From Tepidiforma sp. (GTDB lineage: Bacteria; Chloroflexota; Dehalococcoidia; Tepidiformales; Tepidiformaceae), in contig BPIE01000001.1 in assembly GCA_026003935.1 (NCBI GenBank), positions 310,001 to 374,000 on the forward strand: 64,000 nt of DNA, given 5' to 3'. Both the position numbers and the translations under genes were made by a program. Below are positions 1 through 64,000 of the stretch, one piece after another. The notes below the pieces were generated by a model. It made no database searches. It saw nothing but the letters and a program-made list of their open reading frames with translations, and was not told the origin of the DNA. Numbering within the stretch: the first letter of the stretch is position 1; each line of letters opens with the position of its first letter.

Positions 1-3000
1 TAGCGGTCGAGGAGCGATGGAAGGGCACCTTCAGACGCGGGCGCGAACGCACCTGGAACGCCCTGGGGAATGGCGACCCCAAGGGCGTCCCGGTACCGCA
101 CGGCATCTCCTGCGGGGATCCATCGCTCCTCTCCGGAAATGCGGACGGGACAAGCGCGCCCGGTGCGCGAGAGCTCCTGCAGCAGTGCTTCCGCTGGCGC
201 GGAAGGGTCGAGCCGTGCGCGGATTTCGGAATCCGCCAGGTCGCCGAGACGGCGAAGGAGGTCGTGGAGCCCATCGGCGTCTGCGGGCCGGCGGTAGTCG
301 CCCGCAAGCCCCTGCAGCTCGAGCTCGACGGCATCCACGATGTCCGGGTCAAGCATGTCGCGCAGGTCCGCCTCACCGAGGAGCTCGCGAAGCATCGCCC
401 GGTCGAGGGTGAGCGCTTGCGCCTTGCGTTCTGCGAGCGGGGCATCGCCCTCGTACATGTATGCCGCGATGTACTCGAACACCAGGGAGCGGGCGAAGGG
501 GGACGCATCGCGCACGACCGCCTCGCGCACTTCCACCTCGCGGCGTTCAATGCCGCTGAGTAGTTGTTGCAGGGCCGGGAGGTCGAAGACATCCTGGAGA
601 CATTCGCGGTACGTCTCGAGCACGATGGGGAAGGAGCCGTATTTGCTGGCAACGGCGAGCAGGTCCGCAGCACGCTGGCGCTGGAGCCAGAGCGGCGTCC
701 GGGCGCCGGGCCGACGGCGCGGCAACAGGAGTGCGCGGGCCGCGTTTTCGCGAAAGCGACCGGCGAAGAGTGCCGTGCCGCCGAGCCGTTCGATGACCAG
801 CTCCTCGACCTCGTCGGAGGGTGGCAGGAGCACCTCGACAGGAGGCGGCACCTCTGCGCCGCCGAGCCGGATTGCGATGCCGTCGTCGCTCCAGATGACA
901 TTCGCCTCGGCATAGCCGGCCTCGGCCAGTCGGGTTTCGATGGCCATCGCCCAGGGCGCATGCACTCGCCCCCCGTACGGGGAGAGTACGACGAGCCGCC
1001 AGTCGCCGAGTTCGTCGAGGTAGCGCTGCACGACAATTCTCCGGTCGGTCGGAACGTAGCCGGCAGCGCCTCGCTCGTCCCAGACGTAGCTCGCGAGGTT
1101 ACGGGCGGCGCGCCCGTCGAGGTCAGTGTTGGATTCGAGCCACCTGGCCGCCTCCGTCTCGTTCCCGAAGGATTCGAGCCGCCGTATGAGCGCTCCGACT
1201 GCCTCGCCCAGTTCGGCCGCGCGGCCGATGCCGTCACCGCGCCAGAAGGGCATCTTGCCGGGCTGACCTGGCGCCGGCGACACGATGACCCGGTCGCGGG
1301 TGATGCGCTCGATGCGCCAGGTGGTCGCGCCGAGGATGAACGTCTCGCCGGGGCGGCTTTCGTAGACCATCTCCTCGTCGAGCTCGCCGATACGCGGACC
1401 TTCTTCGCCAAGGTGGACGCCGTACAGGCCGCGGTCGGGAATCGTCCCGGCATTGACGATGGCGAGCCGTTTCGCGTCGCGGCGGGTAGAGACTATGCCC
1501 GAGTCTCGGTCCCAGGTGACCCGGGGCCGGAGCTCGGCGAACTCATCGGAGGGGTACATCCCGGCGAGCATGCCGATCACGCCCTCGAGCTGCTCCCTGG
1601 GGAGCGTCGCGAACGGGTAGCTGCGCCGGGCCATCGCGAGGAGGTCGTCGACGGTGAGGTCTTCGACCGCGCAGGCAGCGACGACCTGCTGCGCCAGGAC
1701 GTCGAGGGGATTTCGCGGCACCCGGGTCGCTTCGATGGCGCCCTCGCGCATGCGCGCGACGACGGCGGCGCACTCGAGGAGGTCGGACCGGTGCTTCGGG
1801 AAGATGCGGCCGCGGCTGATGCCGTCGACCTGGTGCCCGGCTCGGCCGACGCGCTGGAGCCCACTGGCGACACTCTTTGGCGACTCGATTTGCACCACGA
1901 GGTCGACCGCTCCCATGTCGATGCCGAGCTCCATCGAGCTGGTGCACACGAGTCCCGGCAGCTGGCCGGACTTCAGCTGCTCTTCAATCTGCAGCCGCTG
2001 CTCCCGTGAGACCGAACCGTGGTGCGCGCGGAGGAGTTCCGCACCGGCGAGCTCGTTGACACGTGATGCGACCCGCTCGGCCAGCCGGCGGTTGTTGACG
2101 AAAATCAGCGTCGAGCGGTGCTCACGGACGAGCCGGAGGATTTCGTTGTAGAACGCGGGCCAGACCGAGCTTCGCTGTTCGGGGCTGAGCTCGCTCTCGG
2201 GAATGGGGCCGGTGTAGTCGGCGGGCCTCGTCATGTCGTCGAACGGGACCACGACCTCGAGGTCCAGCGGCCGCGTGCTTCCTGCATCGACCACCCTGAC
2301 GGCCCGGTCGCCTCCGAGGTAGCGCGCAACTTCGTCGAGGGGCCGCTGCGTTGCGGAGAGCCCGATCCGCTGGAACTCACGACCGACAAGGCGCTCCAGC
2401 CGCTCCAGCGTGAGCGCGAGGTGCGCGCCGCGCTTGGTCGACGCCATGGTGTGGATTTCATCAACGATGACGGTTTCCACGGTGCGGAGGGTTTCCCGCG
2501 CCCGCGAGGTGAGCAGCAGGTAGAGCGACTCGGGGGTCGTGATAAGGATATCGGGAGGATTGCGGCGCAGGTCGTCGCGGGCGGCGGCGGGCGTATCACC
2601 AGTTCGGACACCGACGGTGATGTCCGGCTCCGGCAGGCCTTCCCGAAGTGCGGCAAGTCTCAGGCCTGCGAGCGGCGCTCGCAGGTTCCGTTCGACATCG
2701 TACGAGAGCGCCTTGAGCGGCGAGACATAGACGACCCTGACGCCTTCCCGGACCGTACGGCCGCCTCTACCTAGCGGGAGGGGCGGGCGTCGAACTAGCC
2801 TGTCGAGGCACCAAAGGAAGGCGGCGAGCGTCTTCCCGGAGCCGGTGGGGGCGAGCAGGAGCGTGTGCGCACCCGAGGCGATGGCGTCCCATCCGAGCTC
2901 CTGCGCCCGCGTAGGCGCTGCGAATGCGGATTCGAACCACGCGCGGGTCGGCGGACTGAATCGAGCGAGGATAGGTGCTTCGGGCGCGGCCATCTCGGCC

Positions 3001-3002
3001 AT
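1..3002 (-). CDS. lhr: Lhr-family ATP-dependent helicase, 3' end cut by window edge
   Basis: This is a superfamily 2 helicase of the large helicase-related (Lhr) group, which unwinds nucleic acid in DNA repair or RNA metabolism. About 1000 residues are visible and the C-terminus lies beyond the left edge. Reading the minus strand gives Walker A APTGSGKT near residues 51-58, a DEIH Walker B box near 181-184, and motif VI QRVGRAGH near residue 390. A long Lhr-core-like region follows. The start is ATG at 3002 (MAEMAAP); a second in-frame ATG at 2993 is equally possible. The gene sits 49 bp downstream of the small HxlR operon on the same strand and may be co-transcribed with it. Family assignment is firm; the biological role is inferred from the family. 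Confidence 0.9.
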   Translation of the reverse strand, partial: MAEMAAPEAPILARFSPPTRAWFESAFAAPTRAQELGWDAIASGAHTLLLAPTGSGKTLAAFLWCLDRLVRRPPLPLGRGGRTVREGVRVVYVSPLKALSYDVERNLRAPLAGLRLAALREGLPEPDITVGVRTGDTPAAARDDLRRNPPDILITTPESLYLLLTSRARETLRTVETVIVDEIHTMASTKRGAHLALTLERLERLVGREFQRIGLSATQRPLDEVARYLGGDRAVRVVDAGSTRPLDLEVVVPFDDMTRPADYTGPIPESELSPEQRSSVWPAFYNEILRLVREHRSTLIFVNNRRLAERVASRVNELAGAELLRAHHGSVSREQRLQIEEQLKSGQLPGLVCTSSMELGIDMGAVDLVVQIESPKSVASGLQRVGRAGHQVDGISRGRIFPKHRSDLLECAAVVARMREGAIEATRVPRNPLDVLAQQVVAACAVEDLTVDDLLAMARRSYPFATLPREQLEGVIGMLAGMYPSDEFAELRPRVTWDRDSGIVSTRRDAKRLAIVNAGTIPDRGLYGVHLGEEGPRIGELDEEMVYESRPGETFILGATTWRIERITRDRVIVSPAPGQPGKMPFWRGDGIGRAAELGEAVGALIRRLESFGNETEAARWLESNTDLDGRAARNLASYVWDERGAAGYVPTDRRIVVQRYLDELGDWRLVVLSPYGGRVHAPWAMAIETRLAEAGYAEANVIWSDDGIAIRLGGAEVPPPVEVLLPPSDEVEELVIERLGGTALFAGRFRENAARALLLPRRRPGARTPLWLQRQRAADLLAVASKYGSFPIVLETYRECLQDVFDLPALQQLLSGIERREVEVREAVVRDASPFARSLVFEYIAAYMYEGDAPLAERKAQALTLDRAMLRELLGEADLRDMLDPDIVDAVELELQGLAGDYRRPADADGLHDLLRRLGDLADSEIRARLDPSAPAEALLQELSRTGRACPVRISGEERWIPAGDAVRYRDALGVAIPQGVPGAFAPASEGALPSLLDR

Positions 3003-3051
3003 TGTGCCAGAATCGACGTCCGGCGCACAGATGTTCTAGTGGCCCGAAGGG

Positions 3052-3483
3052 TTACTCTTTCCGGGCAGCAGCTCGCCTGGTCGCCCTGGTTGAAGTCCGT
3101 TTCGCGGCGGAGGGAAGGTCGGTGATGAATCCGAGTCGGTGGCGCCGGGCGTCGTGCTCGGGATGGATTTCGACGCGGAAAATCGTCTGGTACGGGATAA
3201 ACACCTGCGTGGTGTGCTCATGGTCGGGGCTCGACGTTTGCAGCGCCACCCATTGGTCAGCGACACCGCTGATGCCATTCACGTAATGGGTCACGCCGTC
3301 GATGGTGGTGAGTTCGACCACCGGAACCTCGCAGTTGACCTGCGAGCAGAACGCGGCGATGGCTGGCGGGAGGACGTTCTCGAAGAAGTTGCGGTCGAAT
3401 GGGGCACCATTGCCGGTTGCTGCAGCCGCGGGAACGGCTGCTACCCCAGGAGGAAGGTAAATGACTCGGGAGGGCTGGGTCAT
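3052..3483 (-). CDS. Hypothetical protein downstream of HxlR regulator
   Basis: This 143-residue protein of unknown function has a start codon (ATG 3483) overlapping the stop of the upstream HxlR gene in an ATGA arrangement, so the two are probably translationally coupled. The N-terminus is Ala/Pro-rich (YLPPGVAAVPAAAATG). The middle contains a soluble segment with FFENVLPPAIAAFC, and the C-terminus is Arg/Lys-rich and looks disordered. No catalytic motif or membrane segment is recognised. The reading frame extends further upstream, but that part lies inside the HxlR gene, so the overlapping ATG is preferred. Confidence 0.7.
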   Translation of the reverse strand: MTQPSRVIYLPPGVAAVPAAAATGNGAPFDRNFFENVLPPAIAAFCSQVNCEVPVVELTTIDGVTHYVNGISGVADQWVALQTSSPDHEHTTQVFIPYQTIFRVEIHPEHDARRHRLGFITDLPSAAKRTSTRATRRAAARKE

Positions 3484-3947
3484 TCCGGAAGCGTAGGCTG
3501 CCGCTCGCGCCCCGGCAACCGGGCCTGTTCGCGGCCCACGATGCGGACCCGCCGCCGGGGAGCTTCCCGAGCACACGTGGGGCAGTGGTACACCACGCTG
3601 ATGCCGTGGCCGCATTCGCCATCAACGAGGGTGAGGTCGGCCTCGGCGTAGCGCTGTCCCCAATCGGCGAGGGCGCCGACCACCACACCGAGCGCGTGCC
3701 CACGGGGGGTCAGGCGGTATTCGAAGCGGCGCGGTCGGTCCTGGTACAGACGCCGCTGAACGATCGCGGCGGATTCGAGCGCGCGAAGGCGGCTGGCGAG
3801 GACCGCGGGGGGAATGCCCTCAACCGACTCGCGGAGCTCATTGAACCGCCGGCGGCCGCGCAGGAGGTCGCGGACGATGAGGAGCGTCCAGCGGTCACCG
3901 ACGAGCTGCAGGGTTGCGGCAACGGGGCAACGGACCGAGCGGTTCAC
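3480..3947 (-). CDS. HxlR-family transcriptional regulator
   Basis: This winged-helix regulator of the HxlR/MarR-like group has 155 residues. The HxlR signature is clear: CPVAATLQLVGDRWTLLIVRDL at the N-terminus, then RFNELRESVEGIPPAVLASRLRALE as recognition helix and wing, and YRLTPRGHAL. After the roughly 110-residue DNA-binding domain there is a short tail with a CGHG...CPTC cysteine/histidine cluster (residues about 111-126) that could bind a metal. That tail is unusual, since many HxlR proteins end near residue 110-120. A promoter-like TTGAAC-N17-TAGCAT lies just upstream on the same strand. The target is unknown; the coupled downstream gene or the divergent FO synthase are candidates. 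Confidence 0.88.
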   Translation of the reverse strand: MNRSVRCPVAATLQLVGDRWTLLIVRDLLRGRRRFNELRESVEGIPPAVLASRLRALESAAIVQRRLYQDRPRRFEYRLTPRGHALGVVVGALADWGQRYAEADLTLVDGECGHGISVVYHCPTCAREAPRRRVRIVGREQARLPGRERQPTLPE

Positions 3948-3974
3948 TGGTAGCCTCCGGCTATCGGTTGCGAT

Positions 3975-4003
3975 ATGCTACGCGCGCGCAGGGGTCAGTT
4001 CAA
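3975..4003 (-). promoter_or_regulatory. Candidate sigma70-type promoter for the HxlR gene
   Basis: On the minus strand, TTGAAC (4003-3998) and TAGCAT (3980-3975) are separated by 17 bp. Each hexamer matches 4 of 6 consensus bases. Transcription would start about 20 nt upstream of the HxlR start codon. Pattern match only. Confidence 0.35.
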
Positions 4004-4043
4004 GTCATGAAGTTACCCCAAGTCGGCGCGCCGGGACCCTGCC

Positions 4044-6494
4044 ATGCTCGAAGTCACCCGCGGCATCCTCCAGCGAGCACTCGACGGCGTGCTGCCGAGC
4101 GACGAGGAGGCGGTCGCCCTCGCGGACGAGACCGAACTGCAGCCGCTGCTCGAGACGGCGCAAGCGCTTCGCGACCGGGGCCACCGGAACGTCATCTCGT
4201 ATTCGCGCAAGGTGTTCATCCCGCTCACACAGCTGTGCCGGGATGTGTGCCACTACTGCACGTTTGCCCGGCCGCCACGCCCGGGAGAGCGTGCCTACCT
4301 GCTGCCAGACGAGGTGCTGGAGATCGCGCGGGCGGGAGCAGCGGCGGGCTGCCACGAAGCCCTCTTTACGCTCGGAGATAAGCCTGAGCTGCGCTACCGC
4401 GTGGCCCAGCGGGAGCTCGATGAGATGGGCTACCCATCGACCATCGCGTACCTCGCGGCGATGGCCGAACTCGTGTTCCGGGAAACGGGCCTCCTGCCCC
4501 ACGCCAACCCGGGCGTCATGACCGCCGAGGAAGTCGGGATGCTCCGCAAGGTGTCGGTGTCGCAGGGCATCATGCTGGAGAGCGTTGCGGAACGGCTCTT
4601 CACGGAGAAAGGGGCCGTGCACTACGGTTCGCCCGACAAACGGCCTTCGGTCCGTCTTGCCACGATCGCCGAGGCAGGCCGGCAGCAGGTCCCGTTTACC
4701 TCGGGCATCCTCATCGGGATAGGCGAGACCCGGCGCGAGCGCATCGAATCGCTGCTCGCGCTGCGGCGGCTGCATGCCGAGTACGGGCATATCCAGGAGA
4801 TTATCGTCCAGAATTTCCGCGCCAAGCCCGGTACGAAGATGGCCGATGCGCCGGAACCGGACCTCGAGGACCTGCTCTGGACCATCGCCATTGCCCGGGT
4901 CGTCTTCGGGGCGGAGATGAACATCCAGGCGCCGCCCAACCTGAGTTATGACGAGTATCCACGCCTCGTTGCCGCGGGGCTGAACGACTGGGGCGGCGTC
5001 TCGCCGGTGACGCCGGACCATGTGAACCCGGAGGCGCCGTGGCCTCACCTCGAGCAGCTCCGCCAGCGCACGGCCGAGTGCGGCAAAGTGCTTGTCGAAC
5101 GGCTTCCGGTCTACCCGTCGTATGCGCTGGACAGCGAGCGCTGGCAGGACCCCGCCATGCGCACGGCCGTCATCCGCAGCATCGACGCGGAAGGGTTCGC
5201 CCGGATGGACCGATGGTCGCCGGGTGACCCGGAGGTGGAGCCTCCGCCGGCCGATATTCCGCGCCGCCTGGACCGGGGTCGCGGTCTTGACACTTCGACA
5301 GCTGAAGTACGGGCCATCCTTGCCGCGAGGGAGCGCGGCGCAGACCTGACTGAAGCACAAATCGAGCGGCTCTTCCACGCCCGGGGGGATGACTACCACC
5401 TGGTCTGCGAGGCAGCGGACCGGCTCCGGAAGCAGGTGAACGGCGACACCGTCAGCTATGTGGTGAACCGGAATATCAACTATACGAACATCTGCTACTT
5501 CCGGTGCCAGTTCTGCGCCTTTGCGAAGGGGAAGCTGAGCGAAAGCCTGCGGGGCGTCCCCTATGACCTCGACCTCGAGGAAATCGTCCGCCGGGCGCGT
5601 GAAGCCTGGGAGCGCGGCGCGACCGAGGTGTGCATGCAGGGGGGCATCCACCCCGAGTACACCGGGGAGACCTACCTCCGCATCCTGCGGGCAGTGAAGA
5701 CCGCGGTCCCGGGGCTGCACATCCACGCCTTCTCGCCACTCGAAGTTTCCCAGGGCGCGGAGACGTTGGGTATCACGGTCCGAGAGTTCCTGCTGCGATT
5801 GCGGGAGGCCGGCCTGGGCACACTCCCCGGTACTGCGGCGGAGGTGCTGGACGATGAGGTGCGCGTGACGCTGTGCCCGGACAAGCTGAGCACCGACCAG
5901 TGGCTGCGGGTCGTCGAGGAGGCGCACCGGGTCGGGTTCCGAACGACGTCCACGATCATGTACGGGCACATCGATCGCCCGCGAAACTGGGCGCGCCATC
6001 TGGTGGCGCTGCGCGAGCTGCAGAAGCGAACGGGCGGCATCACCGAGTTCGTACCGCTTCCCTTCGTTCACATGGAAGCGCCGATCTACCTGAAGGGCCG
6101 GGCGCGTCCAGGGCCGACATTCCGCGAGGCGGTGCTCATGCATGCCGTGGCGCGGCTGGCACTCCACCCGTACATCACCAACATCCAGGTTTCCTGGGTG
6201 AAGATGGGGGTCCCGGGAGTCCGGGCCTGCCTCGATGCCGGGGTCAACGACATGGGTGGCACCCTCATGAATGAGAGCATCTCGCGCGCCGCCGGCGCCG
6301 GGTTTGGGCAGGAGTTGCCACCTGAAGAAATGGAACGGGTCATCCGGGAGATGGGGCGGACGCCTCGACAACGCACCACGACCTACGGGACTGCACCGGA
6401 AGAGCGAGTCATCGCGTCGTTCAGCGCGGCTCCGCTGACACCGGTGGTGCTGACCCCGGTCAAGAAGTACGAACGGGTCGGAGCATCGAGCTAG
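4044..6494 (+). CDS. fbiC: FO synthase, fused CofG-CofH (FbiC type), radical SAM
   Basis: This bifunctional 7,8-didemethyl-8-hydroxy-5-deazariboflavin synthase makes the deazaflavin chromophore of cofactor F420 from tyrosine and a ribityl-uracil. It has 816 residues, the length of actinobacterial FbiC. Two radical-SAM modules are visible. The CofG half has CRDVCHYC with cysteines at 65, 69 and 72. The CofH half has CYFRCQFC with cysteines at 484, 488 and 491, so both CxxxCxxC cluster motifs are intact. In archaea and many bacteria the two halves are separate genes. No strong ribosome-binding site precedes the ATG. The gene converges on an F420-type LLM oxidoreductase, and the two stop codons overlap. 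This supports F420 metabolism in the organism. Confidence 0.96.
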
Positions 6495-7537
6495 CCGGTT
6501 GCGCCCTCGCTCGTCCCGGCCAGGTCCGCCATCAGGCGGAGAGCCTCGGGCTGGCGCGACTGCACGAGCAGTGTCGTGACGCCGGCGTCTTCCCAGTCGC
6601 GGAAACGGGCAGCGATGCGTGCTGGAGGCCCGACGAGCGACATCTCATCGGCGAGTTCGTCGGGGACCGCCGCCTCGGCCTCCTGTTTTCGGCCGGCAAG
6701 GTAGAGCTCCTGGATGCGCCTGGCGGCATCGCCGTAGCCGTACTTGATGGCCATTTCGTTGTGGAAGTTCTTCTCGCGGGCACCCATGCCGCCGATGTAG
6801 AGGGCGAGGAACGGCTTTTGCGCGGCGAGGAGTGCGCCGACGTCGTCCCCAATCGCCACGGTGCAGCCGGCAGCGATATCGAAATCCCGCCAGCCTTTCC
6901 CATTCCCTGCGCGACGGAAGCCTTCCTCCAGGTGGGGGCGGAAGAGGTGCATGCGGCGGGGCGAGAACCAGATGGGGAGCCAGCCGTCGGCGAGCTCGGC
7001 GGTCATGCGGATGTTTACCGGGCCCATGGTTGCGAGGTATACCGGCAGCTGACGTCCGTGGAGGATGCTCTTGAGGGGCTTTCCCAGCCCGGCGGCGCCG
7101 GCTCCGTCGAAGGGAAGGCGGTACTCGGTGCCGGCGTAGGTGACCGGTTCCTCGCGTGCCCAGATTTTCCGCAGGATTTGCACGTATTCCCGCATCCGCA
7201 CGGCCGGGCGCCCGTACGGGACGCCGTGCCAGCCTTCGACAACCTGGGGGCCGCTGAGTCCCAGACCGACCATGACGCGCCCGCCCGAGAGCGCATCGAG
7301 TGTGGACATCGTCATGGCGGTCATGGCCGGCGTTCGGGCCGGGATTTGCATGACGGCAGTGCCGAGGCGGATGCGGCTGGTCTGCGCTGCGAGCCACGCA
7401 AGAGGCGTGACGGCATCGGAGCCGTAGGCCTCGGCGGTCCAGACCGAATCGTAGCCCAGCGATTCCGCGTACCGGACCAGGTGGAGCGGGATTTCGAGCC
7501 GGGAGCCGGAGTAGCCGATGTTGAGTCCGAGTTTCAT
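6491..7537 (-). CDS. LLM-class, probably F420-dependent oxidoreductase
   Basis: This luciferase-like TIM-barrel oxidoreductase has 348 residues. The start is MKLGLNIGY, typical of F420-dependent LLM proteins. Other family features are [20 protein letters not shown], then [18 protein letters not shown], and [21 protein letters not shown] hydride-transfer role using F420H2 is inferred from subfamily resemblance and from the adjacent FO synthase; the substrate cannot be told. An upstream in-frame extension exists, but the ATG at 7537 matches family N-termini. The gene lies 13 bp downstream of the response regulator on the same strand, so the two are likely co-transcribed. Confidence 0.88.
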
Positions 7538-7550
7538 CGTGTTCGGGGGT

Positions 7551-8225
7551 TCATGCGGTGAACCGGTAGCCCTTTCCGCGGATGGTTTGGATGGCGTCGC
7601 TCGCACCGAGGACGTCGCGCAGCTTTTTCCGGAGGTTGCTCACGTGGGCGCGTACGAGCGTGCTGGCGCCCGCCGCGTCGTGGTACTGCCAGACATCCAC
7701 GAGGAGGTCGCGGGGATGGAGGGTTTCGCCCTCGTGCTCCATGAGGTAGGCGAGCAGCGTCGCTTCGATGTTGGTGAGATGGACCTCGCGTTCGCCGCAG
7801 CGGAGGCGATTCGAGCGAAGGTCGAGGTCGAGTCCGCGGCTGTTGTGGTCGCGGCCCGGGAGGCCGACGCGCTCGCGCAGGGCTTCACCCACCGCTTCGA
7901 GGGGGAAGGGCTTCTTGATCACGGCGCCGTCGATGCGGAAGTTCGGCCGGCGCGCCCCTTTGTGGAGGAGGTAGATGAGCGCCGGCTGCTTCCGCTGGAA
8001 GGTCGATGCGAGCCATTGGTTGAACTGCTGGAAGGTCGCGCCGGCCTCACCGCGGGGAAGACCCTGCACATCGACGACAAGGGCGTCGAACCAGAGCGCG
8101 GCGAGCGTCTCCATGGCTTCGTCGTATGAGCCGGCGCTGCCGGCGGCGTAACCGCGCTCGCGGACATAGTCGGTCACGGCGGTTCGTGTGCGGGGTTCGC
8201 GGCTGATGACGAAGACAGATGGCAT
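7551..8225 (-). CDS. OmpR-type response regulator with atypical receiver domain
   Basis: This DNA-binding regulator has 224 residues. The C-terminal half is a clear OmpR/PhoB winged helix: [20 protein letters not shown], then [14 protein letters not shown], ending in [13 protein letters not shown]. The N-terminal receiver-like domain (residues 1-115) keeps a possible phospho-acceptor Asp ([10 protein letters not shown]) and the Lys of IKKPF. The acidic pair normally following the first strand is replaced by SREPR, so magnesium-dependent phosphorylation is doubtful. No histidine kinase lies nearby. It precedes the LLM oxidoreductase by 13 bp. The ATG at 8225 starts the receiver fold directly. 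Confidence 0.85.
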
Positions 8226-8273
8226 ACGGACTATGCGGCTAGCTGGCTGACCGGCTGGTAAAGGCGTTGCTGC

Positions 8274-8302
8274 ATCTTGTGAACGGGGTTCTTGGGTGTC
8301 AA
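8274..8302 (-). promoter_or_regulatory. Possible promoter for the response regulator
   Basis: The minus strand carries a perfect TTGACA (8302-8297) followed after 17 bp by CAAGAT (8279-8274), a weak -10. It lies about 50 bp upstream of the response-regulator start, in an intergenic stretch (8226-8432) that holds nothing else recognisable. Confidence 0.3.
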
Positions 8303-8432
8303 GGACATACGACCCCAGACCAAAGCACAAATCCCTCCACGTTTGCGACGCTGGTGCGCTGCAGCCGGCGAGGGGGCGGCGCCGGAAGGGCAGCATACCT
8401 GTCCGGCTCAGGGCCCGTCCTGCATGCTTTCG

Positions 8433-9203
8433 TTAGGGTTCAGAGGCTCCGACCAGCACGTAATCCACGTCCTGCAGCCCGTGGACGCGCGCCTTGATAA
8501 CGCGATGGGGCGCCTCCACCTCGACCCACGCGAACTGCGTGATGGTCGACGTGCTGATGCGCACCTTCCACGTCCGGAAGGTGCCGGCCGGTACGGTGAC
8601 CTCTTCCTCGCCTTCGACGCGAAGCCTGACGTCGAATACTGCACCCGTGGCGGCCGAGGCGTTGCGGTAGCTGCCTTCGTACCCGGTGCGGAGGTCGATG
8701 CCGCGGACGAGCCACAGCATCGACTCGTCGTCGTAGTAAGCGGGGTCCGGGTTCTCGTCTGTAGCTTTGGGGAGGTCGCGTTCGGTCTGCCGGCGTTTTC
8801 CGTTGTCGTCTGCTTCGTATTTCACAACGGGGTACGCGTAGGTAGCCGTGAACGAAATCCGGCGATTCTTCTCTGCGTCCGTCTGGACGCGAGTCGAACG
8901 GATGGGTTCGAGGGTGACCTCATCGACCTCTACCGAGCCATCGTCGCGGTGGGGGCCGGGTTCATCACTGCAGAGGCGGGTCAGACGCGTGATGCCGGGA
9001 CCTGCGTCGACGTCAGTTTCGAGAATGCAGGTCCCGTAGGGGTCCCGACCGCTCGCGAGCAGGTCGTAGATGTAGCGTTCGTCACCGGTCCACGGAGGTC
9101 CGAGGAAGACGCGCTCGGCAGGGTAGGACTCAGTGCCCGCGCAGGCGGAGAAGAGGGCAGCAGCCAGGGCCGCCGGAATTGTGAAGAGGATACGTCGTTT
9201 CAA
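8433..9203 (-). CDS. Predicted lipoprotein of unknown function
   Basis: This 256-residue exported protein has a lipoprotein signal peptide: a basic start (KRR), a hydrophobic stretch (ILFTIPAALAAALF) and a lipobox ending FSAC, so Cys near residue 20 would be lipidated. The mature part is acidic and beta-rich, with a stretch EEEVTVPAGTFRTWKVRIS that resembles DUF3108-like outer-surface proteins; that match is tentative. The TTG start at 9203 is chosen because it overlaps the stop of the threonine aldolase gene (TTGA) and gives a proper signal peptide. No ATG gives as good an N-terminus. Confidence 0.7.
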   Translation of the reverse strand: MKRRILFTIPAALAAALFSACAGTESYPAERVFLGPPWTGDERYIYDLLASGRDPYGTCILETDVDAGPGITRLTRLCSDEPGPHRDDGSVEVDEVTLEPIRSTRVQTDAEKNRRISFTATYAYPVVKYEADDNGKRRQTERDLPKATDENPDPAYYDDESMLWLVRGIDLRTGYEGSYRNASAATGAVFDVRLRVEGEEEVTVPAGTFRTWKVRISTSTITQFAWVEVEAPHRVIKARVHGLQDVDYVLVGASEP

Positions 9204-10237
9204 TCGCGTTGAGCTCCAGCAAGAGAAGAGATGCGGGCGAGTGCCTCGTCGATGTCGGCGGTCGAAACGTCGAGGTGGGTAACCATGCGAAAGGTTTCTC
9301 GGCCGAACGGCACGGCGAGGACTCCAAGCCGGGCGAACTCGTTCAGCCACCAATCCACATCGCCGCGGGTCGCCCGGACGACGACGATGTTACTCTGCGG
9401 CGGAACCGGCTCGAACGGCCCCATGGCCGCGAGTCCGGCGGCCAACCGTGCGGCATTCGCGTGGTCATCGGCGAGGCGTCCGACGTGATGATCGAGGGCA
9501 AAGAGAGCTGCTGCAGCAAGCACGCCGGCCTGGCGCATGCCTCCCCCGAGCAGTTTCCGGAACCTCCTGGCACGGCTGATGAATTCCACTGAACCGCAGA
9601 GCACGGAACCGACGGGTGCGCCGAGGCCCTTCGAGAAGCAGAACGAGACGGAGTCACATGGAGCGACAAGCTCCGCGACGCTGACGCCGAGGGCGACGGC
9701 GGCGTTGAAGATGCGTGCGCCGTCGAGATGGACGGCAACACCGCTGGCATGGGCGAGGTCGGCAAGGTGCGCGATGACGGTCGGCGGCAGGGCGGCGCCG
9801 CCGCAGCGGTTATGTGTGTTCTCGAGACAGAGCAGCCTGGTGCCGGGAGAGTGGATGGTCTGGATACGTATCGCGGCAGCGACCTCCGCCGGGTCGAGCG
9901 AGCCATCGGGGAGGTTGCGGAGCGTCCTGGTCACGAGGCCGGCTATGCGCGCGACGCCGCCCACCTCGTAGTGCAGTACGTGGGACTGGTCGCCCAAGAG
10001 CACCTCGTCACCGGGCGAGGTATGCGCGAGCAGGGCTACGAGGTTGGCCATGGTGCCCGAGGGCACGAACAGGGCGGCTTCCTTTCCGGTTTCTGCGGCG
10101 GCGCGGGCCTCGAGGCGGTTCACCGTCGGGTCGTCGCCGAACACATCGTCACCAACCTCGGCTTGAGCCATGGCCCGGCGCATCGCGGGGGTGGGCCGGG
10201 TGACGGTGTCGCTCCGCAGGTCAATGATGCGGGTCAC
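9200..10237 (-). CDS. ltaE: Low-specificity L-threonine aldolase
   Basis: This PLP-dependent fold-type I lyase cleaves L-threonine or L-allo-threonine to glycine and acetaldehyde. It has 345 residues, the usual length. Hallmarks are IDLRSDTVTRPTPAMRRAM at the N-terminus, GDDVFGDDPTVNRLE, LFVPSGTMANLVAL, and SFCFSKGLGAPVGSVL containing the likely PLP lysine. The GTG start at 10237 overlaps the upstream gene's stop (GTGA) and is preferred over an ATG six codons earlier, which would overlap more. The gene lies in a three-gene coupled run with an unknown protein upstream and a lipoprotein downstream. Confidence 0.93.
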   Translation of the reverse strand: MTRIIDLRSDTVTRPTPAMRRAMAQAEVGDDVFGDDPTVNRLEARAAAETGKEAALFVPSGTMANLVALLAHTSPGDEVLLGDQSHVLHYEVGGVARIAGLVTRTLRNLPDGSLDPAEVAAAIRIQTIHSPGTRLLCLENTHNRCGGAALPPTVIAHLADLAHASGVAVHLDGARIFNAAVALGVSVAELVAPCDSVSFCFSKGLGAPVGSVLCGSVEFISRARRFRKLLGGGMRQAGVLAAAALFALDHHVGRLADDHANAARLAAGLAAMGPFEPVPPQSNIVVVRATRGDVDWWLNEFARLGVLAVPFGRETFRMVTHLDVSTADIDEALARISSLAGAQRD

Positions 10238-10683
10238 GAGGGGCGGCGCTCCCAAAGCGACTGGTAGTGCGGGCCGCCTCGGATGGCGGCAACGACTTCG
10301 CGCCGCTCGAGCTCCATGAGCTCCTCCAGCGCGCGGGCGCAGGCGTCGGTGGTTTCGTCGGAGCCGAGCGCGGAAGCGCGGTCGACGAGGCGCTGCCAGG
10401 CGCCGCTGGCGAGGAGGACCGGAATTGACCGCGGCCAGTGGAAGGTGAGGACGCGTTCAGGGAGGGGGAATTCGGGCCGGAGGCGCTTAATCGAGCGAAA
10501 CCGGTCTTCGACGGACTCCGCCCTGGGCACGACGCGGATGAGGGGTTCGATGCCCGGGCGCGTGCGGAAGTCTACGAGGAGGCGGCGGTCGATGAAGTGG
10601 AACCGCACAACGAGTACTTCAGCGGTATCGATGACCCGGAAGACTTCATCGAGGTCAACACCGTACTCGTCACTCATGCTCAC
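10234..10683 (-). CDS. Hypothetical protein upstream of threonine aldolase
   Basis: This 149-residue soluble protein is not recognised. It has no signal peptide or transmembrane segment. It contains VLVVRFHFIDRRLLVDFRTRPG and LTFHWPRSIPVLLASGAWQRLV, then a charged helical C-terminus (ALEELMELERREVVAAIRGG). It is coupled to the threonine aldolase by a GTGA overlap, so it is probably expressed with it. ATG MSMSDEYG at 10683 or MSDEYG at 10677 are both possible starts. Confidence 0.7.
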   Translation of the reverse strand: MSMSDEYGVDLDEVFRVIDTAEVLVVRFHFIDRRLLVDFRTRPGIEPLIRVVPRAESVEDRFRSIKRLRPEFPLPERVLTFHWPRSIPVLLASGAWQRLVDRASALGSDETTDACARALEELMELERREVVAAIRGGPHYQSLWERRPS

Positions 10684-10742
10684 AGTCCCGTCGCGCGGAC
10701 CGGGTGCCTCGGGAGGACGGTACGCGCGCTGCCTCTCGATGG

Positions 10743-10816
10743 TCGGGGTGCCGCGATTCGAACGCGGGACCTCCTGGCCCCAAACCAGGCGCTCTGCCAG
10801 GCTGAGCTACACCCCG
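10743..10816 (-). tRNA. tRNA-Pro (TGG)
   Basis: The minus strand folds as a cloverleaf with acceptor CGGGGTG/CACCCCG, D-arm GCTCAGCCTGGCAGAGC, anticodon stem CCTGG/CCAGG with loop TTTGGGG giving anticodon TGG, and T-arm GTTCGAATC. The CCA end is not encoded. Confidence 0.95.
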
Positions 10817-10868
10817 CCAGCTTCAAGGGTACGCCGGGCGGGGGTTCTGCGCGAAGCGGGGCTCGGGG

Positions 10869-10956
<88 letters not shown>

Positions 10957-11007
10957 GCTGTCATTGTAGCGGGGCGCAGGCAACCGGCAGGGGGTCCCAT
11001 GGGGGCT

Positions 11008-11034
11008 TTAGCACTCTTGACATGCGAGTGCTAA
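11008..11034. promoter_or_regulatory. CIRCE element (HrcA operator)
   Basis: A perfect match to the heat-shock operator consensus: TTAGCACTC (11008-11016), a 9-bp spacer and GAGTGCTAA (11026-11034). HrcA binds this inverted repeat in many bacteria, usually before groESL or hrcA-dnaK. Here it precedes a small zinc-ribbon gene. The spacer itself contains a perfect -35 hexamer, so HrcA bound here would block the promoter. Confidence 0.9.
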
Positions 11035-11046
11035 ACCGCGAATGAT
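11017..11046 (+). promoter_or_regulatory. Promoter embedded in CIRCE
   Basis: TTGACA (11017-11022) lies within the CIRCE spacer. AATGAT (11041-11046, 4 of 6 consensus bases) follows after 18 bp. The predicted start near 11053 gives a roughly 30-nt leader before the zinc-ribbon gene. Confidence 0.55.
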
Positions 11047-11083
11047 GGAAGCACGCCTACTCCTCCCCACGTGAGGTAGACCG

Positions 11084-11368
11084 TTGCCAACGTACGAGTA
11101 TCACTGCCCCGCCTGCGATGCCACCTACGAACTGCGCCAGGGCTTTGACGCACCGACGACCCACCAGTGCGAGGAGTGCGGCCAAGGGACGGCGAAGCGC
11201 GTGCTCCACGCGCCGCCCATTGTGTTCAAAGGGAGCGGCTGGTACATCACCGACAGCCGAAACAAGCAATCGGCGCTGAGTGATTCGACGAGCTCCGACA
11301 ACGGGGCGAGCGAGAGTTCCAACGTGACTGCTTCGGAGTCGACGGGCGAGGCTGCCGCTGCGTCCTGA
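11084..11368 (+). CDS. FmdB-family zinc-ribbon protein under CIRCE control
   Basis: This 94-residue protein begins PTYEYHCPACDATYEL and continues CEECG, giving the CxxC...CxxC zinc ribbon of the FmdB putative regulatory family. After the ribbon come VFKGSGWYITD, also typical of the family, and a Ser/Ala-rich disordered tail. The start is a TTG preceded by GAGG with a 7-nt spacer, and the family N-terminus MPTYEY confirms it. The perfect CIRCE element just upstream indicates HrcA repression and heat induction, an unusual regulator for this family. Its biochemical role is not known. Confidence 0.9.
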   Translation: MPTYEYHCPACDATYELRQGFDAPTTHQCEECGQGTAKRVLHAPPIVFKGSGWYITDSRNKQSALSDSTSSDNGASESSNVTASESTGEAAAAS

Positions 11369-11425
11369 GGCGGCTGGCTCGCTGCGCCTCTTCGCCGGCG
11401 GGCTGCGCCTCGCTATACTTCGCGC

Positions 11426-12034
11426 ATGCCGAACGAGGCCCGGCCCCTGAGGGAACCGCGGACTCCCGAGGCCAGCGCCACAAGACAACGAATCCTGGAA
11501 GCGGCCAGGACGTTATTTGCGGAGCGGGGGTTCGACGGGACTTCTGTCCGCATGATTGCGAACCGCGCGGGTGTGAGCGACCCGGCGGTGCACTACTACT
11601 TTCCAACAAAATACGACCTGTTCCGCGCACTCCTGGTCGAACCCGAGTATGCCGTCCCGCCGGTAGCGCATTCGCTCGAGGAGGCTGTAGAGGTGCTGGG
11701 CACTATGTTCGACTGGTGGGCGGAGAATGCGGCCCTAGCGAGGGTGATGCTTGCGCAACAGCTGCGGGGTGACGCCGACGCCATCGCGTACCTCCATGAT
11801 GGCGAGGAGCGCTACCGCGGTGAGGTGGCCCGCATCCTCGCGGGGGCGGGCCATCCCGGGGACCCTGCCGCAGTGACCGACCTGCTCTTCCACACACTTT
11901 CGGGCATGCTCTGGGACGCAGTGCTGGCGTACGGCAATGCTGCAGCCGACATCCTCGCGCAGCCCGTCTTCCGCGAGCGGGTGAGGTTTGCCATCCGGTG
12001 CGCTCTCGGGTTGGAGGCGTGCTGTGGGGCGTGA
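11426..12034 (+). CDS. TetR-family transcriptional regulator
   Basis: This 202-residue protein has a TetR helix-turn-helix at residues about 18-65 (RQRILEAARTLFAERGFDGTSVRMIANRAGVSDPAVHYYFPTK in two parts) and a ligand-binding C-terminal domain without recognisable specificity. It is followed by a second TetR gene that overlaps its 3' end. The closely similar HTH of the next gene suggests tandem duplication followed by divergence of the ligand domain. Confidence 0.9.
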   Translation: MPNEARPLREPRTPEASATRQRILEAARTLFAERGFDGTSVRMIANRAGVSDPAVHYYFPTKYDLFRALLVEPEYAVPPVAHSLEEAVEVLGTMFDWWAENAALARVMLAQQLRGDADAIAYLHDGEERYRGEVARILAGAGHPGDPAAVTDLLFHTLSGMLWDAVLAYGNAAADILAQPVFRERVRFAIRCALGLEACCGA

Positions 12035-12638
12035 GCCTGCGGGGAGCCCGGCGGCCGGGCGCGGCGACGAGACCCGATCGAGAATCCTGGCAGCGGCGAT
12101 GGAGTCGTTCGCGCGGCATGGGTTCGATGGGACCTCGGTCCGGTCGATTGCGCGGAAGTGCGGCCTTTCGGATGCGGCGGTGTTCTACTATTTCCCGACC
12201 AAGCGCCACCTTCTCGAGGCGCTCTGGGAGGAGGCTCCGAGCGGGGGGTTCCCGGCGAACGGGGAGGCGAGTCCGCTGACGGCGGACCGACTGCGTGAAC
12301 TGGTCGTCGCGACGATGCGCATTTCGGCGCGGAACTTCACCTTCCTTCGGCTGGTCGCGCGGGAGGCCCTGCGCTCGGATGCGACCGCCGTGGCGTTGCG
12401 AAACGCATCCCGTGCGCGCTGGCGGGCCGCGCTGTTTGAACACTTCAGGTCGTGCGGGCCGCGAGCCGGCGAACTGGTCGACGTCTTCATGGCGGCGGTC
12501 ACCGGGTATCTTCTTCGCCTCGAAATCGAGCACGGGGATGCGTATCCCGAGGCCGTGCTCGACCCATCGGTCCAGCAGCGGGTAGCCGAGGCCGTGCAGC
12601 GGCTCATCCCCGCTCGCCATCTCCACGCTGCGACCTGA
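12024..12638 (+). CDS. TetR-family transcriptional regulator, tandem paralogue
   Basis: This is a TetR regulator of about 204 residues. Its HTH (SRILAAAMESFARHGFDGTSVRSIARKCGLSDAAVFYYFPTK in two parts) closely matches the preceding gene. The GTG at 12024 is preferred, giving an 11-bp overlap with the upstream stop; an ATG at 11988 would need a 47-bp overlap. The stop overlaps the dtd start by one base (TGATG). The two-TetR, dtd, proS run on one strand suggests a single transcript or read-through. Ligand and targets are unknown. Confidence 0.85.
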   Translation: MGREPAGSPAAGRGDETRSRILAAAMESFARHGFDGTSVRSIARKCGLSDAAVFYYFPTKRHLLEALWEEAPSGGFPANGEASPLTADRLRELVVATMRISARNFTFLRLVAREALRSDATAVALRNASRARWRAALFEHFRSCGPRAGELVDVFMAAVTGYLLRLEIEHGDAYPEAVLDPSVQQRVAEAVQRLIPARHLHAAT

Positions 12639-13102
12639 TGCGCGCAGTGGTGCAGCGGGTGGTCCGGGCTCGCGTGCTCGTCGGCGAAGAGGAGGTCGCA
12701 GCAATCGGCAGGGGGATGGTGGTGCTGCTGGGCGTCCGCCGGGGCGACACCGCGGGGTCTGCGGTCTCGCTCGCACGCCGGGTCGCCGGACTGCGCATTT
12801 TCGACGACGAGCATGGCCGGATGGGCCTCGATGCGGCGGCGGCAGGCGGAGCAATCCTGAGTGTGAGCCAGTTCACCCTGTACGGAGACGTCCGACGGGG
12901 ACGGCGGCCTTCGTTCGATGCGGCCGCGCCGGCAGCGGAAGCGCGTCCGCTGTTCGAGGCGTTCGTCGCTGAAATCGAGGCGGCAGGGCTGGTCTGCAGG
13001 ACGGGCAGGTTTGGGGCCGAGATGCAGGTGGAGCTCGTCAACGACGGGCCGGTCACGCTGGTCATCGATACCGATGAGCTGGCGCGGCCGCGCCGCGCTT
13101 GA
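12638..13102 (+). CDS. dtd: D-aminoacyl-tRNA deacylase
   Basis: This 154-residue DTD hydrolyses D-aminoacyl-tRNA and glycyl-tRNA-Ala, protecting translation from D-amino acids. Signature segments are MRAVVQRVVRARVLV at the N-terminus, the active-site motif SVSQFTLYGDVRRGRRPSF (SQFTL), and the second motif with NDGPVTLVIDT near the C-terminus. The ATG overlaps the upstream TetR stop by one base, and the stop overlaps the region leading into proS, fitting a translation-quality operon. Confidence 0.95.
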   Translation: MRAVVQRVVRARVLVGEEEVAAIGRGMVVLLGVRRGDTAGSAVSLARRVAGLRIFDDEHGRMGLDAAAAGGAILSVSQFTLYGDVRRGRRPSFDAAAPAAEARPLFEAFVAEIEAAGLVCRTGRFGAEMQVELVNDGPVTLVIDTDELARPRRA

Positions 13103-13167
13103 CCGGAAGCGCGGGCGAGGGCCAACGTTCGTTCCACGAGCCATCGAACCGTCCCATGGAGTCGCCC

Positions 13168-14886
13168 ATGCGCATGCGCCAGCTGCTCATCAAGACCCTC
13201 CGCGAGGCACCTGCCGAAGCGGAGCTTCCTTCGCATCGCCTGCTGCTCCGGGCGGGCCTGGTGGTGCCCCTTGCGGCGGGGCTGTACTGCTTCACCCCGC
13301 TGGGGTGGCGCGTGGTGCGCAACATCGAACGGATCATTCGAGAGGAGATGAACCGCTCGGGTGCGCAGGAGGTGCATCTGCCGGCGCTCCATCCCATCGA
13401 GCTGTGGGAGCAGAGCGGACGCGCGGCGCTCATGGGTCCGACGCTGTTCCGGCTCACCGACCGCAAGGAACGTGAGTTTGCCCTCGGGCCGACGCACGAA
13501 GAGGTTATTTCGTACCTGGCATCGCGACTCGTCCAGAGTTATCGGGACCTCCCGGTTACGCTCTACCAGGTCCAAACCAAGTTCCGGGACGAGCCGCGGC
13601 CGCGCGGGGGTCTCATCCGCCTCCGTGAGTTCACGATGAAGGACGCGTACAGCTTCGACACGAGCTGGGAGACGCTCGACGCTTCGTACGACGCTGCGTT
13701 CGCGGCCTACCAGCGCATCTTCCGGAGAGCGGGCGTGCCGGTGGTCCCCGTGGCGGCAGACTCGGGCGCCATCGGGGGGAAGGACAGCCAGGAGTTCGTC
13801 TTCCTGACCGAGAGCGGGGAGGACACCATCCTCCTCTGCCCCGGGTGCGGCTATGCGGCGAACGCAGAGAAGGCGGAGTTTCAGCCAGTGCCGCCGCTGC
13901 CCGGCGAGCCGGCGCCGGTCGAAAAGGTTCACACGCCGGGGAAGAAGACTATCGCGGAGGTGGCGGCATTCCTCGGGGTCGAGCCGCGCCAGACGCTGAA
14001 GGCGGTGTTTTACAAGGCCGATGGACGGCCGGTCTTTGTCGCGATCCGGGGTGACCTCGAGGTCAACGAGGTCAAGCTCAAGAACGCCCTGGGCGCAAGG
14101 GAACTCGAACCGATGGACGACGAGACTGTGCGGCGGCTGGGTCTCGTGGCGGGGAGCGCTTCGCCGGTGGGCGTCACCGGTATGCCGGTGGTGGCCGACA
14201 CGAGCGCTACGGAGGCGGTGAATCTCGTGGCCGGCGCAAACGAAGCGGACTTCCACCTGCGAAACGTCAATCATGGCCGGGATTGGCAGGCCACGAACGT
14301 TGCTGAGATTGCTCTCGCGCGTGCGGGCGATGCGTGCCGCAAGTGCGGCTCGGCGCTCGAAACCCGGCGGGGCATCGAGATGGGCCACGTATTCAAGCTG
14401 GGGACGCTGTACGCGGAGAAGCTCGGGGTGTACTACCTCGACGAGGCAGGGGAACGGCGCCCCTGCGTCATGGGCTGCTACGGCATCGGGGTAGAGCGGA
14501 TGCTTGCAGCCATCATCGAGGCCAACCATGACGCCGACGGCATCGCGTGGCCGTGGGAGGTGGCGCCCTTCGATGTCCACGTGGTAGTCATCGGGACCGC
14601 CGGCGACGACGCAGTCGGCGCTGCCCTCGCCGAGTTCGAAGCGACAGCAGCCGGGGCGGGGCTCGACCTGCTCGTGGACGACCGTGACGAGTCACCCGGC
14701 ATCAAGTTCAAGGACGCCGACCTCCTTGGCATGCCGGTACGGGTAACGGTCAGTCCGCGCGCGCTGGAGCGGGGAGGGGTGGAGGTGCGTCACCGTCGGA
14801 CGGGTGAGTCGAACATCGTGCCGGTTGGAACGGCCGCTGCTGCAATAGCGGCGGCCCGCTCCGAAGCGCTCGAAGCGGGACGCTAG
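13168..14886 (+). CDS. proS: Prolyl-tRNA synthetase, bacterial type with editing domain
   Basis: This class II aminoacyl-tRNA synthetase charges tRNA-Pro. From ATG 13168 it has 572 residues, the bacterial ProRS length. Motif 2 is RDEPRPRGGLIRLREFTMKD, motif 3 is GCYGIGVERML, and a YbaK-like insertion domain for editing misacylated Ala-tRNA-Pro lies between them (GKKTIAEVAAFLGVE to LVAGANEADFH). The frame is open back to a TTG at 13099 that overlaps dtd, but the residues before MRMRQLLIKTLREAP do not look like ProRS, so the internal ATG is chosen; ATG 13174 is an alternative. Confidence 0.95.
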   Translation: MRMRQLLIKTLREAPAEAELPSHRLLLRAGLVVPLAAGLYCFTPLGWRVVRNIERIIREEMNRSGAQEVHLPALHPIELWEQSGRAALMGPTLFRLTDRKEREFALGPTHEEVISYLASRLVQSYRDLPVTLYQVQTKFRDEPRPRGGLIRLREFTMKDAYSFDTSWETLDASYDAAFAAYQRIFRRAGVPVVPVAADSGAIGGKDSQEFVFLTESGEDTILLCPGCGYAANAEKAEFQPVPPLPGEPAPVEKVHTPGKKTIAEVAAFLGVEPRQTLKAVFYKADGRPVFVAIRGDLEVNEVKLKNALGARELEPMDDETVRRLGLVAGSASPVGVTGMPVVADTSATEAVNLVAGANEADFHLRNVNHGRDWQATNVAEIALARAGDACRKCGSALETRRGIEMGHVFKLGTLYAEKLGVYYLDEAGERRPCVMGCYGIGVERMLAAIIEANHDADGIAWPWEVAPFDVHVVVIGTAGDDAVGAALAEFEATAAGAGLDLLVDDRDESPGIKFKDADLLGMPVRVTVSPRALERGGVEVRHRRTGESNIVPVGTAAAAIAAARSEALEAGR

Positions 14887-14908
14887 GAGAGTTGCTGGGG
14901 CGCGGCGG

Positions 14909-16855
14909 TCAGTCGCCGCCGGCGAGCGCAGGCTGGCGGATGAACTCGTAGTCGTCGGGGTTGGGCTCGCGCGTCTGTTGCCAGTACTCGATGAGGTTGA
15001 ACGGCCAGTTCTGGGCCGACCGGCCCTTCTCGTTTCGGTACCAGCTATTGACGGTCGCTACTCCCCAGACGCGCTCGAGGTTGCCGCGGTCGATTCGTTC
15101 GTTGTAGGCGTCGTGGACCTCTTTCCGGACATCGAGCGCGCGTTCGCCCCGGTCGAACAGGAGCTTGAGGCAGCCCATCACATACTGCACTTCGCACTCG
15201 GAGAAGTAGATGATGCTGCCGTTGACGACGATGTTCGTGTTCGGCCCGTAAAGCATGAAGAAGTTGGGGAAACCGGGAACGGTGATGCCCATGTAGGCGC
15301 GGGCGTCGCCGTCCCATTCCCGGTGAAGGTCCTTGCCCTGCCGGCCGAGCACCCGCATGGGCGTGAGAAAGCGGGAGGCTTGGAAGCCGGTGCCGTAGAT
15401 GATGACGTCGGCCGGGTACTCGGTCCCGTCTTCGGTGACGACGCCGCTCTCGGTGACTTCCCGGATTTTGTCGGTCACTAGGCGAACGTTCGGCCGCTTC
15501 AGCGTTTGGGCCCAGATGCCGTTGTCGAGGATGAGCCGCTTGGCTGCTGGCGGATAATCGGGCATCACCTTGGGGAGAAGGTCGGGGCGGTCGGCGAACT
15601 GCATCTGCAGGTAGGCCGTGAGCAGCTGGCGGAGATTCTCGTTCTCCGGGCCAACCGACCGGGACCTGTCGGGCCAGTTGGGGTCGACCTTCGCCGCGGC
15701 AAGGAGGCCATCGGTGGTATTCCAGAAGAGCCAGAATCGGTACCAGTGGGCGTAATGGGGCACGTGAGCAAAGAGCCACTGCAGCCCGGCAGGCACCTCG
15801 TCGTGGTAATGGGGAACCGGAACGTACCAGTTCGGGGTCCGCTGGAAAATGACGAGGTCGGCGGCAACTTTCGCGACTTCGGGGATGAACTGTGCAGCGC
15901 TCGCGCCGGTGCCGATGACGGCAACGCGCTTGCCGGCGAGGTCGACCGAGTGGTCCCACCGGGCCGAGTGGAAGTGCGGCCCCTTGAAGGTATCGAGCCC
16001 CTTGATGTCGGGGATTTTCGGCCTGTTGAGCTGCCCCACCGCGCTGATGACGGCATTGGCGCGAAGGGTCTCCTCGCGGCCGTCAGACCTCCGAACGTGG
16101 ACGTCCCATTCGGCGCGGTCATCGCTCCACTCGAGCAGGGTGACCTCGGTGTTGAACTGGATGTGGTCCCTGACGCCGAATTCGCGCGCGCATTCGCGGA
16201 AGTAGTCGAGTAACACCGGCTGCGTCGAGTAGTGCGTCGGCCAGTCGATCTTTTGGGCGAACGAGTAGCTGTAAAACGCGTTGGAAACGTCGACGCGGGC
16301 GCCGGGGTAGGTGTTTTCGAGCCAGGTGCCGCCGACGTCGTGGTTCTTTTCCACGATTGTGAAGGGGACGCCTGCCTGCTTGAGGCGGATACCGGCAAGG
16401 ATGCCGGACATGCCGGCGCCGATGATGACAACGTGGAAGGGGAGGGAGGGGTCCTTCTGCCACCGGGGTGCGCGCGGGTCTTCGCCTTCCGGGGCAAGCT
16501 CCTCGAGCAGGAGTGGGATGTAGTCCTCAGACGCCGGCGACCCGGTCATCCATGCGGTTGCACGGAGCAACGCCTCCTCGACGGGAACCGCGTTCGGCGT
16601 GACCTGCCCGTCGCGAAGCTTCCGGAGGGCCTCGAATGCGACTTCCCGTGCTTCCGCCTGCTGCTTGGGCGTCATGCCGCCCTGCTGAACGCCCGGGGCG
16701 ACACCGGGCGGCCGAAGCGATTCGCGCAGGATCGAGAAGTCGCCGGTTGCCTGTGCCAGGGCTGGGAGCAGGGCCGGCAGGAATGCGTCATCGAGCGCTT
16801 CGCGGAGTTCCTCATCGCTCGCGACGAGCGGTTCGACGGGGCGGCTGATGGGCAT
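14909..16855 (-). CDS. Baeyer-Villiger-type flavin monooxygenase (HAPMO-like)
   Basis: This FAD- and NADPH-dependent monooxygenase has 648 residues. The first Rossmann motif GAGMSG is at 146-151, the Baeyer-Villiger fingerprint FKGPHFHSARWD is at 290-301, and the second nucleotide motif GTGASAA follows near 315. The N-terminal extension of about 135 residues before the FAD domain is a feature of 4-hydroxyacetophenone monooxygenase-type enzymes. The reaction is oxygen insertion next to a ketone, giving an ester or lactone; the substrate cannot be told. The gene stands alone, convergent with proS. It needs molecular oxygen, fitting an aerobic host. Confidence 0.9.
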   Translation of the reverse strand: MPISRPVEPLVASDEELREALDDAFLPALLPALAQATGDFSILRESLRPPGVAPGVQQGGMTPKQQAEAREVAFEALRKLRDGQVTPNAVPVEEALLRATAWMTGSPASEDYIPLLLEELAPEGEDPRAPRWQKDPSLPFHVVIIGAGMSGILAGIRLKQAGVPFTIVEKNHDVGGTWLENTYPGARVDVSNAFYSYSFAQKIDWPTHYSTQPVLLDYFRECAREFGVRDHIQFNTEVTLLEWSDDRAEWDVHVRRSDGREETLRANAVISAVGQLNRPKIPDIKGLDTFKGPHFHSARWDHSVDLAGKRVAVIGTGASAAQFIPEVAKVAADLVIFQRTPNWYVPVPHYHDEVPAGLQWLFAHVPHYAHWYRFWLFWNTTDGLLAAAKVDPNWPDRSRSVGPENENLRQLLTAYLQMQFADRPDLLPKVMPDYPPAAKRLILDNGIWAQTLKRPNVRLVTDKIREVTESGVVTEDGTEYPADVIIYGTGFQASRFLTPMRVLGRQGKDLHREWDGDARAYMGITVPGFPNFFMLYGPNTNIVVNGSIIYFSECEVQYVMGCLKLLFDRGERALDVRKEVHDAYNERIDRGNLERVWGVATVNSWYRNEKGRSAQNWPFNLIEYWQQTREPNPDDYEFIRQPALAGGD

Positions 16856-17022
16856 CGGTGCTGTCTCCTCCTGACGGCGTCATGCCGTTGCGGTGCTTCC
16901 GGCGGAAAGGTTAGCGGGTTCCGAAGGATTGTGCGCGCCCCAGGGCGCCCTCCCGGCCGCCGGAAAGGTACGCGCCGAGCGAATTCGCGCAAAGGTGGTT
17001 CGGAATGCCGGTGTGCCGGTGG

Positions 17023-17095
17023 TGGGCCCGCCAGGATTCGAACCCGGGACCGATCGGTTATGAGCCGACTGCTCTGACCGCTGAGCTACGGGCCC
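17023..17095 (-). tRNA. tRNA with CAT anticodon, probably tRNA-Ile2 (else Met)
   Basis: The minus strand shows acceptor GGGCCCG/CGGGCCC, D-arm GCTCAGCGGTCAGAGC, and anticodon loop CTCATAA with anticodon CAT. The CCA is encoded (17020-17022 complement). The arm AGTCGGCTCATAACCGAT resembles bacterial tRNA-Ile2, whose C34 is changed to lysidine by TilS, more than elongator Met, but the two cannot be separated with certainty by eye. Confidence 0.9.
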
Positions 17096-17146
17096 ACGGG
17101 GGCATGATACCAGTGTCTCCGGGGGTCACCCGGGAGACTGGCGGGG

Positions 17147-17596
17147 CTACCAGCGGCGGCCCTTCCCGCCCTTGCGGTCGTTCCAACCGCGTCCGCCGCG
17201 GCCGCCGCCGCGCTCCATGGGTTCGAAGTCGCCCCAGGCCGAGAAGCCTGCTCCCCGCGGCTCGCGGGGGCCGCTCCTGCCGGCGGTATGGGAGAGGCCC
17301 CGGGGCTGGGGCTGGAAGCAGTCGCTGCAGTAGACGGGGCGGCCGCTGCGGGGCTCGAATGGCACCTTCGCCACCTTGCCGCAGGATGCGCAGACCGCGT
17401 CGAACAGCTGCCTGGGCTGGCGGGCATCACCGCCCGTGCCGCCTGCCTGCTGGCCTTTCCGAGCGCGACGGCAATTCGGGCAGCGTCGTGGCTCCTGCGT
17501 AAACCCCTTGCTGGCGTGGAACTCTTGCTCGCCTGCCGTGAACGTGAACGATTCGCCGCAATCTGTGCAGACGAGCGATTTATCCGCGAAGGACAC
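17147..17596 (-). CDS. Double zinc-ribbon protein with RGG-like tail
   Basis: This 149-residue protein begins VSFADKSLVCTDCGESFTF. It carries a first Cys cluster CTDC...CPNC (residues about 11-45) with the family segment AGEQEFHASKGFTQEPRRC, and a second cluster CASC...CSDC (about 70-92). The C-terminus is Gly/Arg-rich (GGGRGGRGW) and could bind nucleic acid. The GTG start is supported by GGAGGG seven bases upstream and by the usual MSFADK-type N-terminus of the family. Proteins of this type are common in Chloroflexota and Actinobacteria but have no established role. Confidence 0.85.
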   Translation of the reverse strand: MSFADKSLVCTDCGESFTFTAGEQEFHASKGFTQEPRRCPNCRRARKGQQAGGTGGDARQPRQLFDAVCASCGKVAKVPFEPRSGRPVYCSDCFQPQPRGLSHTAGRSGPREPRGAGFSAWGDFEPMERGGGRGGRGWNDRKGGKGRRW

Positions 17597-17806
17597 TCGA
17601 TGACCCTCCAAGAATTGGTGGAACCTGCGGTCATCGAGCGTTTCCGGGACTGGCGAGTGACCTCTCCGTGAGGCCGATGGAACCTGGTTACCGTCATGAG
17701 GGTATCAGGTCGCGGTGAGCGTGTCATTACTTCGCAAGGAGGGGTCCGGCCGGTGCCGCCGAAGCCGCTGGCGGCCCGGATGCTTCGTGACGGGGCGCGG
17801 TATACT

Positions 17807-17974
17807 GGCGGACAGACCATCCTGCTGCATGCCGGTCCGGGCCCAACGGTCTCCCCCACGGAGAAGTCGCGGATTTCGGCCGATGGTTCCCCGGGGCGCT
17901 CGCCCTGGAAAGGGCCCAAGTACCGCCACATTCAGCTTGTGGAAGGAGGCTTGGGACATGGGCACCGGTCCGCC
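17807..17974 (+). ncRNA. Candidate 6S-like regulatory RNA
   Basis: The 471-bp stretch between the zinc-ribbon gene and acnA (17597-18067) contains a long imperfect hairpin. Pairing runs GCCGGT (17831) with ACCGGT (17964), CCCAA (17842) with TTGGG (17951), GTCTCC (17849) with GGAGGC (17945), and CCAC (17856) with GTGG (17939). An asymmetric central bubble follows. A terminal stem pairs GGCC (17878) with GGCC (17914), with an inner GTTCC/GGAAA helix. This closing stem, bubble and terminal hairpin is the architecture of 6S RNA, which mimics an open promoter and binds RNA polymerase. A TATACT box (17801-17806) lies at the 5' edge. It could instead be an acnA leader. Confidence 0.4.
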
Positions 17975-17985
17975 GTTCGCCGCGC

Positions 17986-17991
17986 GATAAT
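17986..17991 (+). promoter_or_regulatory. Possible -10 element for acnA
   Basis: GATAAT matches 5 of 6 consensus bases and lies about 77 bp before the acnA start codon; no good -35 hexamer is seen at the usual distance. Downstream at 18013-18028 is a short GC-rich hairpin (GCGGCAG/CTGCCGC) in the presumed leader. Confidence 0.25.
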
Positions 17992-18067
17992 CCTCCGCAA
18001 CGTCCCGCACTCGCGGCAGAGCTGCCGCACCATGCTGCACCGGCCACCGCCGGCCCTGGAGGTTACC

Positions 18068-20761
18068 GTGGCTCATCCGGACTCGTTTGGCGCGCGGCGA
18101 ACCCTCACCGTTGGGGGAACGTCGTACACGATTTTCGCGCTCGACGCGCTGCGCGAGCGCGGCTTCGCCGGAATCGACCGGCTGCCGTTCTCGCTGAAGA
18201 TTCTTCTCGAAAACCTGCTGCGGCTCGAAGACGGCCGCGCCGTGACCGCGGACGACATTGCCGCCCTTGCCGGGTGGATTCCGAACTCGGGCAACGACCG
18301 GGAGATTTCGTTCACGCCCGCGCGCGTCCTGCTGCAGGACTTCACGGGAGTGCCGGTCGTGGTCGACCTGGCGTCGATGCGGGACGCCATCGTGGCGCTC
18401 GGGGGGGACCCTGGCCGCATCAACCCGCTGCAGCGCGTCGACCTCGTGATCGACCATTCCGTGCAGGTAGACCGGTACGCATCGCCCGAGGCGTTCGAAC
18501 GGAACGTCGAGCTCGAATTCGAGCGGAACCGGGAGCGGTATCAGTTCCTCCGCTGGGGACAGCAGGCGTTCCGGAACTTCCGTGTGGTGCCGCCCGGCAC
18601 CGGCATCGTCCACCAGGTAAACCTGGAGTACCTCGCTTCGGTGGTATTCACGAATGAGGTGGATGGGGAGGTCCATGCGTACCCGGACACCCTGGTCGGG
18701 ACCGATTCGCACACCACGATGGTCAACGGGCTCGGGGTGCTTGGCTGGGGCGTCGGGGGCATCGAGGCCGAGGCCGCGATGCTGGGGCAGCCGGTCGCGA
18801 TGCTCATCCCCGAGGTTGTCGGGTTCCGCCTGACGGGGAAGCTGCGCGAAGGCGCGACCGGGACCGACCTGGTGCTCCGCGTCACCCAGATGCTGCGGGA
18901 GCGCGGCGTGGTCGGGAAGTTCGTCGAGTTTTACGGAACCGGTCTCACGGGGCTGCCGCTTGCTGCGCGGGCAACCATCGCCAACATGGCACCGGAGTAC
19001 GGGGCCACGATGGGCTTCTTCCCGGTCGATGAGGAGACGCTGGCCTACCTCCGCTTCACCGGAAGGGACGAGCGGCTGGTCCAGCTGGTGGAGGCCTACT
19101 GCAAGGCGCAGGGGCTGTTCCGGACGGACGACACCCCGGACCCGGTATTTTCAGACACCCTCGAGCTCGACCTCGCGGACGTCGAGCCCGCCATCGCGGG
19201 ACCGAAGCGTCCGCAGGACCGCGTCCCGCTGCGCCAGGCCAAGGCTGACTGGGAAAGGAACCTCGCCGCCATGGTGCCGCCGGAGAAGCTGGGCGCGACG
19301 GCCACGGTGAGCAACGGGAACAGCTTCGAGCTGCGTCACGGCTCTGTGGTCATCGCCGCGATCACGAGCTGCACGAACACGTCGAACCCGGAAGTGATGC
19401 TGGGCGCGGGTCTGCTGGCGAAAAAGGCGGTGGAACGCGGCCTTTCGACGCCGCCGTGGGTGAAGACCAGCCTGGCGCCGGGTTCGCAGGTGGTTACGGA
19501 GTACCTGGCGGACGCCGGGCTCACGCCGTACCTCGACCGGCTGGGGTTCAACCTGGTCGGCTACGGCTGTACGACGTGCATCGGCAACTCGGGCCCGCTC
19601 GACCCGCGCATCAGCGACGCGATTCGGCAGGCTGACCTCGTGGCCGTTGCAGTGCTCTCCGGGAACCGGAATTTCGAAGGCCGGGTGAACCCGGACACTC
19701 GGGCGAATTACCTTGCATCGCCGCCGCTGGTGGTGGCATACGCCCTCGCGGGGCGAATGGACATCGATTTCGCGACCGAACCGATTGGAACCGGCTCGGA
19801 TGGCAGGCCCGTGTACCTCGCGGACATCTGGCCGTCGCAGACGGAAGTCGAACTCGCTATCCGGACGCACGTCAGGTCGGAGATGTTCCGGCGGAAGTAT
19901 GCTGACGTGTTCAAGGGAGACGACCGCTGGCGGAGCCTGCCGACTCCATCGGGAGACCTGTTCGCATGGGACCCGCGGTCGACGTACATCAAGAAAGCGC
20001 CCTACTTCGACAACCTTTCGATGACGCCGCCGCCGCTTCGCGACATTGAAGGGGCCCGGGTGCTGGTGATGGTTGGCGACTCGGTAACGACCGACCACAT
20101 CTCCCCCGCGGGCAATATCAGCCCGAACAGCCCGGCAGGTGTCTGGCTGCGTGAGATGGGAGTCGCCCGTGAGGACTTCAACCAGTACGGGGCGCGGCGC
20201 GGGCACGATGAGGTGATGGTGCGGGGGACGTTTGCGAACATCCGGCTCCGCAACCTGCTCGCTCCCGGTACGGAGGGAGGCGTGACGCGCCACCTGCCAG
20301 ACGGCGAGGAGATGACGATTTTCGATGCCTCAGTGAAGTACCGGGAGGAGGGTGTGCCGCTGCTGGTCATCGCTGGCAAGGAGTACGGCACCGGCTCTTC
20401 CCGTGACTGGGCCGCCAAGGGGGTCAAGCTCCTGGGCGTCCGCGCAGTCATTGCGGAGTCGTACGAGCGAATTCACCGGAGCAACCTGGTTGGCATGGGG
20501 GTTCTGCCGCTCCAGTTCCTCCCGGGTGAGAACCGGGAGTCGCTGGGCCTGACGGGCACCGAGGTGTATACGGTTCACGGCATCGCCGAGGGGCTGGCGC
20601 CGCGGGCGGTGCTCGATGTCACGGCACGGCGAGACGACGGCAGCACCGTCACCTTCAAGGTGCTGTGCCGGATCGATACCCCCGTCGAGCTCGACTACTA
20701 CCGCCACGACGGCATCCTTCCGTATGTGCTGCGGCAGATTGCGTCGCAGCCCGCGAGCTGA
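18068..20761 (+). CDS. acnA: Aconitate hydratase (AcnA type)
   Basis: This [4Fe-4S] enzyme interconverts citrate and isocitrate in the TCA cycle. From GTG 18068 it has 897 residues, matching AcnA/IRP-type aconitases. Cluster ligands are visible in [11 protein letters not shown] and [11 protein letters not shown], and [14 protein letters not shown] is the substrate-site segment. The C-terminal swivel domain carries [15 protein letters not shown]. The frame stays open far upstream, but GGAGG lies 5 bp before the GTG at 18068 and the protein then begins [12 protein letters not shown], as in homologues. It is followed after 18 bp by icd, so the two are likely co-transcribed. Confidence 0.96.
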
Positions 20762-20779
20762 ACAGAGGAGCACCGCCCC

Positions 20780-22009
20780 ATGGAGAAGATCAAGGTTCTG
20801 AACCCGGTCGTCGAACTCGACGGTGATGAGATGACGCGCATCATCTGGCGCTTCATCAAGGACAAGCTCATCCTGCCGTACCTCGACATCCAGCTCGAGT
20901 ATTACGACCTGGGCATCGAGCACCGGGATGCGACGAACGATCAGGTTACGGTCGATGCCGCACTTGCCATCAAGAAGCACGGCGTGGGCGTGAAGTGTGC
21001 AACCATAACGCCGGATGAGGCGCGCGTGAAGGAATTCAACCTGAAGCAGATGTGGAAGTCGCCCAATGGGACGATCCGGAACATCCTCGGAGGGGTTGTC
21101 TTCCGGGAGCCGATCATCTGCCGGAATATCCCGCGGCTCGTCTCGACCTGGACGAAGCCGATCGTGATTGGGCGCCACGCACACGGCGACCAGTACCGCG
21201 CGACCGATTTCCGGGTTCCCGGGCCCGGGACGGTGACCATCAGCTGGGTCCCGGACGGGGGCGGCGAGCCGATCCAGCTCGAGGTGGCGCGGTTCGAGGG
21301 GCCGGGCATCGCGATGGGCATGTACAACTTCGACGATTCGATTCGCGACTTTGCCCGCGCCTCGTTCCGCTACGGGCTCGAGCGCAATTACCCGGTGTAC
21401 CTCTCGACCAAGAACACGATTCTCAAGGCGTATGACGGGCGCTTCAAGGACCTGTTCCAGGAAGTCTTCGACGCCGAGTTTGCTGACGAGTTCAAGGCCC
21501 GGGGTCTGACGTACGAACACCGGCTCATCGACGATATGGTCGCCTCGGCCCTGAAATGGGAGGGCGGCTACGTCTGGGCATGCAAGAATTACGATGGCGA
21601 CGTCCAGTCGGACGCGGTGGCGCAGGGCTTTGGCTCGTTGGGGCTGATGACATCGGTACTGCTGACGCCGGACGGCAAGACGTGCGAGGCGGAGGCAGCG
21701 CACGGAACGGTCACGCGGCACTATCGGGCTCATCAGCGCGGCGAGAAGACCTCCACGAACCCGGTCGCGTCGATTTTTGCGTGGACCCGTGGCCTGGCCT
21801 TCCGCGCGAAGCTGGATAACACCCCAGACGTCGCGCGATTCGCCGAGACGCTGGAACAGGTGTGCGTGGAGACCGTGGAGAGCGGCAAGATGACGAAGGA
21901 CCTCGCGATGCTGGTCTCGCCCGACACGCCGTGGCTCACGACGGAAGAGTTCCTCGATGAGCTCGACCGCAACCTCAGGGCGAAGATGCAGGCTTGGGCC
22001 AACGCCTAG
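20780..22009 (+). CDS. icd: NADP-dependent isocitrate dehydrogenase
   Basis: This enzyme converts isocitrate to 2-oxoglutarate with NADP reduction. It has 409 residues and resembles the eukaryote-like homodimeric type II IDH: N-terminus [19 protein letters not shown], substrate loop [19 protein letters not shown], and coenzyme region [16 protein letters not shown]. It directly follows acnA on the same strand. Its stop overlaps the convergent GNAT gene by 4 bp. Confidence 0.96.
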
Positions 22010-22386
22010 GAACGCAGGTCACGAACGAACCAGATGCCGCCTTCCGGCCCCTCCCCGTGGAGGGGCCGGAAGCCCATCCGGACCCAGAAATAGACCGAGA
22101 GCCCGTAGCGGGGGTGAGCACGGGCGCGCATGCGCGCCCAGCCTGCCTTGACCGCTGCCTGCACGAGGAGCAGTGCAGCCTCGGACCCGCATCCATACCC
22201 ACGTTCGCCATCGTTGATGCAGAGCTCCCATACCAGGAGCTCGCCCGGCAGGTCCCCCAATCGGACGGTCAAATGGCCGACGCAGGCGTCGTCAGCTGCC
22301 CGGATGATGGCCAGCCTGCCGGGCCCTTCGGGGGTGAGGCGCACGCAGCTCCCGGAGGCTTCGAGCTGCCCGGCCGGGTCATTCAC
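22006..22386 (-). CDS. GNAT-family N-acetyltransferase
   Basis: This small 126-residue acetyltransferase-like protein contains [49 protein letters not shown], which holds the acetyl-CoA loop in [11 protein letters not shown]-terminal [15 protein letters not shown] is typical of GNAT strand/helix 5-6. The start overlaps the upstream DinG stop by 8 bp, so it is probably co-translated. The substrate is unknown. Confidence 0.8.
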
Positions 22387-25117
22387 GGGCGAGCCACTCC
22401 TCGATGGCCCGCGCGACCGCGGCTGTCGACCCGCGGAACCGGGTGCATGGCGGCAGGGAGTCGACGAACTTCTGGCCGTACCGCTTCTCCCAAAGGCGCC
22501 TGTCGAGGACAGCGACGACGCCGCGGTCCTGCTTATCGCGAATCAGTCGTCCGAAGCCCTGGCGGAAGCGGAGGATGGCGGCCGGGACCTGGTACTGGTT
22601 GAACGGGTCGTCGTACTGCTCGGCACGGGCCCGTGCGACGGGGTCGGTGGGAACATCGAACGGCAGGCGCGTGACCATCACGAGCGAGAGGGCGTCGCCG
22701 CGGACGTCGACGCCTTCCCAGAAGCTGGCGCTCCCGAGCACGAGCGTGGAGGGGTTTTCGCGAAGCTGTTCGGTGATCCAGCGGGGCGACCCATCGAGGC
22801 CCTGCGCGAGGACGACGACCCCCGAGGGTTCGACGAGAGGACGCACGAGGCCGGCGACCTGGCGGAGGAGGGCGTTGGAGGTGAACAGGGCGAGTGCGCG
22901 CCCCTGCGAAGCCTTCGCAAGTTCGGCGATGGCGGTGGCGAGGGCAACAGGGAACTCCGGGTGGTTGGGCTCGGGGAGGTCGTCGACAGCGGCGAGCAGC
23001 GCGGCATTCCGGTAGTCGAAGGGTGAGCCGAGCTCGAGCGTTTCCGGGTTGCGGAGTCCCAGCCTCGCGGCTGCGAAGGACATGTCGTGGTTGGCGCTCA
23101 GGGTTGCACTCGTTGCGACCACCGCACGACGGGGCTCAAAGAGCTGTTCCCAAAGGAGGGGACCAACCTCGAGGGGGGCCATGTGGAGGGAGCCCACGCC
23201 GTCACGGTCGCGGGACGCCCACGTGATGACTTCGGAGCCGGGAGCACTGACGAGGGTTTCGCCCAGCCTGTGGAGCTCGGAGAGCCGCCGCAGGGCGGAT
23301 TGAAACTCGGCCGAGAGCTGCTCTGCGGCTTCCACCTGCGCCGACGCGAGGAGCCTGCCGGCTTCCTGGCCGGCGCGTTCGATGCGTTCCAGCTGGGAGG
23401 CGAGCGACGACCAGATTTGTTCAGCCTGCTCCCAGGCGGGTTCGCGGCGGGCGATGCTATTCAGGAGCACGCGGTCGGCTTCGGCACCGCGGCCCGGCAG
23501 CAGCCCCAAGGCTTCGAAGAACGGCCGGGCGGCCTCGCGGGCAGCCGACACCAGGCCCTGGAGGGCCCGTGCCGATGCGACGAACGGCTCACCCTGGAAA
23601 GACCGAAGGAGCATGACCGCGCCGCCCTCCCGGTGTTCGCGGGACGCCGGACGATGGACCCCATCGAGCGCCTCTTCCAAAGCGCGGAGCGTGAGCGTCC
23701 CGCCGAATTGCTGCGTCGCGACGTCCTCGAGGTTATGCGCCTCGTCCAGGATGAGATGGTCAAAGCCCGGGAGGGCACTGCCGCCCGCGGCGATGTCGGC
23801 GAGCAAGAGGGCGTGGTTGACGATCACGAGATGGGCGGCCTCGGCCGTCTTGCGTGCGCGCCAGAGGAAGCAGTTGCCTTCGCGGACATGGCGATGCTGG
23901 CGGGCGAGACAGTCGGCGTCCGCTGCCGAGACACGGGCCCATGCCGCCCAATCTTCCGGGGCGAGGCGCAGCTCGGAACGGTCTCCGGTGGCGGTTTGTT
24001 CGAGCCACAGAAGCATCGAGGCGCTGAGGCGCGCCACATCTGGGTCACGGGTGCCTGAAATGTAGCTGGCCGCCCAGCGAGCGTAGCAGAGGTAATTGCC
24101 GCGGCCTTTGAGCAGGGCCACCCGGAATTGTTCGCCGTCCGTGATTACTCCGGCCGCCACGAGGGCGTCGCGCAGCACGGGAACATCTTTCTGAAGCAGC
24201 TGCTCCTGGAGCGCGATCGTGTTCGTGCTGATGACGACACGGCGGCCGTTGCGGATGGCGTCGAGCGCGGCGGGGACGAGGTAGGCGAGGGATTTGCCCA
24301 CGCCGGTGCCGGCTTCGACCAGCAGGTGTCCCCCATGACCAATCGTGCGACGCACGGCTTCGGCCATGGCTCGCTGTTCTTGCCGCTGCTCGAAGCCGGG
24401 CACGACCCGCGCAAGCGCAGCGAAGACGCGTTCGACCTCCTGCCTGGTGACGGGGGCCGGGTTTGCGCGGGGGCTGAGTGGCGGCGGGGCCGTGAACGGG
24501 GGCGGCACGGGCAGCGCACTGGGTCGAACCGCCGCCGGCGGCGTGCCGCCAGCGAGCGCCCGCGCGAGGGCGGGAGAATCGGCGGCGACCAGGCTGGCCA
24601 GCGATGTCCGGAGGGAGGGTTCGAGCTCATCGGCTCTGCGCATCAATTCCCGGAAGACCCGCGCGGCGAGCCTGGCGTCCGAGAGTGCGCGGTGATGGCT
24701 CTCGCCGACGATGCCGAGCGCTGCAGCCACCTCGGCAAGCCCATAGCCTTCAAGGTCGGTGAGGAGGAGCCTTGCGAGCGTGGCGGTGTCGATAGCTTCC
24801 AGCCTATCGGTGAACCCGGCCGCGCGGAGGAATTGAAGGTCGAATTCGACGTTGTGTCCAACCACAACTGCGTCGCCCAGGAAGCTGCGGAGGTCTTCGG
24901 CGATGTGGTCCAGCGGAGGCGCGGTGGACACGTCGCGGGTGCTGATCCCCGTCAGCCTTTCGATGAACGGCGAGAGCTGGCGGTCGGGATTGACGAGGCT
25001 GGAGAACTCGGCCTGCTCGCCGTCGGCGGTGAATCGCACAGCGCCGACCTCGATGATGCGGTCAATCTCCGGGTTGAGGCCGGTGGTTTCGAGGTCGAGT
25101 GCGACGTAGGTGGTCAT
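22379..25117 (-). CDS. dinG: Exonuclease-DinG family helicase fusion
   Basis: This 912-residue protein pairs an N-terminal DEDDh 3'-5' exonuclease with a C-terminal XPD/DinG-like superfamily 2 helicase, the arrangement seen in Firmicutes DinG. The exonuclease motifs are intact: DLETTG (8-13), GHNVEFDL, and HRALSDA. The helicase has Walker A EAGTGVGKSLAYL and Walker B DEAHNLED. Between motifs Ia and II three cysteines are visible (NYLC, DADC, GNC), where the Fe-S helicases have four, so cluster binding is doubtful. It acts on DNA in repair or replication-fork maintenance. It is divergent from the EF-G paralogue and coupled to the small GNAT gene. Confidence 0.92.
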   Translation of the reverse strand: MTTYVALDLETTGLNPEIDRIIEVGAVRFTADGEQAEFSSLVNPDRQLSPFIERLTGISTRDVSTAPPLDHIAEDLRSFLGDAVVVGHNVEFDLQFLRAAGFTDRLEAIDTATLARLLLTDLEGYGLAEVAAALGIVGESHHRALSDARLAARVFRELMRRADELEPSLRTSLASLVAADSPALARALAGGTPPAAVRPSALPVPPPFTAPPPLSPRANPAPVTRQEVERVFAALARVVPGFEQRQEQRAMAEAVRRTIGHGGHLLVEAGTGVGKSLAYLVPAALDAIRNGRRVVISTNTIALQEQLLQKDVPVLRDALVAAGVITDGEQFRVALLKGRGNYLCYARWAASYISGTRDPDVARLSASMLLWLEQTATGDRSELRLAPEDWAAWARVSAADADCLARQHRHVREGNCFLWRARKTAEAAHLVIVNHALLLADIAAGGSALPGFDHLILDEAHNLEDVATQQFGGTLTLRALEEALDGVHRPASREHREGGAVMLLRSFQGEPFVASARALQGLVSAAREAARPFFEALGLLPGRGAEADRVLLNSIARREPAWEQAEQIWSSLASQLERIERAGQEAGRLLASAQVEAAEQLSAEFQSALRRLSELHRLGETLVSAPGSEVITWASRDRDGVGSLHMAPLEVGPLLWEQLFEPRRAVVATSATLSANHDMSFAAARLGLRNPETLELGSPFDYRNAALLAAVDDLPEPNHPEFPVALATAIAELAKASQGRALALFTSNALLRQVAGLVRPLVEPSGVVVLAQGLDGSPRWITEQLRENPSTLVLGSASFWEGVDVRGDALSLVMVTRLPFDVPTDPVARARAEQYDDPFNQYQVPAAILRFRQGFGRLIRDKQDRGVVAVLDRRLWEKRYGQKFVDSLPPCTRFRGSTAAVARAIEEWLARE

Positions 25118-25235
25118 AGGGGGACATCCGTGCGGGACCGCTTTCGAGTCTACGCGCGAGGCGCCCAGGGTGCGATGCGGACATCCTCGCCCGTGATGGC
25201 GTCACCTGCTGGCGCGCGGGCGGCCGGTCGGCTGA

Positions 25236-25264
25236 TTGAGGGGCCGGAACGGCCTGCGTAGACT
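25236..25264 (+). promoter_or_regulatory. Candidate promoter for EF-G paralogue
   Basis: TTGAGG (25236-25241) and TAGACT (25259-25264) are separated by 17 bp. The predicted start near 25271 gives a leader of about 30 nt with a GGAGG ribosome-binding site at 25287-25291. Confidence 0.45.
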
Positions 25265-25300
25265 ACGGGCCACTTCGCAGGCCGAAGGAGGTCGATGTCG

Positions 25301-27364
25301 ATGAAGGTGTATCCCACCGAAGCCATCCGTAATGTGGTCCTGGTTGGCCACGGCAGCGTTGGCAAGACGAGCCTCGCCGAGGCCGCGCTGTACGAGAGCG
25401 GGGCGATCACGCGGCTGGGGTCCATCCAGGACCAGAATACGGTCACCGACTACGACGAGGACGAGCATCGGCGGAAGTTCAGCCTCAACCTGGCGCTGGC
25501 GCCGCTCGAATGGGAAGAGCGGAAGATCAACCTGATCGACACCCCGGGTTACGCGGATTTCGTCTCGGAAGTGATTTGCGGGGCGCACGCTGCGGACCTT
25601 GCGGTGGTGGTGGTTGACGCGGTTGCGGGGCCGGAGGTGGGTACGGACCGCGCCTGGCAGATTGCGGAGCGCCTCGGGCTGCCGCGCATGATCGTGGTCA
25701 ACCGGATGGACCGGGAGAACGCGAACTTCGCCGACGTTCTTGCGGCGATGCAGGAGCGCTGGGGGCATCGGGTGATGCCGCTGCAGCTCCCGATCGGTGC
25801 TCACGAGTCGTTCAGCGGGGTTGTCGACCTCCTTCACATGAAGGCGTATGTCGGGGAGACCGCCGAGGAGGTGGATATCCCCGACGACCTCCTCGGGGAG
25901 GCGGAGCGTCTCCGTGCCCAGCTCATCGAAGGCATCGTCGAGACGGACGAAGAGCTCATGAATAAGTACTTTGCCGACGAGGAGCTGACGGAGGAGGAGC
26001 TGCGGCGAGTCCTCCATGGGGGGCTCGACCACAATCTCATCTTTCCGGTGCTGGTGACCTCGGCGACGAGGCTCATCGGCGTTCGGCAGCTACTCCACAA
26101 CATCGCGTTCAGCGGCCCTTCGCCCGCAGACCGCGACCCCATCCAGGCCGGGGAGGTCCAGCTCACGGCCGACCCTTCGGCACCTCCCGTGGCGCTGGTC
26201 TTCAAGACGTCCGCCGACCCCTTCGTCGGCCGGCTGAGCTACCTCAGGGTCGTTTCCGGGCGCATCGGTTCCGACTCTCATCTCTGGAATGCGAATCGCG
26301 AGGCCGACGAACGGGTCGGGACGCTATATGTGCAGCGGGGCAGGGAGCAGACCCCCGTCCCTGAGCTCGTTGCGGGGGATATTGGGGTTGTCGCCAAGCT
26401 GGCCCACACGGCTACTGGCGACACGCTCGGGAGCCGCGAACGGCCGGTGACCCTCCCGCCGATGGTATTCCCTCCGCCGGTGTTCAGCATGGCCGTGCGG
26501 CCGGTGGGGAAGGGAGCGGCTGACAAGCTGGGACCGAGCCTGCAGCGGATGCTCGAAGAGGACCCAGGGCTGCGCCTGGACCGGGACCCTGCGACGGGAG
26601 AACTCGTGCTCTCGGGATTGGGGGACGCGCACCTCGAGGTGACGGTCGAGCGGCTGAAGCGGAAGTTCAACGTTGAAGTCGAGCTTGCCCTCCCGCGCGT
26701 GCCCTACCGCGAAACCATCACGAAGAAGGCGTCTGCTGAGTACACGCACAAGAAGCAAACCGGCGGGCACGGCCAGTACGGGCGCGTCGTCCTTGAGGTC
26801 GAACCGCTCCCGCGCGGGTCTGGCATTCAGTTCACCGAACGGGTTGTCGGGGGCGCGGTACCCAAGGAGTTCATTCCCGCGGTGGAGAAGGGCGTGCTCG
26901 AAACCGCCGCCGGCGGCATCATCGCTGGCTATGAGCTGACGGATTGCCTCGTCACACTGGTGGACGGCAAGCACCACCCCGTCGACTCCAACGAGATGTC
27001 GTTCAAACTGGCCGCGTCGCAGGCACTGAAGGAGGCCGTGCAGGCTGCAGGCCCCATCCTGCTGGAGCCGGTCATGCTCATCCGGGTGTTCGTGCCGGAA
27101 ACGTTCGCGGGAGACATCGTGGGCGACCTCAATACGAAGCGCGCGCGCATCCACGGCATCAACCCGGATGGGGGGATGAGCGTGGTCGAGGCCGAAGTGC
27201 CGCTGGCGGAGGTCCAGCGGTACGCCTCGGACCTGCGTTCGCTGACTCAGGGCCGCGGCGTCTTCGAGCTGTCGTTCGACCACTACGGGGAAGTGCCTGC
27301 CAACATCGCGCAGCGGGTCATTACGGAGCACAAGAAAGAGCTCGAAGCGGCGCACGCGCACTGA
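25301..27364 (+). CDS. Elongation factor G paralogue (EF-G2 / FusA-like GTPase)
   Basis: This translational GTPase has 687 residues. It carries G1 GHGSVGKTSL, G3 DTPGY and G4 NRMDR, plus EF-G domains II-V, including GGHGQYGRVVLEVEP in domain IV. The G1 loop differs from canonical EF-G (GHIDAGKTT), which places it with the EF-G2 or FusA-like paralogues whose role is unclear (ribosome recycling, stress or a specialised translocase). ATG 25301 lies 9 bp after GGAGG; ATG 25295 is only 3 bp after it and less likely. It stands alone, without rpsL/rpsG/tuf, unlike the main fusA. Confidence 0.9.
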   Translation: MKVYPTEAIRNVVLVGHGSVGKTSLAEAALYESGAITRLGSIQDQNTVTDYDEDEHRRKFSLNLALAPLEWEERKINLIDTPGYADFVSEVICGAHAADLAVVVVDAVAGPEVGTDRAWQIAERLGLPRMIVVNRMDRENANFADVLAAMQERWGHRVMPLQLPIGAHESFSGVVDLLHMKAYVGETAEEVDIPDDLLGEAERLRAQLIEGIVETDEELMNKYFADEELTEEELRRVLHGGLDHNLIFPVLVTSATRLIGVRQLLHNIAFSGPSPADRDPIQAGEVQLTADPSAPPVALVFKTSADPFVGRLSYLRVVSGRIGSDSHLWNANREADERVGTLYVQRGREQTPVPELVAGDIGVVAKLAHTATGDTLGSRERPVTLPPMVFPPPVFSMAVRPVGKGAADKLGPSLQRMLEEDPGLRLDRDPATGELVLSGLGDAHLEVTVERLKRKFNVEVELALPRVPYRETITKKASAEYTHKKQTGGHGQYGRVVLEVEPLPRGSGIQFTERVVGGAVPKEFIPAVEKGVLETAAGGIIAGYELTDCLVTLVDGKHHPVDSNEMSFKLAASQALKEAVQAAGPILLEPVMLIRVFVPETFAGDIVGDLNTKRARIHGINPDGGMSVVEAEVPLAEVQRYASDLRSLTQGRGVFELSFDHYGEVPANIAQRVITEHKKELEAAHAH

Positions 27365-27377
27365 CGGGGAGTACTCG

Positions 27378-29198
27378 TTACGGGCTCCCGTCGGAGGTTA
27401 CATTGGGCAGCACCCGCTTGAACGGGTAGGCGGGTGGGCCGCTTGCCGACCCGGACCGCTGGACCGTGACGGTGATGGTCACGGGCTGCAATTCGCCCAG
27501 CAGGGGCTCGATCAGCACGGTGCCGCCCGTTGCGCCGGCCGGGAGTGCCGCAGGGTCGACCCGGATTTCGAGGACGGCATCCGCCCCCGCCTGGACGACC
27601 CGCGGACTGGCAGAGATGACCACCTGCTGGTCGCTGCCGACGGCCACGCTTCCGTCGACGACCCTCCCCGGCGGGTCGTTCGGATGCCGAACGAGCAGCC
27701 ATGCAGCGGACGTGCGGACCCGGAATGGCCCGATGCCAGTACCGAGATTTCGGACGGTGAGCGAGGCCGCGGATGAGCCCGAGCCGGTGACCTGCAAGGT
27801 GACGTTGCGTTCGCCGAGCACCTGCAGACGGGGAGCGCCGAGGTACTTCGCCGCCGCAGCGGGTGTTACCGAGGAAGGGGCGTCCCGGTGCGGCTCCAGA
27901 CCCAGCTCGGGGATGGTGGTCGGGTAGTCCATCGCCGCACAGCCGCCGGCGAAGCTGTTGTCGGCGCATTCCTCGTAGGCAGCGGGGGCGAAGGCCGCGG
28001 CAACCTGCGGCACGGAGAGGGCAGGCATGGAGACGGGTCGCGGCGGCCACATGCGGCCCTCAGGGTTCACGGGCGCATCGGGGGCCGGAGGCTGCACTTT
28101 GACCAAGTACTGTCCAGCGGACCAGCCGGTGTAGGTCCCGGCGGTCACCTGCCACCAGGTGGCGCCGTTAGCCTCCTGCGGGCCGCCGACGATGGTGACG
28201 AGGGTGCCTTCGGGGAGACAGGTGAGGGGCGGATTTCCGCCGGGCGACGGCCGGACGTTGAGGCACTGGCCGTCCGCGCGCACGACGGCCCTGTCGCCGA
28301 CTGCGAGCGGTGACGGGCTCGCGGTCCCGGTGTCCTCGTTGCCGAGCGGGGGCGGGTAGCTCTGCCCCTTCGGCACTGGCGGATACCGGACACAGCCGTA
28401 GACCTTTTCCGGGTAGGTGTAGTCGCCCCATCCGAAGGCGCCAAACCCGGGTGCGTTGGGGTCGTTGCAGTGCCAGGTTTCACCCCGCAGCGGATTGCGG
28501 GAGGGGTTGAGGGGGTGATTGACGAATGCGAAGCCGTTGTAGCTCCAGACCGCGTAGTACCAGTCTTCGAGCGCCGCGGGGTCGCCGTTGCCGGCGACCG
28601 GCCGCAATTCAGGCGCGGAATTCCACTTGTCCGCAAAGATGCGCACGCCCTCGGCGAGATTGAACAGCGGATGGGTACCGATGATGGCCTGCCGGGCCGA
28701 TGGCACGCGGATATCAAGCGCAGGGGGCGAGGAGAGGTGGCCCATGCCGGTGGTGATTTGCCCAAGGCCGTAACCGCAGTCGACAGCGGTAATCACGGGC
28801 CCGACGCCCCCGTAGGGAACCGAGCCCGCCGCATGCGCCCAGCCGGATTCGATCCACACCATGGCTTTGTAGAGGCTTGGCGGAATCGTTGCGGCATCCG
28901 TGCGGGACTGACGTGCAGCCCGTGGGCCAGATTCGAGGCCAGGATATGTCAGGTCGATCCATTCACCGGAGGGCAGCTGGTACGGTGGGGGCACCGCCAC
29001 GCCCGCGGTGACGAGGTCGATCATCTCCCCGTAGACGCTCACGTAGTCTTCGTGCTCATAGGTATCGAACCCGAAGCCGTAGTTGGGCACGTGGCACGGG
29101 TAGTGATCGGCGCGCGCCTGCTGGCGGTCCAGGGTCACTGCCAGGGCCAGCGCCGCCAGGAGCGCGGCGACGGCAGCCGACCTCACCGCCGGACCCAC
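27378..29198 (-). CDS. Secreted lytic transglycosylase-like protein with SH3b domain
   Basis: This exported 606-residue protein has a signal peptide (hydrophobic residues 4-22, cleavage near ARA-DHY). The catalytic domain has KAMVWIESGW with likely catalytic Glu117, and GYGLGQITTGM (142-152), the pattern of SLT/GH23 lytic transglycosylases that cleave peptidoglycan. An SH3b cell-wall domain follows (ADGQCLNVRPSPGG to TYTGWSAGQYL, about 313-370), then a Pro-rich linker and a C-terminal beta-sandwich-like region (about 470-606). It is the last gene of an exported operon; its start overlaps the preceding propeller gene by 16 bp. Confidence 0.85.
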   Translation of the reverse strand: MGPAVRSAAVAALLAALALAVTLDRQQARADHYPCHVPNYGFGFDTYEHEDYVSVYGEMIDLVTAGVAVPPPYQLPSGEWIDLTYPGLESGPRAARQSRTDAATIPPSLYKAMVWIESGWAHAAGSVPYGGVGPVITAVDCGYGLGQITTGMGHLSSPPALDIRVPSARQAIIGTHPLFNLAEGVRIFADKWNSAPELRPVAGNGDPAALEDWYYAVWSYNGFAFVNHPLNPSRNPLRGETWHCNDPNAPGFGAFGWGDYTYPEKVYGCVRYPPVPKGQSYPPPLGNEDTGTASPSPLAVGDRAVVRADGQCLNVRPSPGGNPPLTCLPEGTLVTIVGGPQEANGATWWQVTAGTYTGWSAGQYLVKVQPPAPDAPVNPEGRMWPPRPVSMPALSVPQVAAAFAPAAYEECADNSFAGGCAAMDYPTTIPELGLEPHRDAPSSVTPAAAAKYLGAPRLQVLGERNVTLQVTGSGSSAASLTVRNLGTGIGPFRVRTSAAWLLVRHPNDPPGRVVDGSVAVGSDQQVVISASPRVVQAGADAVLEIRVDPAALPAGATGGTVLIEPLLGELQPVTITVTVQRSGSASGPPAYPFKRVLPNVTSDGSP

Positions 29199-30325
29199 CC
29201 CAAGAACCCTCGATACCCGGGGACGGTGCCACGGTCGCCGTCCACGGCGAGCTCGAGTGCAGGCGTGCCCGGGTTGTCGAAGCCAGTGCCGTCCCAGTGC
29301 ACGACCGCCAGGGCTGTGCCGTCGGGGCTGTACCCGAGCGGCACGTCGAAGCCGGCAGCCGTGAGCCCCTGCGCAGAGGCGTCACCGCTCACCCCCGTGG
29401 AGCGAGGGATGCTTCCAAAGGTTGCCCGACCCGCAGTGTCCCACGCAGCTCCGAGGGCTTCGGCGCCGGGCATGGCGGCAACCTGTGCGGCCGCAGCCCG
29501 GCCGCCTTCGAGCGAGACGACGCGCGGGGTGTATCGGACGCCGGTGTCGGTCAGCACCTCGACGAAGGCGATGGCGCTGCCGTCGGGAGAGAGTGCCCAA
29601 TCGCGGGTGATGCTTGTGGAGAGATGGACCAGGTCCTCTCCCTCGGCCTGGAGCGTGGACCCCCGTCCATCGATGGCGACCGTCAGCAGTCGACCGTCCT
29701 TCCAGCCGATGGGGTACACGCCAAATGCGCGCTGCGACCAGCGCTGGCGGAGGGCGCCGTCGATGCCGACCTCGAAGACATCAACGGCGCCTTCATTCTC
29801 GCGTGTCCGGGTGACGATGACGGCAGACCCGGCTGGGGTCCATAGCGGCTCCTGGGCTGCGTCGATGCCGGTGACGAGCCGGGTCGTGGTTCCCTGGAGG
29901 ATGTCGATGAGGAGCAGGCTGGCGACCGGCTGCAGCGGCGTGCCGGCGTCCACGGCAGCGACGGCGAGGAACCTGCCGGCGGGGTCGACGGAACCGGTAA
30001 CGGCGAATCCATCGAGATGCGGCACCCGGGCCAGCTCGACAACCGTATCCGGCTGGTCTGCGCGCGCAATGCCGACAACGTCGACGGCGCCCTCGGTCCT
30101 GGTTACGACGGCGTAGAGGCCAGGGGGCGCGGAGGCGAACGCGCTGGAGGGTCCCGTCACGCCGCCGACCCCAGCCACAATGCCCCAAGCGATAGGACCG
30201 AGCGCCAGCACTGCTGCCAGGCCGGTGACGATGAGCACGAGGCGGCCGAATCGACCGACGCCGGGGTCTGACGAAGGGCGCCGGTAATGAGCGGCAGCCT
30301 GGCGCTGTTCGCGGCTGATTGCCAT
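29183..30325 (-). CDS. Membrane-anchored TolB-like beta-propeller protein
   Basis: This 380-residue protein has one N-terminal transmembrane segment (LVLIVTGLAAVLALGPIAWG, about 29-48) and an extracytoplasmic beta-propeller. WD40/TolB-type blade motifs include ALSPDGSAIAFVEVL and DVPLGYSPDGTALAVVHWD. It is clearly paralogous to the upstream gene: both contain TRDWALSPDGS in the same context. It overlaps the previous stop by one base (TGATG) and the next start by 16 bp, so the three genes form one coupled operon. Function is unknown; with the cell-wall hydrolase it may bind wall or surface material. Confidence 0.75.
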   Translation of the reverse strand: MAISREQRQAAAHYRRPSSDPGVGRFGRLVLIVTGLAAVLALGPIAWGIVAGVGGVTGPSSAFASAPPGLYAVVTRTEGAVDVVGIARADQPDTVVELARVPHLDGFAVTGSVDPAGRFLAVAAVDAGTPLQPVASLLLIDILQGTTTRLVTGIDAAQEPLWTPAGSAVIVTRTRENEGAVDVFEVGIDGALRQRWSQRAFGVYPIGWKDGRLLTVAIDGRGSTLQAEGEDLVHLSTSITRDWALSPDGSAIAFVEVLTDTGVRYTPRVVSLEGGRAAAAQVAAMPGAEALGAAWDTAGRATFGSIPRSTGVSGDASAQGLTAAGFDVPLGYSPDGTALAVVHWDGTGFDNPGTPALELAVDGDRGTVPGYRGFLGWVRR

Positions 30326-31437
30326 CAGTTCCCCCTTACCCAGCCGGCAAACGAGGCGGCCGGGTCATCGGTCAGAAGTTCGCGCGCCGCTGGGCTCGCA
30401 AGCCAGAGCGACGCTGAGGGTCGGGAATCGGCGGAAGCGCCCGCCGAGTAGGTCGAGACGACGAGGTAGTCGCCGACTGGGGCGTAGGCGTGAGGAACGA
30501 CCCAGGCAGCCTCGGTGCTAGGGTCTTCGAGCTGGAGCGTGCCCCCGGGGCCGCCGAACACGGGGATGGGATTTCCCGGCTGCCAGGTGGCTCCGACCTG
30601 GTTGCGGCCGGATTGCAGCGTGGTCACCGCGCCGGTGGCGATGGTCAGCGTCTTTCCCACGTAGGTCCGCGACGAGGCGCTGAGGACATCGATGAAGGCG
30701 ACGCGCGAGCCGTCCGGGCTCAGCGCCCAGTCACGGGTACGGCCCGGCGAGAGCTCAGCGACGCGCTGAAGCGAGCCGCCTCGGACCATCCAGAGGTTCG
30801 AACCGGCCTGGTCGACGACGACGATGAATAGCCTGCTGCCATCAAGGCTATAGCCAAGCGGCACCACCTGAAAGCTCGCGGTGAACTGCGCTGCCTCAGT
30901 CGTCTGGAGTGTCACCGGGTCGATTTCGATGACCTCGAGCACGCCGGGTTCGCCGCTAGCGACGACGGCCAACTTCGAACCGTCGGCACGCCAGGCGAAC
31001 GCTGAGAGATATTCGAAGCTGCCGTCAACGGTGCGTACGCGGCCGTCGAGATCGACCAGGGAGAGCGCCGCGCCGGCCCCGCGCGTCCCATCGACAGAGA
31101 GCACGGCGATGCGGTCGCCGGTTGGGGCGGCCGCGGCCCGGGCGTGCAGGCCGGTGAAGGTGTAGGGGAACGCTGCCAGCTGGCGGGGCTCCGACCCGGG
31201 CGTGGCCGACCGCACGAGGAGACGGTCCAGGCGAGTTTCGGTCTCGGGCTCAAGGTAGGCCACCGACCGGATTTCACTGGCCGGGATGGCGGGGGCTGCG
31301 ACGCCGTCAGTGGAGACGGGCGCCGACGATGAGAGCGCCCACGCGGCAACGGCCACCGCGCAGGTAAGCCCGGCGAGCAGGAAGGGGAACAGGGGACGCC
31401 AGGGGAGAGAGTCTCGACGTATCCCGGGTGCGAGCAC
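30325..31437 (-). CDS. Membrane-anchored TolB-like beta-propeller protein, paralogue
   Basis: This 370-residue protein has an N-terminal transmembrane segment (WRPLFPFLLAGLTCAVAVAAW) and an exported beta-propeller. Blade motifs include VPLGYSLDGSRLFIVVVD and RDWALSPDGSRVAFIDVL. The GTG start at 31437 has GAGG 7 bp upstream. The frame is open further upstream, but that stretch is Arg/Pro-rich, has strong hairpins and looks non-coding. First gene of the three-gene exported operon. Confidence 0.72.
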   Translation of the reverse strand: MLAPGIRRDSLPWRPLFPFLLAGLTCAVAVAAWALSSSAPVSTDGVAAPAIPASEIRSVAYLEPETETRLDRLLVRSATPGSEPRQLAAFPYTFTGLHARAAAAPTGDRIAVLSVDGTRGAGAALSLVDLDGRVRTVDGSFEYLSAFAWRADGSKLAVVASGEPGVLEVIEIDPVTLQTTEAAQFTASFQVVPLGYSLDGSRLFIVVVDQAGSNLWMVRGGSLQRVAELSPGRTRDWALSPDGSRVAFIDVLSASSRTYVGKTLTIATGAVTTLQSGRNQVGATWQPGNPIPVFGGPGGTLQLEDPSTEAAWVVPHAYAPVGDYLVVSTYSAGASADSRPSASLWLASPAARELLTDDPAASFAGWVRGN

Positions 31438-31456
31438 GCGGCAACCTCGCGCTTGC

Positions 31457-31591
31457 GGGCGGAAATTCCGCCCTGGTCTTACGCCGGGTCTCGACACCCC
31501 GGCGCTCGGCCACCTGGCAAGGCGGTCGGTACCCCCGCAGTACCGCCGGGTACGCCCCAAAGGAGCGTGCCAGCGCCCCCTTCGTGGGGGC
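31457..31591. other. Hairpin-rich intergenic leader between propeller operon and M50 gene
   Basis: The 263-bp divergent intergenic region (31438-31700) contains four strong stem-loops in a row: GGGCGG/CCGCCC (31457-31473), CGCCGGG/CCCGGCG (31482-31504), GGCGGT/ACCGCC (31521-31547, with an alternative CGGTAC/GTACCG pairing) and GCCCCC/GGGGGC (31575-31591). Competing pairings in the third suggest a switchable structure. I could not match it to a known riboswitch class. It would form the 5' leader of the minus-strand operon, or less likely of the plus-strand protease gene. Confidence 0.45.
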
Positions 31592-31700
31592 TCGTTGCGC
31601 CCGAACGTAACAAGGGTACCGGGTGGCGTCAATGCGGGTTTACGCTGCGCTTCCCGTTGCGGACACCGCCGTAACCGCTCGCTGTGCTAGCGTTGGCTCG

Positions 31701-32396
31701 ATGATCTGGTACCTGAATGCGCTCCAGGACAACCCGGCGGTGTTCTTCGTTTACCTTGCGGCGTGGCTCGTGGCCATCATGACCGGGCTCGCGTTTCATG
31801 AGTTCTCTCACGCGTGGACGGCCTACCAGCTCGGCGACGATACCGCTCAACGGAACGGCCGGCTCACGCTGAATCCGCTGGCGCACCTGGACCCCATCGG
31901 CTCGACACTGTTGCTGCTGTTCGGGTTCGGCTGGGCCAAGCCCACGCCGGTGAACCCTTGGCGGCTCCGGACGGGCCCGCGGCAGGGCTTCGCCCTGGTG
32001 GCGGCGGCGGGGCCTGCCTCGAACTTCTTTTTCGCGGCCGTGGCCGCCATCCCGATCCGCCTGGGATTGGTCGAGTCGTCGCTCCCCACGATCGAGGCTG
32101 TGATCCGAAGGGGTTCGGGGGAGGACTACCTGTGGCTGTTCCTCTCGTTCGTCATCACGCTGAACGTGATCCTGGGGATTTTCAATCTCATTCCCATTCC
32201 GCCGCTCGACGGGTTCAAGGTGGTGACAGGCATCGCGCCGCGCGAGGTAGCGCGTGCGCTGGAGCAGCTGGCGCCCTGGGGGCCCGGCATCCTGATGACG
32301 CTCATTGCTGTCGGGTTCGTCACGGGCTTCAGCCCGCTGGGCTGGCTCATCGGCCTGGTGTACGACGACGTGCTCAGGGTCATCATCGGGGCGTGA
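31701..32396 (+). CDS. M50 (site-2 protease) family metalloprotease
   Basis: This intramembrane zinc metalloprotease has 231 residues. It has the zinc motif HEFSH at 33-37 within a transmembrane helix, the second motif LIPIPPLDG near 165-174, and about five or six hydrophobic segments. It is the short S2P form without a PDZ domain. It probably cleaves membrane-bound regulators, but no partner is evident. ATG 31701 begins IWYLNAL; upstream in-frame codons overlap the hairpin-rich region and are rejected. It is followed after 81 bp by tyrA. Confidence 0.9.
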   Translation: MIWYLNALQDNPAVFFVYLAAWLVAIMTGLAFHEFSHAWTAYQLGDDTAQRNGRLTLNPLAHLDPIGSTLLLLFGFGWAKPTPVNPWRLRTGPRQGFALVAAAGPASNFFFAAVAAIPIRLGLVESSLPTIEAVIRRGSGEDYLWLFLSFVITLNVILGIFNLIPIPPLDGFKVVTGIAPREVARALEQLAPWGPGILMTLIAVGFVTGFSPLGWLIGLVYDDVLRVIIGA

Positions 32397-32477
32397 CCTG
32401 CGCAGGGGCACAACCGGATTGTGATAGGCTGATGCCACGTCTCGGGCGCCTTGTTGTGCGCCCCGCGGGTGGGTTCC

Positions 32478-33515
32478 ATGTCTGAAAACCGGATCGCCAT
32501 TATTGGGACGGGCCTCATCGGCACGTCGATCGGGCTCGGACTGGCTCGCAGGCCGGGCCGCAATTATGAGCTGGTCGGCGCCGACCGGGACCGCGCGAAT
32601 GCGAAGGCGGCGAAGAAGCTCGGGGCTATCGACCGCGAAGTTGGCTCGCTCGAAGAAGCGGTCGAGCGGGCGGGGCTCGTCGTCATCGCGACGCCCGTCG
32701 TGGCAGCGCGGCGCATCCTCGAAGACATTGGTCGCTTTCTGACTCCCGGGGCCGTGGTAACCGACGTTTGCAGCACGAAGGCCGAAGTAATGCGCTGGGC
32801 AGCGGAGTTCCTCCCGGAGACGGCACACTTCGTCGGCGGGCACCCAATGGCTGGTCGTGAGAAGAGCGGGCCGGAAGCGGCCTCGGCCGACCTCTTCCAG
32901 GGGGCCACATGGGCGGTCACACCGTCGCCCCGCGCGGACGAACGGGCCGTGCAGGTCGTCTTGGGCCTGATCGAGGCTCTCGGCGCGGTGCCGCTCTACA
33001 TCGACCCTGCTGAGCACGACCAGTACGCTGCGGCGGTGAGCCACGTGCCGTTGCTCGCTTCCGTGGCGCTCTTTCGAATGGTCCGCGACAGCCAGGGCTG
33101 GGAGGACGCCGCACTCCTCGCGGGACCGGGGTTCCGCGACATCACCCGCCTGGCGAGCGGGGACCCGACCATGGCACGCGACATCATGCTCACTAACCGG
33201 GAGGCGGTGCTGCACTGGATTGGCCGGCTCCAGGACGAGCTCGGCAGCATCCGAACGGCGTTGGAAACGGGCGCGGATGCTATCTATGACCTGTTTCGGT
33301 CGACACAGCTCGACCGCGATACATTCATCGAGCATCCCCCACAGCGGCGGCGCCCGGAGGGGGTGGAGCCGCCATCGGCGCGGGACGCGATTGGCCGTAT
33401 GTTCGTCGGCGGCCTGTACGACCGCATCAAGGAAGCATCGGACCGTCTCCCGACGGCTCCCGCGGATGACCGCGAACTCCGGCGAAAGCTGGGGATGGAG
33501 GACGACCGTCCGTGA
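32478..33515 (+). CDS. tyrA: Prephenate dehydrogenase
   Basis: This NAD(P)-dependent enzyme turns prephenate into 4-hydroxyphenylpyruvate (or arogenate into tyrosine) in tyrosine synthesis. It has 345 residues. The Rossmann motif is IIGTGLIGTSIGLGLA at the N-terminus; the active-site segments are DVCSTKAEVM and FVGGHPMAGREKSG. The C-terminal part (after about 280) is charged with no ACT domain recognised. The stop overlaps the aroA GTG start (GTGA), coupling the two aromatic genes. Confidence 0.94.
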   Translation: MSENRIAIIGTGLIGTSIGLGLARRPGRNYELVGADRDRANAKAAKKLGAIDREVGSLEEAVERAGLVVIATPVVAARRILEDIGRFLTPGAVVTDVCSTKAEVMRWAAEFLPETAHFVGGHPMAGREKSGPEAASADLFQGATWAVTPSPRADERAVQVVLGLIEALGAVPLYIDPAEHDQYAAAVSHVPLLASVALFRMVRDSQGWEDAALLAGPGFRDITRLASGDPTMARDIMLTNREAVLHWIGRLQDELGSIRTALETGADAIYDLFRSTQLDRDTFIEHPPQRRRPEGVEPPSARDAIGRMFVGGLYDRIKEASDRLPTAPADDRELRRKLGMEDDRP

Positions 33516-34804
33516 AGATTGCCCGCCCCGCGCGTATTCGAGCCGAGGTGGAAGTTCCGCCCGACAAGTCGATTTCGCACCGGGCGCTCCTCTTCAACGC
33601 CATCGCCGATGGCATGGCGACGATTGAGCAGATTCTCGATTCGGAGGATGTCCGCTCGACGGCGCGGTGCTTGCGTGCTCTTGGCGTCCCGGTCGACTGG
33701 CCCGAGGGCTCGAGCGTGGCGCGTGTGACCGGACAGGGGCTTCATGGCCTGTTCGAGAGCGAGGAAGTCCTCGATTGCGGCAACAGTGGGACAACCATGC
33801 GGCTCCTGCTCGGGCTGCTGGCAGGCCACCCCCTGCTCTCGGTGTTGACGGGGGACAGTTCGCTGCGCTCGCGGCCGATGGCGCGGGTCATTGCCCCGCT
33901 TCGCGAGATGGGCGCCACTATCCTGGCGCGGCGCGGCGACACCGTGGCGCCGGTCGTCATCAAGGGCGGCGACCTCCGCGGCATTCGATACGAGTCGCCG
34001 GTCGCGAGTGCACAGGTGAAGTCGGCCATTCTGCTCGCGGGCCTCTATGCCGATGGAGCGACGACGGTTCGTGAGCCGAGCCGGTCGCGGGACCATACGG
34101 AACGGCTGCTGGCAGCGATGGGGGCGTCCATCAGCGTCGACGGGCCTTCGGTCACGGTCTGGCCCGCGGACCGCCTGGCAGCCCAGTCAATGCGGGTGCC
34201 CGGTGACATCTCGAGTGCAGCCCCGTGGATGGTCCTGGCGGCCTGCCACCCCGATGCCGAGGTCAGTTTGCGCGGGGTCAACGTGAATCCCACGCGGACA
34301 GGCCTCCTGGACATCCTGCAGGCGATGGGGGCGGATATCGAGATGCTTGAGCAGCGGGAGGTCGGCGGTGAGCCAGTTGCGGACATCGTCGTGCGGAGCA
34401 GCCGACTCCGGGGCACAACCGTGTCGGGTTCCCTCGTGCCGCGTGCCATCGATGAGCTGCCGCTCGTGGCCCTTGCGGGGTGCTTCGCCGACGGCGTCAC
34501 CGTCGTTCGCGACGCTTCGGAGCTGCGCGTCAAGGAGTCGGACCGGATTCGGGCCGTCGTCGAGATACTTGGCCGGATGGGGGCCGAAATCGAGGAGCGG
34601 GACGACGGCTTCGAAGTCCGCGGCACGGGCGCGCTGCGGGGCACGCGCGTCCATGCGCGGGGAGACCACCGGATTGGCATGCTGGGCGCGATTGCCGGGA
34701 GCCTCGCGGATGAGGAAACGGATGTGCTGGACGACGCGGTCGCGGTGTCATACCGCCAGTTCTGGGAACATCTCGGGAGCGTCGTTAATACGGTGACCGC
34801 CTGA
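33512..34804 (+). CDS. aroA: 3-phosphoshikimate 1-carboxyvinyltransferase (EPSP synthase)
   Basis: This enzyme makes EPSP from shikimate-3-phosphate and phosphoenolpyruvate in the shikimate pathway. It has 430 residues with the two-domain inside-out fold. Visible motifs are PPDKSISHRALLFNAIA at the N-terminus, LDCGNSGTTMRLL, and ELRVKESDRIRAV. The start is GTG overlapping the tyrA stop by 4 bp. Next to tyrA, it supports an aromatic amino acid operon. Confidence 0.96.
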   Translation: MKIARPARIRAEVEVPPDKSISHRALLFNAIADGMATIEQILDSEDVRSTARCLRALGVPVDWPEGSSVARVTGQGLHGLFESEEVLDCGNSGTTMRLLLGLLAGHPLLSVLTGDSSLRSRPMARVIAPLREMGATILARRGDTVAPVVIKGGDLRGIRYESPVASAQVKSAILLAGLYADGATTVREPSRSRDHTERLLAAMGASISVDGPSVTVWPADRLAAQSMRVPGDISSAAPWMVLAACHPDAEVSLRGVNVNPTRTGLLDILQAMGADIEMLEQREVGGEPVADIVVRSSRLRGTTVSGSLVPRAIDELPLVALAGCFADGVTVVRDASELRVKESDRIRAVVEILGRMGAEIEERDDGFEVRGTGALRGTRVHARGDHRIGMLGAIAGSLADEETDVLDDAVAVSYRQFWEHLGSVVNTVTA

Positions 34805-35403
34805 TGTGTACCAAACCGCTGGTCATCGTGCTCCACGGTCCTTCAGGGGTCGGCAAGGATTCCGTCATCGAACGGCTGCGCGAGCGCCTGGACATCCACC
34901 GTGCGACCAGCTCGACGACGCGGGCTCCGCGGGCTGACGAGCAGGACGGGGTTGACTACCACTTCCTGACGGAGGCGGAATTCCGGCGGAAGATCGACGC
35001 GGGCGAGTTTGCCGAGTGGGCGAACGTCTACGAAGACCTGAAGGGCGTGGAACGGCGGGAGATTGAGCCATTCCTTGCTGCCGGGAAGGACGTCATCATC
35101 AGGACGGACGTGCAGGGAGCGCGCACCTGGCGGCGGAAGCTCGAAGGGGCCGTGTTCATCTTCCTGATGGCAGAGGACCGGGAAGCACTGCGGCGACGGC
35201 TCATTGGACGGCAAAGCGAAGACGCCGAGAGCCTGGCCGCGCGGCTAGCCGCGCTGGAAGAAGAGCTGGCCGACATTCCCAATAATGATTATGTCGTCAT
35301 CAACCGGCATGGCCAGCTCGAGGAGGCGGTCGACGAAATCGTGCGCATCATTGAGGCCGAGAAGTGCAACCCGGACCGGCCGCCCGCGCGCCTGCTGGCA
35401 TAG
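34804..35403 (+). CDS. gmk: Guanylate kinase-like protein
   Basis: This P-loop kinase of the guanylate kinase fold has 199 residues and is predicted to phosphorylate GMP or dGMP. Walker A is GPSGVGKDS, followed by the nucleotide-binding TSSTTRAPRADEQDGVDYHF and a DVQGA segment. The region between (YEDLKGVERREIEPFLAAG) differs from the usual YGTP-containing loop of Gmk, so substrate specificity is not certain. The ATG overlaps the aroA stop by one base. Confidence 0.85.
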   Translation: MCTKPLVIVLHGPSGVGKDSVIERLRERLDIHRATSSTTRAPRADEQDGVDYHFLTEAEFRRKIDAGEFAEWANVYEDLKGVERREIEPFLAAGKDVIIRTDVQGARTWRRKLEGAVFIFLMAEDREALRRRLIGRQSEDAESLAARLAALEEELADIPNNDYVVINRHGQLEEAVDEIVRIIEAEKCNPDRPPARLLA

Positions 35404-35462
35404 CGCCGGGACAGTCAGGTGCCTACCATGCCCACATCTCACCAGAGGAACGGAGTTTGCCC

Positions 35463-36314
35463 GTGCACGCATCGGTCGCCCAGATGTTCAGCCTCGACGG
35501 GAAGGTCGCGCTCGTAACCGGCGCTTCGAGCGGCCTGGGTGTGGCGCTTGCCCGCGGACTTGCGCGTGCCGGGGCGAACGTGGTTGTGACCGCGCGTCGG
35601 CAGGAGCTCATCGAACAGACCGCGGCGATGCTGCGCGAATTCGGCGTGGAGGCGGAGGCGTACCCGGCCGACATCACGGACGAGGATCAGTTTGAGCGCC
35701 TGTTCGAGCGGACCGCGGAGCGGTTTGGCAGGCTCGACATCATGGTGAACAACGCGGGCTACACCGACCGCTCAGGACTGCGACACGACCTCGGCAGCTT
35801 CAAGCGCATGCGGTCGGTCGTCGAACTGGACCTACTGGCGACGATCAACGGCTGCCGGCTTGCTGCCCGGCAGATGCTCGCGCAGGGCACCGGCGGAGTG
35901 ATCATCAACATCAGCTCGATTCTTGGACGGGTAGGGAGCGAGTTCCGTGCGGCGTCGTATCACGCAGCGAAGGGTGGCGTCGACGCGCTCACGCGGGTGC
36001 TCGCACTCGAATATGCGCGCGAGGGCATCCGCGTCAACGCGATCGCGCCTTCGTATTTCGACGGCACTGAGCTGATGGGGAAGGTGTTTGAATCGACACC
36101 GGGGACGCGTGACCAGGCGGTTTCGCGCACGCCGATGGGACGGCTCGGGCAGCCCGAAGACCTCGAGGGGGCGATAATCTACCTCGCTTCGGATGCCGCG
36201 CGTTTCGTTACCGGGCACATCCTGTATGTCGACGGGGGATGGACTGCAGGCGGGGGGTACCACCAGATTGCGCCGCCATGGGAAACGGAGCCGGGGCACC
36301 AGCGACTCGCCTGA
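35463..36314 (+). CDS. Short-chain dehydrogenase/reductase
   Basis: This classical SDR has 283 residues: the cofactor motif TGASSGLG near residues 19-26, NNAG, the catalytic Ser in INISS, and YHAAK with Tyr and Lys. A C-terminal LGQPEDLEGAIIYLASDAARFVTGHILYVDGG is shared with gluconate and 3-oxoacyl-ACP reductase types. The GTG start has GGAG 7 bp upstream. The substrate cannot be predicted. Not obviously linked in function to the aromatic genes before it. Confidence 0.9.
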   Translation: MHASVAQMFSLDGKVALVTGASSGLGVALARGLARAGANVVVTARRQELIEQTAAMLREFGVEAEAYPADITDEDQFERLFERTAERFGRLDIMVNNAGYTDRSGLRHDLGSFKRMRSVVELDLLATINGCRLAARQMLAQGTGGVIINISSILGRVGSEFRAASYHAAKGGVDALTRVLALEYAREGIRVNAIAPSYFDGTELMGKVFESTPGTRDQAVSRTPMGRLGQPEDLEGAIIYLASDAARFVTGHILYVDGGWTAGGGYHQIAPPWETEPGHQRLA

Positions 36315-36347
36315 ACGGCCGGTGCCCCGGACACGGCAATCAATGAA

Positions 36348-36370
36348 ACAGCCCGGCGATACCGGGCTGT
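36348..36370. terminator. Stem-loop after the SDR gene
   Basis: ACAGCCCGG and CCGGGCTGT form a perfect 9-bp stem with loop CGATA. No clear T-run follows on either strand, so it is only terminator-like. It separates the SDR from the oppositely oriented tRNA-Asp. Confidence 0.5.
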
Positions 36371-36388
36371 CTGAAGAAGCGGAGGTGG

Positions 36389-36462
36389 CGACCCCGAGCG
36401 GATTCGAACCGCCGATCTCCACCTTGACAGGGTGGCATGTTAGACCACTACACCACGGGGCC
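36389..36462 (-). tRNA. tRNA-Asp (GTC)
   Basis: The minus strand gives acceptor GGCCCCG/CGGGGTC with a G discriminator, anticodon stem CCACC/GGTGG with loop CTGTCAA giving anticodon GTC, and T-arm GGTTCGAATC. Confidence 0.95.
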
Positions 36463-36468
36463 GAACGC

Positions 36469-37074
36469 TCATGATGGTACGGGCGGGACGCCTCCCGGGC
36501 AAGCAGGAGCGCGGGCGTCGGTGTCGGCCTCGAGGAACTGTCGAGCTGCAGTGAACAGACGGCGCGCGATGCTGGCCCCGGGACAGTGGTTCTCGACGGC
36601 GCGGCCATTGAAGACCCCGTAATGCCGAGTGAAGAGGTTGCCGGTGCCGTGCGCGAGGCGCTGCTCGACCTCGTCGAGCGCTGCCTGTTCGGCGGGCTCA
36701 GGCCGCCAGCCGGGGGCGCCATCATACGACCAGCAACACGCTGCAAGAAGTGCACCGACGGATTCGACGCCGGCCATGACTTCAGATGCCTCCGCCGGGG
36801 TGAGGTGCCCGGCCCGGACCTCGCTGTCGGTGATGGCACGTACCGCCATTACCCAGGCGTCGACGGGAGCGAATTCCGAGGGTGCCACCGCGCGAAGGGC
36901 CGGACCGTCGAAGAGCACCGGCACCCGCTCGACGGCGTCGAGCACCCGCTCCGGCAGGCCGGGTTCGACCTTCGAGAGCACGATGCGGTCGGGGCGAATC
37001 ACGGCGGGCCGTCGCCCGTGGCCAGGCCCGAGCCGTTCGTCCAGCCAGCGCTGCAGGTCGTCGAGCAACGTCAC
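36469..37074 (-). CDS. Hypothetical protein
   Basis: This 201-residue soluble protein of unknown function is not recognised. It contains RIVLSKVEPGLPERVLDAVERVP, a Glu/Ala-rich helical middle (LTPAEASEVMAGVESVGALLAACCW), and a C-terminal segment with NLFTRHYGVFNGRAVENHCPGASIARRLF. No signal peptide or membrane segment. It follows the DUF4332 gene after 3 bp, so the two are likely co-transcribed. Confidence 0.65.
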   Translation of the reverse strand: MTLLDDLQRWLDERLGPGHGRRPAVIRPDRIVLSKVEPGLPERVLDAVERVPVLFDGPALRAVAPSEFAPVDAWVMAVRAITDSEVRAGHLTPAEASEVMAGVESVGALLAACCWSYDGAPGWRPEPAEQAALDEVEQRLAHGTGNLFTRHYGVFNGRAVENHCPGASIARRLFTAARQFLEADTDARAPACPGGVPPVPS

Positions 37075-37077
37075 CGG

Positions 37078-37482
37078 CTAGTGGGACACCGCGGTCGGGA
37101 GGGTTTTCGCCTCTGCGACCCACTTCTCCACGGAGGCGAGGGAAGGCACCTGTCGAACGAGCTTCTTCGCCTCGTTGACCTCGACGAGCTTTGCGTGGAG
37201 GTTCTCCGGGCGGCGCTGGGCGAGCTCGGGCACGCTATCAACGCCCGCGGCTTCGAGGAGGTCCGAGTACTCCGAGCCGACCCCGGAGATGCGCATGAGG
37301 TCGGCGCGGTTGACCCATTCGAGGACTCGGGCGGGCGTGATGCCCAGCTCGGCCGCCAGCTGTTCGCGTCCCTTTGCTGTGCTACCGCGCTCCAGCAGCT
37401 TTTCCGTTGTCGGGATTCCCGCAGCCTCGAGCCTGGCGGCGTACGCCGGACCGATGCCTTCGATATCGATGACCTTTGGCAT
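37078..37482 (-). CDS. DUF4332-like helix-hairpin-helix protein
   Basis: This 134-residue protein starts PKVIDIEGIGPAYAARLEAAGI and repeats similar helix-hairpin-helix units (DLMRISGVGSEYSDLLEAAG), typical of DUF4332 domain proteins. Such HhH folds often bind DNA, but this family has no proven role. ATG 37482 is chosen because the open frame upstream encodes unrelated Arg/Cys-rich residues. Confidence 0.8.
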   Translation of the reverse strand: MPKVIDIEGIGPAYAARLEAAGIPTTEKLLERGSTAKGREQLAAELGITPARVLEWVNRADLMRISGVGSEYSDLLEAAGVDSVPELAQRRPENLHAKLVEVNEAKKLVRQVPSLASVEKWVAEAKTLPTAVSH

Positions 37483-37566
37483 GGGGCACCTCTCTGCCCG
37501 GGTCGGGCGGCTGCATGGTACGCGAACATGCGGAGCGGTGCAGCATCGCAATGATGGACCGGAGCT

Positions 37567-38559
37567 TCAGACCGCGGCGGCGACCAGGTCGAGCACCTCC
37601 CGGGGGGAGAACCTCCCGGGGCCGCTGCCGTTTGCTGCGAGACGCACGGCGAGGTCGCGGACGACGCGGTTAGCCGGTGTCGGGACGCCATGCTGGAGTC
37701 CGAGGAGGATGATTTCGCCGTTGAGGTAATCGACCTCGGTCTCGGTCCGGCCTCGGAGCACGCTCTGGAGTGTCGAGCTTCCGGAGCGGTCCTCGCCGCT
37801 GACCGGCACAGAGCGGTAGTGGGCGGTGACGCGCTGGCGATACTCTTCAGGGGAAACGGCACGGATTCCGGCGGCGCTGTAGCAGGCCTCGCCTTCGTCC
37901 CGGAGGAGGGTGAGGATTTCCCCCACCTCACCGCCGGCACCCCATGAGCTGCGGCCCACGACGACGTCGAGCGCGTTGCCGAGATTGAGGAGGAGCTTGC
38001 GGTATTTGAGCTCCATCACGTCGGGAGCGGGAAGGCTGCGGAAGCCAGCAGTGTCGAGGGCGCCGCAGACGGATTCGATGAGCGGGTCGACACCGGCGGG
38101 AAATCGTCCAGCGTGGAGGCAGCCGCTGAGGGGCGCGCCTGACGCGGTCACGACGCCGGGCTCGAGATGCGTCGCCGGAAGTGCCACGAGCATCGCGTAC
38201 GTGGAGCGGAAGCGGCGCGCGGCGAGCCGTTCGTTTTCAACGCCGTTCTGTGCGCAGATGACCGGGATGGTATTCCCGGCGGCGGCCTCGAGGGCAACAA
38301 GGGCCGGCGCAGTATCCTGCGTCTTCATCGCGAGGAAGACGACCTCATCGCCTCGCCAATCGACCTCAGCAGGGGAGCTTGCGACGGGCAGGCGCAGCGT
38401 CTTGGAACCCCCGGGCGTGTTGAAGCGCAGACCGTGAGACCGGAGCGCCTCGAGGTGTGCGCCCCGAGCGATGAGGAGCACGTCGCCGCCGGCTTCGTGG
38501 AGCCGCGCTCCGATGGTTGCGCCGATCGCCCCGGCACCGTAGACGACGAATCTGGTCAC
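37567..38559 (-). CDS. Ketopantoate reductase family protein (ApbA/PanE)
   Basis: This NADP-dependent 2-dehydropantoate 2-reductase family enzyme has 330 residues. It shows the nucleotide motif YGAGAIGATIGARL, the segment ICAQNGVENE, a helix with the likely catalytic Lys in KYRKLLLNLGNALD, and ETEVDYLNGEI. It could make pantoate for CoA or act on another 2-oxo acid; no other pan genes are nearby. The GTG start overlaps the upstream DUF5317 stop (GTGA). Confidence 0.88.
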   Translation of the reverse strand: MTRFVVYGAGAIGATIGARLHEAGGDVLLIARGAHLEALRSHGLRFNTPGGSKTLRLPVASSPAEVDWRGDEVVFLAMKTQDTAPALVALEAAAGNTIPVICAQNGVENERLAARRFRSTYAMLVALPATHLEPGVVTASGAPLSGCLHAGRFPAGVDPLIESVCGALDTAGFRSLPAPDVMELKYRKLLLNLGNALDVVVGRSSWGAGGEVGEILTLLRDEGEACYSAAGIRAVSPEEYRQRVTAHYRSVPVSGEDRSGSSTLQSVLRGRTETEVDYLNGEIILLGLQHGVPTPANRVVRDLAVRLAANGSGPGRFSPREVLDLVAAAV

Positions 38560-39119
38560 GGCTCGCCGCCATGCGCGGGTATGGATGCCTCGTCGGTGGT
38601 GCGCGGCTGACGGCCTCGGGGGCGCACTGCTTCGAACCCTGCCTGCATTGCGACGAGTCCGAGCCCCGCGAAGAGGACGAAGTCCCCGAGTGAGTAGATG
38701 TTGGTGCCGTAGAGCGGGAGGTCGACGATATACCGGTCGGACAGCCAAAAGAAGCGGATGTCGTCACGGCGCAGGACGACATCCTTACCGTGGTTGGTTT
38801 GGCGGCCGATGTCGGCCTCGGTCACTTCGGGAAAGGCGCCGGAACGCCGGAGGATCTCGTAGTCGATGGGCATGGAGCCACTGTGGGCCGACATCGGGAT
38901 GAGGTTCATGATGATCCCAGCCGAAACGAGCCAGGCGCCGACGAAGCGGCGGAAGTGGAGCGCCATCGCCGCGAGGGCGATGGTGGTCACGAAGAATAGG
39001 GTGCGGCGAGCGGTTCCGGCTGCGCCGTCGAGCGGCATGAACGAGATGGCGAGCTGTTGGGCTGCGAAGATGGCAACCGCGGCGGCGAGCACAAAGAGAT
39101 CGCCCGCATGGCGTTTCAT
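38556..39119 (-). CDS. DUF5317-like integral membrane protein
   Basis: This 187-residue protein has about four hydrophobic segments (LFVLAAAVAIFAAQQLAISF, TLFFVTTIALAAMAL, WLVSAGIIMNLIPMSAH, and YSLGDFVLFAGLGLVAMQ). The pattern NLIPM and YSLGDFVLFAGL is characteristic of DUF5317 proteins of Actinobacteria and Chloroflexota. Function is unknown. It is coupled to the downstream reductase by a 4-bp overlap. Confidence 0.78.
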   Translation of the reverse strand: MKRHAGDLFVLAAAVAIFAAQQLAISFMPLDGAAGTARRTLFFVTTIALAAMALHFRRFVGAWLVSAGIIMNLIPMSAHSGSMPIDYEILRRSGAFPEVTEADIGRQTNHGKDVVLRRDDIRFFWLSDRYIVDLPLYGTNIYSLGDFVLFAGLGLVAMQAGFEAVRPRGRQPRTTDEASIPAHGGEP

Positions 39120-39175
39120 GCGGGCGATTGTCGCGAAATTTGCTGGTTCTTGCAGGGCCCTTGCCCTGTTCGGTT

Positions 39176-39265
39176 TTACCAGGACTGATAAGGAGCGGCC
39201 CCAGCGAGAGCAATGACGGCGAGCGCCGAGACCGAGATGGCCAGGGTGATGAGGCGGCGAGTCAT
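39176..39265 (-). CDS. Possible 29-residue membrane or signal-like peptide
   Basis: A short frame encodes a basic start (TRR) followed by a single hydrophobic segment (LITLAISVSALAVIALAGAA) and ends PYQSW. GGAGG lies 10 bp before the ATG. It is too short to be recognised, and codon statistics cannot decide; the ribosome-binding site and peptide pattern support it modestly. It lies between the large regulator and the DUF5317 gene on the same strand. Confidence 0.4.
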   Translation of the reverse strand: MTRRLITLAISVSALAVIALAGAAPYQSW

Positions 39266-39355
39266 CTGCGAAGTTCCTCCGGAACGGTTTTGTCGCCCGG
39301 AGGGTAAGGCGCAGGTTCTCGCGAAATTCTCGCGAGAGGGAGTTGGCGATGACGT

Positions 39356-42300
39356 CTAGACAGCTGCGCCCGCGGCGATTGCTGCTCGCAATTCAGAGAA
39401 ACGTTCGGGCAGCTGGACGCCGAGCTCCTGCTCGTAGAGTTCGGCGTACTGGTCGATGAATCGGAGGGCCTGGACGGCCTGGCCTGCGCGGCTCTGGTAG
39501 CGGGCGAGCTCGTAGGCGGCCTCTTCGTTGAAGCGGTCGGCGCGGAGGATGCGCTCAAGACAGAGGACGGCTGCTTCGAAGTCTTTGCGGGCTGCGAAGT
39601 AGCCCGCAAGCGCCGCGAGGGATGCGTGCGCCGAGTCGCGGAGGCTGGCGCGCAATGCAGCGGCCCATTCGGATTCGAACGTCTCGGCGAATGGGCCCTC
39701 ATAAACTTCGAGCGCCTCCTGGAAGGCGAGCGCCCGCTCCTTGCTCCCGGGCTCGGCACGGCGGCCCCGCTCGATGGCGGCCTGGAACCTGTCGACGTCC
39801 CATTCGAATTCGCCCTCGGGATTGAGGAGGTAGGCCCCCCCCTGTTTGACCACGGACTCGGCGTAGAGGGCGCGCCGGACGCGATACAGGTTGGAGTGGA
39901 AGGCAGAGTTGCATTTCTCCCGCGGAAGTTCAGGGTAGAGCAACTCGACGGCTTCTTCTTTGCGGATGCCTTCCCGGTGGGCCAGGAGAAGGAAGAAGAG
40001 CTCCCGGGCGCGGGCGCTCGCCCACTGCTCGTCGGTGACCTGCCGTCCGCCAACCGTCACGGCGACGCGGCCGAGGCTGCGGGCGACGACGCGAGGGAAG
40101 CGGCCGCCAGTCCCGCCGGACACGGGCTCGGGCTCGGCTCCGGTGACGATGAAGCTCTGGCGCTCGAGAATCTCGCGGAACCAGCGCCCGGCGGACGAGC
40201 GGGATGCGGCCCACTGAGCGAACATGGGATTTTCGCGGACGAGCGGGACTAGCACGTTCGTCATCCACGGCTGGCGTATCGCGGCCGCGCACTTCGCGAG
40301 CGCCTCCTCGGCCTCGGCGCGGCGGTTGAGGCGGAAGCGGGCCATTGCGAGCCGGTACCAGGCGGCCGCGGCCTGCGGCGCGACATCCATCGTCTCAAAG
40401 GCCGCCGCCGCTTCTTCCGCGAGGGCAGCGGCCGACAGTGCGTTGGCTGCCGCGAGGTCGACGGACGCCTGGCGGAGCTTGCAGTAGGCGATGTCGTACT
40501 GGTTACCCGAGGCGAGGGCGACGAGCATGGCGCGGCGTGCGAAGAAGTCTGCCTGCTGGACGTCGCCGAGCCCGAGATGGGCCCCCGAGAGGCCAGCGAT
40601 GGAAAGCGCGGCGAGCGTCTCGTCGAGCGCCTCGTTGGCACAGATGCGGATGGCCTCCTCGTAATGCTCTTTCGCCTTGGCGAAGTGCCCGAGCGCGAGC
40701 TCGGCATCTCCGAGGGAGCCCGTGGCATAGGCAACGTTCCGGCGGTTGCCGCAGGCGACGCCTTCGCTGACAGCCTCTTCGAGGACGGTCACGGCGCTCT
40801 TGAAGTCCCCGGCGTCGAGGTGCGCCATGCCGAGGTTGTTGAGTGTCCAGCCGAGGTTGGAAGAGCGCCCCAGGGAGCGCCAGCCGCGCGCAGCACGTGT
40901 CAGCACCGTTACGGCCGCGGGTGCATCGCCGTGCATGGCCAGCGCCTGGCCGAGCGTGGACCGGGCAAGCAGGTCGAGGGGGCTCAGGTGGTTGCGCTCG
41001 GCTTCGTCGATGGCGGCCCGGAGGAGCTCCTCGGCCCGGGGGAAGTTGCGGGTGACGCTCAGTTCGACTTCGGCGCGCTGGTAGATGACCTCAGCGTGAA
41101 GGGCAGGGTCGTCCCAATCCACGGCCCGGAGATGCTCGGCCTCGGCCTGCAGCTCCTCGAAGCGGCCGAGCAGGCGGAGCGCACGGAGGCGCGCAAGGTG
41201 CGCGTGGGTGCGGGCCGAGCCGCGGGCGCTGCGGTTAGCGATGACACGGCCCGCAAGCTGGAGAGCCTCTTCGGGGTCGCCGACGTGCGCCTCGACGCGC
41301 GCGCAGAGCGCGAGGAGAAGCGGGGAACGCTCGAGGCTTGCCGGACTGACTCCGGCGAAGGCCTCCCTGAGCAGGGAGAAGCAGCCGCGGAGGATGAGAT
41401 GGTGTCCGTGGTCCTCGAGGAGCCCTGAGAGCTGGGCCTCTGTCCCCTGTGAGCGAGCGAGCTCCACCGCTTCGACGTGGCGACCGGAGCGGACCAGCGC
41501 GGCAAGGACTGATTCGAGGGCAGACTGGAATCCCTCGGGGTCGGATGCGGCGAAATCGCGGGCGAGGAACTCCCGGAACAGCGGGTTGAGGCGGAACTCA
41601 CGGGACGACAGGTGTTCGCAGAGGAAGTCTCGTCGGTTGACCCAGCTTGCGAGCTCGCGCCACGTCCGGAGCCCGAATTCGAGCTCGACCTGTGTACGCT
41701 CGACCGATGGCTGGAGGGCGAGCCGATGGAGGACGGGGCGGAGAGCCTGCGGGACGGGCTGCCAGACCTCCTGCTCGAGATAGCGGTCGAAGTCGGCAGC
41801 CGAGACCCCGGCGAGCGATTCGCCGGCGAGCGTGGCCATGACGCCGACGGGCCAGCCGGCGGTCTGCTCCAGCAGCTGAACCGGGTCCATCTCGATACCG
41901 GCGAGGGAGATTGCCGCTGCAGTTTCCTCGCGGGTGAATGCCAAGACCGACTGGCCAATGATGGCAATCTCGCCGGTGGCGAATCCTTCGTTGAGCCGCG
42001 GGAGGAAGGGCGTCTCTCGTCCGCAGAGGACGAGCTCGTGGCCTTCCGCCATCGCTTCGATGAGCCAGCCGAGGAGCTGCAGGGTTTCTTGTGAGTTTGC
42101 GATGGCGTGGACGTTGTCGAGAACGAACACGAGCGGACGCTCGCACCGGGCGGCTGCTTCGTGCACCGCGGACACGACATACGCCTGGAGGTCGCTCGGC
42201 TTGAGCGCGGTGGGAGGCGGCGGAGCGAGCAGGCTGCGCTGGAGGGCACATCCGACCTGGTAAGCGAACGCTTCGGGAGCTGCCGAGGACGAGTCGAGCG

Positions 42301-42526
42301 AGAGCCAGCGGGGCTCGTAATCCAAGTCCTCGAGGGCCATGGCGACGCTCGTGGTCTTGCCGTACCCGGGCGGTGCGATGACGGCGATTACCCCGTTGCC
42401 GATTGCCCGGTGGAATTCGGCGACGAGGCGCGGGCGCGCGACAAGCCGACGCGGGAGCCGGGGAACCGCGAAGCGGCCGCCTGCCCCGGCGGACGGACGG
42501 ACGGGGGTTGCTGGGGTTGCCGTCAT
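39356..42526 (-). CDS. Large MalT/SARP-like ATPase regulator with BTAD domain
   Basis: This 1056-residue STAND-type protein has a P-loop NTPase near the N-terminus (IAPPGYGKTT, residues about 50-59, then VFVLDNVHAIANSQ as Walker B), a winged-helix-like linker, a long run of TPR-like helical repeats (about 430-850), and a C-terminal DNA-binding plus bacterial transcriptional activation domain (AVTVGGRQVTDEQWASARARELFFLLLAHREG, then RVRRALYAESVVKQGGAYLL, then BTAD TPRs). It resembles MalT/LuxR- and SARP-type activators that sense small molecules. ATG 42526 is chosen; the frame upstream is low-complexity. It is divergent from the CAP-domain gene, its most likely nearby target. Confidence 0.85.
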   Translation of the reverse strand: MTATPATPVRPSAGAGGRFAVPRLPRRLVARPRLVAEFHRAIGNGVIAVIAPPGYGKTTSVAMALEDLDYEPRWLSLDSSSAAPEAFAYQVGCALQRSLLAPPPPTALKPSDLQAYVVSAVHEAAARCERPLVFVLDNVHAIANSQETLQLLGWLIEAMAEGHELVLCGRETPFLPRLNEGFATGEIAIIGQSVLAFTREETAAAISLAGIEMDPVQLLEQTAGWPVGVMATLAGESLAGVSAADFDRYLEQEVWQPVPQALRPVLHRLALQPSVERTQVELEFGLRTWRELASWVNRRDFLCEHLSSREFRLNPLFREFLARDFAASDPEGFQSALESVLAALVRSGRHVEAVELARSQGTEAQLSGLLEDHGHHLILRGCFSLLREAFAGVSPASLERSPLLLALCARVEAHVGDPEEALQLAGRVIANRSARGSARTHAHLARLRALRLLGRFEELQAEAEHLRAVDWDDPALHAEVIYQRAEVELSVTRNFPRAEELLRAAIDEAERNHLSPLDLLARSTLGQALAMHGDAPAAVTVLTRAARGWRSLGRSSNLGWTLNNLGMAHLDAGDFKSAVTVLEEAVSEGVACGNRRNVAYATGSLGDAELALGHFAKAKEHYEEAIRICANEALDETLAALSIAGLSGAHLGLGDVQQADFFARRAMLVALASGNQYDIAYCKLRQASVDLAAANALSAAALAEEAAAAFETMDVAPQAAAAWYRLAMARFRLNRRAEAEEALAKCAAAIRQPWMTNVLVPLVRENPMFAQWAASRSSAGRWFREILERQSFIVTGAEPEPVSGGTGGRFPRVVARSLGRVAVTVGGRQVTDEQWASARARELFFLLLAHREGIRKEEAVELLYPELPREKCNSAFHSNLYRVRRALYAESVVKQGGAYLLNPEGEFEWDVDRFQAAIERGRRAEPGSKERALAFQEALEVYEGPFAETFESEWAAALRASLRDSAHASLAALAGYFAARKDFEAAVLCLERILRADRFNEEAAYELARYQSRAGQAVQALRFIDQYAELYEQELGVQLPERFSELRAAIAAGAAV

Positions 42527-42654
42527 CTCCAAGCGGAATGGTACGCCCGCGGGGGGACCGCCCGCCAGTACCTGCGGGGTGGCCGGGAGGTTGACGCGGC
42601 GCCGTGGGCCGGTGTTATGGTGACGCGGCCAGCGCCCCCGCAGTTGGTGATGCC

Positions 42655-43596
42655 ATGCGATGGTTCCTGTTCCCGGCGATTCTCGCCGGGGTTGTCCTGT
42701 CTGGTGCCACGCTGTTCCGGAGCGCGGATGTCCGCGCGGCGGGCCCATGCGGTACGCCGCACGACGCGCTCGATCCTGACGAGCAGCAGTTCATTCAGCT
42801 CATCCAGGGCTGGCGGAACCAGCACCTTTCGTACTCGACGCCGCTGCAGGTTTCGGGACCTCTCAATGCCGCGGCGGCGTGGTTCGCCCAGTGGCAGGTG
42901 GAGAACGGCGCTCCAGGCGGGCACACCGACGGCTTCGGGCGGACGTGGGTGCAGCGCGCGCTGGACTGCGGCTATTCCGGCACCACTTCCGGGGGCACGC
43001 CGTACGCTTACGGGAGCGGGGAAGGCATCCGGGCGTACGCTTCGAGCCAGACGTTGAACATTTCGGCGGCGCAGGCAGCTTCAGACATCACCTATCCCGG
43101 GAGCGGGGTGTACGCGGAGACGAGTTCGAGCTCGCTCCCGTTCAAGTGTGTGGGGGCCGGGCGCGCTTCGAGCGGGGACGGTAAGCGGGTCGCGTGGGTG
43201 GTGATCATCGCGCAATACCCGGCCGGTTCGCCCTGTCCGGGTGCATCCGCTTCTGCACCGACGCCGTCGGCAACATCCACGCCGACGGCGACGCCGACGC
43301 GAACGCCAACGTCGACGCCCACCCCAACGCCTTCACCGACACCGCTGCCGCGGGGCGATGGTGCCTCCATCACGCTCTGGGCGGGCTGGAACCTGGTGAT
43401 GCCGCCTGCGGGGCCTGTGGAGGGAGTGCTGGCCCGGGCGGCCGGCTGCTACGAAGCCGTGTATCAGTTCGACGGCTCGCGGTGGCTGCGATATATCCCG
43501 GGAGGACCAAGTTACGTCAACTCGCTGCATGTGCTGAGCGGCGGCCCGGCGTGGGTGAAAGGAACGGCGGCGAACTGCGGCCTCGTCGTCCTGTAG
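42655..43596 (+). CDS. Secreted CAP-domain protein with GWNLV C-terminal module
   Basis: This 313-residue exported protein has a signal peptide (FLFPAILAGVVLSGATLF, cleavage near VRA-AGP) and a CAP/SCP-like domain (about 35-190; features APGGHTDGFGR, ALDCGYSG, GSGEGIRAY). A low-complexity Thr/Pro linker follows (about 195-235), then a C-terminal module with ITLWAGWNLVMPP and GGPAWVKG. Similar GWNLV modules recur at the ends of Chloroflexota surface proteins, in my recollection. CAP proteins have varied roles in the cell envelope. The start is MRWFLF at ATG 42655. Divergent from the large SARP-like regulator with 128 bp between. Confidence 0.82.
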   Translation: MRWFLFPAILAGVVLSGATLFRSADVRAAGPCGTPHDALDPDEQQFIQLIQGWRNQHLSYSTPLQVSGPLNAAAAWFAQWQVENGAPGGHTDGFGRTWVQRALDCGYSGTTSGGTPYAYGSGEGIRAYASSQTLNISAAQAASDITYPGSGVYAETSSSSLPFKCVGAGRASSGDGKRVAWVVIIAQYPAGSPCPGASASAPTPSATSTPTATPTRTPTSTPTPTPSPTPLPRGDGASITLWAGWNLVMPPAGPVEGVLARAAGCYEAVYQFDGSRWLRYIPGGPSYVNSLHVLSGGPAWVKGTAANCGLVVL

Positions 43597-43627
43597 GGTG
43601 CGCCGGCGGGAGCGCGGCCCGCTACTG

Positions 43628-43813
43628 CTACAGCGACCCGGGGAGGACGGTGAAGCCGGGGGAGTTGGCGATGGCCTGGCCGAGCGTCACGAGGGCCGCG
43701 ACGCAGACGAGGGCGATGAGCGCGAGGATCAGGGCGTATTCGGCGAGCCCCTGCCCCGTTTCGTCCACTGGTGACGGGCGACGCAAAGCGAGCCGCGCGA
43801 TGATTCGTTTCAT
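43628..43813 (-). CDS. Flp/Fap-type pilin, solitary
   Basis: This 61-residue prepilin has a basic leader (MKRIIARLALRR) followed by the Flp signature GQGLAEYALILALIALV, with the Gly/Gln...Glu-Tyr pattern recognised by TadV-type prepilin peptidase. No tad/cpa assembly genes lie in the window, so assembly would depend on genes elsewhere. ATG 43813 gives the standard pilin length. Confidence 0.88.
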   Translation of the reverse strand: MKRIIARLALRRPSPVDETGQGLAEYALILALIALVCVAALVTLGQAIANSPGFTVLPGSL

Positions 43814-43921
43814 GCAGGCAAATCCCCCGGGTAGTCTCTCCCTGCTCGTACATTCGGCCGAGGGCGCCGAAATCAACCGGGGCGCGCCGGGAGAGAGTGC
43901 GTGACGCAGGCGTGAACCGGG

Positions 43922-44848
43922 TTACGGGGCGGCGATGCCAACGCCCGGGCGGGTGCCGGAGAGCACGCGGGCCACGTCGAGCGGCACGTCGGTGATGACA
44001 GTAGTGGTACCCGCGGCCCACAGGCGGGTCAAAGTTGGTTCGATCGGGTCCCGGGCTCTGAGAGTCCAGGCGGCGAGTTCGATCCCGCGCGGTGCCAGGT
44101 GCTCCCCAAGATTGAGGCCCAGCTCCGCCATGCGCAGGACGGTGCCGATGTCGACCATCCACTCGACCGCGCCGGGGACGAGGCCGTGGAGCTCGTCGAT
44201 CCGTGTTTCGAGGTACTCGAGCACGGTGGGGTAGGGGTTGCGTGCGAGGGGCGAGTCGTCCCAGAAGCCGTGGATGCCGCGCTGGCGGGGATAGAGCGAC
44301 TGGCGGCGGCCGGCGGTGTAGTTCAGGAAGAGGGTTGGGTCGAACGCGACGGGGACGCGGGTGAACTTCCGCAGGTTCCACGGGGACTGTGAGCCGAGGA
44401 TGACGCGGCCGGCAAGGGGCTCGAGGGCGGATTCGAGGCGCTGAACGCGCTCGGGTGAGATTGGACGATTCAGTTTGAGGTCGACCTGGAGGACGGTGTC
44501 TGACCTGCGCATGACGTCGACGACCTCGTCGAGCAGTGCGAGCGGCTCACCGGTGGCACGGTAGGAGACCGCGCGGAGCGCGAGGAGGGACGCCTCGGCG
44601 ACGCGGCCGGCACCGGTGGTCAGGCGGTCGAGTGTCGAGTCGTGGAAACAGACGAGCGTATCGTCGGCGGCGAAACGGACGTCGACTTCGAGCCGGGGAA
44701 CGCGGGCTTCGACGCACACGAGGACTGCAGCGAGTCCGTTGGGGGCGTGGGCAGCAGAGAGGGCGGCGGAGTGACAGCATACGACGCGACGTCGGCCGGA
44801 AATAGTCGGCTGCAGTGCGGCGGGCAACCAGTCGTCGGCGTCGCCCAT
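43922..44848 (-). CDS. Glycerophosphodiester phosphodiesterase
   Basis: This GDPD TIM-barrel enzyme hydrolyses glycerophosphodiesters to glycerol-3-phosphate and an alcohol. It has 308 residues. Active-site segments are LEVDVRFAADDTLVCFHDSTLDRLTTG (Glu, Asp and His) and LQVDLKLN. The usual N-terminal AHRG is altered to CCHSAAL, keeping His, so activity is likely but not certain. No signal peptide, so probably cytosolic. It stands alone before the tRNA pair. Confidence 0.85.
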   Translation of the reverse strand: MGDADDWLPAALQPTISGRRRVVCCHSAALSAAHAPNGLAAVLVCVEARVPRLEVDVRFAADDTLVCFHDSTLDRLTTGAGRVAEASLLALRAVSYRATGEPLALLDEVVDVMRRSDTVLQVDLKLNRPISPERVQRLESALEPLAGRVILGSQSPWNLRKFTRVPVAFDPTLFLNYTAGRRQSLYPRQRGIHGFWDDSPLARNPYPTVLEYLETRIDELHGLVPGAVEWMVDIGTVLRMAELGLNLGEHLAPRGIELAAWTLRARDPIEPTLTRLWAAGTTTVITDVPLDVARVLSGTRPGVGIAAP

Positions 44849-44974
44849 GAGTCCACCATATCTCTCACGGGGTTAACGAACGAGTTCGGCCACTGGGCAG
44901 GTACGGACGATGCTGGACCGGGACCCGGAGCGGAGGTAAGGTGGAGGTAGCGGTTATTGGCAAGTGCGTCGCAG

Positions 44975-45005
44975 TTGTCGCGACGCGAAAGGCCCGTGAT
45001 ATACT
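44975..45005 (+). promoter_or_regulatory. Possible tRNA promoter
   Basis: TATACT (45000-45005) has TTGTCG (44975-44980) upstream with a long 19-bp spacer. It lies about 16 bp before tRNA-Lys. Confidence 0.3.
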
Positions 45006-45021
45006 CCCGCGCGTCCTGAGG

Positions 45022-45097
45022 GGGCCGCTAGCTCAACTGGCAGAGCAGCTGACTCTTAATCAGCCGGTTGGAGGTTCGAGTCCTCCGCGGCTCACCA
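45022..45097 (+). tRNA. tRNA-Lys (CTT)
   Basis: Acceptor GGGCCGC/GCGGCTC, anticodon stem GCTGA/TCAGC with loop CTCTTAA giving anticodon CTT, T-arm GGTTCGAGTC. The CCA end is encoded. Confidence 0.95.
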
Positions 45098-45146
45098 GCT
45101 CCCTGTTCGACCGCCGGGCAGCCACGCGGCCGCCCGGGCACTTCGT

Positions 45147-45231
45147 GGGGAAGTGTCGGAATCGGCAGACGAGCATGACTTAGGATCATGTGCCGCAAGG
45201 CGTAGGAGTTCGAGTCTCCTCTTCCCCACCA
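45147..45231 (+). tRNA. tRNA-Leu (TAG)
   Basis: Acceptor GGGGAAG/CTTCCCC, anticodon stem CATGA/TCATG with loop CTTAGGA giving anticodon TAG, and a variable arm (GTGCCGCAAGGCGTA) as in class II tRNAs. The CCA end is encoded. It lies 49 bp after tRNA-Lys. Confidence 0.95.
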
Positions 45232-45295
45232 CTCGAACCCCGTCGGCGGCCACAACCGGTCATTGCCGGCACGGCCGGGCGCGAAAGGAGAAGGG

Positions 45296-46280
45296 ATGCC
45301 GCTACTCGAGGTCAAAGACCTGCGAACGTACTTCTACACGCAGGAGGGCGTCGTCAAGGCTGTCGACGGCACCTCGTACGTGGTGGAAGAGGGAGAGACG
45401 CTAGGGCTCGTGGGTGAATCGGGGTGTGGGAAGAGCGTCTCTGCGCTGTCCATCCTGCGCCTGATTCCCCAGCCGCCAGGGAAGATTGTTTCCGGCGAGA
45501 TCATTTTCAAGGGCCGGGACCTGCTGAAGCTGGACGAGGACGAGATCCGGAAGATTCGCGGCAACGAGATCGCGATGGTCTTCCAGGAGCCGATGACGTC
45601 GCTCAACCCGGTTTTGACTATCGGGCGGCAGCTGACGGAGACGCTCGAGCTGCACATGGACCTTCACGGGCAGGCGGCCCGCAACAGGGCGGCCGAGCTG
45701 CTCGAAATGGTCGGCATCCCGGAGGCGAAGCGGCGCCTCGACGATTATCCGCACCAGTTTTCGGGCGGGATGCGCCAGCGTGTGATGATCGCGATGGCCA
45801 TGAGCTGCAACCCGAAGCTGCTCCTGGCGGACGAGCCGACGACGGCGCTGGACGTCACGATCCAGGCGCAGATTCTTGAGGTGATGAACCGGCTGAGCCG
45901 CGAGTTCGGCACGGCGGTCATCATCATCACACACAACCTCGGCGTGGTGGCCCGGTATGCGGACCGGGTCAATGTGATGTACGCGGGCCGGGTCATCGAG
46001 ACGGCATCGGCGGTGGAGCTGTACCGCAATCCCAAGCACCCGTACACCGTGGGCCTGCTGAACTCGGTGCCGCGACTGGACGAGACGCGCAAGGAGAAGC
46101 TCATCCCAATCGAGGGGCTTCCGCCGGACCTCGCTCACCTGCCGCCGGGTTGCCCGTTCTACCCGCGGTGTGCCTGGCGGGTGGACCGCTGCCGGGAGGA
46201 GTACCCGCCGTTCAACCTCGTGGGCGAGAAGCACTACGCCGCCTGCTGGGAATCTGATCGCGTCCGCCGGGAGGTGCCAG

Positions 46281-46297
<17 letters not shown>
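45296..46297 (+). CDS. Oligopeptide/dipeptide ABC transporter ATPase (DppD/OppD type)
   Basis: This nucleotide-binding subunit has 333 residues. Walker A is GESGCGKS, the signature is FSGGMRQR, and Walker B is [12 protein letters not shown]. The C-terminal oligopeptide-type extension carries three or four cysteines (GCPFYPRC...CREEY...AACW) that form a Fe-S or zinc site in this family. It would drive uptake of peptides, nickel or similar. No permease or binding protein is in the window, so it must pair with unlinked membrane subunits. AAAGGAG precedes the ATG at 45296. Confidence 0.93.
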
Positions 46298-47309
<1,012 letters not shown>

Positions 47310-47344
47310 CGGCCCAGGTCGCGGACTTTCGGGGGACATGGAAC

Positions 47345-47370
47345 GGGGGCGCCCTGGCGGGGGCGCCCCC
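47345..47370. terminator. Bidirectional terminator-like stem-loop
   Basis: GGGGGCGCC and GGCGCCCCC form a perfect 9-bp stem with an 8-nt loop between the convergent dppF-type and LLM genes. No T-run follows, so it may act by structure alone. Confidence 0.5.
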
Positions 47371-47395
47371 GTGTGTTGGACCGTCAGGTGGATGC

Positions 47396-48493
47396 TCAGA
47401 CTGCGGCCGGCTGCAAGGCGCGGTTGACGCGGGGCAGGACCTCTCGGGCGAGCAGCTCCATCGACTGGCGCCAGGGGCCGGGGTTGTCGGCGTAGTCGAA
47501 GCCGAGCACGAGGAGCGTCCCAAACCCGCCGACCTCGCTGTTCATCTGCAGCAGCTTCTCGGTGACGGTCTCAACTGACCCGACGAGCCAGCCGTGGTCG
47601 ACGAAGTACTCCGGCGTCAGGTCGGCCGCCGAAACGGAAGGGTCAGAGGTCATCCACTGTGCAAAGTCGAAGGCCCGGAACAGCGGAATGAGGTAGGAGC
47701 CCTCCTGCCGGCCCATATTGCCTTCCAGGCACCAGCGCCGTGCTTCGGCGTCGGTGTCTGCTACAAAGACTTCGCGCACGACGCGCCATGTCGACCGGTC
47801 AGCGGGCCTGCCAGCCGCTCGCGCGGACTCTTCATAGACTTCCCAGTGGGTCTTGATGTAGTGCGGGCTGAGGTTAAGGCTCATGGGGATGAACCCGCGC
47901 TCGCCCGCGAGTCTCAGGGTGTCGGAGCGGGGACTGAGACCAGCGATGCCAATGGGCGGGTGCGGCTTCTGGAACGGTTTGAGGTGGTGGTAGAGGAGGC
48001 CCTCGACCATTGGCGGCGGTACGTGGACCGTCCAATACTGCCCTTCGTATCGCATCTCGCCTTCGGCCTCCCAGATACGAAGGATGATGTCGAGTGCCTC
48101 TGCAGTCATGCGCCGGTTCTCGCCGGATGCGCCGTCGACGTTGAACAGGTGCCAGTCCGACGGGAGGCCGCTGGAACCCACGCCGAACATGAACCTTCCC
48201 TGTGCGAGGTGGTCCAGGTAGGCGACACGGGCGGCGAGTTCTGCGGGGTGGTGGTACGGCAGGAGATGGGCCCCTGGAGCGAGCTTGATGTTCGACGTCT
48301 GCACGAGAGCCTGTGCAATTAGCAAATCGGGGGCAGGTACCGGCTCCCAGACCGCAGTAAAGTGCTCGCCGATCCAGGCTTCGGCGAACCCGAGTTCGTC
48401 GGCCCACCGAATCATTTGAAGGTCCCACTGGGCGCCGTCGTAGGGCCGCCGCTCTGGCGGGTGGGTCGGCATCATGAACAATCCGAGCTGCAT
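47396..48493 (-). CDS. LLM-class flavin-dependent oxidoreductase (luciferase-like)
   Basis: This bacterial luciferase-like TIM-barrel monooxygenase or oxidoreductase has 365 residues. Its N-terminus QLGLFMMPTHPPERRPYDGA and the LGFAEAWIGEHFTAVWEP segment match the FMN-dependent branch rather than the F420 branch. AGGAGG lies 5 bp before ATG 48493, making the start secure despite an open frame upstream. Substrate unknown; an alkane, alkanesulfonate or similar is possible. Convergent with the ABC ATPases; unlinked to the other LLM gene. Confidence 0.88.
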   Translation of the reverse strand: MQLGLFMMPTHPPERRPYDGAQWDLQMIRWADELGFAEAWIGEHFTAVWEPVPAPDLLIAQALVQTSNIKLAPGAHLLPYHHPAELAARVAYLDHLAQGRFMFGVGSSGLPSDWHLFNVDGASGENRRMTAEALDIILRIWEAEGEMRYEGQYWTVHVPPPMVEGLLYHHLKPFQKPHPPIGIAGLSPRSDTLRLAGERGFIPMSLNLSPHYIKTHWEVYEESARAAGRPADRSTWRVVREVFVADTDAEARRWCLEGNMGRQEGSYLIPLFRAFDFAQWMTSDPSVSAADLTPEYFVDHGWLVGSVETVTEKLLQMNSEVGGFGTLLVLGFDYADNPGPWRQSMELLAREVLPRVNRALQPAAV

Positions 48494-48565
48494 GGTCACC
48501 TCCTGGCGCCATCTTAGCCGGTGATAGATGTGTTCGATTATCTTCTGCGGAACTTTTGACAAACG

Positions 48566-49858
48566 TTAAGGCGTTGCTGTCGGGGAGGCAGGTGGGCCTG
48601 GGGATGCGGACGGTGTCGGTGGGGCAGTGGTTGGCGATGCGGTGGGAGGCGTCCCGGTGGGCGAGGTCGACGGGACCGGCGACGGGGTCGGACTCGGCGA
48701 GGGCGACGGTGCGGGTGAGGGTGTCGGTGTTGGCGTCGGGGCCGGCTGGGGAGCACTCGTTGGGACCGGCGTCGGGGCGGGTGTCGGGCTTCCGCTGCCG
48801 GAGCCTCCGCCGAGCACGGCTGCGAGCAGGATGCCGGCCCCGAGCGCGAACAGGACCACGCCGGTCACAGCGATAGCGGTGAACCAGCCTGTGCTGTTGC
48901 CGCGACGGCGGGCGGGGGGAGCGGCGGTGCGCGGGACCCGAGCGGTACGGTGGCGGCGAAGCTCGGGGGGCCGGCCCGGCGGGGCGGCAACGGGCGTTAC
49001 GGGGCCGGTCGATGTCGGAATGGATGCGAGCGCCGCGCCGAACGCGTCGAGGCCCGGGTATCGGTCGGCCGGGTCGAGGGCGAGCGCTTTCGCGAGCACG
49101 GCTTCGAGTCCAGCAGAAGCGCCTGGTGCGAAGCGCCGCAGCGGCGGCGCGGGGGCAGCGAGCCGCTGCCCGGCGATGGCGGCGGGCGAGGTGCCGGTCC
49201 AGGGAAGCCGGCCGGCCGCAGCTTCGAAGAGCGTTAGGCCGAGTGCGTACTGGTCGGAGGCAGGCGCAGGGCTGGCGCCCTGGATTACTTCGGGGGCGAG
49301 GTAGGCTATGGTGCCGAGGAGGTCGTTCGCCATGGCTGGCGAGAGGGTGCGCCCGAGGGTCTCTGCAACGCCAAAGTCAGCGAGCCTGGCCATCCCGTGC
49401 TCGTTGATGAGGATGTTTTCGGGTTTGACGTCGCCGTGGACGATGCCCTGGCGGTGGGCATATGCAAGAGCATCGGCGAGCTGGCGGCCCAGCCGAACCG
49501 CCTCGCGGTCCGTCAGTCGCCCCTGCGTCTCGATGAGCTGTCGGAGCGTATACCCGTGGACGTACTCCGTGACGATGTAGCGCCTGCCCTCGTGTTCGCC
49601 GGCGTCGAAGACGCCGACGATGTTCGGATGCTGGAGGCGAGCCACGACGCGCGCCTCACGCTCGAACGCAGCCACTGCTTCGGGGTCGATGGCTTCGGTG
49701 AGCGCGGCGTGGAGGAGTTTGACGGCGACCCATCGGCCGAGGCGAAGGTCCTCGGCGAGCCAGACCTCAGCCATGCCGCCAGTACCGAGCAGCCGTTCGA
49801 GGCGGTATCGTCCGTCTACGATGTCCGAGGCGGCGAGCGTCAGATGACCCTCCAGCAC
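48566..49858 (-). CDS. Membrane Ser/Thr protein kinase with Pro/Thr-rich outer tail
   Basis: This Hanks-type kinase has about 430 residues. Glycine loop LGTGGMAEV (about 24-32), VAVK with Lys47, DFG at 161-163 and APE at 188-190 are intact. The catalytic loop reads HGDVKPEN instead of HRD, so it is a non-RD kinase. A juxtamembrane basic region and one transmembrane helix (about 325-349) are followed by about 80 residues made almost only of Pro, Thr, Ser and Ala, with no PASTA repeat. The GTG start at 49858 overlaps the divergent FtsW/RodA start; no good ATG exists. It probably signals on cell-wall growth, by position. Confidence 0.85.
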
Positions 49859-51127
49859 CTGCGCACGCCGGAACGCGGCGCTGAGGCGGCGCTCCTTGCC
49901 GGCTCGTTCGCCGTGCTCCTCATCGGCTGGCGTGCACTGGCTGCAGCAGATTTTTCGCTGCCCGGGGGCATGGTTCGCATCGTAGCGCAGGCTGCGGTTT
50001 GCGTGATCGCGATGCACGCCTGCACCCGGGTACTGGCGCCGAGGGCGCGCCCCGAAGTGCTCCCTTCGGCCACGCTTCTCGCCTCGCTGGGAATCATCCT
50101 CGTGACTCGCCTGGCACCGGGGTCGGCCGCGCAGCAGGCGAACTGGCTCGCGGTCGCAGCCTTGGCGTATGCGGCCGGGCTGGCGGCCGGGCTCGTCCCG
50201 ACCCGGCTGCGGGCGCTAACGTACACGAGCGGCCTGCTGGCCGTGCTGACCCTTGTGGCGACGGGCCTGTTCGGCGAAACGATCAACGGGGCGCGGCTGT
50301 GGGTGCGCATCGCGGGGCAATCGGTGCAGACGACCGAGTTCATCAAGGCGCTGGTCGTCCTGTTTCTGGCAGGGTATCTCTCCGACGCTGCGGGGGCACT
50401 CGTGCGGCAGGGCGGCCGCCTTGCTGCGGTCTCAGTGCGCGGCACCGCGTACATCCTGCCGCTGACACTGGTGCTGGCCGGGGCCATGGCCGCGCTGGCG
50501 CTGCTCCGCGACCTTGGCTCGATCGCGCTGCTGCTGCTGCTCTCGGTGGCGATGCTGTACGTGTCCACGGGACGCGTCAGGTTTGCGGCCGGCGGGCTCG
50601 CACTGGTGCTCATCACGGGACTGTTCGGCTATTTCGCCTTTGACCATGTCAAAGGCCGGGTAGACGCCTGGCTCGACCCGTACAGCGACCCTGCCGGGGG
50701 CGGGTACCAGTCGCTGCAGGCAACCTACGCGGTGAACGCCGGCGGAATCACCGGGACGGGGCTGGGACGCGGGATGCCGACGGTCGTGCCAGCCGCATCG
50801 ACGGACTATGTCTTCGCGGCCGCCGCGGAGGAGCTGGGGCTTGCGGGTGCGGCAGGCATCTTGGTGCTCTATGCAACCCTGCTCCACAGTGGCCTGCGCG
50901 TCGCGGCTGAAGGGACTGACAGCTTCCAGCGGCTGCTCGCGGCAGCAATCGCGCTGCTAATCGCCATCCAGGCGGCGGTTATCATTGCCGGCAACCTGCG
51001 GCTTATCCCCACGACAGGCATCACGCTGCCGTTCGTAAGCTACGGAGGTTCGAGTCTCGTGGTGAACTTCGGCCTGGTCGGGCTGCTGGTGGGGCTGTCG
51101 CAGTCGAGCCGCGCTGAGCGGAGCTGA
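49844..51127 (+). CDS. FtsW/RodA/SpoVE family SEDS protein
   Basis: This polytopic membrane protein of the SEDS family has 427 residues and about ten hydrophobic segments. SEDS proteins are peptidoglycan glycosyltransferases or lipid II-handling factors. Family motifs are [43 protein letters not shown], and the C-terminal [20 protein letters not shown]. The ATG at 49844 is within the start region of the divergent kinase gene. RodA (elongation) or FtsW (division) identity cannot be decided; mreB and murA lie about 4-7 kb away. Confidence 0.92.
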
Positions 51128-51131
51128 GCGG

Positions 51132-52904
51132 TCAGAGACGGACGAGGCGCACGTTGTAGATGCCGTCGATGGCTTCGACCTGCTCGAGCTGTTCCGGCGA
51201 GGGCTCTTCGTCGACGGCGATCAGCATGATCGCCCGGCCCCGGCGTGCGCGGCGGCCGACCTGCATGGATTGGATGTTGATATCGAACTGACCCAGCAGG
51301 GTGCCGACGCGCCCAATCATGCCCGGGCGGTCTTCGTTATCGCAGACGATGATGCACATTCCGCGCTCGGGCGCGATCTCGACGTCGAGACCGTTGATGA
51401 GCACGATGCGGGGCTGACCACGCTCGACAGTGCCGGAGACGGCGACTTCGGCTTCGGACGTTTTGACGCGCACACTGACGAGGTTGAGGAAGACTTCGTG
51501 CGAGGCACGGGTCGTTTCGCGGATGTCCCATCCTCGGCCAGCTGCGATGAGGTGCGCGTTGACGATGTTGACATTCTCTTCGCTGATGGGGCGCAGGAGC
51601 CCTCGAATAACGGCTGCGCGGAGGGGCGTGGTGTCGTGTTCGGTGATTTCGCCGTAGTACTCGATGTCGATAGCTTCGAGCTTGCCCCTGACGAGCTGGG
51701 TGGCGACCATGCCGAGCTGCTCGGCCATGCCCATGTACGGCGCGATGACCTGGAGCGCTTCCGGCGCGAGGAGGGGAGCGTTTACCGCGTAGCGCGCGGG
51801 GCGGCCTTCCAGCAGGTCGACGATTTGCTCAGCGACGTCGATGGCGACGCGCTCCTGGGCCTCTGCGGTGGAGGCACCAAGATGGGGGGTGGTGATGATG
51901 CGGGGGTCGCCGAGGAGCGGGTTGTCGGGCGGCGGGGGCTCAGACGTGAACACATCGACAGCTGCGCCGGCGACCTTGCCGGAGCGAACCGCCTCGGCGA
52001 GCGCCGCCTCGTCGATGATGCCGCCCCGGGCGACGTTGATGATGCGGACGCCGTCCTTCATGCGGGCAATTTCGGGGGCACCGATCATGCCCTGCGTAGA
52101 CGCCGTCAGGGGGGGGTGGACGGAGATGAAGTCGGAGAGCATGAGGAGCTGCTCGAAATCGACCGATTCGACGCCGAGGGCACGGGCGCGCTCGACCGGA
52201 ACGAAGGGGTCGACGGCGAGGACGCGCATCTCCATCGCGACGGCCCGGCGGGCTACCTCTGAGCCGATTTTGCCAAGTCCAACGATGCCCAGCGTCTTGC
52301 CGCGGACTTCAGTGCCGACGTAGCTCTTGCGGTCCCACTTGCCGGAACGCATGGAGGCATCGGCCTGGGGTATGTGACGGGCGAGCGCCATGAGCAGGGC
52401 GATGGTGTGCTCTGCTGCAGCAACGGTGTTGCCCTGGGGCGCGTTGACAACGACCACGCCCCGCTCCGTCGCCGCGTCCAGGTCGATGTTGTCGACGCCG
52501 ACGCCGGCTCGTCCGATGACCTGGAGCTTGGCTGCAGCCTCGATAACAGGGCGCGTGACTTTCGTCTCGCTGCGAACGACGAGGGCCTCGTAATCCGGGA
52601 TGATGGCGATGAGCGAATCCTGGGGGAGCCCGGTACGGACCTCGACATCGGCGACCCGGCGCAGGAGCTCGATGCCCTCGGGCGCTACCGGGTCAGCGAT
52701 GAGGACGCGGGGGCGGCGCTGTTCGGTCATGGGGTGCAGCTTCTCCTTCAGCGTTGCGAGCGCAAGTTCGATGGCGGGCGGGATGCGGGTTTTGCCGGAC
52801 TCCCAGCGGCTGATGGTGCCCTGGTCGACCCCGAGCGCCTCGGCGAGGGCGCTCTGCGAGAGGCCGAGGGCGGCTCGTTCGGCAGTGAACTGTTCGGGCG
52901 TCAT
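51132..52904 (-). CDS. serA: XRE helix-turn-helix fused to D-3-phosphoglycerate dehydrogenase
   Basis: This 590-residue fusion begins with an XRE-type DNA-binding domain (residues 1-55: [20 protein letters not shown], then [13 protein letters not shown]). It runs without a stop into a full type I phosphoglycerate dehydrogenase starting near residue 59. PGDH features are [11 protein letters not shown], Rossmann GLGKIG (209-214), [10 protein letters not shown] with catalytic Arg, TPHLGAST with His, an intervening domain, and a C-terminal ACT domain (about 516-590; [15 protein letters not shown]), which binds serine in this family. It makes 3-phosphohydroxypyruvate for serine synthesis. The reading frame was checked codon by codon across the junction. 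An internal ATG at 52730 with AGGAG 12 bp upstream could also give plain SerA. Confidence 0.93.
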
Positions 52905-52910
52905 GCTGCC

Positions 52911-52950
52911 ATGCAGTATGCATGACAGGGCCCGTCTATGCAAACTGCAT
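52911..52950 (-). promoter_or_regulatory. Two ATGCA-N3-TGCAT operators over the HTH-serA promoter
   Basis: Two palindromes with identical half-sites, ATGCA-N3-TGCAT, lie at 52911-52923 and 52938-52950 with centres 27 bp apart. On the minus strand the distal one overlaps a -35-like TTTGCA (52944-52939). The proximal one overlaps a -10-like CATACT (52920-52915), with 18 bp between them. Transcription would start only a few bases before the ATG at 52904, which has no Shine-Dalgarno. The distal site is nested in a perfect 15-bp inverted repeat (52928-52942 and 52946-52960) that could also end the upstream aminotransferase transcript. Confidence 0.6.
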
Positions 52951-52998
52951 AGACGGGCCCCGCAGGTGAACGGAAGGGCCAGCCAGAGCCGGGGCGAC

Positions 52999-54087
52999 TT
53001 ATACGCGCACCCCGGCTTCGGCGAGGAGCTTCTCCACGACGTCGAGCGCCTCGGCCACTTCGGCCTGCTGGACCCAGCCAAGGTGGCCGACGCGGAAGAT
53101 TTTTCCCTCGAGCTTGCCCTGGCCGCCGCCGAGAACGACGCCGAACTCTTCGCGGGCGCGGCGGCTTATCGCCTTGCCGTCGACGCCTTCGGGCCACCAG
53201 ACAGCCGTGACGGTGTTGGAGGCGAAGCGCTCGTCAACGGGGACGAGCTTGAGGCCCATGGCTTTGACCCGCTCGCGGGTGTAGCTGGCGATGGCTTCGT
53301 GGCGGGTGAAAATGGCCTCAAGGCCCTCGGCGCGCATGAGCTCAAATGCCTTGTCGAGGGCGTAGTAGACGGACATTGCGGGCGTCCAGGGGTTCTGGAG
53401 CTTTGCGAGCGAGTCGCGGGTTTTCGCGGCGTCGAAGTAGAAGCGGGGCATTTTGGCTTCGGCATTGGCGGCCCATGCCCGTTCGCTCATGTACACGAAG
53501 GCGAGTCCCGGCGGAACCATCCAGCCCTTCTGGGAACCGCTGACGACGACGTCGAGGCTCCAGCGCTCGACGGGGCAGGGGATGGAGCTCATGCTGCTGA
53601 CGGCGTCGACGAGGATGAGGCGGTCGCGGGCGCGGACCTCACGGGCGATGGCCTCGAGGGGATTGGTCACGCCCGTCGAAGTCTCGTTGTGGGTCACGAG
53701 CACGGCTTTAATCGCCGGGTCATCGTCGAGCATGCGCGCGATGACGGCCGGGTCGGCGGCTTCGCCCCATTCAGTCGCGTAGCTGACGACGTCGGCGCCG
53801 TACGCCTTCGCGATGGCCCGGAAGCGGTCGCCGAAGGAGCCGATGGAGACCGAGAGGACGCGGTCGCCGGGGCTGAGGGTGTTGACCACGGCGACTTCGA
53901 GGCCGCCGGTACCGGACGTCGTGAAGGAGAGGACGTCGGTCGAGCTGCCGAAGACCCAGTTGAGGCCGTCGGTCACGCGGCGGAGGATTTGGGCGAATTC
54001 CGGGCCCCGGTGATTCATCATTTGCTGTGCGCCTGCCGCGAGCACCTCGTCGGGGCAGGGTGTCGGGCCAGGAATGCGCAGGTTCAC
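52999..54087 (-). CDS. Class V aminotransferase (serine-pyruvate / alanine-glyoxylate type)
   Basis: This PLP aminotransferase has 362 residues from GTG 54087, which has GGAG 6 bp upstream (ATG 54129 or 54135 would add 14-16 residues). N-terminus NLRIPGPTPCPDEVL, HNETSTGV, and the PLP lysine in VVSGSQKGWMVPPGLAF. It lies 94 bp upstream of HTH-serA on the same strand. In Thermotoga and several archaea a class V aminotransferase paired with a phosphoglycerate dehydrogenase is thought to serve serine formation, so it may act as the phosphoserine or serine aminotransferase here. Confidence 0.9.
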   Translation of the reverse strand: MNLRIPGPTPCPDEVLAAGAQQMMNHRGPEFAQILRRVTDGLNWVFGSSTDVLSFTTSGTGGLEVAVVNTLSPGDRVLSVSIGSFGDRFRAIAKAYGADVVSYATEWGEAADPAVIARMLDDDPAIKAVLVTHNETSTGVTNPLEAIAREVRARDRLILVDAVSSMSSIPCPVERWSLDVVVSGSQKGWMVPPGLAFVYMSERAWAANAEAKMPRFYFDAAKTRDSLAKLQNPWTPAMSVYYALDKAFELMRAEGLEAIFTRHEAIASYTRERVKAMGLKLVPVDERFASNTVTAVWWPEGVDGKAISRRAREEFGVVLGGGQGKLEGKIFRVGHLGWVQQAEVAEALDVVEKLLAEAGVRV

Positions 54088-54174
54088 GGTCGTCTCCGGG
54101 AAGTGGTGTTCTCCATCGTCAGCGGTCATCCGCACTGGGTCAATGGAGGATGCGGCGCGGGCCGAACGGTAGAT

Positions 54175-54204
54175 TCGATAGGGCGGACATCATCCCCCTA
54201 TCGA
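54175..54204. promoter_or_regulatory. Perfect inverted repeat between aminotransferase and rex
   Basis: TCGATAGGG and CCCTATCGA form a perfect 9-bp inverted repeat with a 12-bp spacer in the 211-bp divergent intergenic region. It could be an operator for either gene. It differs from the ATGCA-N3-TGCAT sites before serA. Confidence 0.45.
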
Positions 54205-54235
54205 CTAGCGCCAATTACTGGATGCGCAGTTTGGG

Positions 54236-54265
54236 TTGACCCGCGACGCTTCCCGGGCATATAGT
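54236..54265 (+). promoter_or_regulatory. Promoter of rex
   Basis: TTGACC (54236-54241), an 18-bp spacer and TATAGT (54260-54265) make a good sigma70-type promoter, with a start near 54272. A TTCACAA (54284-54290) matches one half of the Rex operator consensus, suggesting weak autoregulation. Confidence 0.65.
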
Positions 54266-54298
54266 CCGGCGAAAGTTACGGATTTCACAACCCCCGCC

Positions 54299-54940
54299 AT
54301 GACGCTCGAGATCCCGGAAGTCGTCATCAACCGTCTGCCTGTTTACGCGCGGGCGCTGGCGGAGCTGGCTGCGCGCGGGGAGACGGTCGTGAGCTCGCAG
54401 GCGCTGGGTGAACTGCTGGATGTGACCCCGGCGCAAATTCGGAAGGACCTGAGCTACTTTGGGCGATTTGGGAAGCAGGGCCGCGGGTACAACGTGCAGG
54501 GGCTGCTGGCAAAGCTTCGGGAGATTCTCGGCATCGACCGCCAGTGGCGGGTGTGTCTCATCGGCGTGGGGCGGCTGGGCCAGGCCATCGCCGAGTATGG
54601 GGGCTTCGGACCGCAGGGGTTCCATATCGTCGCTGCCTTCGATGCGAACCCAGAGATCGTCGGGCGCGAGGTGGGCGGCGTGGTGGTCCGCCATATCGAC
54701 GAGCTGGACGACTACCTCCGGGCGAACCGTGTGGATATCGGCATCGTGGCGGTCCCGGCCGCTGAGGCGCAATCGGTGGTGGACCGGCTCGTTGCCGCGA
54801 ACATCAAGGCGATTCTCAACTACGCGCCGATCACGGCGCACGCGCCCCGCGACGTGGTCATCCGGCACATCGACCCGGTGCTTTCGATGCAGAGCATGAC
54901 CTTTTACATCAAGCGTGCCGAGACTGGCGGGGCAAAGTAG
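54299..54940 (+). CDS. rex: Redox-sensing transcriptional repressor Rex
   Basis: This 213-residue repressor senses the NADH/NAD+ ratio and controls fermentation and respiration genes. The N-terminal winged helix contains VVSSQALGELLDVTPAQIRKDLSYFG and GKQGRGYNV, the C-terminal Rossmann domain begins VCLIGVGRLGQAIAEY, and the family ending SMQSMTFYI is present. The ATG at 54299 is used; the open frame before it overlaps the promoter. NADH rises when electron acceptors are short, so Rex would tell the cell to switch metabolism. Confidence 0.95.
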   Translation: MTLEIPEVVINRLPVYARALAELAARGETVVSSQALGELLDVTPAQIRKDLSYFGRFGKQGRGYNVQGLLAKLREILGIDRQWRVCLIGVGRLGQAIAEYGGFGPQGFHIVAAFDANPEIVGREVGGVVVRHIDELDDYLRANRVDIGIVAVPAAEAQSVVDRLVAANIKAILNYAPITAHAPRDVVIRHIDPVLSMQSMTFYIKRAETGGAK

Positions 54941-55069
54941 CGCTCCGGGCTCGCAAGCTCCACGGCCGCGAGGCGGCGGACCGCTCCCGCGCGGGTACCC
55001 GGACGGTGCCCAGCTGGCACAGGCCGGGGCCGCGCCAGGGTAGGGGGACGGGCGGCGGAGGGTCGGTCG

Positions 55070-56134
55070 CTAGCGCTGTTCGGCCTGCGGGAACATGCCG
55101 ACGAGGTTTTCTTCTTCGGTGGGGAGGCTGCGCTTGATGACGTCGAGGTGGTCGAGCGCTATCCCGGCGCCAATGGCGACGCACTCGAGCGGGTTGTCGG
55201 CGACGTAACAGGGGACGCCGGTTTCCTGTGTCAGCAGCTCGTCGAGGTGACGCAGCAGCGCACCGCCACCGGTAAGGACGATGCCGCGGTCGATGACGTC
55301 GGCCGCGAGCTCGGGCGGCGTCTTTTCGAGGACGGCGCGAACGGTCTGGACGATGGTTCCGAGGCAGTCCTGGATGGCCTGAGCAACCTCGGTGGAGGTA
55401 AGGGAGATGGTCTTGGGGAGGCCGCTGAGCTGGTCGCGACCGCGGACCTGTGTCGCGAGTCCTTCGTCGATCGGGAGTGCGCTGCCGATGGCGATTTTGA
55501 TCTCCTCGGCGGTCTTCTCGCCGATGATGAGATTATGCCTTCTTCGAACGTAGGCGATGATGGCCTCATCGATGCGGTCACCGGCCATGCGGACCGACTC
55601 TGAGACGACGATGCCGTAGAGGGAGATGACGGCGGCCTCAGTTCGCCCGCCGCCGATGTTGACGATCATATTGCCGCGGGCGGTACCGATGGGAATGCGG
55701 GCGCCGATCGCCGCGGCCAGCGGTTCGGGGACGAGGTGGGCTGGTTTGCGAGCGCCTGCCTGCTCGGCGGCATCGCGGACGGCGCGTTGCTCGACACTGG
55801 TGACCCCGGCGGGGACGGTGACCATGACTTCCGGCCGGATGAGGTTGAAGCGGCCCGTGACGAGACCGATGAAGTACCGCAGCATGGCTTCGGTGGTGAG
55901 GTAGTCGGCGATGACGCCATCGCGCATGGGGCGGATGACGCTGATGGAGCCCGGCGTGCGGCCTTGCATGGCGCGCGCCTCGTTGCCGACTGCGACGATG
56001 GCGTTGTCGCGATTGTGGCGCGCGACAACGCTGGGCTCGTTGACGACGATGCCCTGTCCCTTCACGTAGACAAGGATGTTCGCCGTTCCGAGGTCGATGC
56101 CGACTTTCTTCGGGGCGAGAAACTCGAAAGCCAT
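55070..56134 (-). CDS. mreB: Rod shape-determining protein MreB
   Basis: This bacterial actin has 354 residues. Nucleotide-binding motifs are [19 protein letters not shown] (phosphate 1), [23 protein letters not shown] (phosphate 2), and [18 protein letters not shown] (adenosine). A short C-terminal extension follows. It builds filaments on the inner membrane that guide elongation, implying a rod-shaped cell. The ATG overlaps the murA stop by one base, so the two wall genes are coupled. No mreC/mreD lies downstream in the window. Confidence 0.95.
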
Positions 56135-57405
56135 CAGGCGCGCTCCACCTCGACGCCCATCGTACGCAACTTGTCATCGAGGTGCTCATAGCCGCGGTCG
56201 AGATGGTAGATGTCGTCGATGACGGTCGTTCCCTGGGCGGCCATGGCAGCGAGGAGCACCGCTGCCCCGGCGCGGACGTCAAGGGCGCGCACGCGTGTCC
56301 CGTGGAGGGGGGTGGGGCCGGAGACGATGGCCGACGAGCCGGTCGAGACGATTTCCGCGCCCATCTTCCGCAACTCGCTGACGTAGAGCATGCGGTTGTC
56401 GAAGACGCGCTCGTGAATGATCGAGACGCCGTTCGCCTGGGTCAGCAGCGCCCCAAATGGTGCATGGAGGTCGGTAGCGAGCCCGGGATAAGGGAGCGCC
56501 TGGAAGCTCACCGCGCGAATCGGTTGGCTGCCGCGAACATGCATGCCGCGCGGCCCGGTGGTGATGGTTGCGCCGGTTGCGCGGAGCTTGTGGAGCAGGG
56601 CATCCATGACGTCCCACGGGGCATCCTCGAGGAAGAGCTCGCCGCCGGTGATCACCGCGGCGATGGCCCAGGTGCCGGCTTCGATGCGGTCCGGCATGAT
56701 GCGCGCGCGGGTGCCCCGGAGGCGCTCGATGCCGTCGATTTCGAGCATCTGGCTGCCGATGCCGGAGATGCGGGCTCCCATGGCGTTGAGCATGTGGCAG
56801 AGCTCCTGCACCTCGGGCTCGGTGGCAGCATTGACAATGGTGGTATGCCCGCGCGCAAGGACGGCGGCCATCATGACGTTTTGCGTGCCGGACACCGATG
56901 GATAGTCCATGAACACGCGGGTGCCGGTGAGGCCGGCAGGGGCCCGGGCCACGAACCGCTCGCCCTCGCGGGTAACCACGGCACCCATGGCTTCGAAGCC
57001 AGAGAGATGGACGTCGATTGGGCGCTGTCCGATGACATCGCCGCCGGGCGGCGCTGAGGCTGCGAAGCCGTGCCGCCCAAGCAGGGGGCCCATGACCTGG
57101 AACGAGGCACGGTTCTCGCTGATGAGCTCGGTCGGCGCTTCGCAGGTGGTGACTCCCGATGCATTCAGCCGGAGCGCGCCGTCGGCGAGGCGTTCGACGC
57201 GAGCGCCGAGGCTTCGGAGGAGGTCGGCGAGGGAATCCACATCGGTGATGAAGGGAACGTTTTCGAGGATGACGTCTTCATCGGTGAGGAGAGCAGCGCA
57301 CATGGCGGCGAGGGCGTGGTTTTTGGCCCCCGAGACGCGGATGGACCCGCCGATAACGGCTTCGCCGCGCACGATATACCTGCCGCCGCGCACTCGCGTG
57401 GTCAT
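56134..57405 (-). CDS. murA: UDP-N-acetylglucosamine 1-carboxyvinyltransferase, Asp-type
   Basis: This first enzyme of peptidoglycan precursor synthesis transfers enolpyruvyl to UDP-GlcNAc. It has 423 residues with the EPSP-synthase-like fold: [18 protein letters not shown] at the N-terminus, [15 protein letters not shown], and [10 protein letters not shown]. The loop that normally has the catalytic Cys (GGCxIGxRP) reads [11 protein letters not shown], so Asp123 replaces it. The same change in mycobacterial and chlamydial MurA gives natural fosfomycin resistance with activity retained. Coupled to mreB. Confidence 0.95.
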
Positions 57406-57487
57406 CTCGAACGCCAGTCTAGGATGTTGCCCGCCGTAGAGCGAACGGACGAACCGTGCACCGGATTTTCGGTCTGCCTCGGGCCTG

Positions 57488-58117
57488 TCAGCCAGACTCT
57501 GGCTGCAAGAGTTCGCGGCATGCGAATGAGAAAAGCCAGCTCTGATACCGCTCAGGGGGCCAGCCTCGGTCGCGCACCAGGAGGCGAAACACCTCCGTCC
57601 CCGCGGCGGCGTAAAGGATGTCTGCCGCCTCGGCGATGGAGAGGTCGCGCCGCAGGGCGTCCAAGCGGGCCAACGCGCCGACGGCGCGCTTCATCGCGTT
57701 GAGGTGCCGGGCTTGCCAGAGGGCCCAGGTCTTAGCGATTTCCGGGTCGGTCGCGTGGGCCGTCCGGAGAATATCAGCGACCACCCAGCTCCGTTCGTTG
57801 AGTCTGCGCATGATGGAGGCGCCAATCTCCAGTGCCTGCCGGCCGTCCTGTGCCCGCTCGACCTGTTCCACGCTGAGGTCCTCGCTAGCGACGATGGCTT
57901 CCGCCATTGCCGAGACGATTGCGGCCTTGCCTGCGAAATAGACGTAGACGCTGGCCAGCGAGACACCCGCCTCGCGTGCGATGGCAGCCATGGACACGGC
58001 GGCGAACCCGCGCTGTTCGAACAGCCGCTCCGCGGCCTCAAGAATCGCCCGGCGGGTGGCTGCCGCCTGAGCTTCGCGCTGTGGCGAGTGGTATCGGCGT
58101 TTTGCTGCTGGGGTCAT
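57488..58117 (-). CDS. TetR-family regulator divergent from a cupin gene
   Basis: This 209-residue TetR protein has its HTH at about 20-65 (ATRRAILEAAERLFEQRGFAAVSMAAIAREAGVSLASVYVYF in two parts) and a C-terminal ligand domain of the type resembling TetR_C regulators with ERSWVVADILR. ATG 58117 (MTPAAKRRY) is preferred. The divergent cupin gene, with a promoter in the short shared region, is the likely target. Confidence 0.88.
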   Translation of the reverse strand: MTPAAKRRYHSPQREAQAAATRRAILEAAERLFEQRGFAAVSMAAIAREAGVSLASVYVYFAGKAAIVSAMAEAIVASEDLSVEQVERAQDGRQALEIGASIMRRLNERSWVVADILRTAHATDPEIAKTWALWQARHLNAMKRAVGALARLDALRRDLSIAEAADILYAAAGTEVFRLLVRDRGWPPERYQSWLFSFACRELLQPESG

Positions 58118-58130
58118 CACTCGTCTCCGG

Positions 58131-58158
58131 TTGACAAGTGAAGTTTCTGGTATATGCT
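58131..58158 (+). promoter_or_regulatory. Promoter for the cupin gene
   Basis: Perfect TTGACA (58131-58136), a 16-bp spacer and TATGCT (58153-58158). It lies between the divergent TetR and cupin genes, so the TetR protein probably binds nearby; no convincing long operator was seen. Confidence 0.5.
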
Positions 58159-58227
58159 TCCTCCAATCAATTCGAGGTTCCATCCAGCCATTTTCAGGAT
58201 GGCGCCAGTGGGGCCCAGGAGCAGACG

Positions 58228-58746
58228 ATGCGCGACGACACGATCGTGAACCCCCGTACCGGGCAGACCATGGTGTTTCGGCAGACCGCCGCCGACACAG
58301 GGGGCACCCTGCTGCAGATCGAATGTTTCCACGAGCCCGGCGGCGGCCGGGAGCCGGTGCATACGCATCCTGACCAGGAGAGCCGCTGTGAGATCCTCGA
58401 GGGTAGGCTCGGGTTCCTGATTGACGGGCGGCGGGTGGTGGCCGGGCCCGGAGAGGTAGTTACGGTCCCGGCGAAGGTGGCACATTCCTTCTGGGTCGAA
58501 GGTGAGACCAGGGCCCACTACATCCAGGAATTCCGGCCCGCGCTGGACAGCGAGCGGTTCTTCCGGACGCTGTTCGCGCTTGCGGCCGAGGGGAAACTCA
58601 ACGAGCAAGGGATGCCGTCGCCGCTGGCCCTACCCCGGCTCGTCGGCGCGATGGGCCAGGCGATTCGACCCGTGAGCCCGCCCTGGCCGATCCTCCGCAT
58701 CATCGCGTGGGTGCTTGCGCCCGCAGCATGGCTTCGCCGGACGTAA
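58228..58746 (+). CDS. Cupin-domain protein
   Basis: This 172-residue protein has the cupin metal-site motifs in EPVHTHPDQESRCEILEG (His, His and Glu) and VPAKVAHSFWVEGE (His), forming a small-molecule-binding barrel. The C-terminal third is hydrophobic (PWPILRIIAWVLAPAAWL) and may associate with a membrane. AGGAG lies 6 bp before the ATG at 58228. The substrate is unknown; control by the neighbouring TetR suggests response to a small molecule. Confidence 0.85.
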   Translation: MRDDTIVNPRTGQTMVFRQTAADTGGTLLQIECFHEPGGGREPVHTHPDQESRCEILEGRLGFLIDGRRVVAGPGEVVTVPAKVAHSFWVEGETRAHYIQEFRPALDSERFFRTLFALAAEGKLNEQGMPSPLALPRLVGAMGQAIRPVSPPWPILRIIAWVLAPAAWLRRT

Positions 58747-58859
58747 GCAGACGGGGCAACGCGAGACAGTCGGGCGGTCTCCAGGCCAGCCAAGATCAAA
58801 GGGCCGGCCCCATCAGGGGCGACCTGTCCCTCCCCAGCACAGGGACCGCCAAGTGGGGC

Positions 58860-59303
58860 CTACACCTGCGGCCGGCCGGTCGTACGGCGGCGTCGCTGTT
58901 CGGCGACGCGCAGGCGCAGGAGCGCGCGCTGAAGGGCAGCCTGCGCGCGGGCGAGGTCGACGTCGCGGTCTGCCTGTTCGCGGAAGCGGCGGATGCGCTC
59001 TTCGGCGCGGCGCCGCGCTTCTTCCGCGCGGGCAATATCGATCTCCTCGGCGGCTTCGGAGGCGTCGGCGAGGATGGTCACATGGTCGTTACGGACTTCG
59101 AGGAACCCGCCGGTCACCACGAAGGCCTCTTCCTGCCCGGCGCGGCGGATGACCATTTCGCCGGGCTCGAGGGTCGTCATGAGCGCGGCGTGTTTCGGAT
59201 AGATGGCAAGCTGGCCCTCGGCGCCCGGGACGATGAGCGCATCGACGCCCTGTTCCACGCGCACGACGCGTTCGGCCGTGATGAGCTCGACGGTGAGGGG
59301 CAT
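58860..59303 (-). CDS. atpC: F-type ATP synthase epsilon subunit
   Basis: This 147-residue subunit of the F1 central stalk couples rotation to catalysis and can inhibit ATP hydrolysis. The beta-sandwich N-terminal domain (MPLTVELITAERVV, GAEGQLAIYPKHAALMTTLEPGEMVI) and the two-helix C-terminal domain (EIDIARAEEARRRAEERI, then Arg-rich) are complete. It is the last gene of the minus-strand atp operon, 3 bp after atpD. A 113-bp gap to the convergent cupin gene holds nothing recognisable. Confidence 0.95.
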   Translation of the reverse strand: MPLTVELITAERVVRVEQGVDALIVPGAEGQLAIYPKHAALMTTLEPGEMVIRRAGQEEAFVVTGGFLEVRNDHVTILADASEAAEEIDIARAEEARRRAEERIRRFREQADRDVDLARAQAALQRALLRLRVAEQRRRRTTGRPQV

Positions 59304-59306
59304 GGG

Positions 59307-61418
<2,112 letters not shown>

Positions 61419-61422
<4 letters not shown>

Positions 61423-62300
61423 CCCTCCAGTGCCGCGGCTCCGCCGACGATGTCGAGGAGCTCCTTGGTGATTTGTTCCTGGCGCGCCTTGTTGTAAGTG
61501 AGCGTCAGTTCCCGAGTGATTTCGTTTGCGTTGTCGGTCGCATTCTTCATGGCGACCATCTGTGCACTCTGGAAGCTTGCTGCGTTCTGAAGCACCGCCT
61601 CGTAGATCTGCATTTCGACGTAGCGCGGGAGAAGCTGAGCGAGCACCTCTTCCGGCGACGGTTCGAAGATATAGTCCTGAGCGAACGTGCTTTCGCCCTG
61701 GCTTTCGTCTTCAGACGTTGGCGGCTCGATCGGGAGCAGCTGCCGAATGACTGGCCGCTGGGTCGCGGTAGAAACGAATTCGGGGTAGCTGATGTACACG
61801 CGGTCGAAGACGCCGGCGAGGTAGTCATCGATGACGAGCCGGGCGATGGGCGCGACCTGTGCAGCGCCGGGGTAGTCACCGAGGTCGGTGAACTCGGCGA
61901 CGACGTTGACGCGGGAGCGCACAAAGAAATCGCGACCCTTCTTGCCTACGGCGATGACGTCGACCGGGTTGCGGGAGGTCGCAACGAACGTCCCGGCGCT
62001 CCGATTGAGGTTGGAATTGAGGCCGCCGCAGAGGCCGCGGTCCGGGGTGATATGGAGGAGGCCGACGTTGTTGCCCTCGCGGACCGTAAGCAGCGGGTGG
62101 GCGGGCTTCTCCGGGTCGACGGTCGCGGCGGCGAGCCCCCCGATGACGGCCCGCAGCTTTTCGGAGTACGGCCGAGCCTGGAGCGCGCGGTCCTGGGCGC
62201 GCCGCATCTTGGACGCCGCCACGAGCTGGAGTGCGTTGGTGATCTTGGCCGTGTTCTTGACGCTTTGGATGCGTCGCCGGAGCTGCCGAATGGTCGCCAT
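61419..62300 (-). CDS. atpG: F-type ATP synthase gamma subunit
   Basis: This 293-residue rotor shaft subunit begins ATIRQLRRRIQSVKNTAKIT. The central Rossmann-like domain includes HITPDRGLCGGLNSNLNR, and the C-terminal coiled helix QMVAMKNATDNANEITRELT and NKARQEQITKELLDIVGGA is complete. It overlaps the downstream HAD gene by 4 bp. Confidence 0.97.
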
Positions 62301-62357
62301 GGGCTGCCTACGTCTCTTTCGTTCTCACGCCGTAATCACGCCGGAGGCGCGGGGGCC

Positions 62358-63860
62358 TTAGTACGGGATGGTCTCCTTGAATGTGCGAATCACCTTCGTG
62401 ATGCGTTCCTGGAGCTCGGGCGTCATCACCGGGTTGGCCTGGATTTCATCCATGAGCGGCTTTTCGGTGGTGGCGAGGTACTTGCGAAGCTCGTTCTCGA
62501 ACGAGCGAATCTTGGCGACCGGCACGTCGTCGAGCATGCCGCTGGTGAGCGCAAATATGACGACGACCTCCTCGGCGAGGCTGAGCGGCTGGAACTGGTC
62601 CTGCTTGAGGATTTCGGTGGCGCGCTGGCCGCGTTCGAGCTGCCGCCGGGTTGCGGCGTCGAGGTCGCTCGTGCCGAACTGCGCGAAGGCAGCGAGCTCA
62701 CGGTACTGGGACATCTCGGCCTTGAGGCCGCCGGAGACCGCCTTCATCGCCTTGGTTTGCGCAGCGGACCCCACGCGGCTGACGGAGAGGCCCGTGTTGA
62801 TGGCGGGGCGGATACCGGCGTTGAAGAGGTCGGTCTCGAGGTAGATCTGACCGTCGGTGATAGAGATGACGTTCGTGGGAATGTAGGCGGAAACGTCGTT
62901 CGCCTGGGTCTCGATAATCGGAAGGGCGCTGAGGGACCCGCCTTTCTCGAGGCGCGCGGCGCGCTCGAGGAGGCGGCTATGGAGGTAGAAAACGTCGCCA
63001 GGGTAGGCTTCGCGGCCGGGCGGGCGGCGGAGCAGGAGCGACATCTGGCGATAGGCCCAGGCGTGCTTGCTGAGGTCGTCGTAGACAATCAGGGCGTCGC
63101 GGCCGCTCTCCATGAACTCTTCGCCCATGGCGCACCCGGCGTAGGGCGCAAGGTATTGCAGCGCGGCGGATTCGGAGGCGTTGGCTGCCACCACGATGGT
63201 ATGTTCCATCGCGCCGTACTCCTCGAGCATGCCCACCACCTGCGCCACCTTGGCGGCCTTCTGACCGATGGCGACGTAGATGCAAATTAAGTCGCCGCCC
63301 TTCTGGTTGATGATGGTGTCGAGCGCGATGGCGGTCTTCCCGGTCGAGCGGTCGCCGATGATGAGCTCGCGTTGGCCGCGACCGATTGGGAACATGGCGT
63401 CGATGGCCTTGATGCCGGTCTGGACCGGCACCGACACGCTCTTACGGAGCGTGACGCCAGGGGCGATGCGCTCCACCGGGCGCGTCTTGCTGGTGCTAAT
63501 GGGGCCCTTGCCGTCGATGGGGTTCCCGAGCGGGTCGACGACGCGGCCGATGAGCTCATCGCCGACCGGAACCTCAATCACGCGCCCCGTGGCGCGGACC
63601 TCATCGCCTTCCTTGATGCCGAGGTAGTCGCCGAGGACGACGGCACTGACGGACTCTTCCTCGAGGTTGAGTGCGATGCCCATCGTCCCGTTGGCGAACT
63701 CGAGCAGCTCGGAGTACATCGCGCCGGAGAGGCCGTGGATGCGAACGACGCCGTCGCCGGCTTCGATCACGGTGCCCACGTCCGTGGCGGTGACTTTCGA
63801 GCCGAAGTGCTCAATCTGCTCGCGAAGGATGGACGCGATTTCTTCTGCGCGAACTGCCAT
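62358..63860 (-). CDS. atpA: F-type ATP synthase alpha subunit
   Basis: This 500-residue non-catalytic nucleotide-binding subunit has Walker [55 protein letters not shown] across the core in parts, and the arginine-finger region SRVGSAAQ. The C-terminus ends FKETIPY. It lies 57 bp upstream of atpG and 33 bp downstream of atpH. Confidence 0.97.
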
Positions 63861-63893
63861 ACGGCACTACCCCTTCCTTGATTCGACGCCCGG

Positions 63894-64000
63894 CTAGCGG
63901 GCACCCTCCAGCTCCCGGCGGAGGCGTTTGAGGCGCGTGCGGACGCTGCCGTCGACGAGACGGTCGCCGACGCGGACGATGGCACCGCCGATAATCGACG
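63894..64000 (-). CDS. atpH: F-type ATP synthase delta subunit, C-terminal fragment
   Basis: Only the last 34 or so codons are inside the window; the start lies beyond the right edge. The residues IIGGAIVRVGDRLVDGSVR and the Arg/Leu-rich tail match the AtpH C-terminus, which links the stator to alpha and beta. Confidence 0.85.
   Translation of the reverse strand, partial: SIIGGAIVRVGDRLVDGSVRTRLKRLRRELEGAR

Follow-up and report, generated by a model that had tools for sequence, protein, structure and literature searches.

Phosphoglycerate dehydrogenase (SerA) is the enzyme that opens serine synthesis. The SerA encoded in the window, by which is meant the whole 64,000-nucleotide stretch of Tepidiforma DNA that was analysed, carries an XRE-type helix-turn-helix (HTH) at its N-terminus, and we propose that the fused protein is a dedicated repressor with a single target, its own promoter, whose action is diluted by a form of the enzyme that lacks the HTH (probability about 0.78). 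Four parts of this model can be read directly from the genomes compared, namely the fusion itself, a pair of operators, the restriction of these operators to one promoter, and a conserved internal start. The next sections discuss each of them together with the readings that compete for the same evidence.

Architecture of the HTH-SerA fusion

The gene and its domains are as follows.

51132 to 52904, minus strand: HTH-SerA fusion gene, 590 aa, with full-length homologues in 21 of the 38 family genomes
52740 to 52904, minus strand: XRE-type HTH, residues 1-55 (PF01381, AlphaFold2 models, dN/dS of 0.12)
52716 to 52739, minus strand: variable and flexible linker, residues 56-63, with an invariant Met59 (pLDDT, alignment)
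51135 to 52715, minus strand: Type I phosphoglycerate dehydrogenase with catalytic, NAD, ASB and ACT domains (TIGR01327, structure matches)

The initial annotation described a 590-aa reading frame in which an XRE HTH is joined in frame to a complete SerA, and this description is borne out, as the junction contains neither a stop nor a frameshift. In profile searches, PF01381 (HTH_3) matches residues 9-43 of the fusion with an E value of 2.4e-10 and 40.7 bits against a cut-off of 23, which places the N-terminal domain in the XRE/HTH_3 family. The TIGR01327 profile of phosphoglycerate dehydrogenase is matched over its full length by residues 66-590, with 672.6 bits against a cut-off of 454, and the SerA body contains both the PGDH_inter (ASB, PF19304) and the ACT (PF01842, E value of 3e-13) domains, so that the enzyme belongs to the Type I phosphoglycerate dehydrogenases. 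Residues R293, E322 and H341, which we take to be the catalytic Arg, Glu and His of the enzyme, are kept in all 47 aligned SerA sequences.

The AlphaFold2 model of the fusion, computed as a monomer, has a mean pLDDT of 89.9 and shows four helices in the HTH (residues 3-13, 17-24, 28-36 and 43-55), followed by a disordered linker at residues 57-62, for which the pLDDT is below 50. The best solved structures matching the SerA body are those of the Mycobacterium tuberculosis enzyme (3ddn, 3dc2 and 1ygy). A longer in-frame extension from the TTG at 53081 was rejected, as the added codons cover nothing but the operators and the tail of the preceding gene, and a second full-length SerA in the same genome was also ruled out, since the other matches are shorter dehydrogenases of 34-42% identity devoid of the ACT part.

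Distribution and conservation

Homologue searches found HTH-SerA in 21 of the 38 genomes of the family to which Tepidiforma belongs, distributed over 11 of its 18 genera. No fusion turned up in some 355 further genomes of the class Dehalococcoidia, nor, family members apart, among 400 genomes sampled from the phylum, a set that overlaps in part with the class sample. Beyond the phylum Chloroflexota, the search consisted of a single pattern-based scan, which leaves room for independent fusions elsewhere. The possibility raised at the outset, that all homologues begin near residue 59 and lack the HTH, therefore fails for 21 of the 38 family members and holds outside the family.

Across the 20 complete fused N-termini, 22 of the 65 alignment columns of the HTH part are invariant, and the identity of the HTH across the family ranges from 58 to 92%. 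None of the fused genomes has a stop or a frameshift between the HTH and SerA, and the linker, which varies in both sequence and length, changes its length by whole codons only. The pooled dN/dS within Tepidiforma is 0.12 for HTH residues 1-45, 0 for residues 46-55, 0.21 for the linker and 0.035 for SerA; the HTH is thus under purifying selection within this genus. Because homology and purifying selection both begin at the HTH Met, an artefact of start-codon choice is ruled out.

Twin operators at the promoter

The region preceding the fusion gene contains three features.

52938 to 52950, minus strand: operator 1, ATGCAGTTTGCAT, whose end TTGCAT (52943-52938) occupies the -35 position
52911 to 52923, minus strand: operator 2, ATGCATACTGCAT, in which CATACT (52920-52915) occupies the -10 position at a distance of 17 bp from the -35
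52928 to 52960, minus strand: perfect inverted repeat (arms of 15 bp) enclosing operator 1, a hairpin

Two 13-bp palindromes of the form ATGCA-N3-TGCAT stand upstream of all 20 fused loci analysed and of a 21st, in genome G011, with a start-to-start spacing of 26-28 bp, and 2-6 bp separate operator 2 from the HTH start codon. Among 37 genomes searched, the exact pair is present in 14, once in each and always at the promoter of the serA fusion. Neither the family members that lack the HTH nor 14 genomes from other families contain it. The fused genomes that gave no exact match either lie outside the 37 or differ by one base (ATGCG) in operator 1. Outside open reading frames, the single palindrome occurs in six Tepidiforma genomes only as the two promoter copies, and the reversed control pattern gave zero matches. 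Two of these genomes (G001 and G004) contain one extra palindrome each; both lie inside open reading frames and look like chance occurrences, for which reason a regulon extending beyond serA was ruled out.

The right half of operator 1, TTGCAT, on the -35 side, never changes, and the left half reads ATGCG in three lineages. The middle of operator 2 always conforms to CANNNT (CATACT, CAAAAT, CACAAT, CAGAAT, CATAAT or CATTCT), and the distance between TTGCAT and CANNNT is 16-18 bp, as expected for -35 and -10 boxes. These promoter boxes were assigned by eye, with TTGCAT holding three of the six consensus -35 bases, and strict scans for consensus promoters and terminators found none at the locus. 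Such a poor match to the consensus is what would be expected if the HTH activated its own promoter instead of repressing it, but operator 2 lies over the presumed -10 box and 2-6 bp from the start codon, where a bound protein normally blocks the polymerase, which makes activation improbable.

The HTH ATG is found 6-10 nt past the putative -10 box, near the presumed transcription start, and has no Shine-Dalgarno sequence before it; this position suggests that the mRNA is leaderless or near-leaderless. Because the HTH is built into the enzyme and matching sites were found only at its own promoter, direct control of its gene by HTH-SerA is very probable. The view that an enzyme with a DNA-binding domain acts here on its own gene, already put forward in the initial annotation, thus finds strong support in twin palindromes that are linked to the fusion and exclusive to its promoter.

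The outer arms of the inverted repeat around operator 1 vary between species, but about half of the fused loci preserve their complementarity, as a hairpin would require, and this repeat may end the transcript of the aminotransferase gene located upstream. A separate G+C-rich hairpin is present further upstream in some loci (L095 and L096).

Proposed DNA recognition by the HTH

By sequence, the closest relative of the HTH is the 434 repressor, and its closest fold relatives are Aca2, Aca10, HigA2, MqsA, restriction controller proteins and POU-specific domains, with Z scores of about 7-10 that denote likeness at the level of the fold only. The 434 and P22 c2 repressors share this fold. A profile alignment of HTH residues 3-36 with residues 13-52 of Oct-1 brings the invariant Q28 and R33 onto Gln44 and Arg49. 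The site bound by POU-specific domains is ATGC, in which Arg49 makes contact with the G-C pair (PMC9943670, PMC4720428). On this alignment, Q28 and R33 would read the ATGCA half-site as POU domains read ATGC, an agreement that was not built into the comparison.

TIGR03830 (MqsA) is one of the better HTH-family matches, limited to positions 66-125 with 35.9 bits against a cut-off of 61.8, and membership of the MqsA antitoxin family was ruled out because the full profile, with its N-terminal zinc domain, is not matched. A similar XRE HTH is found in other Dehalococcoidia (L174, positions 1561-5120, and L175) at the N-terminus of a SNF2-type helicase of about 1187 aa, which in L174 also has a NOV_C domain; these HTH-helicases are possibly defence proteins.

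A probable second start at Met59

Two further features are located around the junction of the HTH and SerA.

52728 to 52730, minus strand: internal ATG (Met59), invariant, probable second start giving a plain SerA of 532 aa
52743 to 52748, minus strand: AAGGAG, Shine-Dalgarno-like, inside the end of the HTH and 12 nt before the Met59 codon

Although the linker is the least conserved stretch of the protein, all 20 aligned fused genes, and G011 as well, have Met59. GGAG, GAGG or AGGA occurs within Shine-Dalgarno range of Met59 in 20 of 20 genes (21 of 21 with G011), compared with 16 of 284 for the other Met codons of the same genes; the shared descent of the genes means that these are not independent observations, but the difference is large. 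The motif is kept despite changes in the amino acids that it encodes (Lys-Glu, Arg-Glu, Glu-Glu or Gln-Glu). In the close relatives without the fusion, SerA starts at the equivalent Met in four of six cases, and otherwise at a nearby ATG or GTG.

The initial annotation had named exclusive translation from 52730 as the alternative that would overturn its proposal, and this alternative is supported in one respect, the conservation of the start, but not in the other, its being the sole start. If only plain SerA were made, with the HTH stretch a remnant or an annotation artefact, the conserved internal ATG with its Shine-Dalgarno-like motif would be explained, as would the want of such a motif at the upstream ATG. 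The HTH, however, is under purifying selection, keeps its 58-92% identity across the family and coincides with the operators, and this reading is therefore highly improbable. Instead, the conservation of both starts suggests that the locus probably makes both HTH-SerA and plain SerA, the latter as an additional product.

Gene neighbourhood and history

The gene next upstream takes the same direction.

52999 to 54135, minus strand: class V aminotransferase, next upstream of serA, which it adjoins in the fused and in most unfused relatives

In most unfused relatives, including members of the basal unfused genus, serA begins a few bases from the stop codon of the aminotransferase, and no operators are present. 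The enzyme is a candidate for the serine or phosphoserine aminotransferase of the lineage. It resembles BhcA, an aspartate-glyoxylate aminotransferase, at half the cut-off score. The divergent gene of a Rex redox-sensing repressor (54236-54940) adjoins the aminotransferase-serA pair.

On the SerA tree, the fusion label needs five changes, at least three of which are forced by well-supported branches, and fused and unfused sequences appear as sisters in the pairs L101/L109 (support 100/97) and L103/L107 (96/92). The simplest reading is probably a single gain of a cassette, comprising the HTH and the promoter, between the two genes, followed by several clean losses that restored the operon. Because the HTH was apparently lost several times, it is not essential.

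The serine site and the possible signal

The serine contacts of the M. tuberculosis phosphoglycerate dehydrogenase are Tyr461, Asp463, Asn481 and Arg501 (PMC6300728). Asp463 and Asn481 correspond to D525 and N543 of the fusion, both invariant in the 47 aligned SerA, whereas Tyr461 is replaced by Asn and Arg501 by Ala. The ASB anion site is mostly changed as well, with Arg446, His447 and Arg451 not kept. As not all serine-sensitive enzymes share these residues, the mismatch neither makes nor breaks membership of Type I. Judged from an intact ACT domain with a partly conserved serine site, serine is a plausible, weakly supported signal.

One possible mechanism is co-repression by serine, in which serine bound at the ACT interface would fix the tetramer in a state in which both operators are held by two HTH pairs, and inhibition and repression would arise from one site. 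The intact ACT domain and the invariance of D525 and N543 agree with it, and the number of operators fits the two HTH pairs that a tetramer would carry; the replacements at Tyr461 and Arg501 do not, and some enzymes with ACT domains are unresponsive to serine (PMC6300728). On balance, co-repression by serine stands not far short of an even chance. Another possibility, which we hold tentatively, is negative autoregulation devoid of any metabolite input, where the HTH would count SerA molecules and SerA would serve as carrier and oligomerisation scaffold. This would account for self-operators that are exclusive, for a flexible linker that separates the HTH from the enzyme, for serine and ASB anion sites of which only part is kept, and for the fact that residue 79 is the sole fixed SerA difference that marks the fused proteins. 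However, a separate small repressor would suffice for this task, yet no fused lineage splits the HTH from SerA, and an allosteric enzyme is a natural sensor.

Proposed mechanism

In the model of a self-repressing enzyme diluted by its shorter form, HTH pairs carried by the SerA oligomer would bind both ATGCA-N3-TGCAT palindromes, and the bound enzyme would cover the -35 and -10 boxes, shutting out RNA polymerase and limiting the enzyme level. Translation of this mRNA from Met59 would give SerA without the HTH, and the number of HTH pairs available would depend on the mixing of long and short chains in the oligomers. Repression would be tuned by the effector state of the SerA body, with serine at the ACT domain as first candidate, and substrate, NAD(H) or enzyme concentration as others. 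Repression, the use of both starts, the mixed oligomers and the signal are the steps that we infer. An extended version, in which a single gene forms a complete circuit with two starts, mixed tetramers, serine at the ACT domain acting on both activity and expression, and the ratio of starts setting the gain, is rather doubtful.

Enzyme, operator pair and second start would then form one compact unit, a natural experiment on the way in which enzymes take up gene regulation and the reasons for which they give it up. As HTH-SerA apparently has a single target, it is easy to test.

Comparison with known systems

Phosphoglycerate dehydrogenase is near-universal and much studied, and searches of open-licence papers yielded no form of it with a DNA-binding domain of its own and no HTH-SerA regulator, in line with the initial annotation, which knew of none. 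The paper on Tepidiforma physiology does not mention serine or SerA. The fusion shares with M. tuberculosis SerA (1ygy/3dc2) complete catalytic, NAD, ASB and ACT domains, at about 41% identity in the structure alignment, but the mycobacterial enzyme has no DNA-binding domain and differs in part of the serine and ASB anion sites.

The promoter of MqsA itself carries two AACCT-N3-AGGTT sites, to which MqsA binds (PMC4894380). Its C-terminal HTH has the same fold as that of HTH-SerA, and both systems have two 5-3-5 palindromes at their own promoter, with AACCT as the half-site of MqsA and ATGCA as the putative half-site of HTH-SerA. Unlike MqsA, HTH-SerA has no zinc domain and no toxin partner, and its HTH, unlike those of MqsA, 434, P22 c2 and Aca2, is joined to an enzyme.

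PutA, BirA and NadR are trigger enzymes, that is, metabolic enzymes with their own DNA-binding domain that act on a gene of their pathway. HTH-SerA likewise has an HTH fused to an enzyme and, by genome comparison, a specific site at its own promoter, and an enzyme that regulates itself through a fused HTH is a known kind. As far as the open-licence papers searched show, the new elements are the HTH on SerA, the layout of twin operators and the nested start. HTH-SerA thus differs from PutA, BirA and NadR in its enzyme and in its HTH family, as well as in its apparently single target and in the conserved internal start for the domain-less enzyme.
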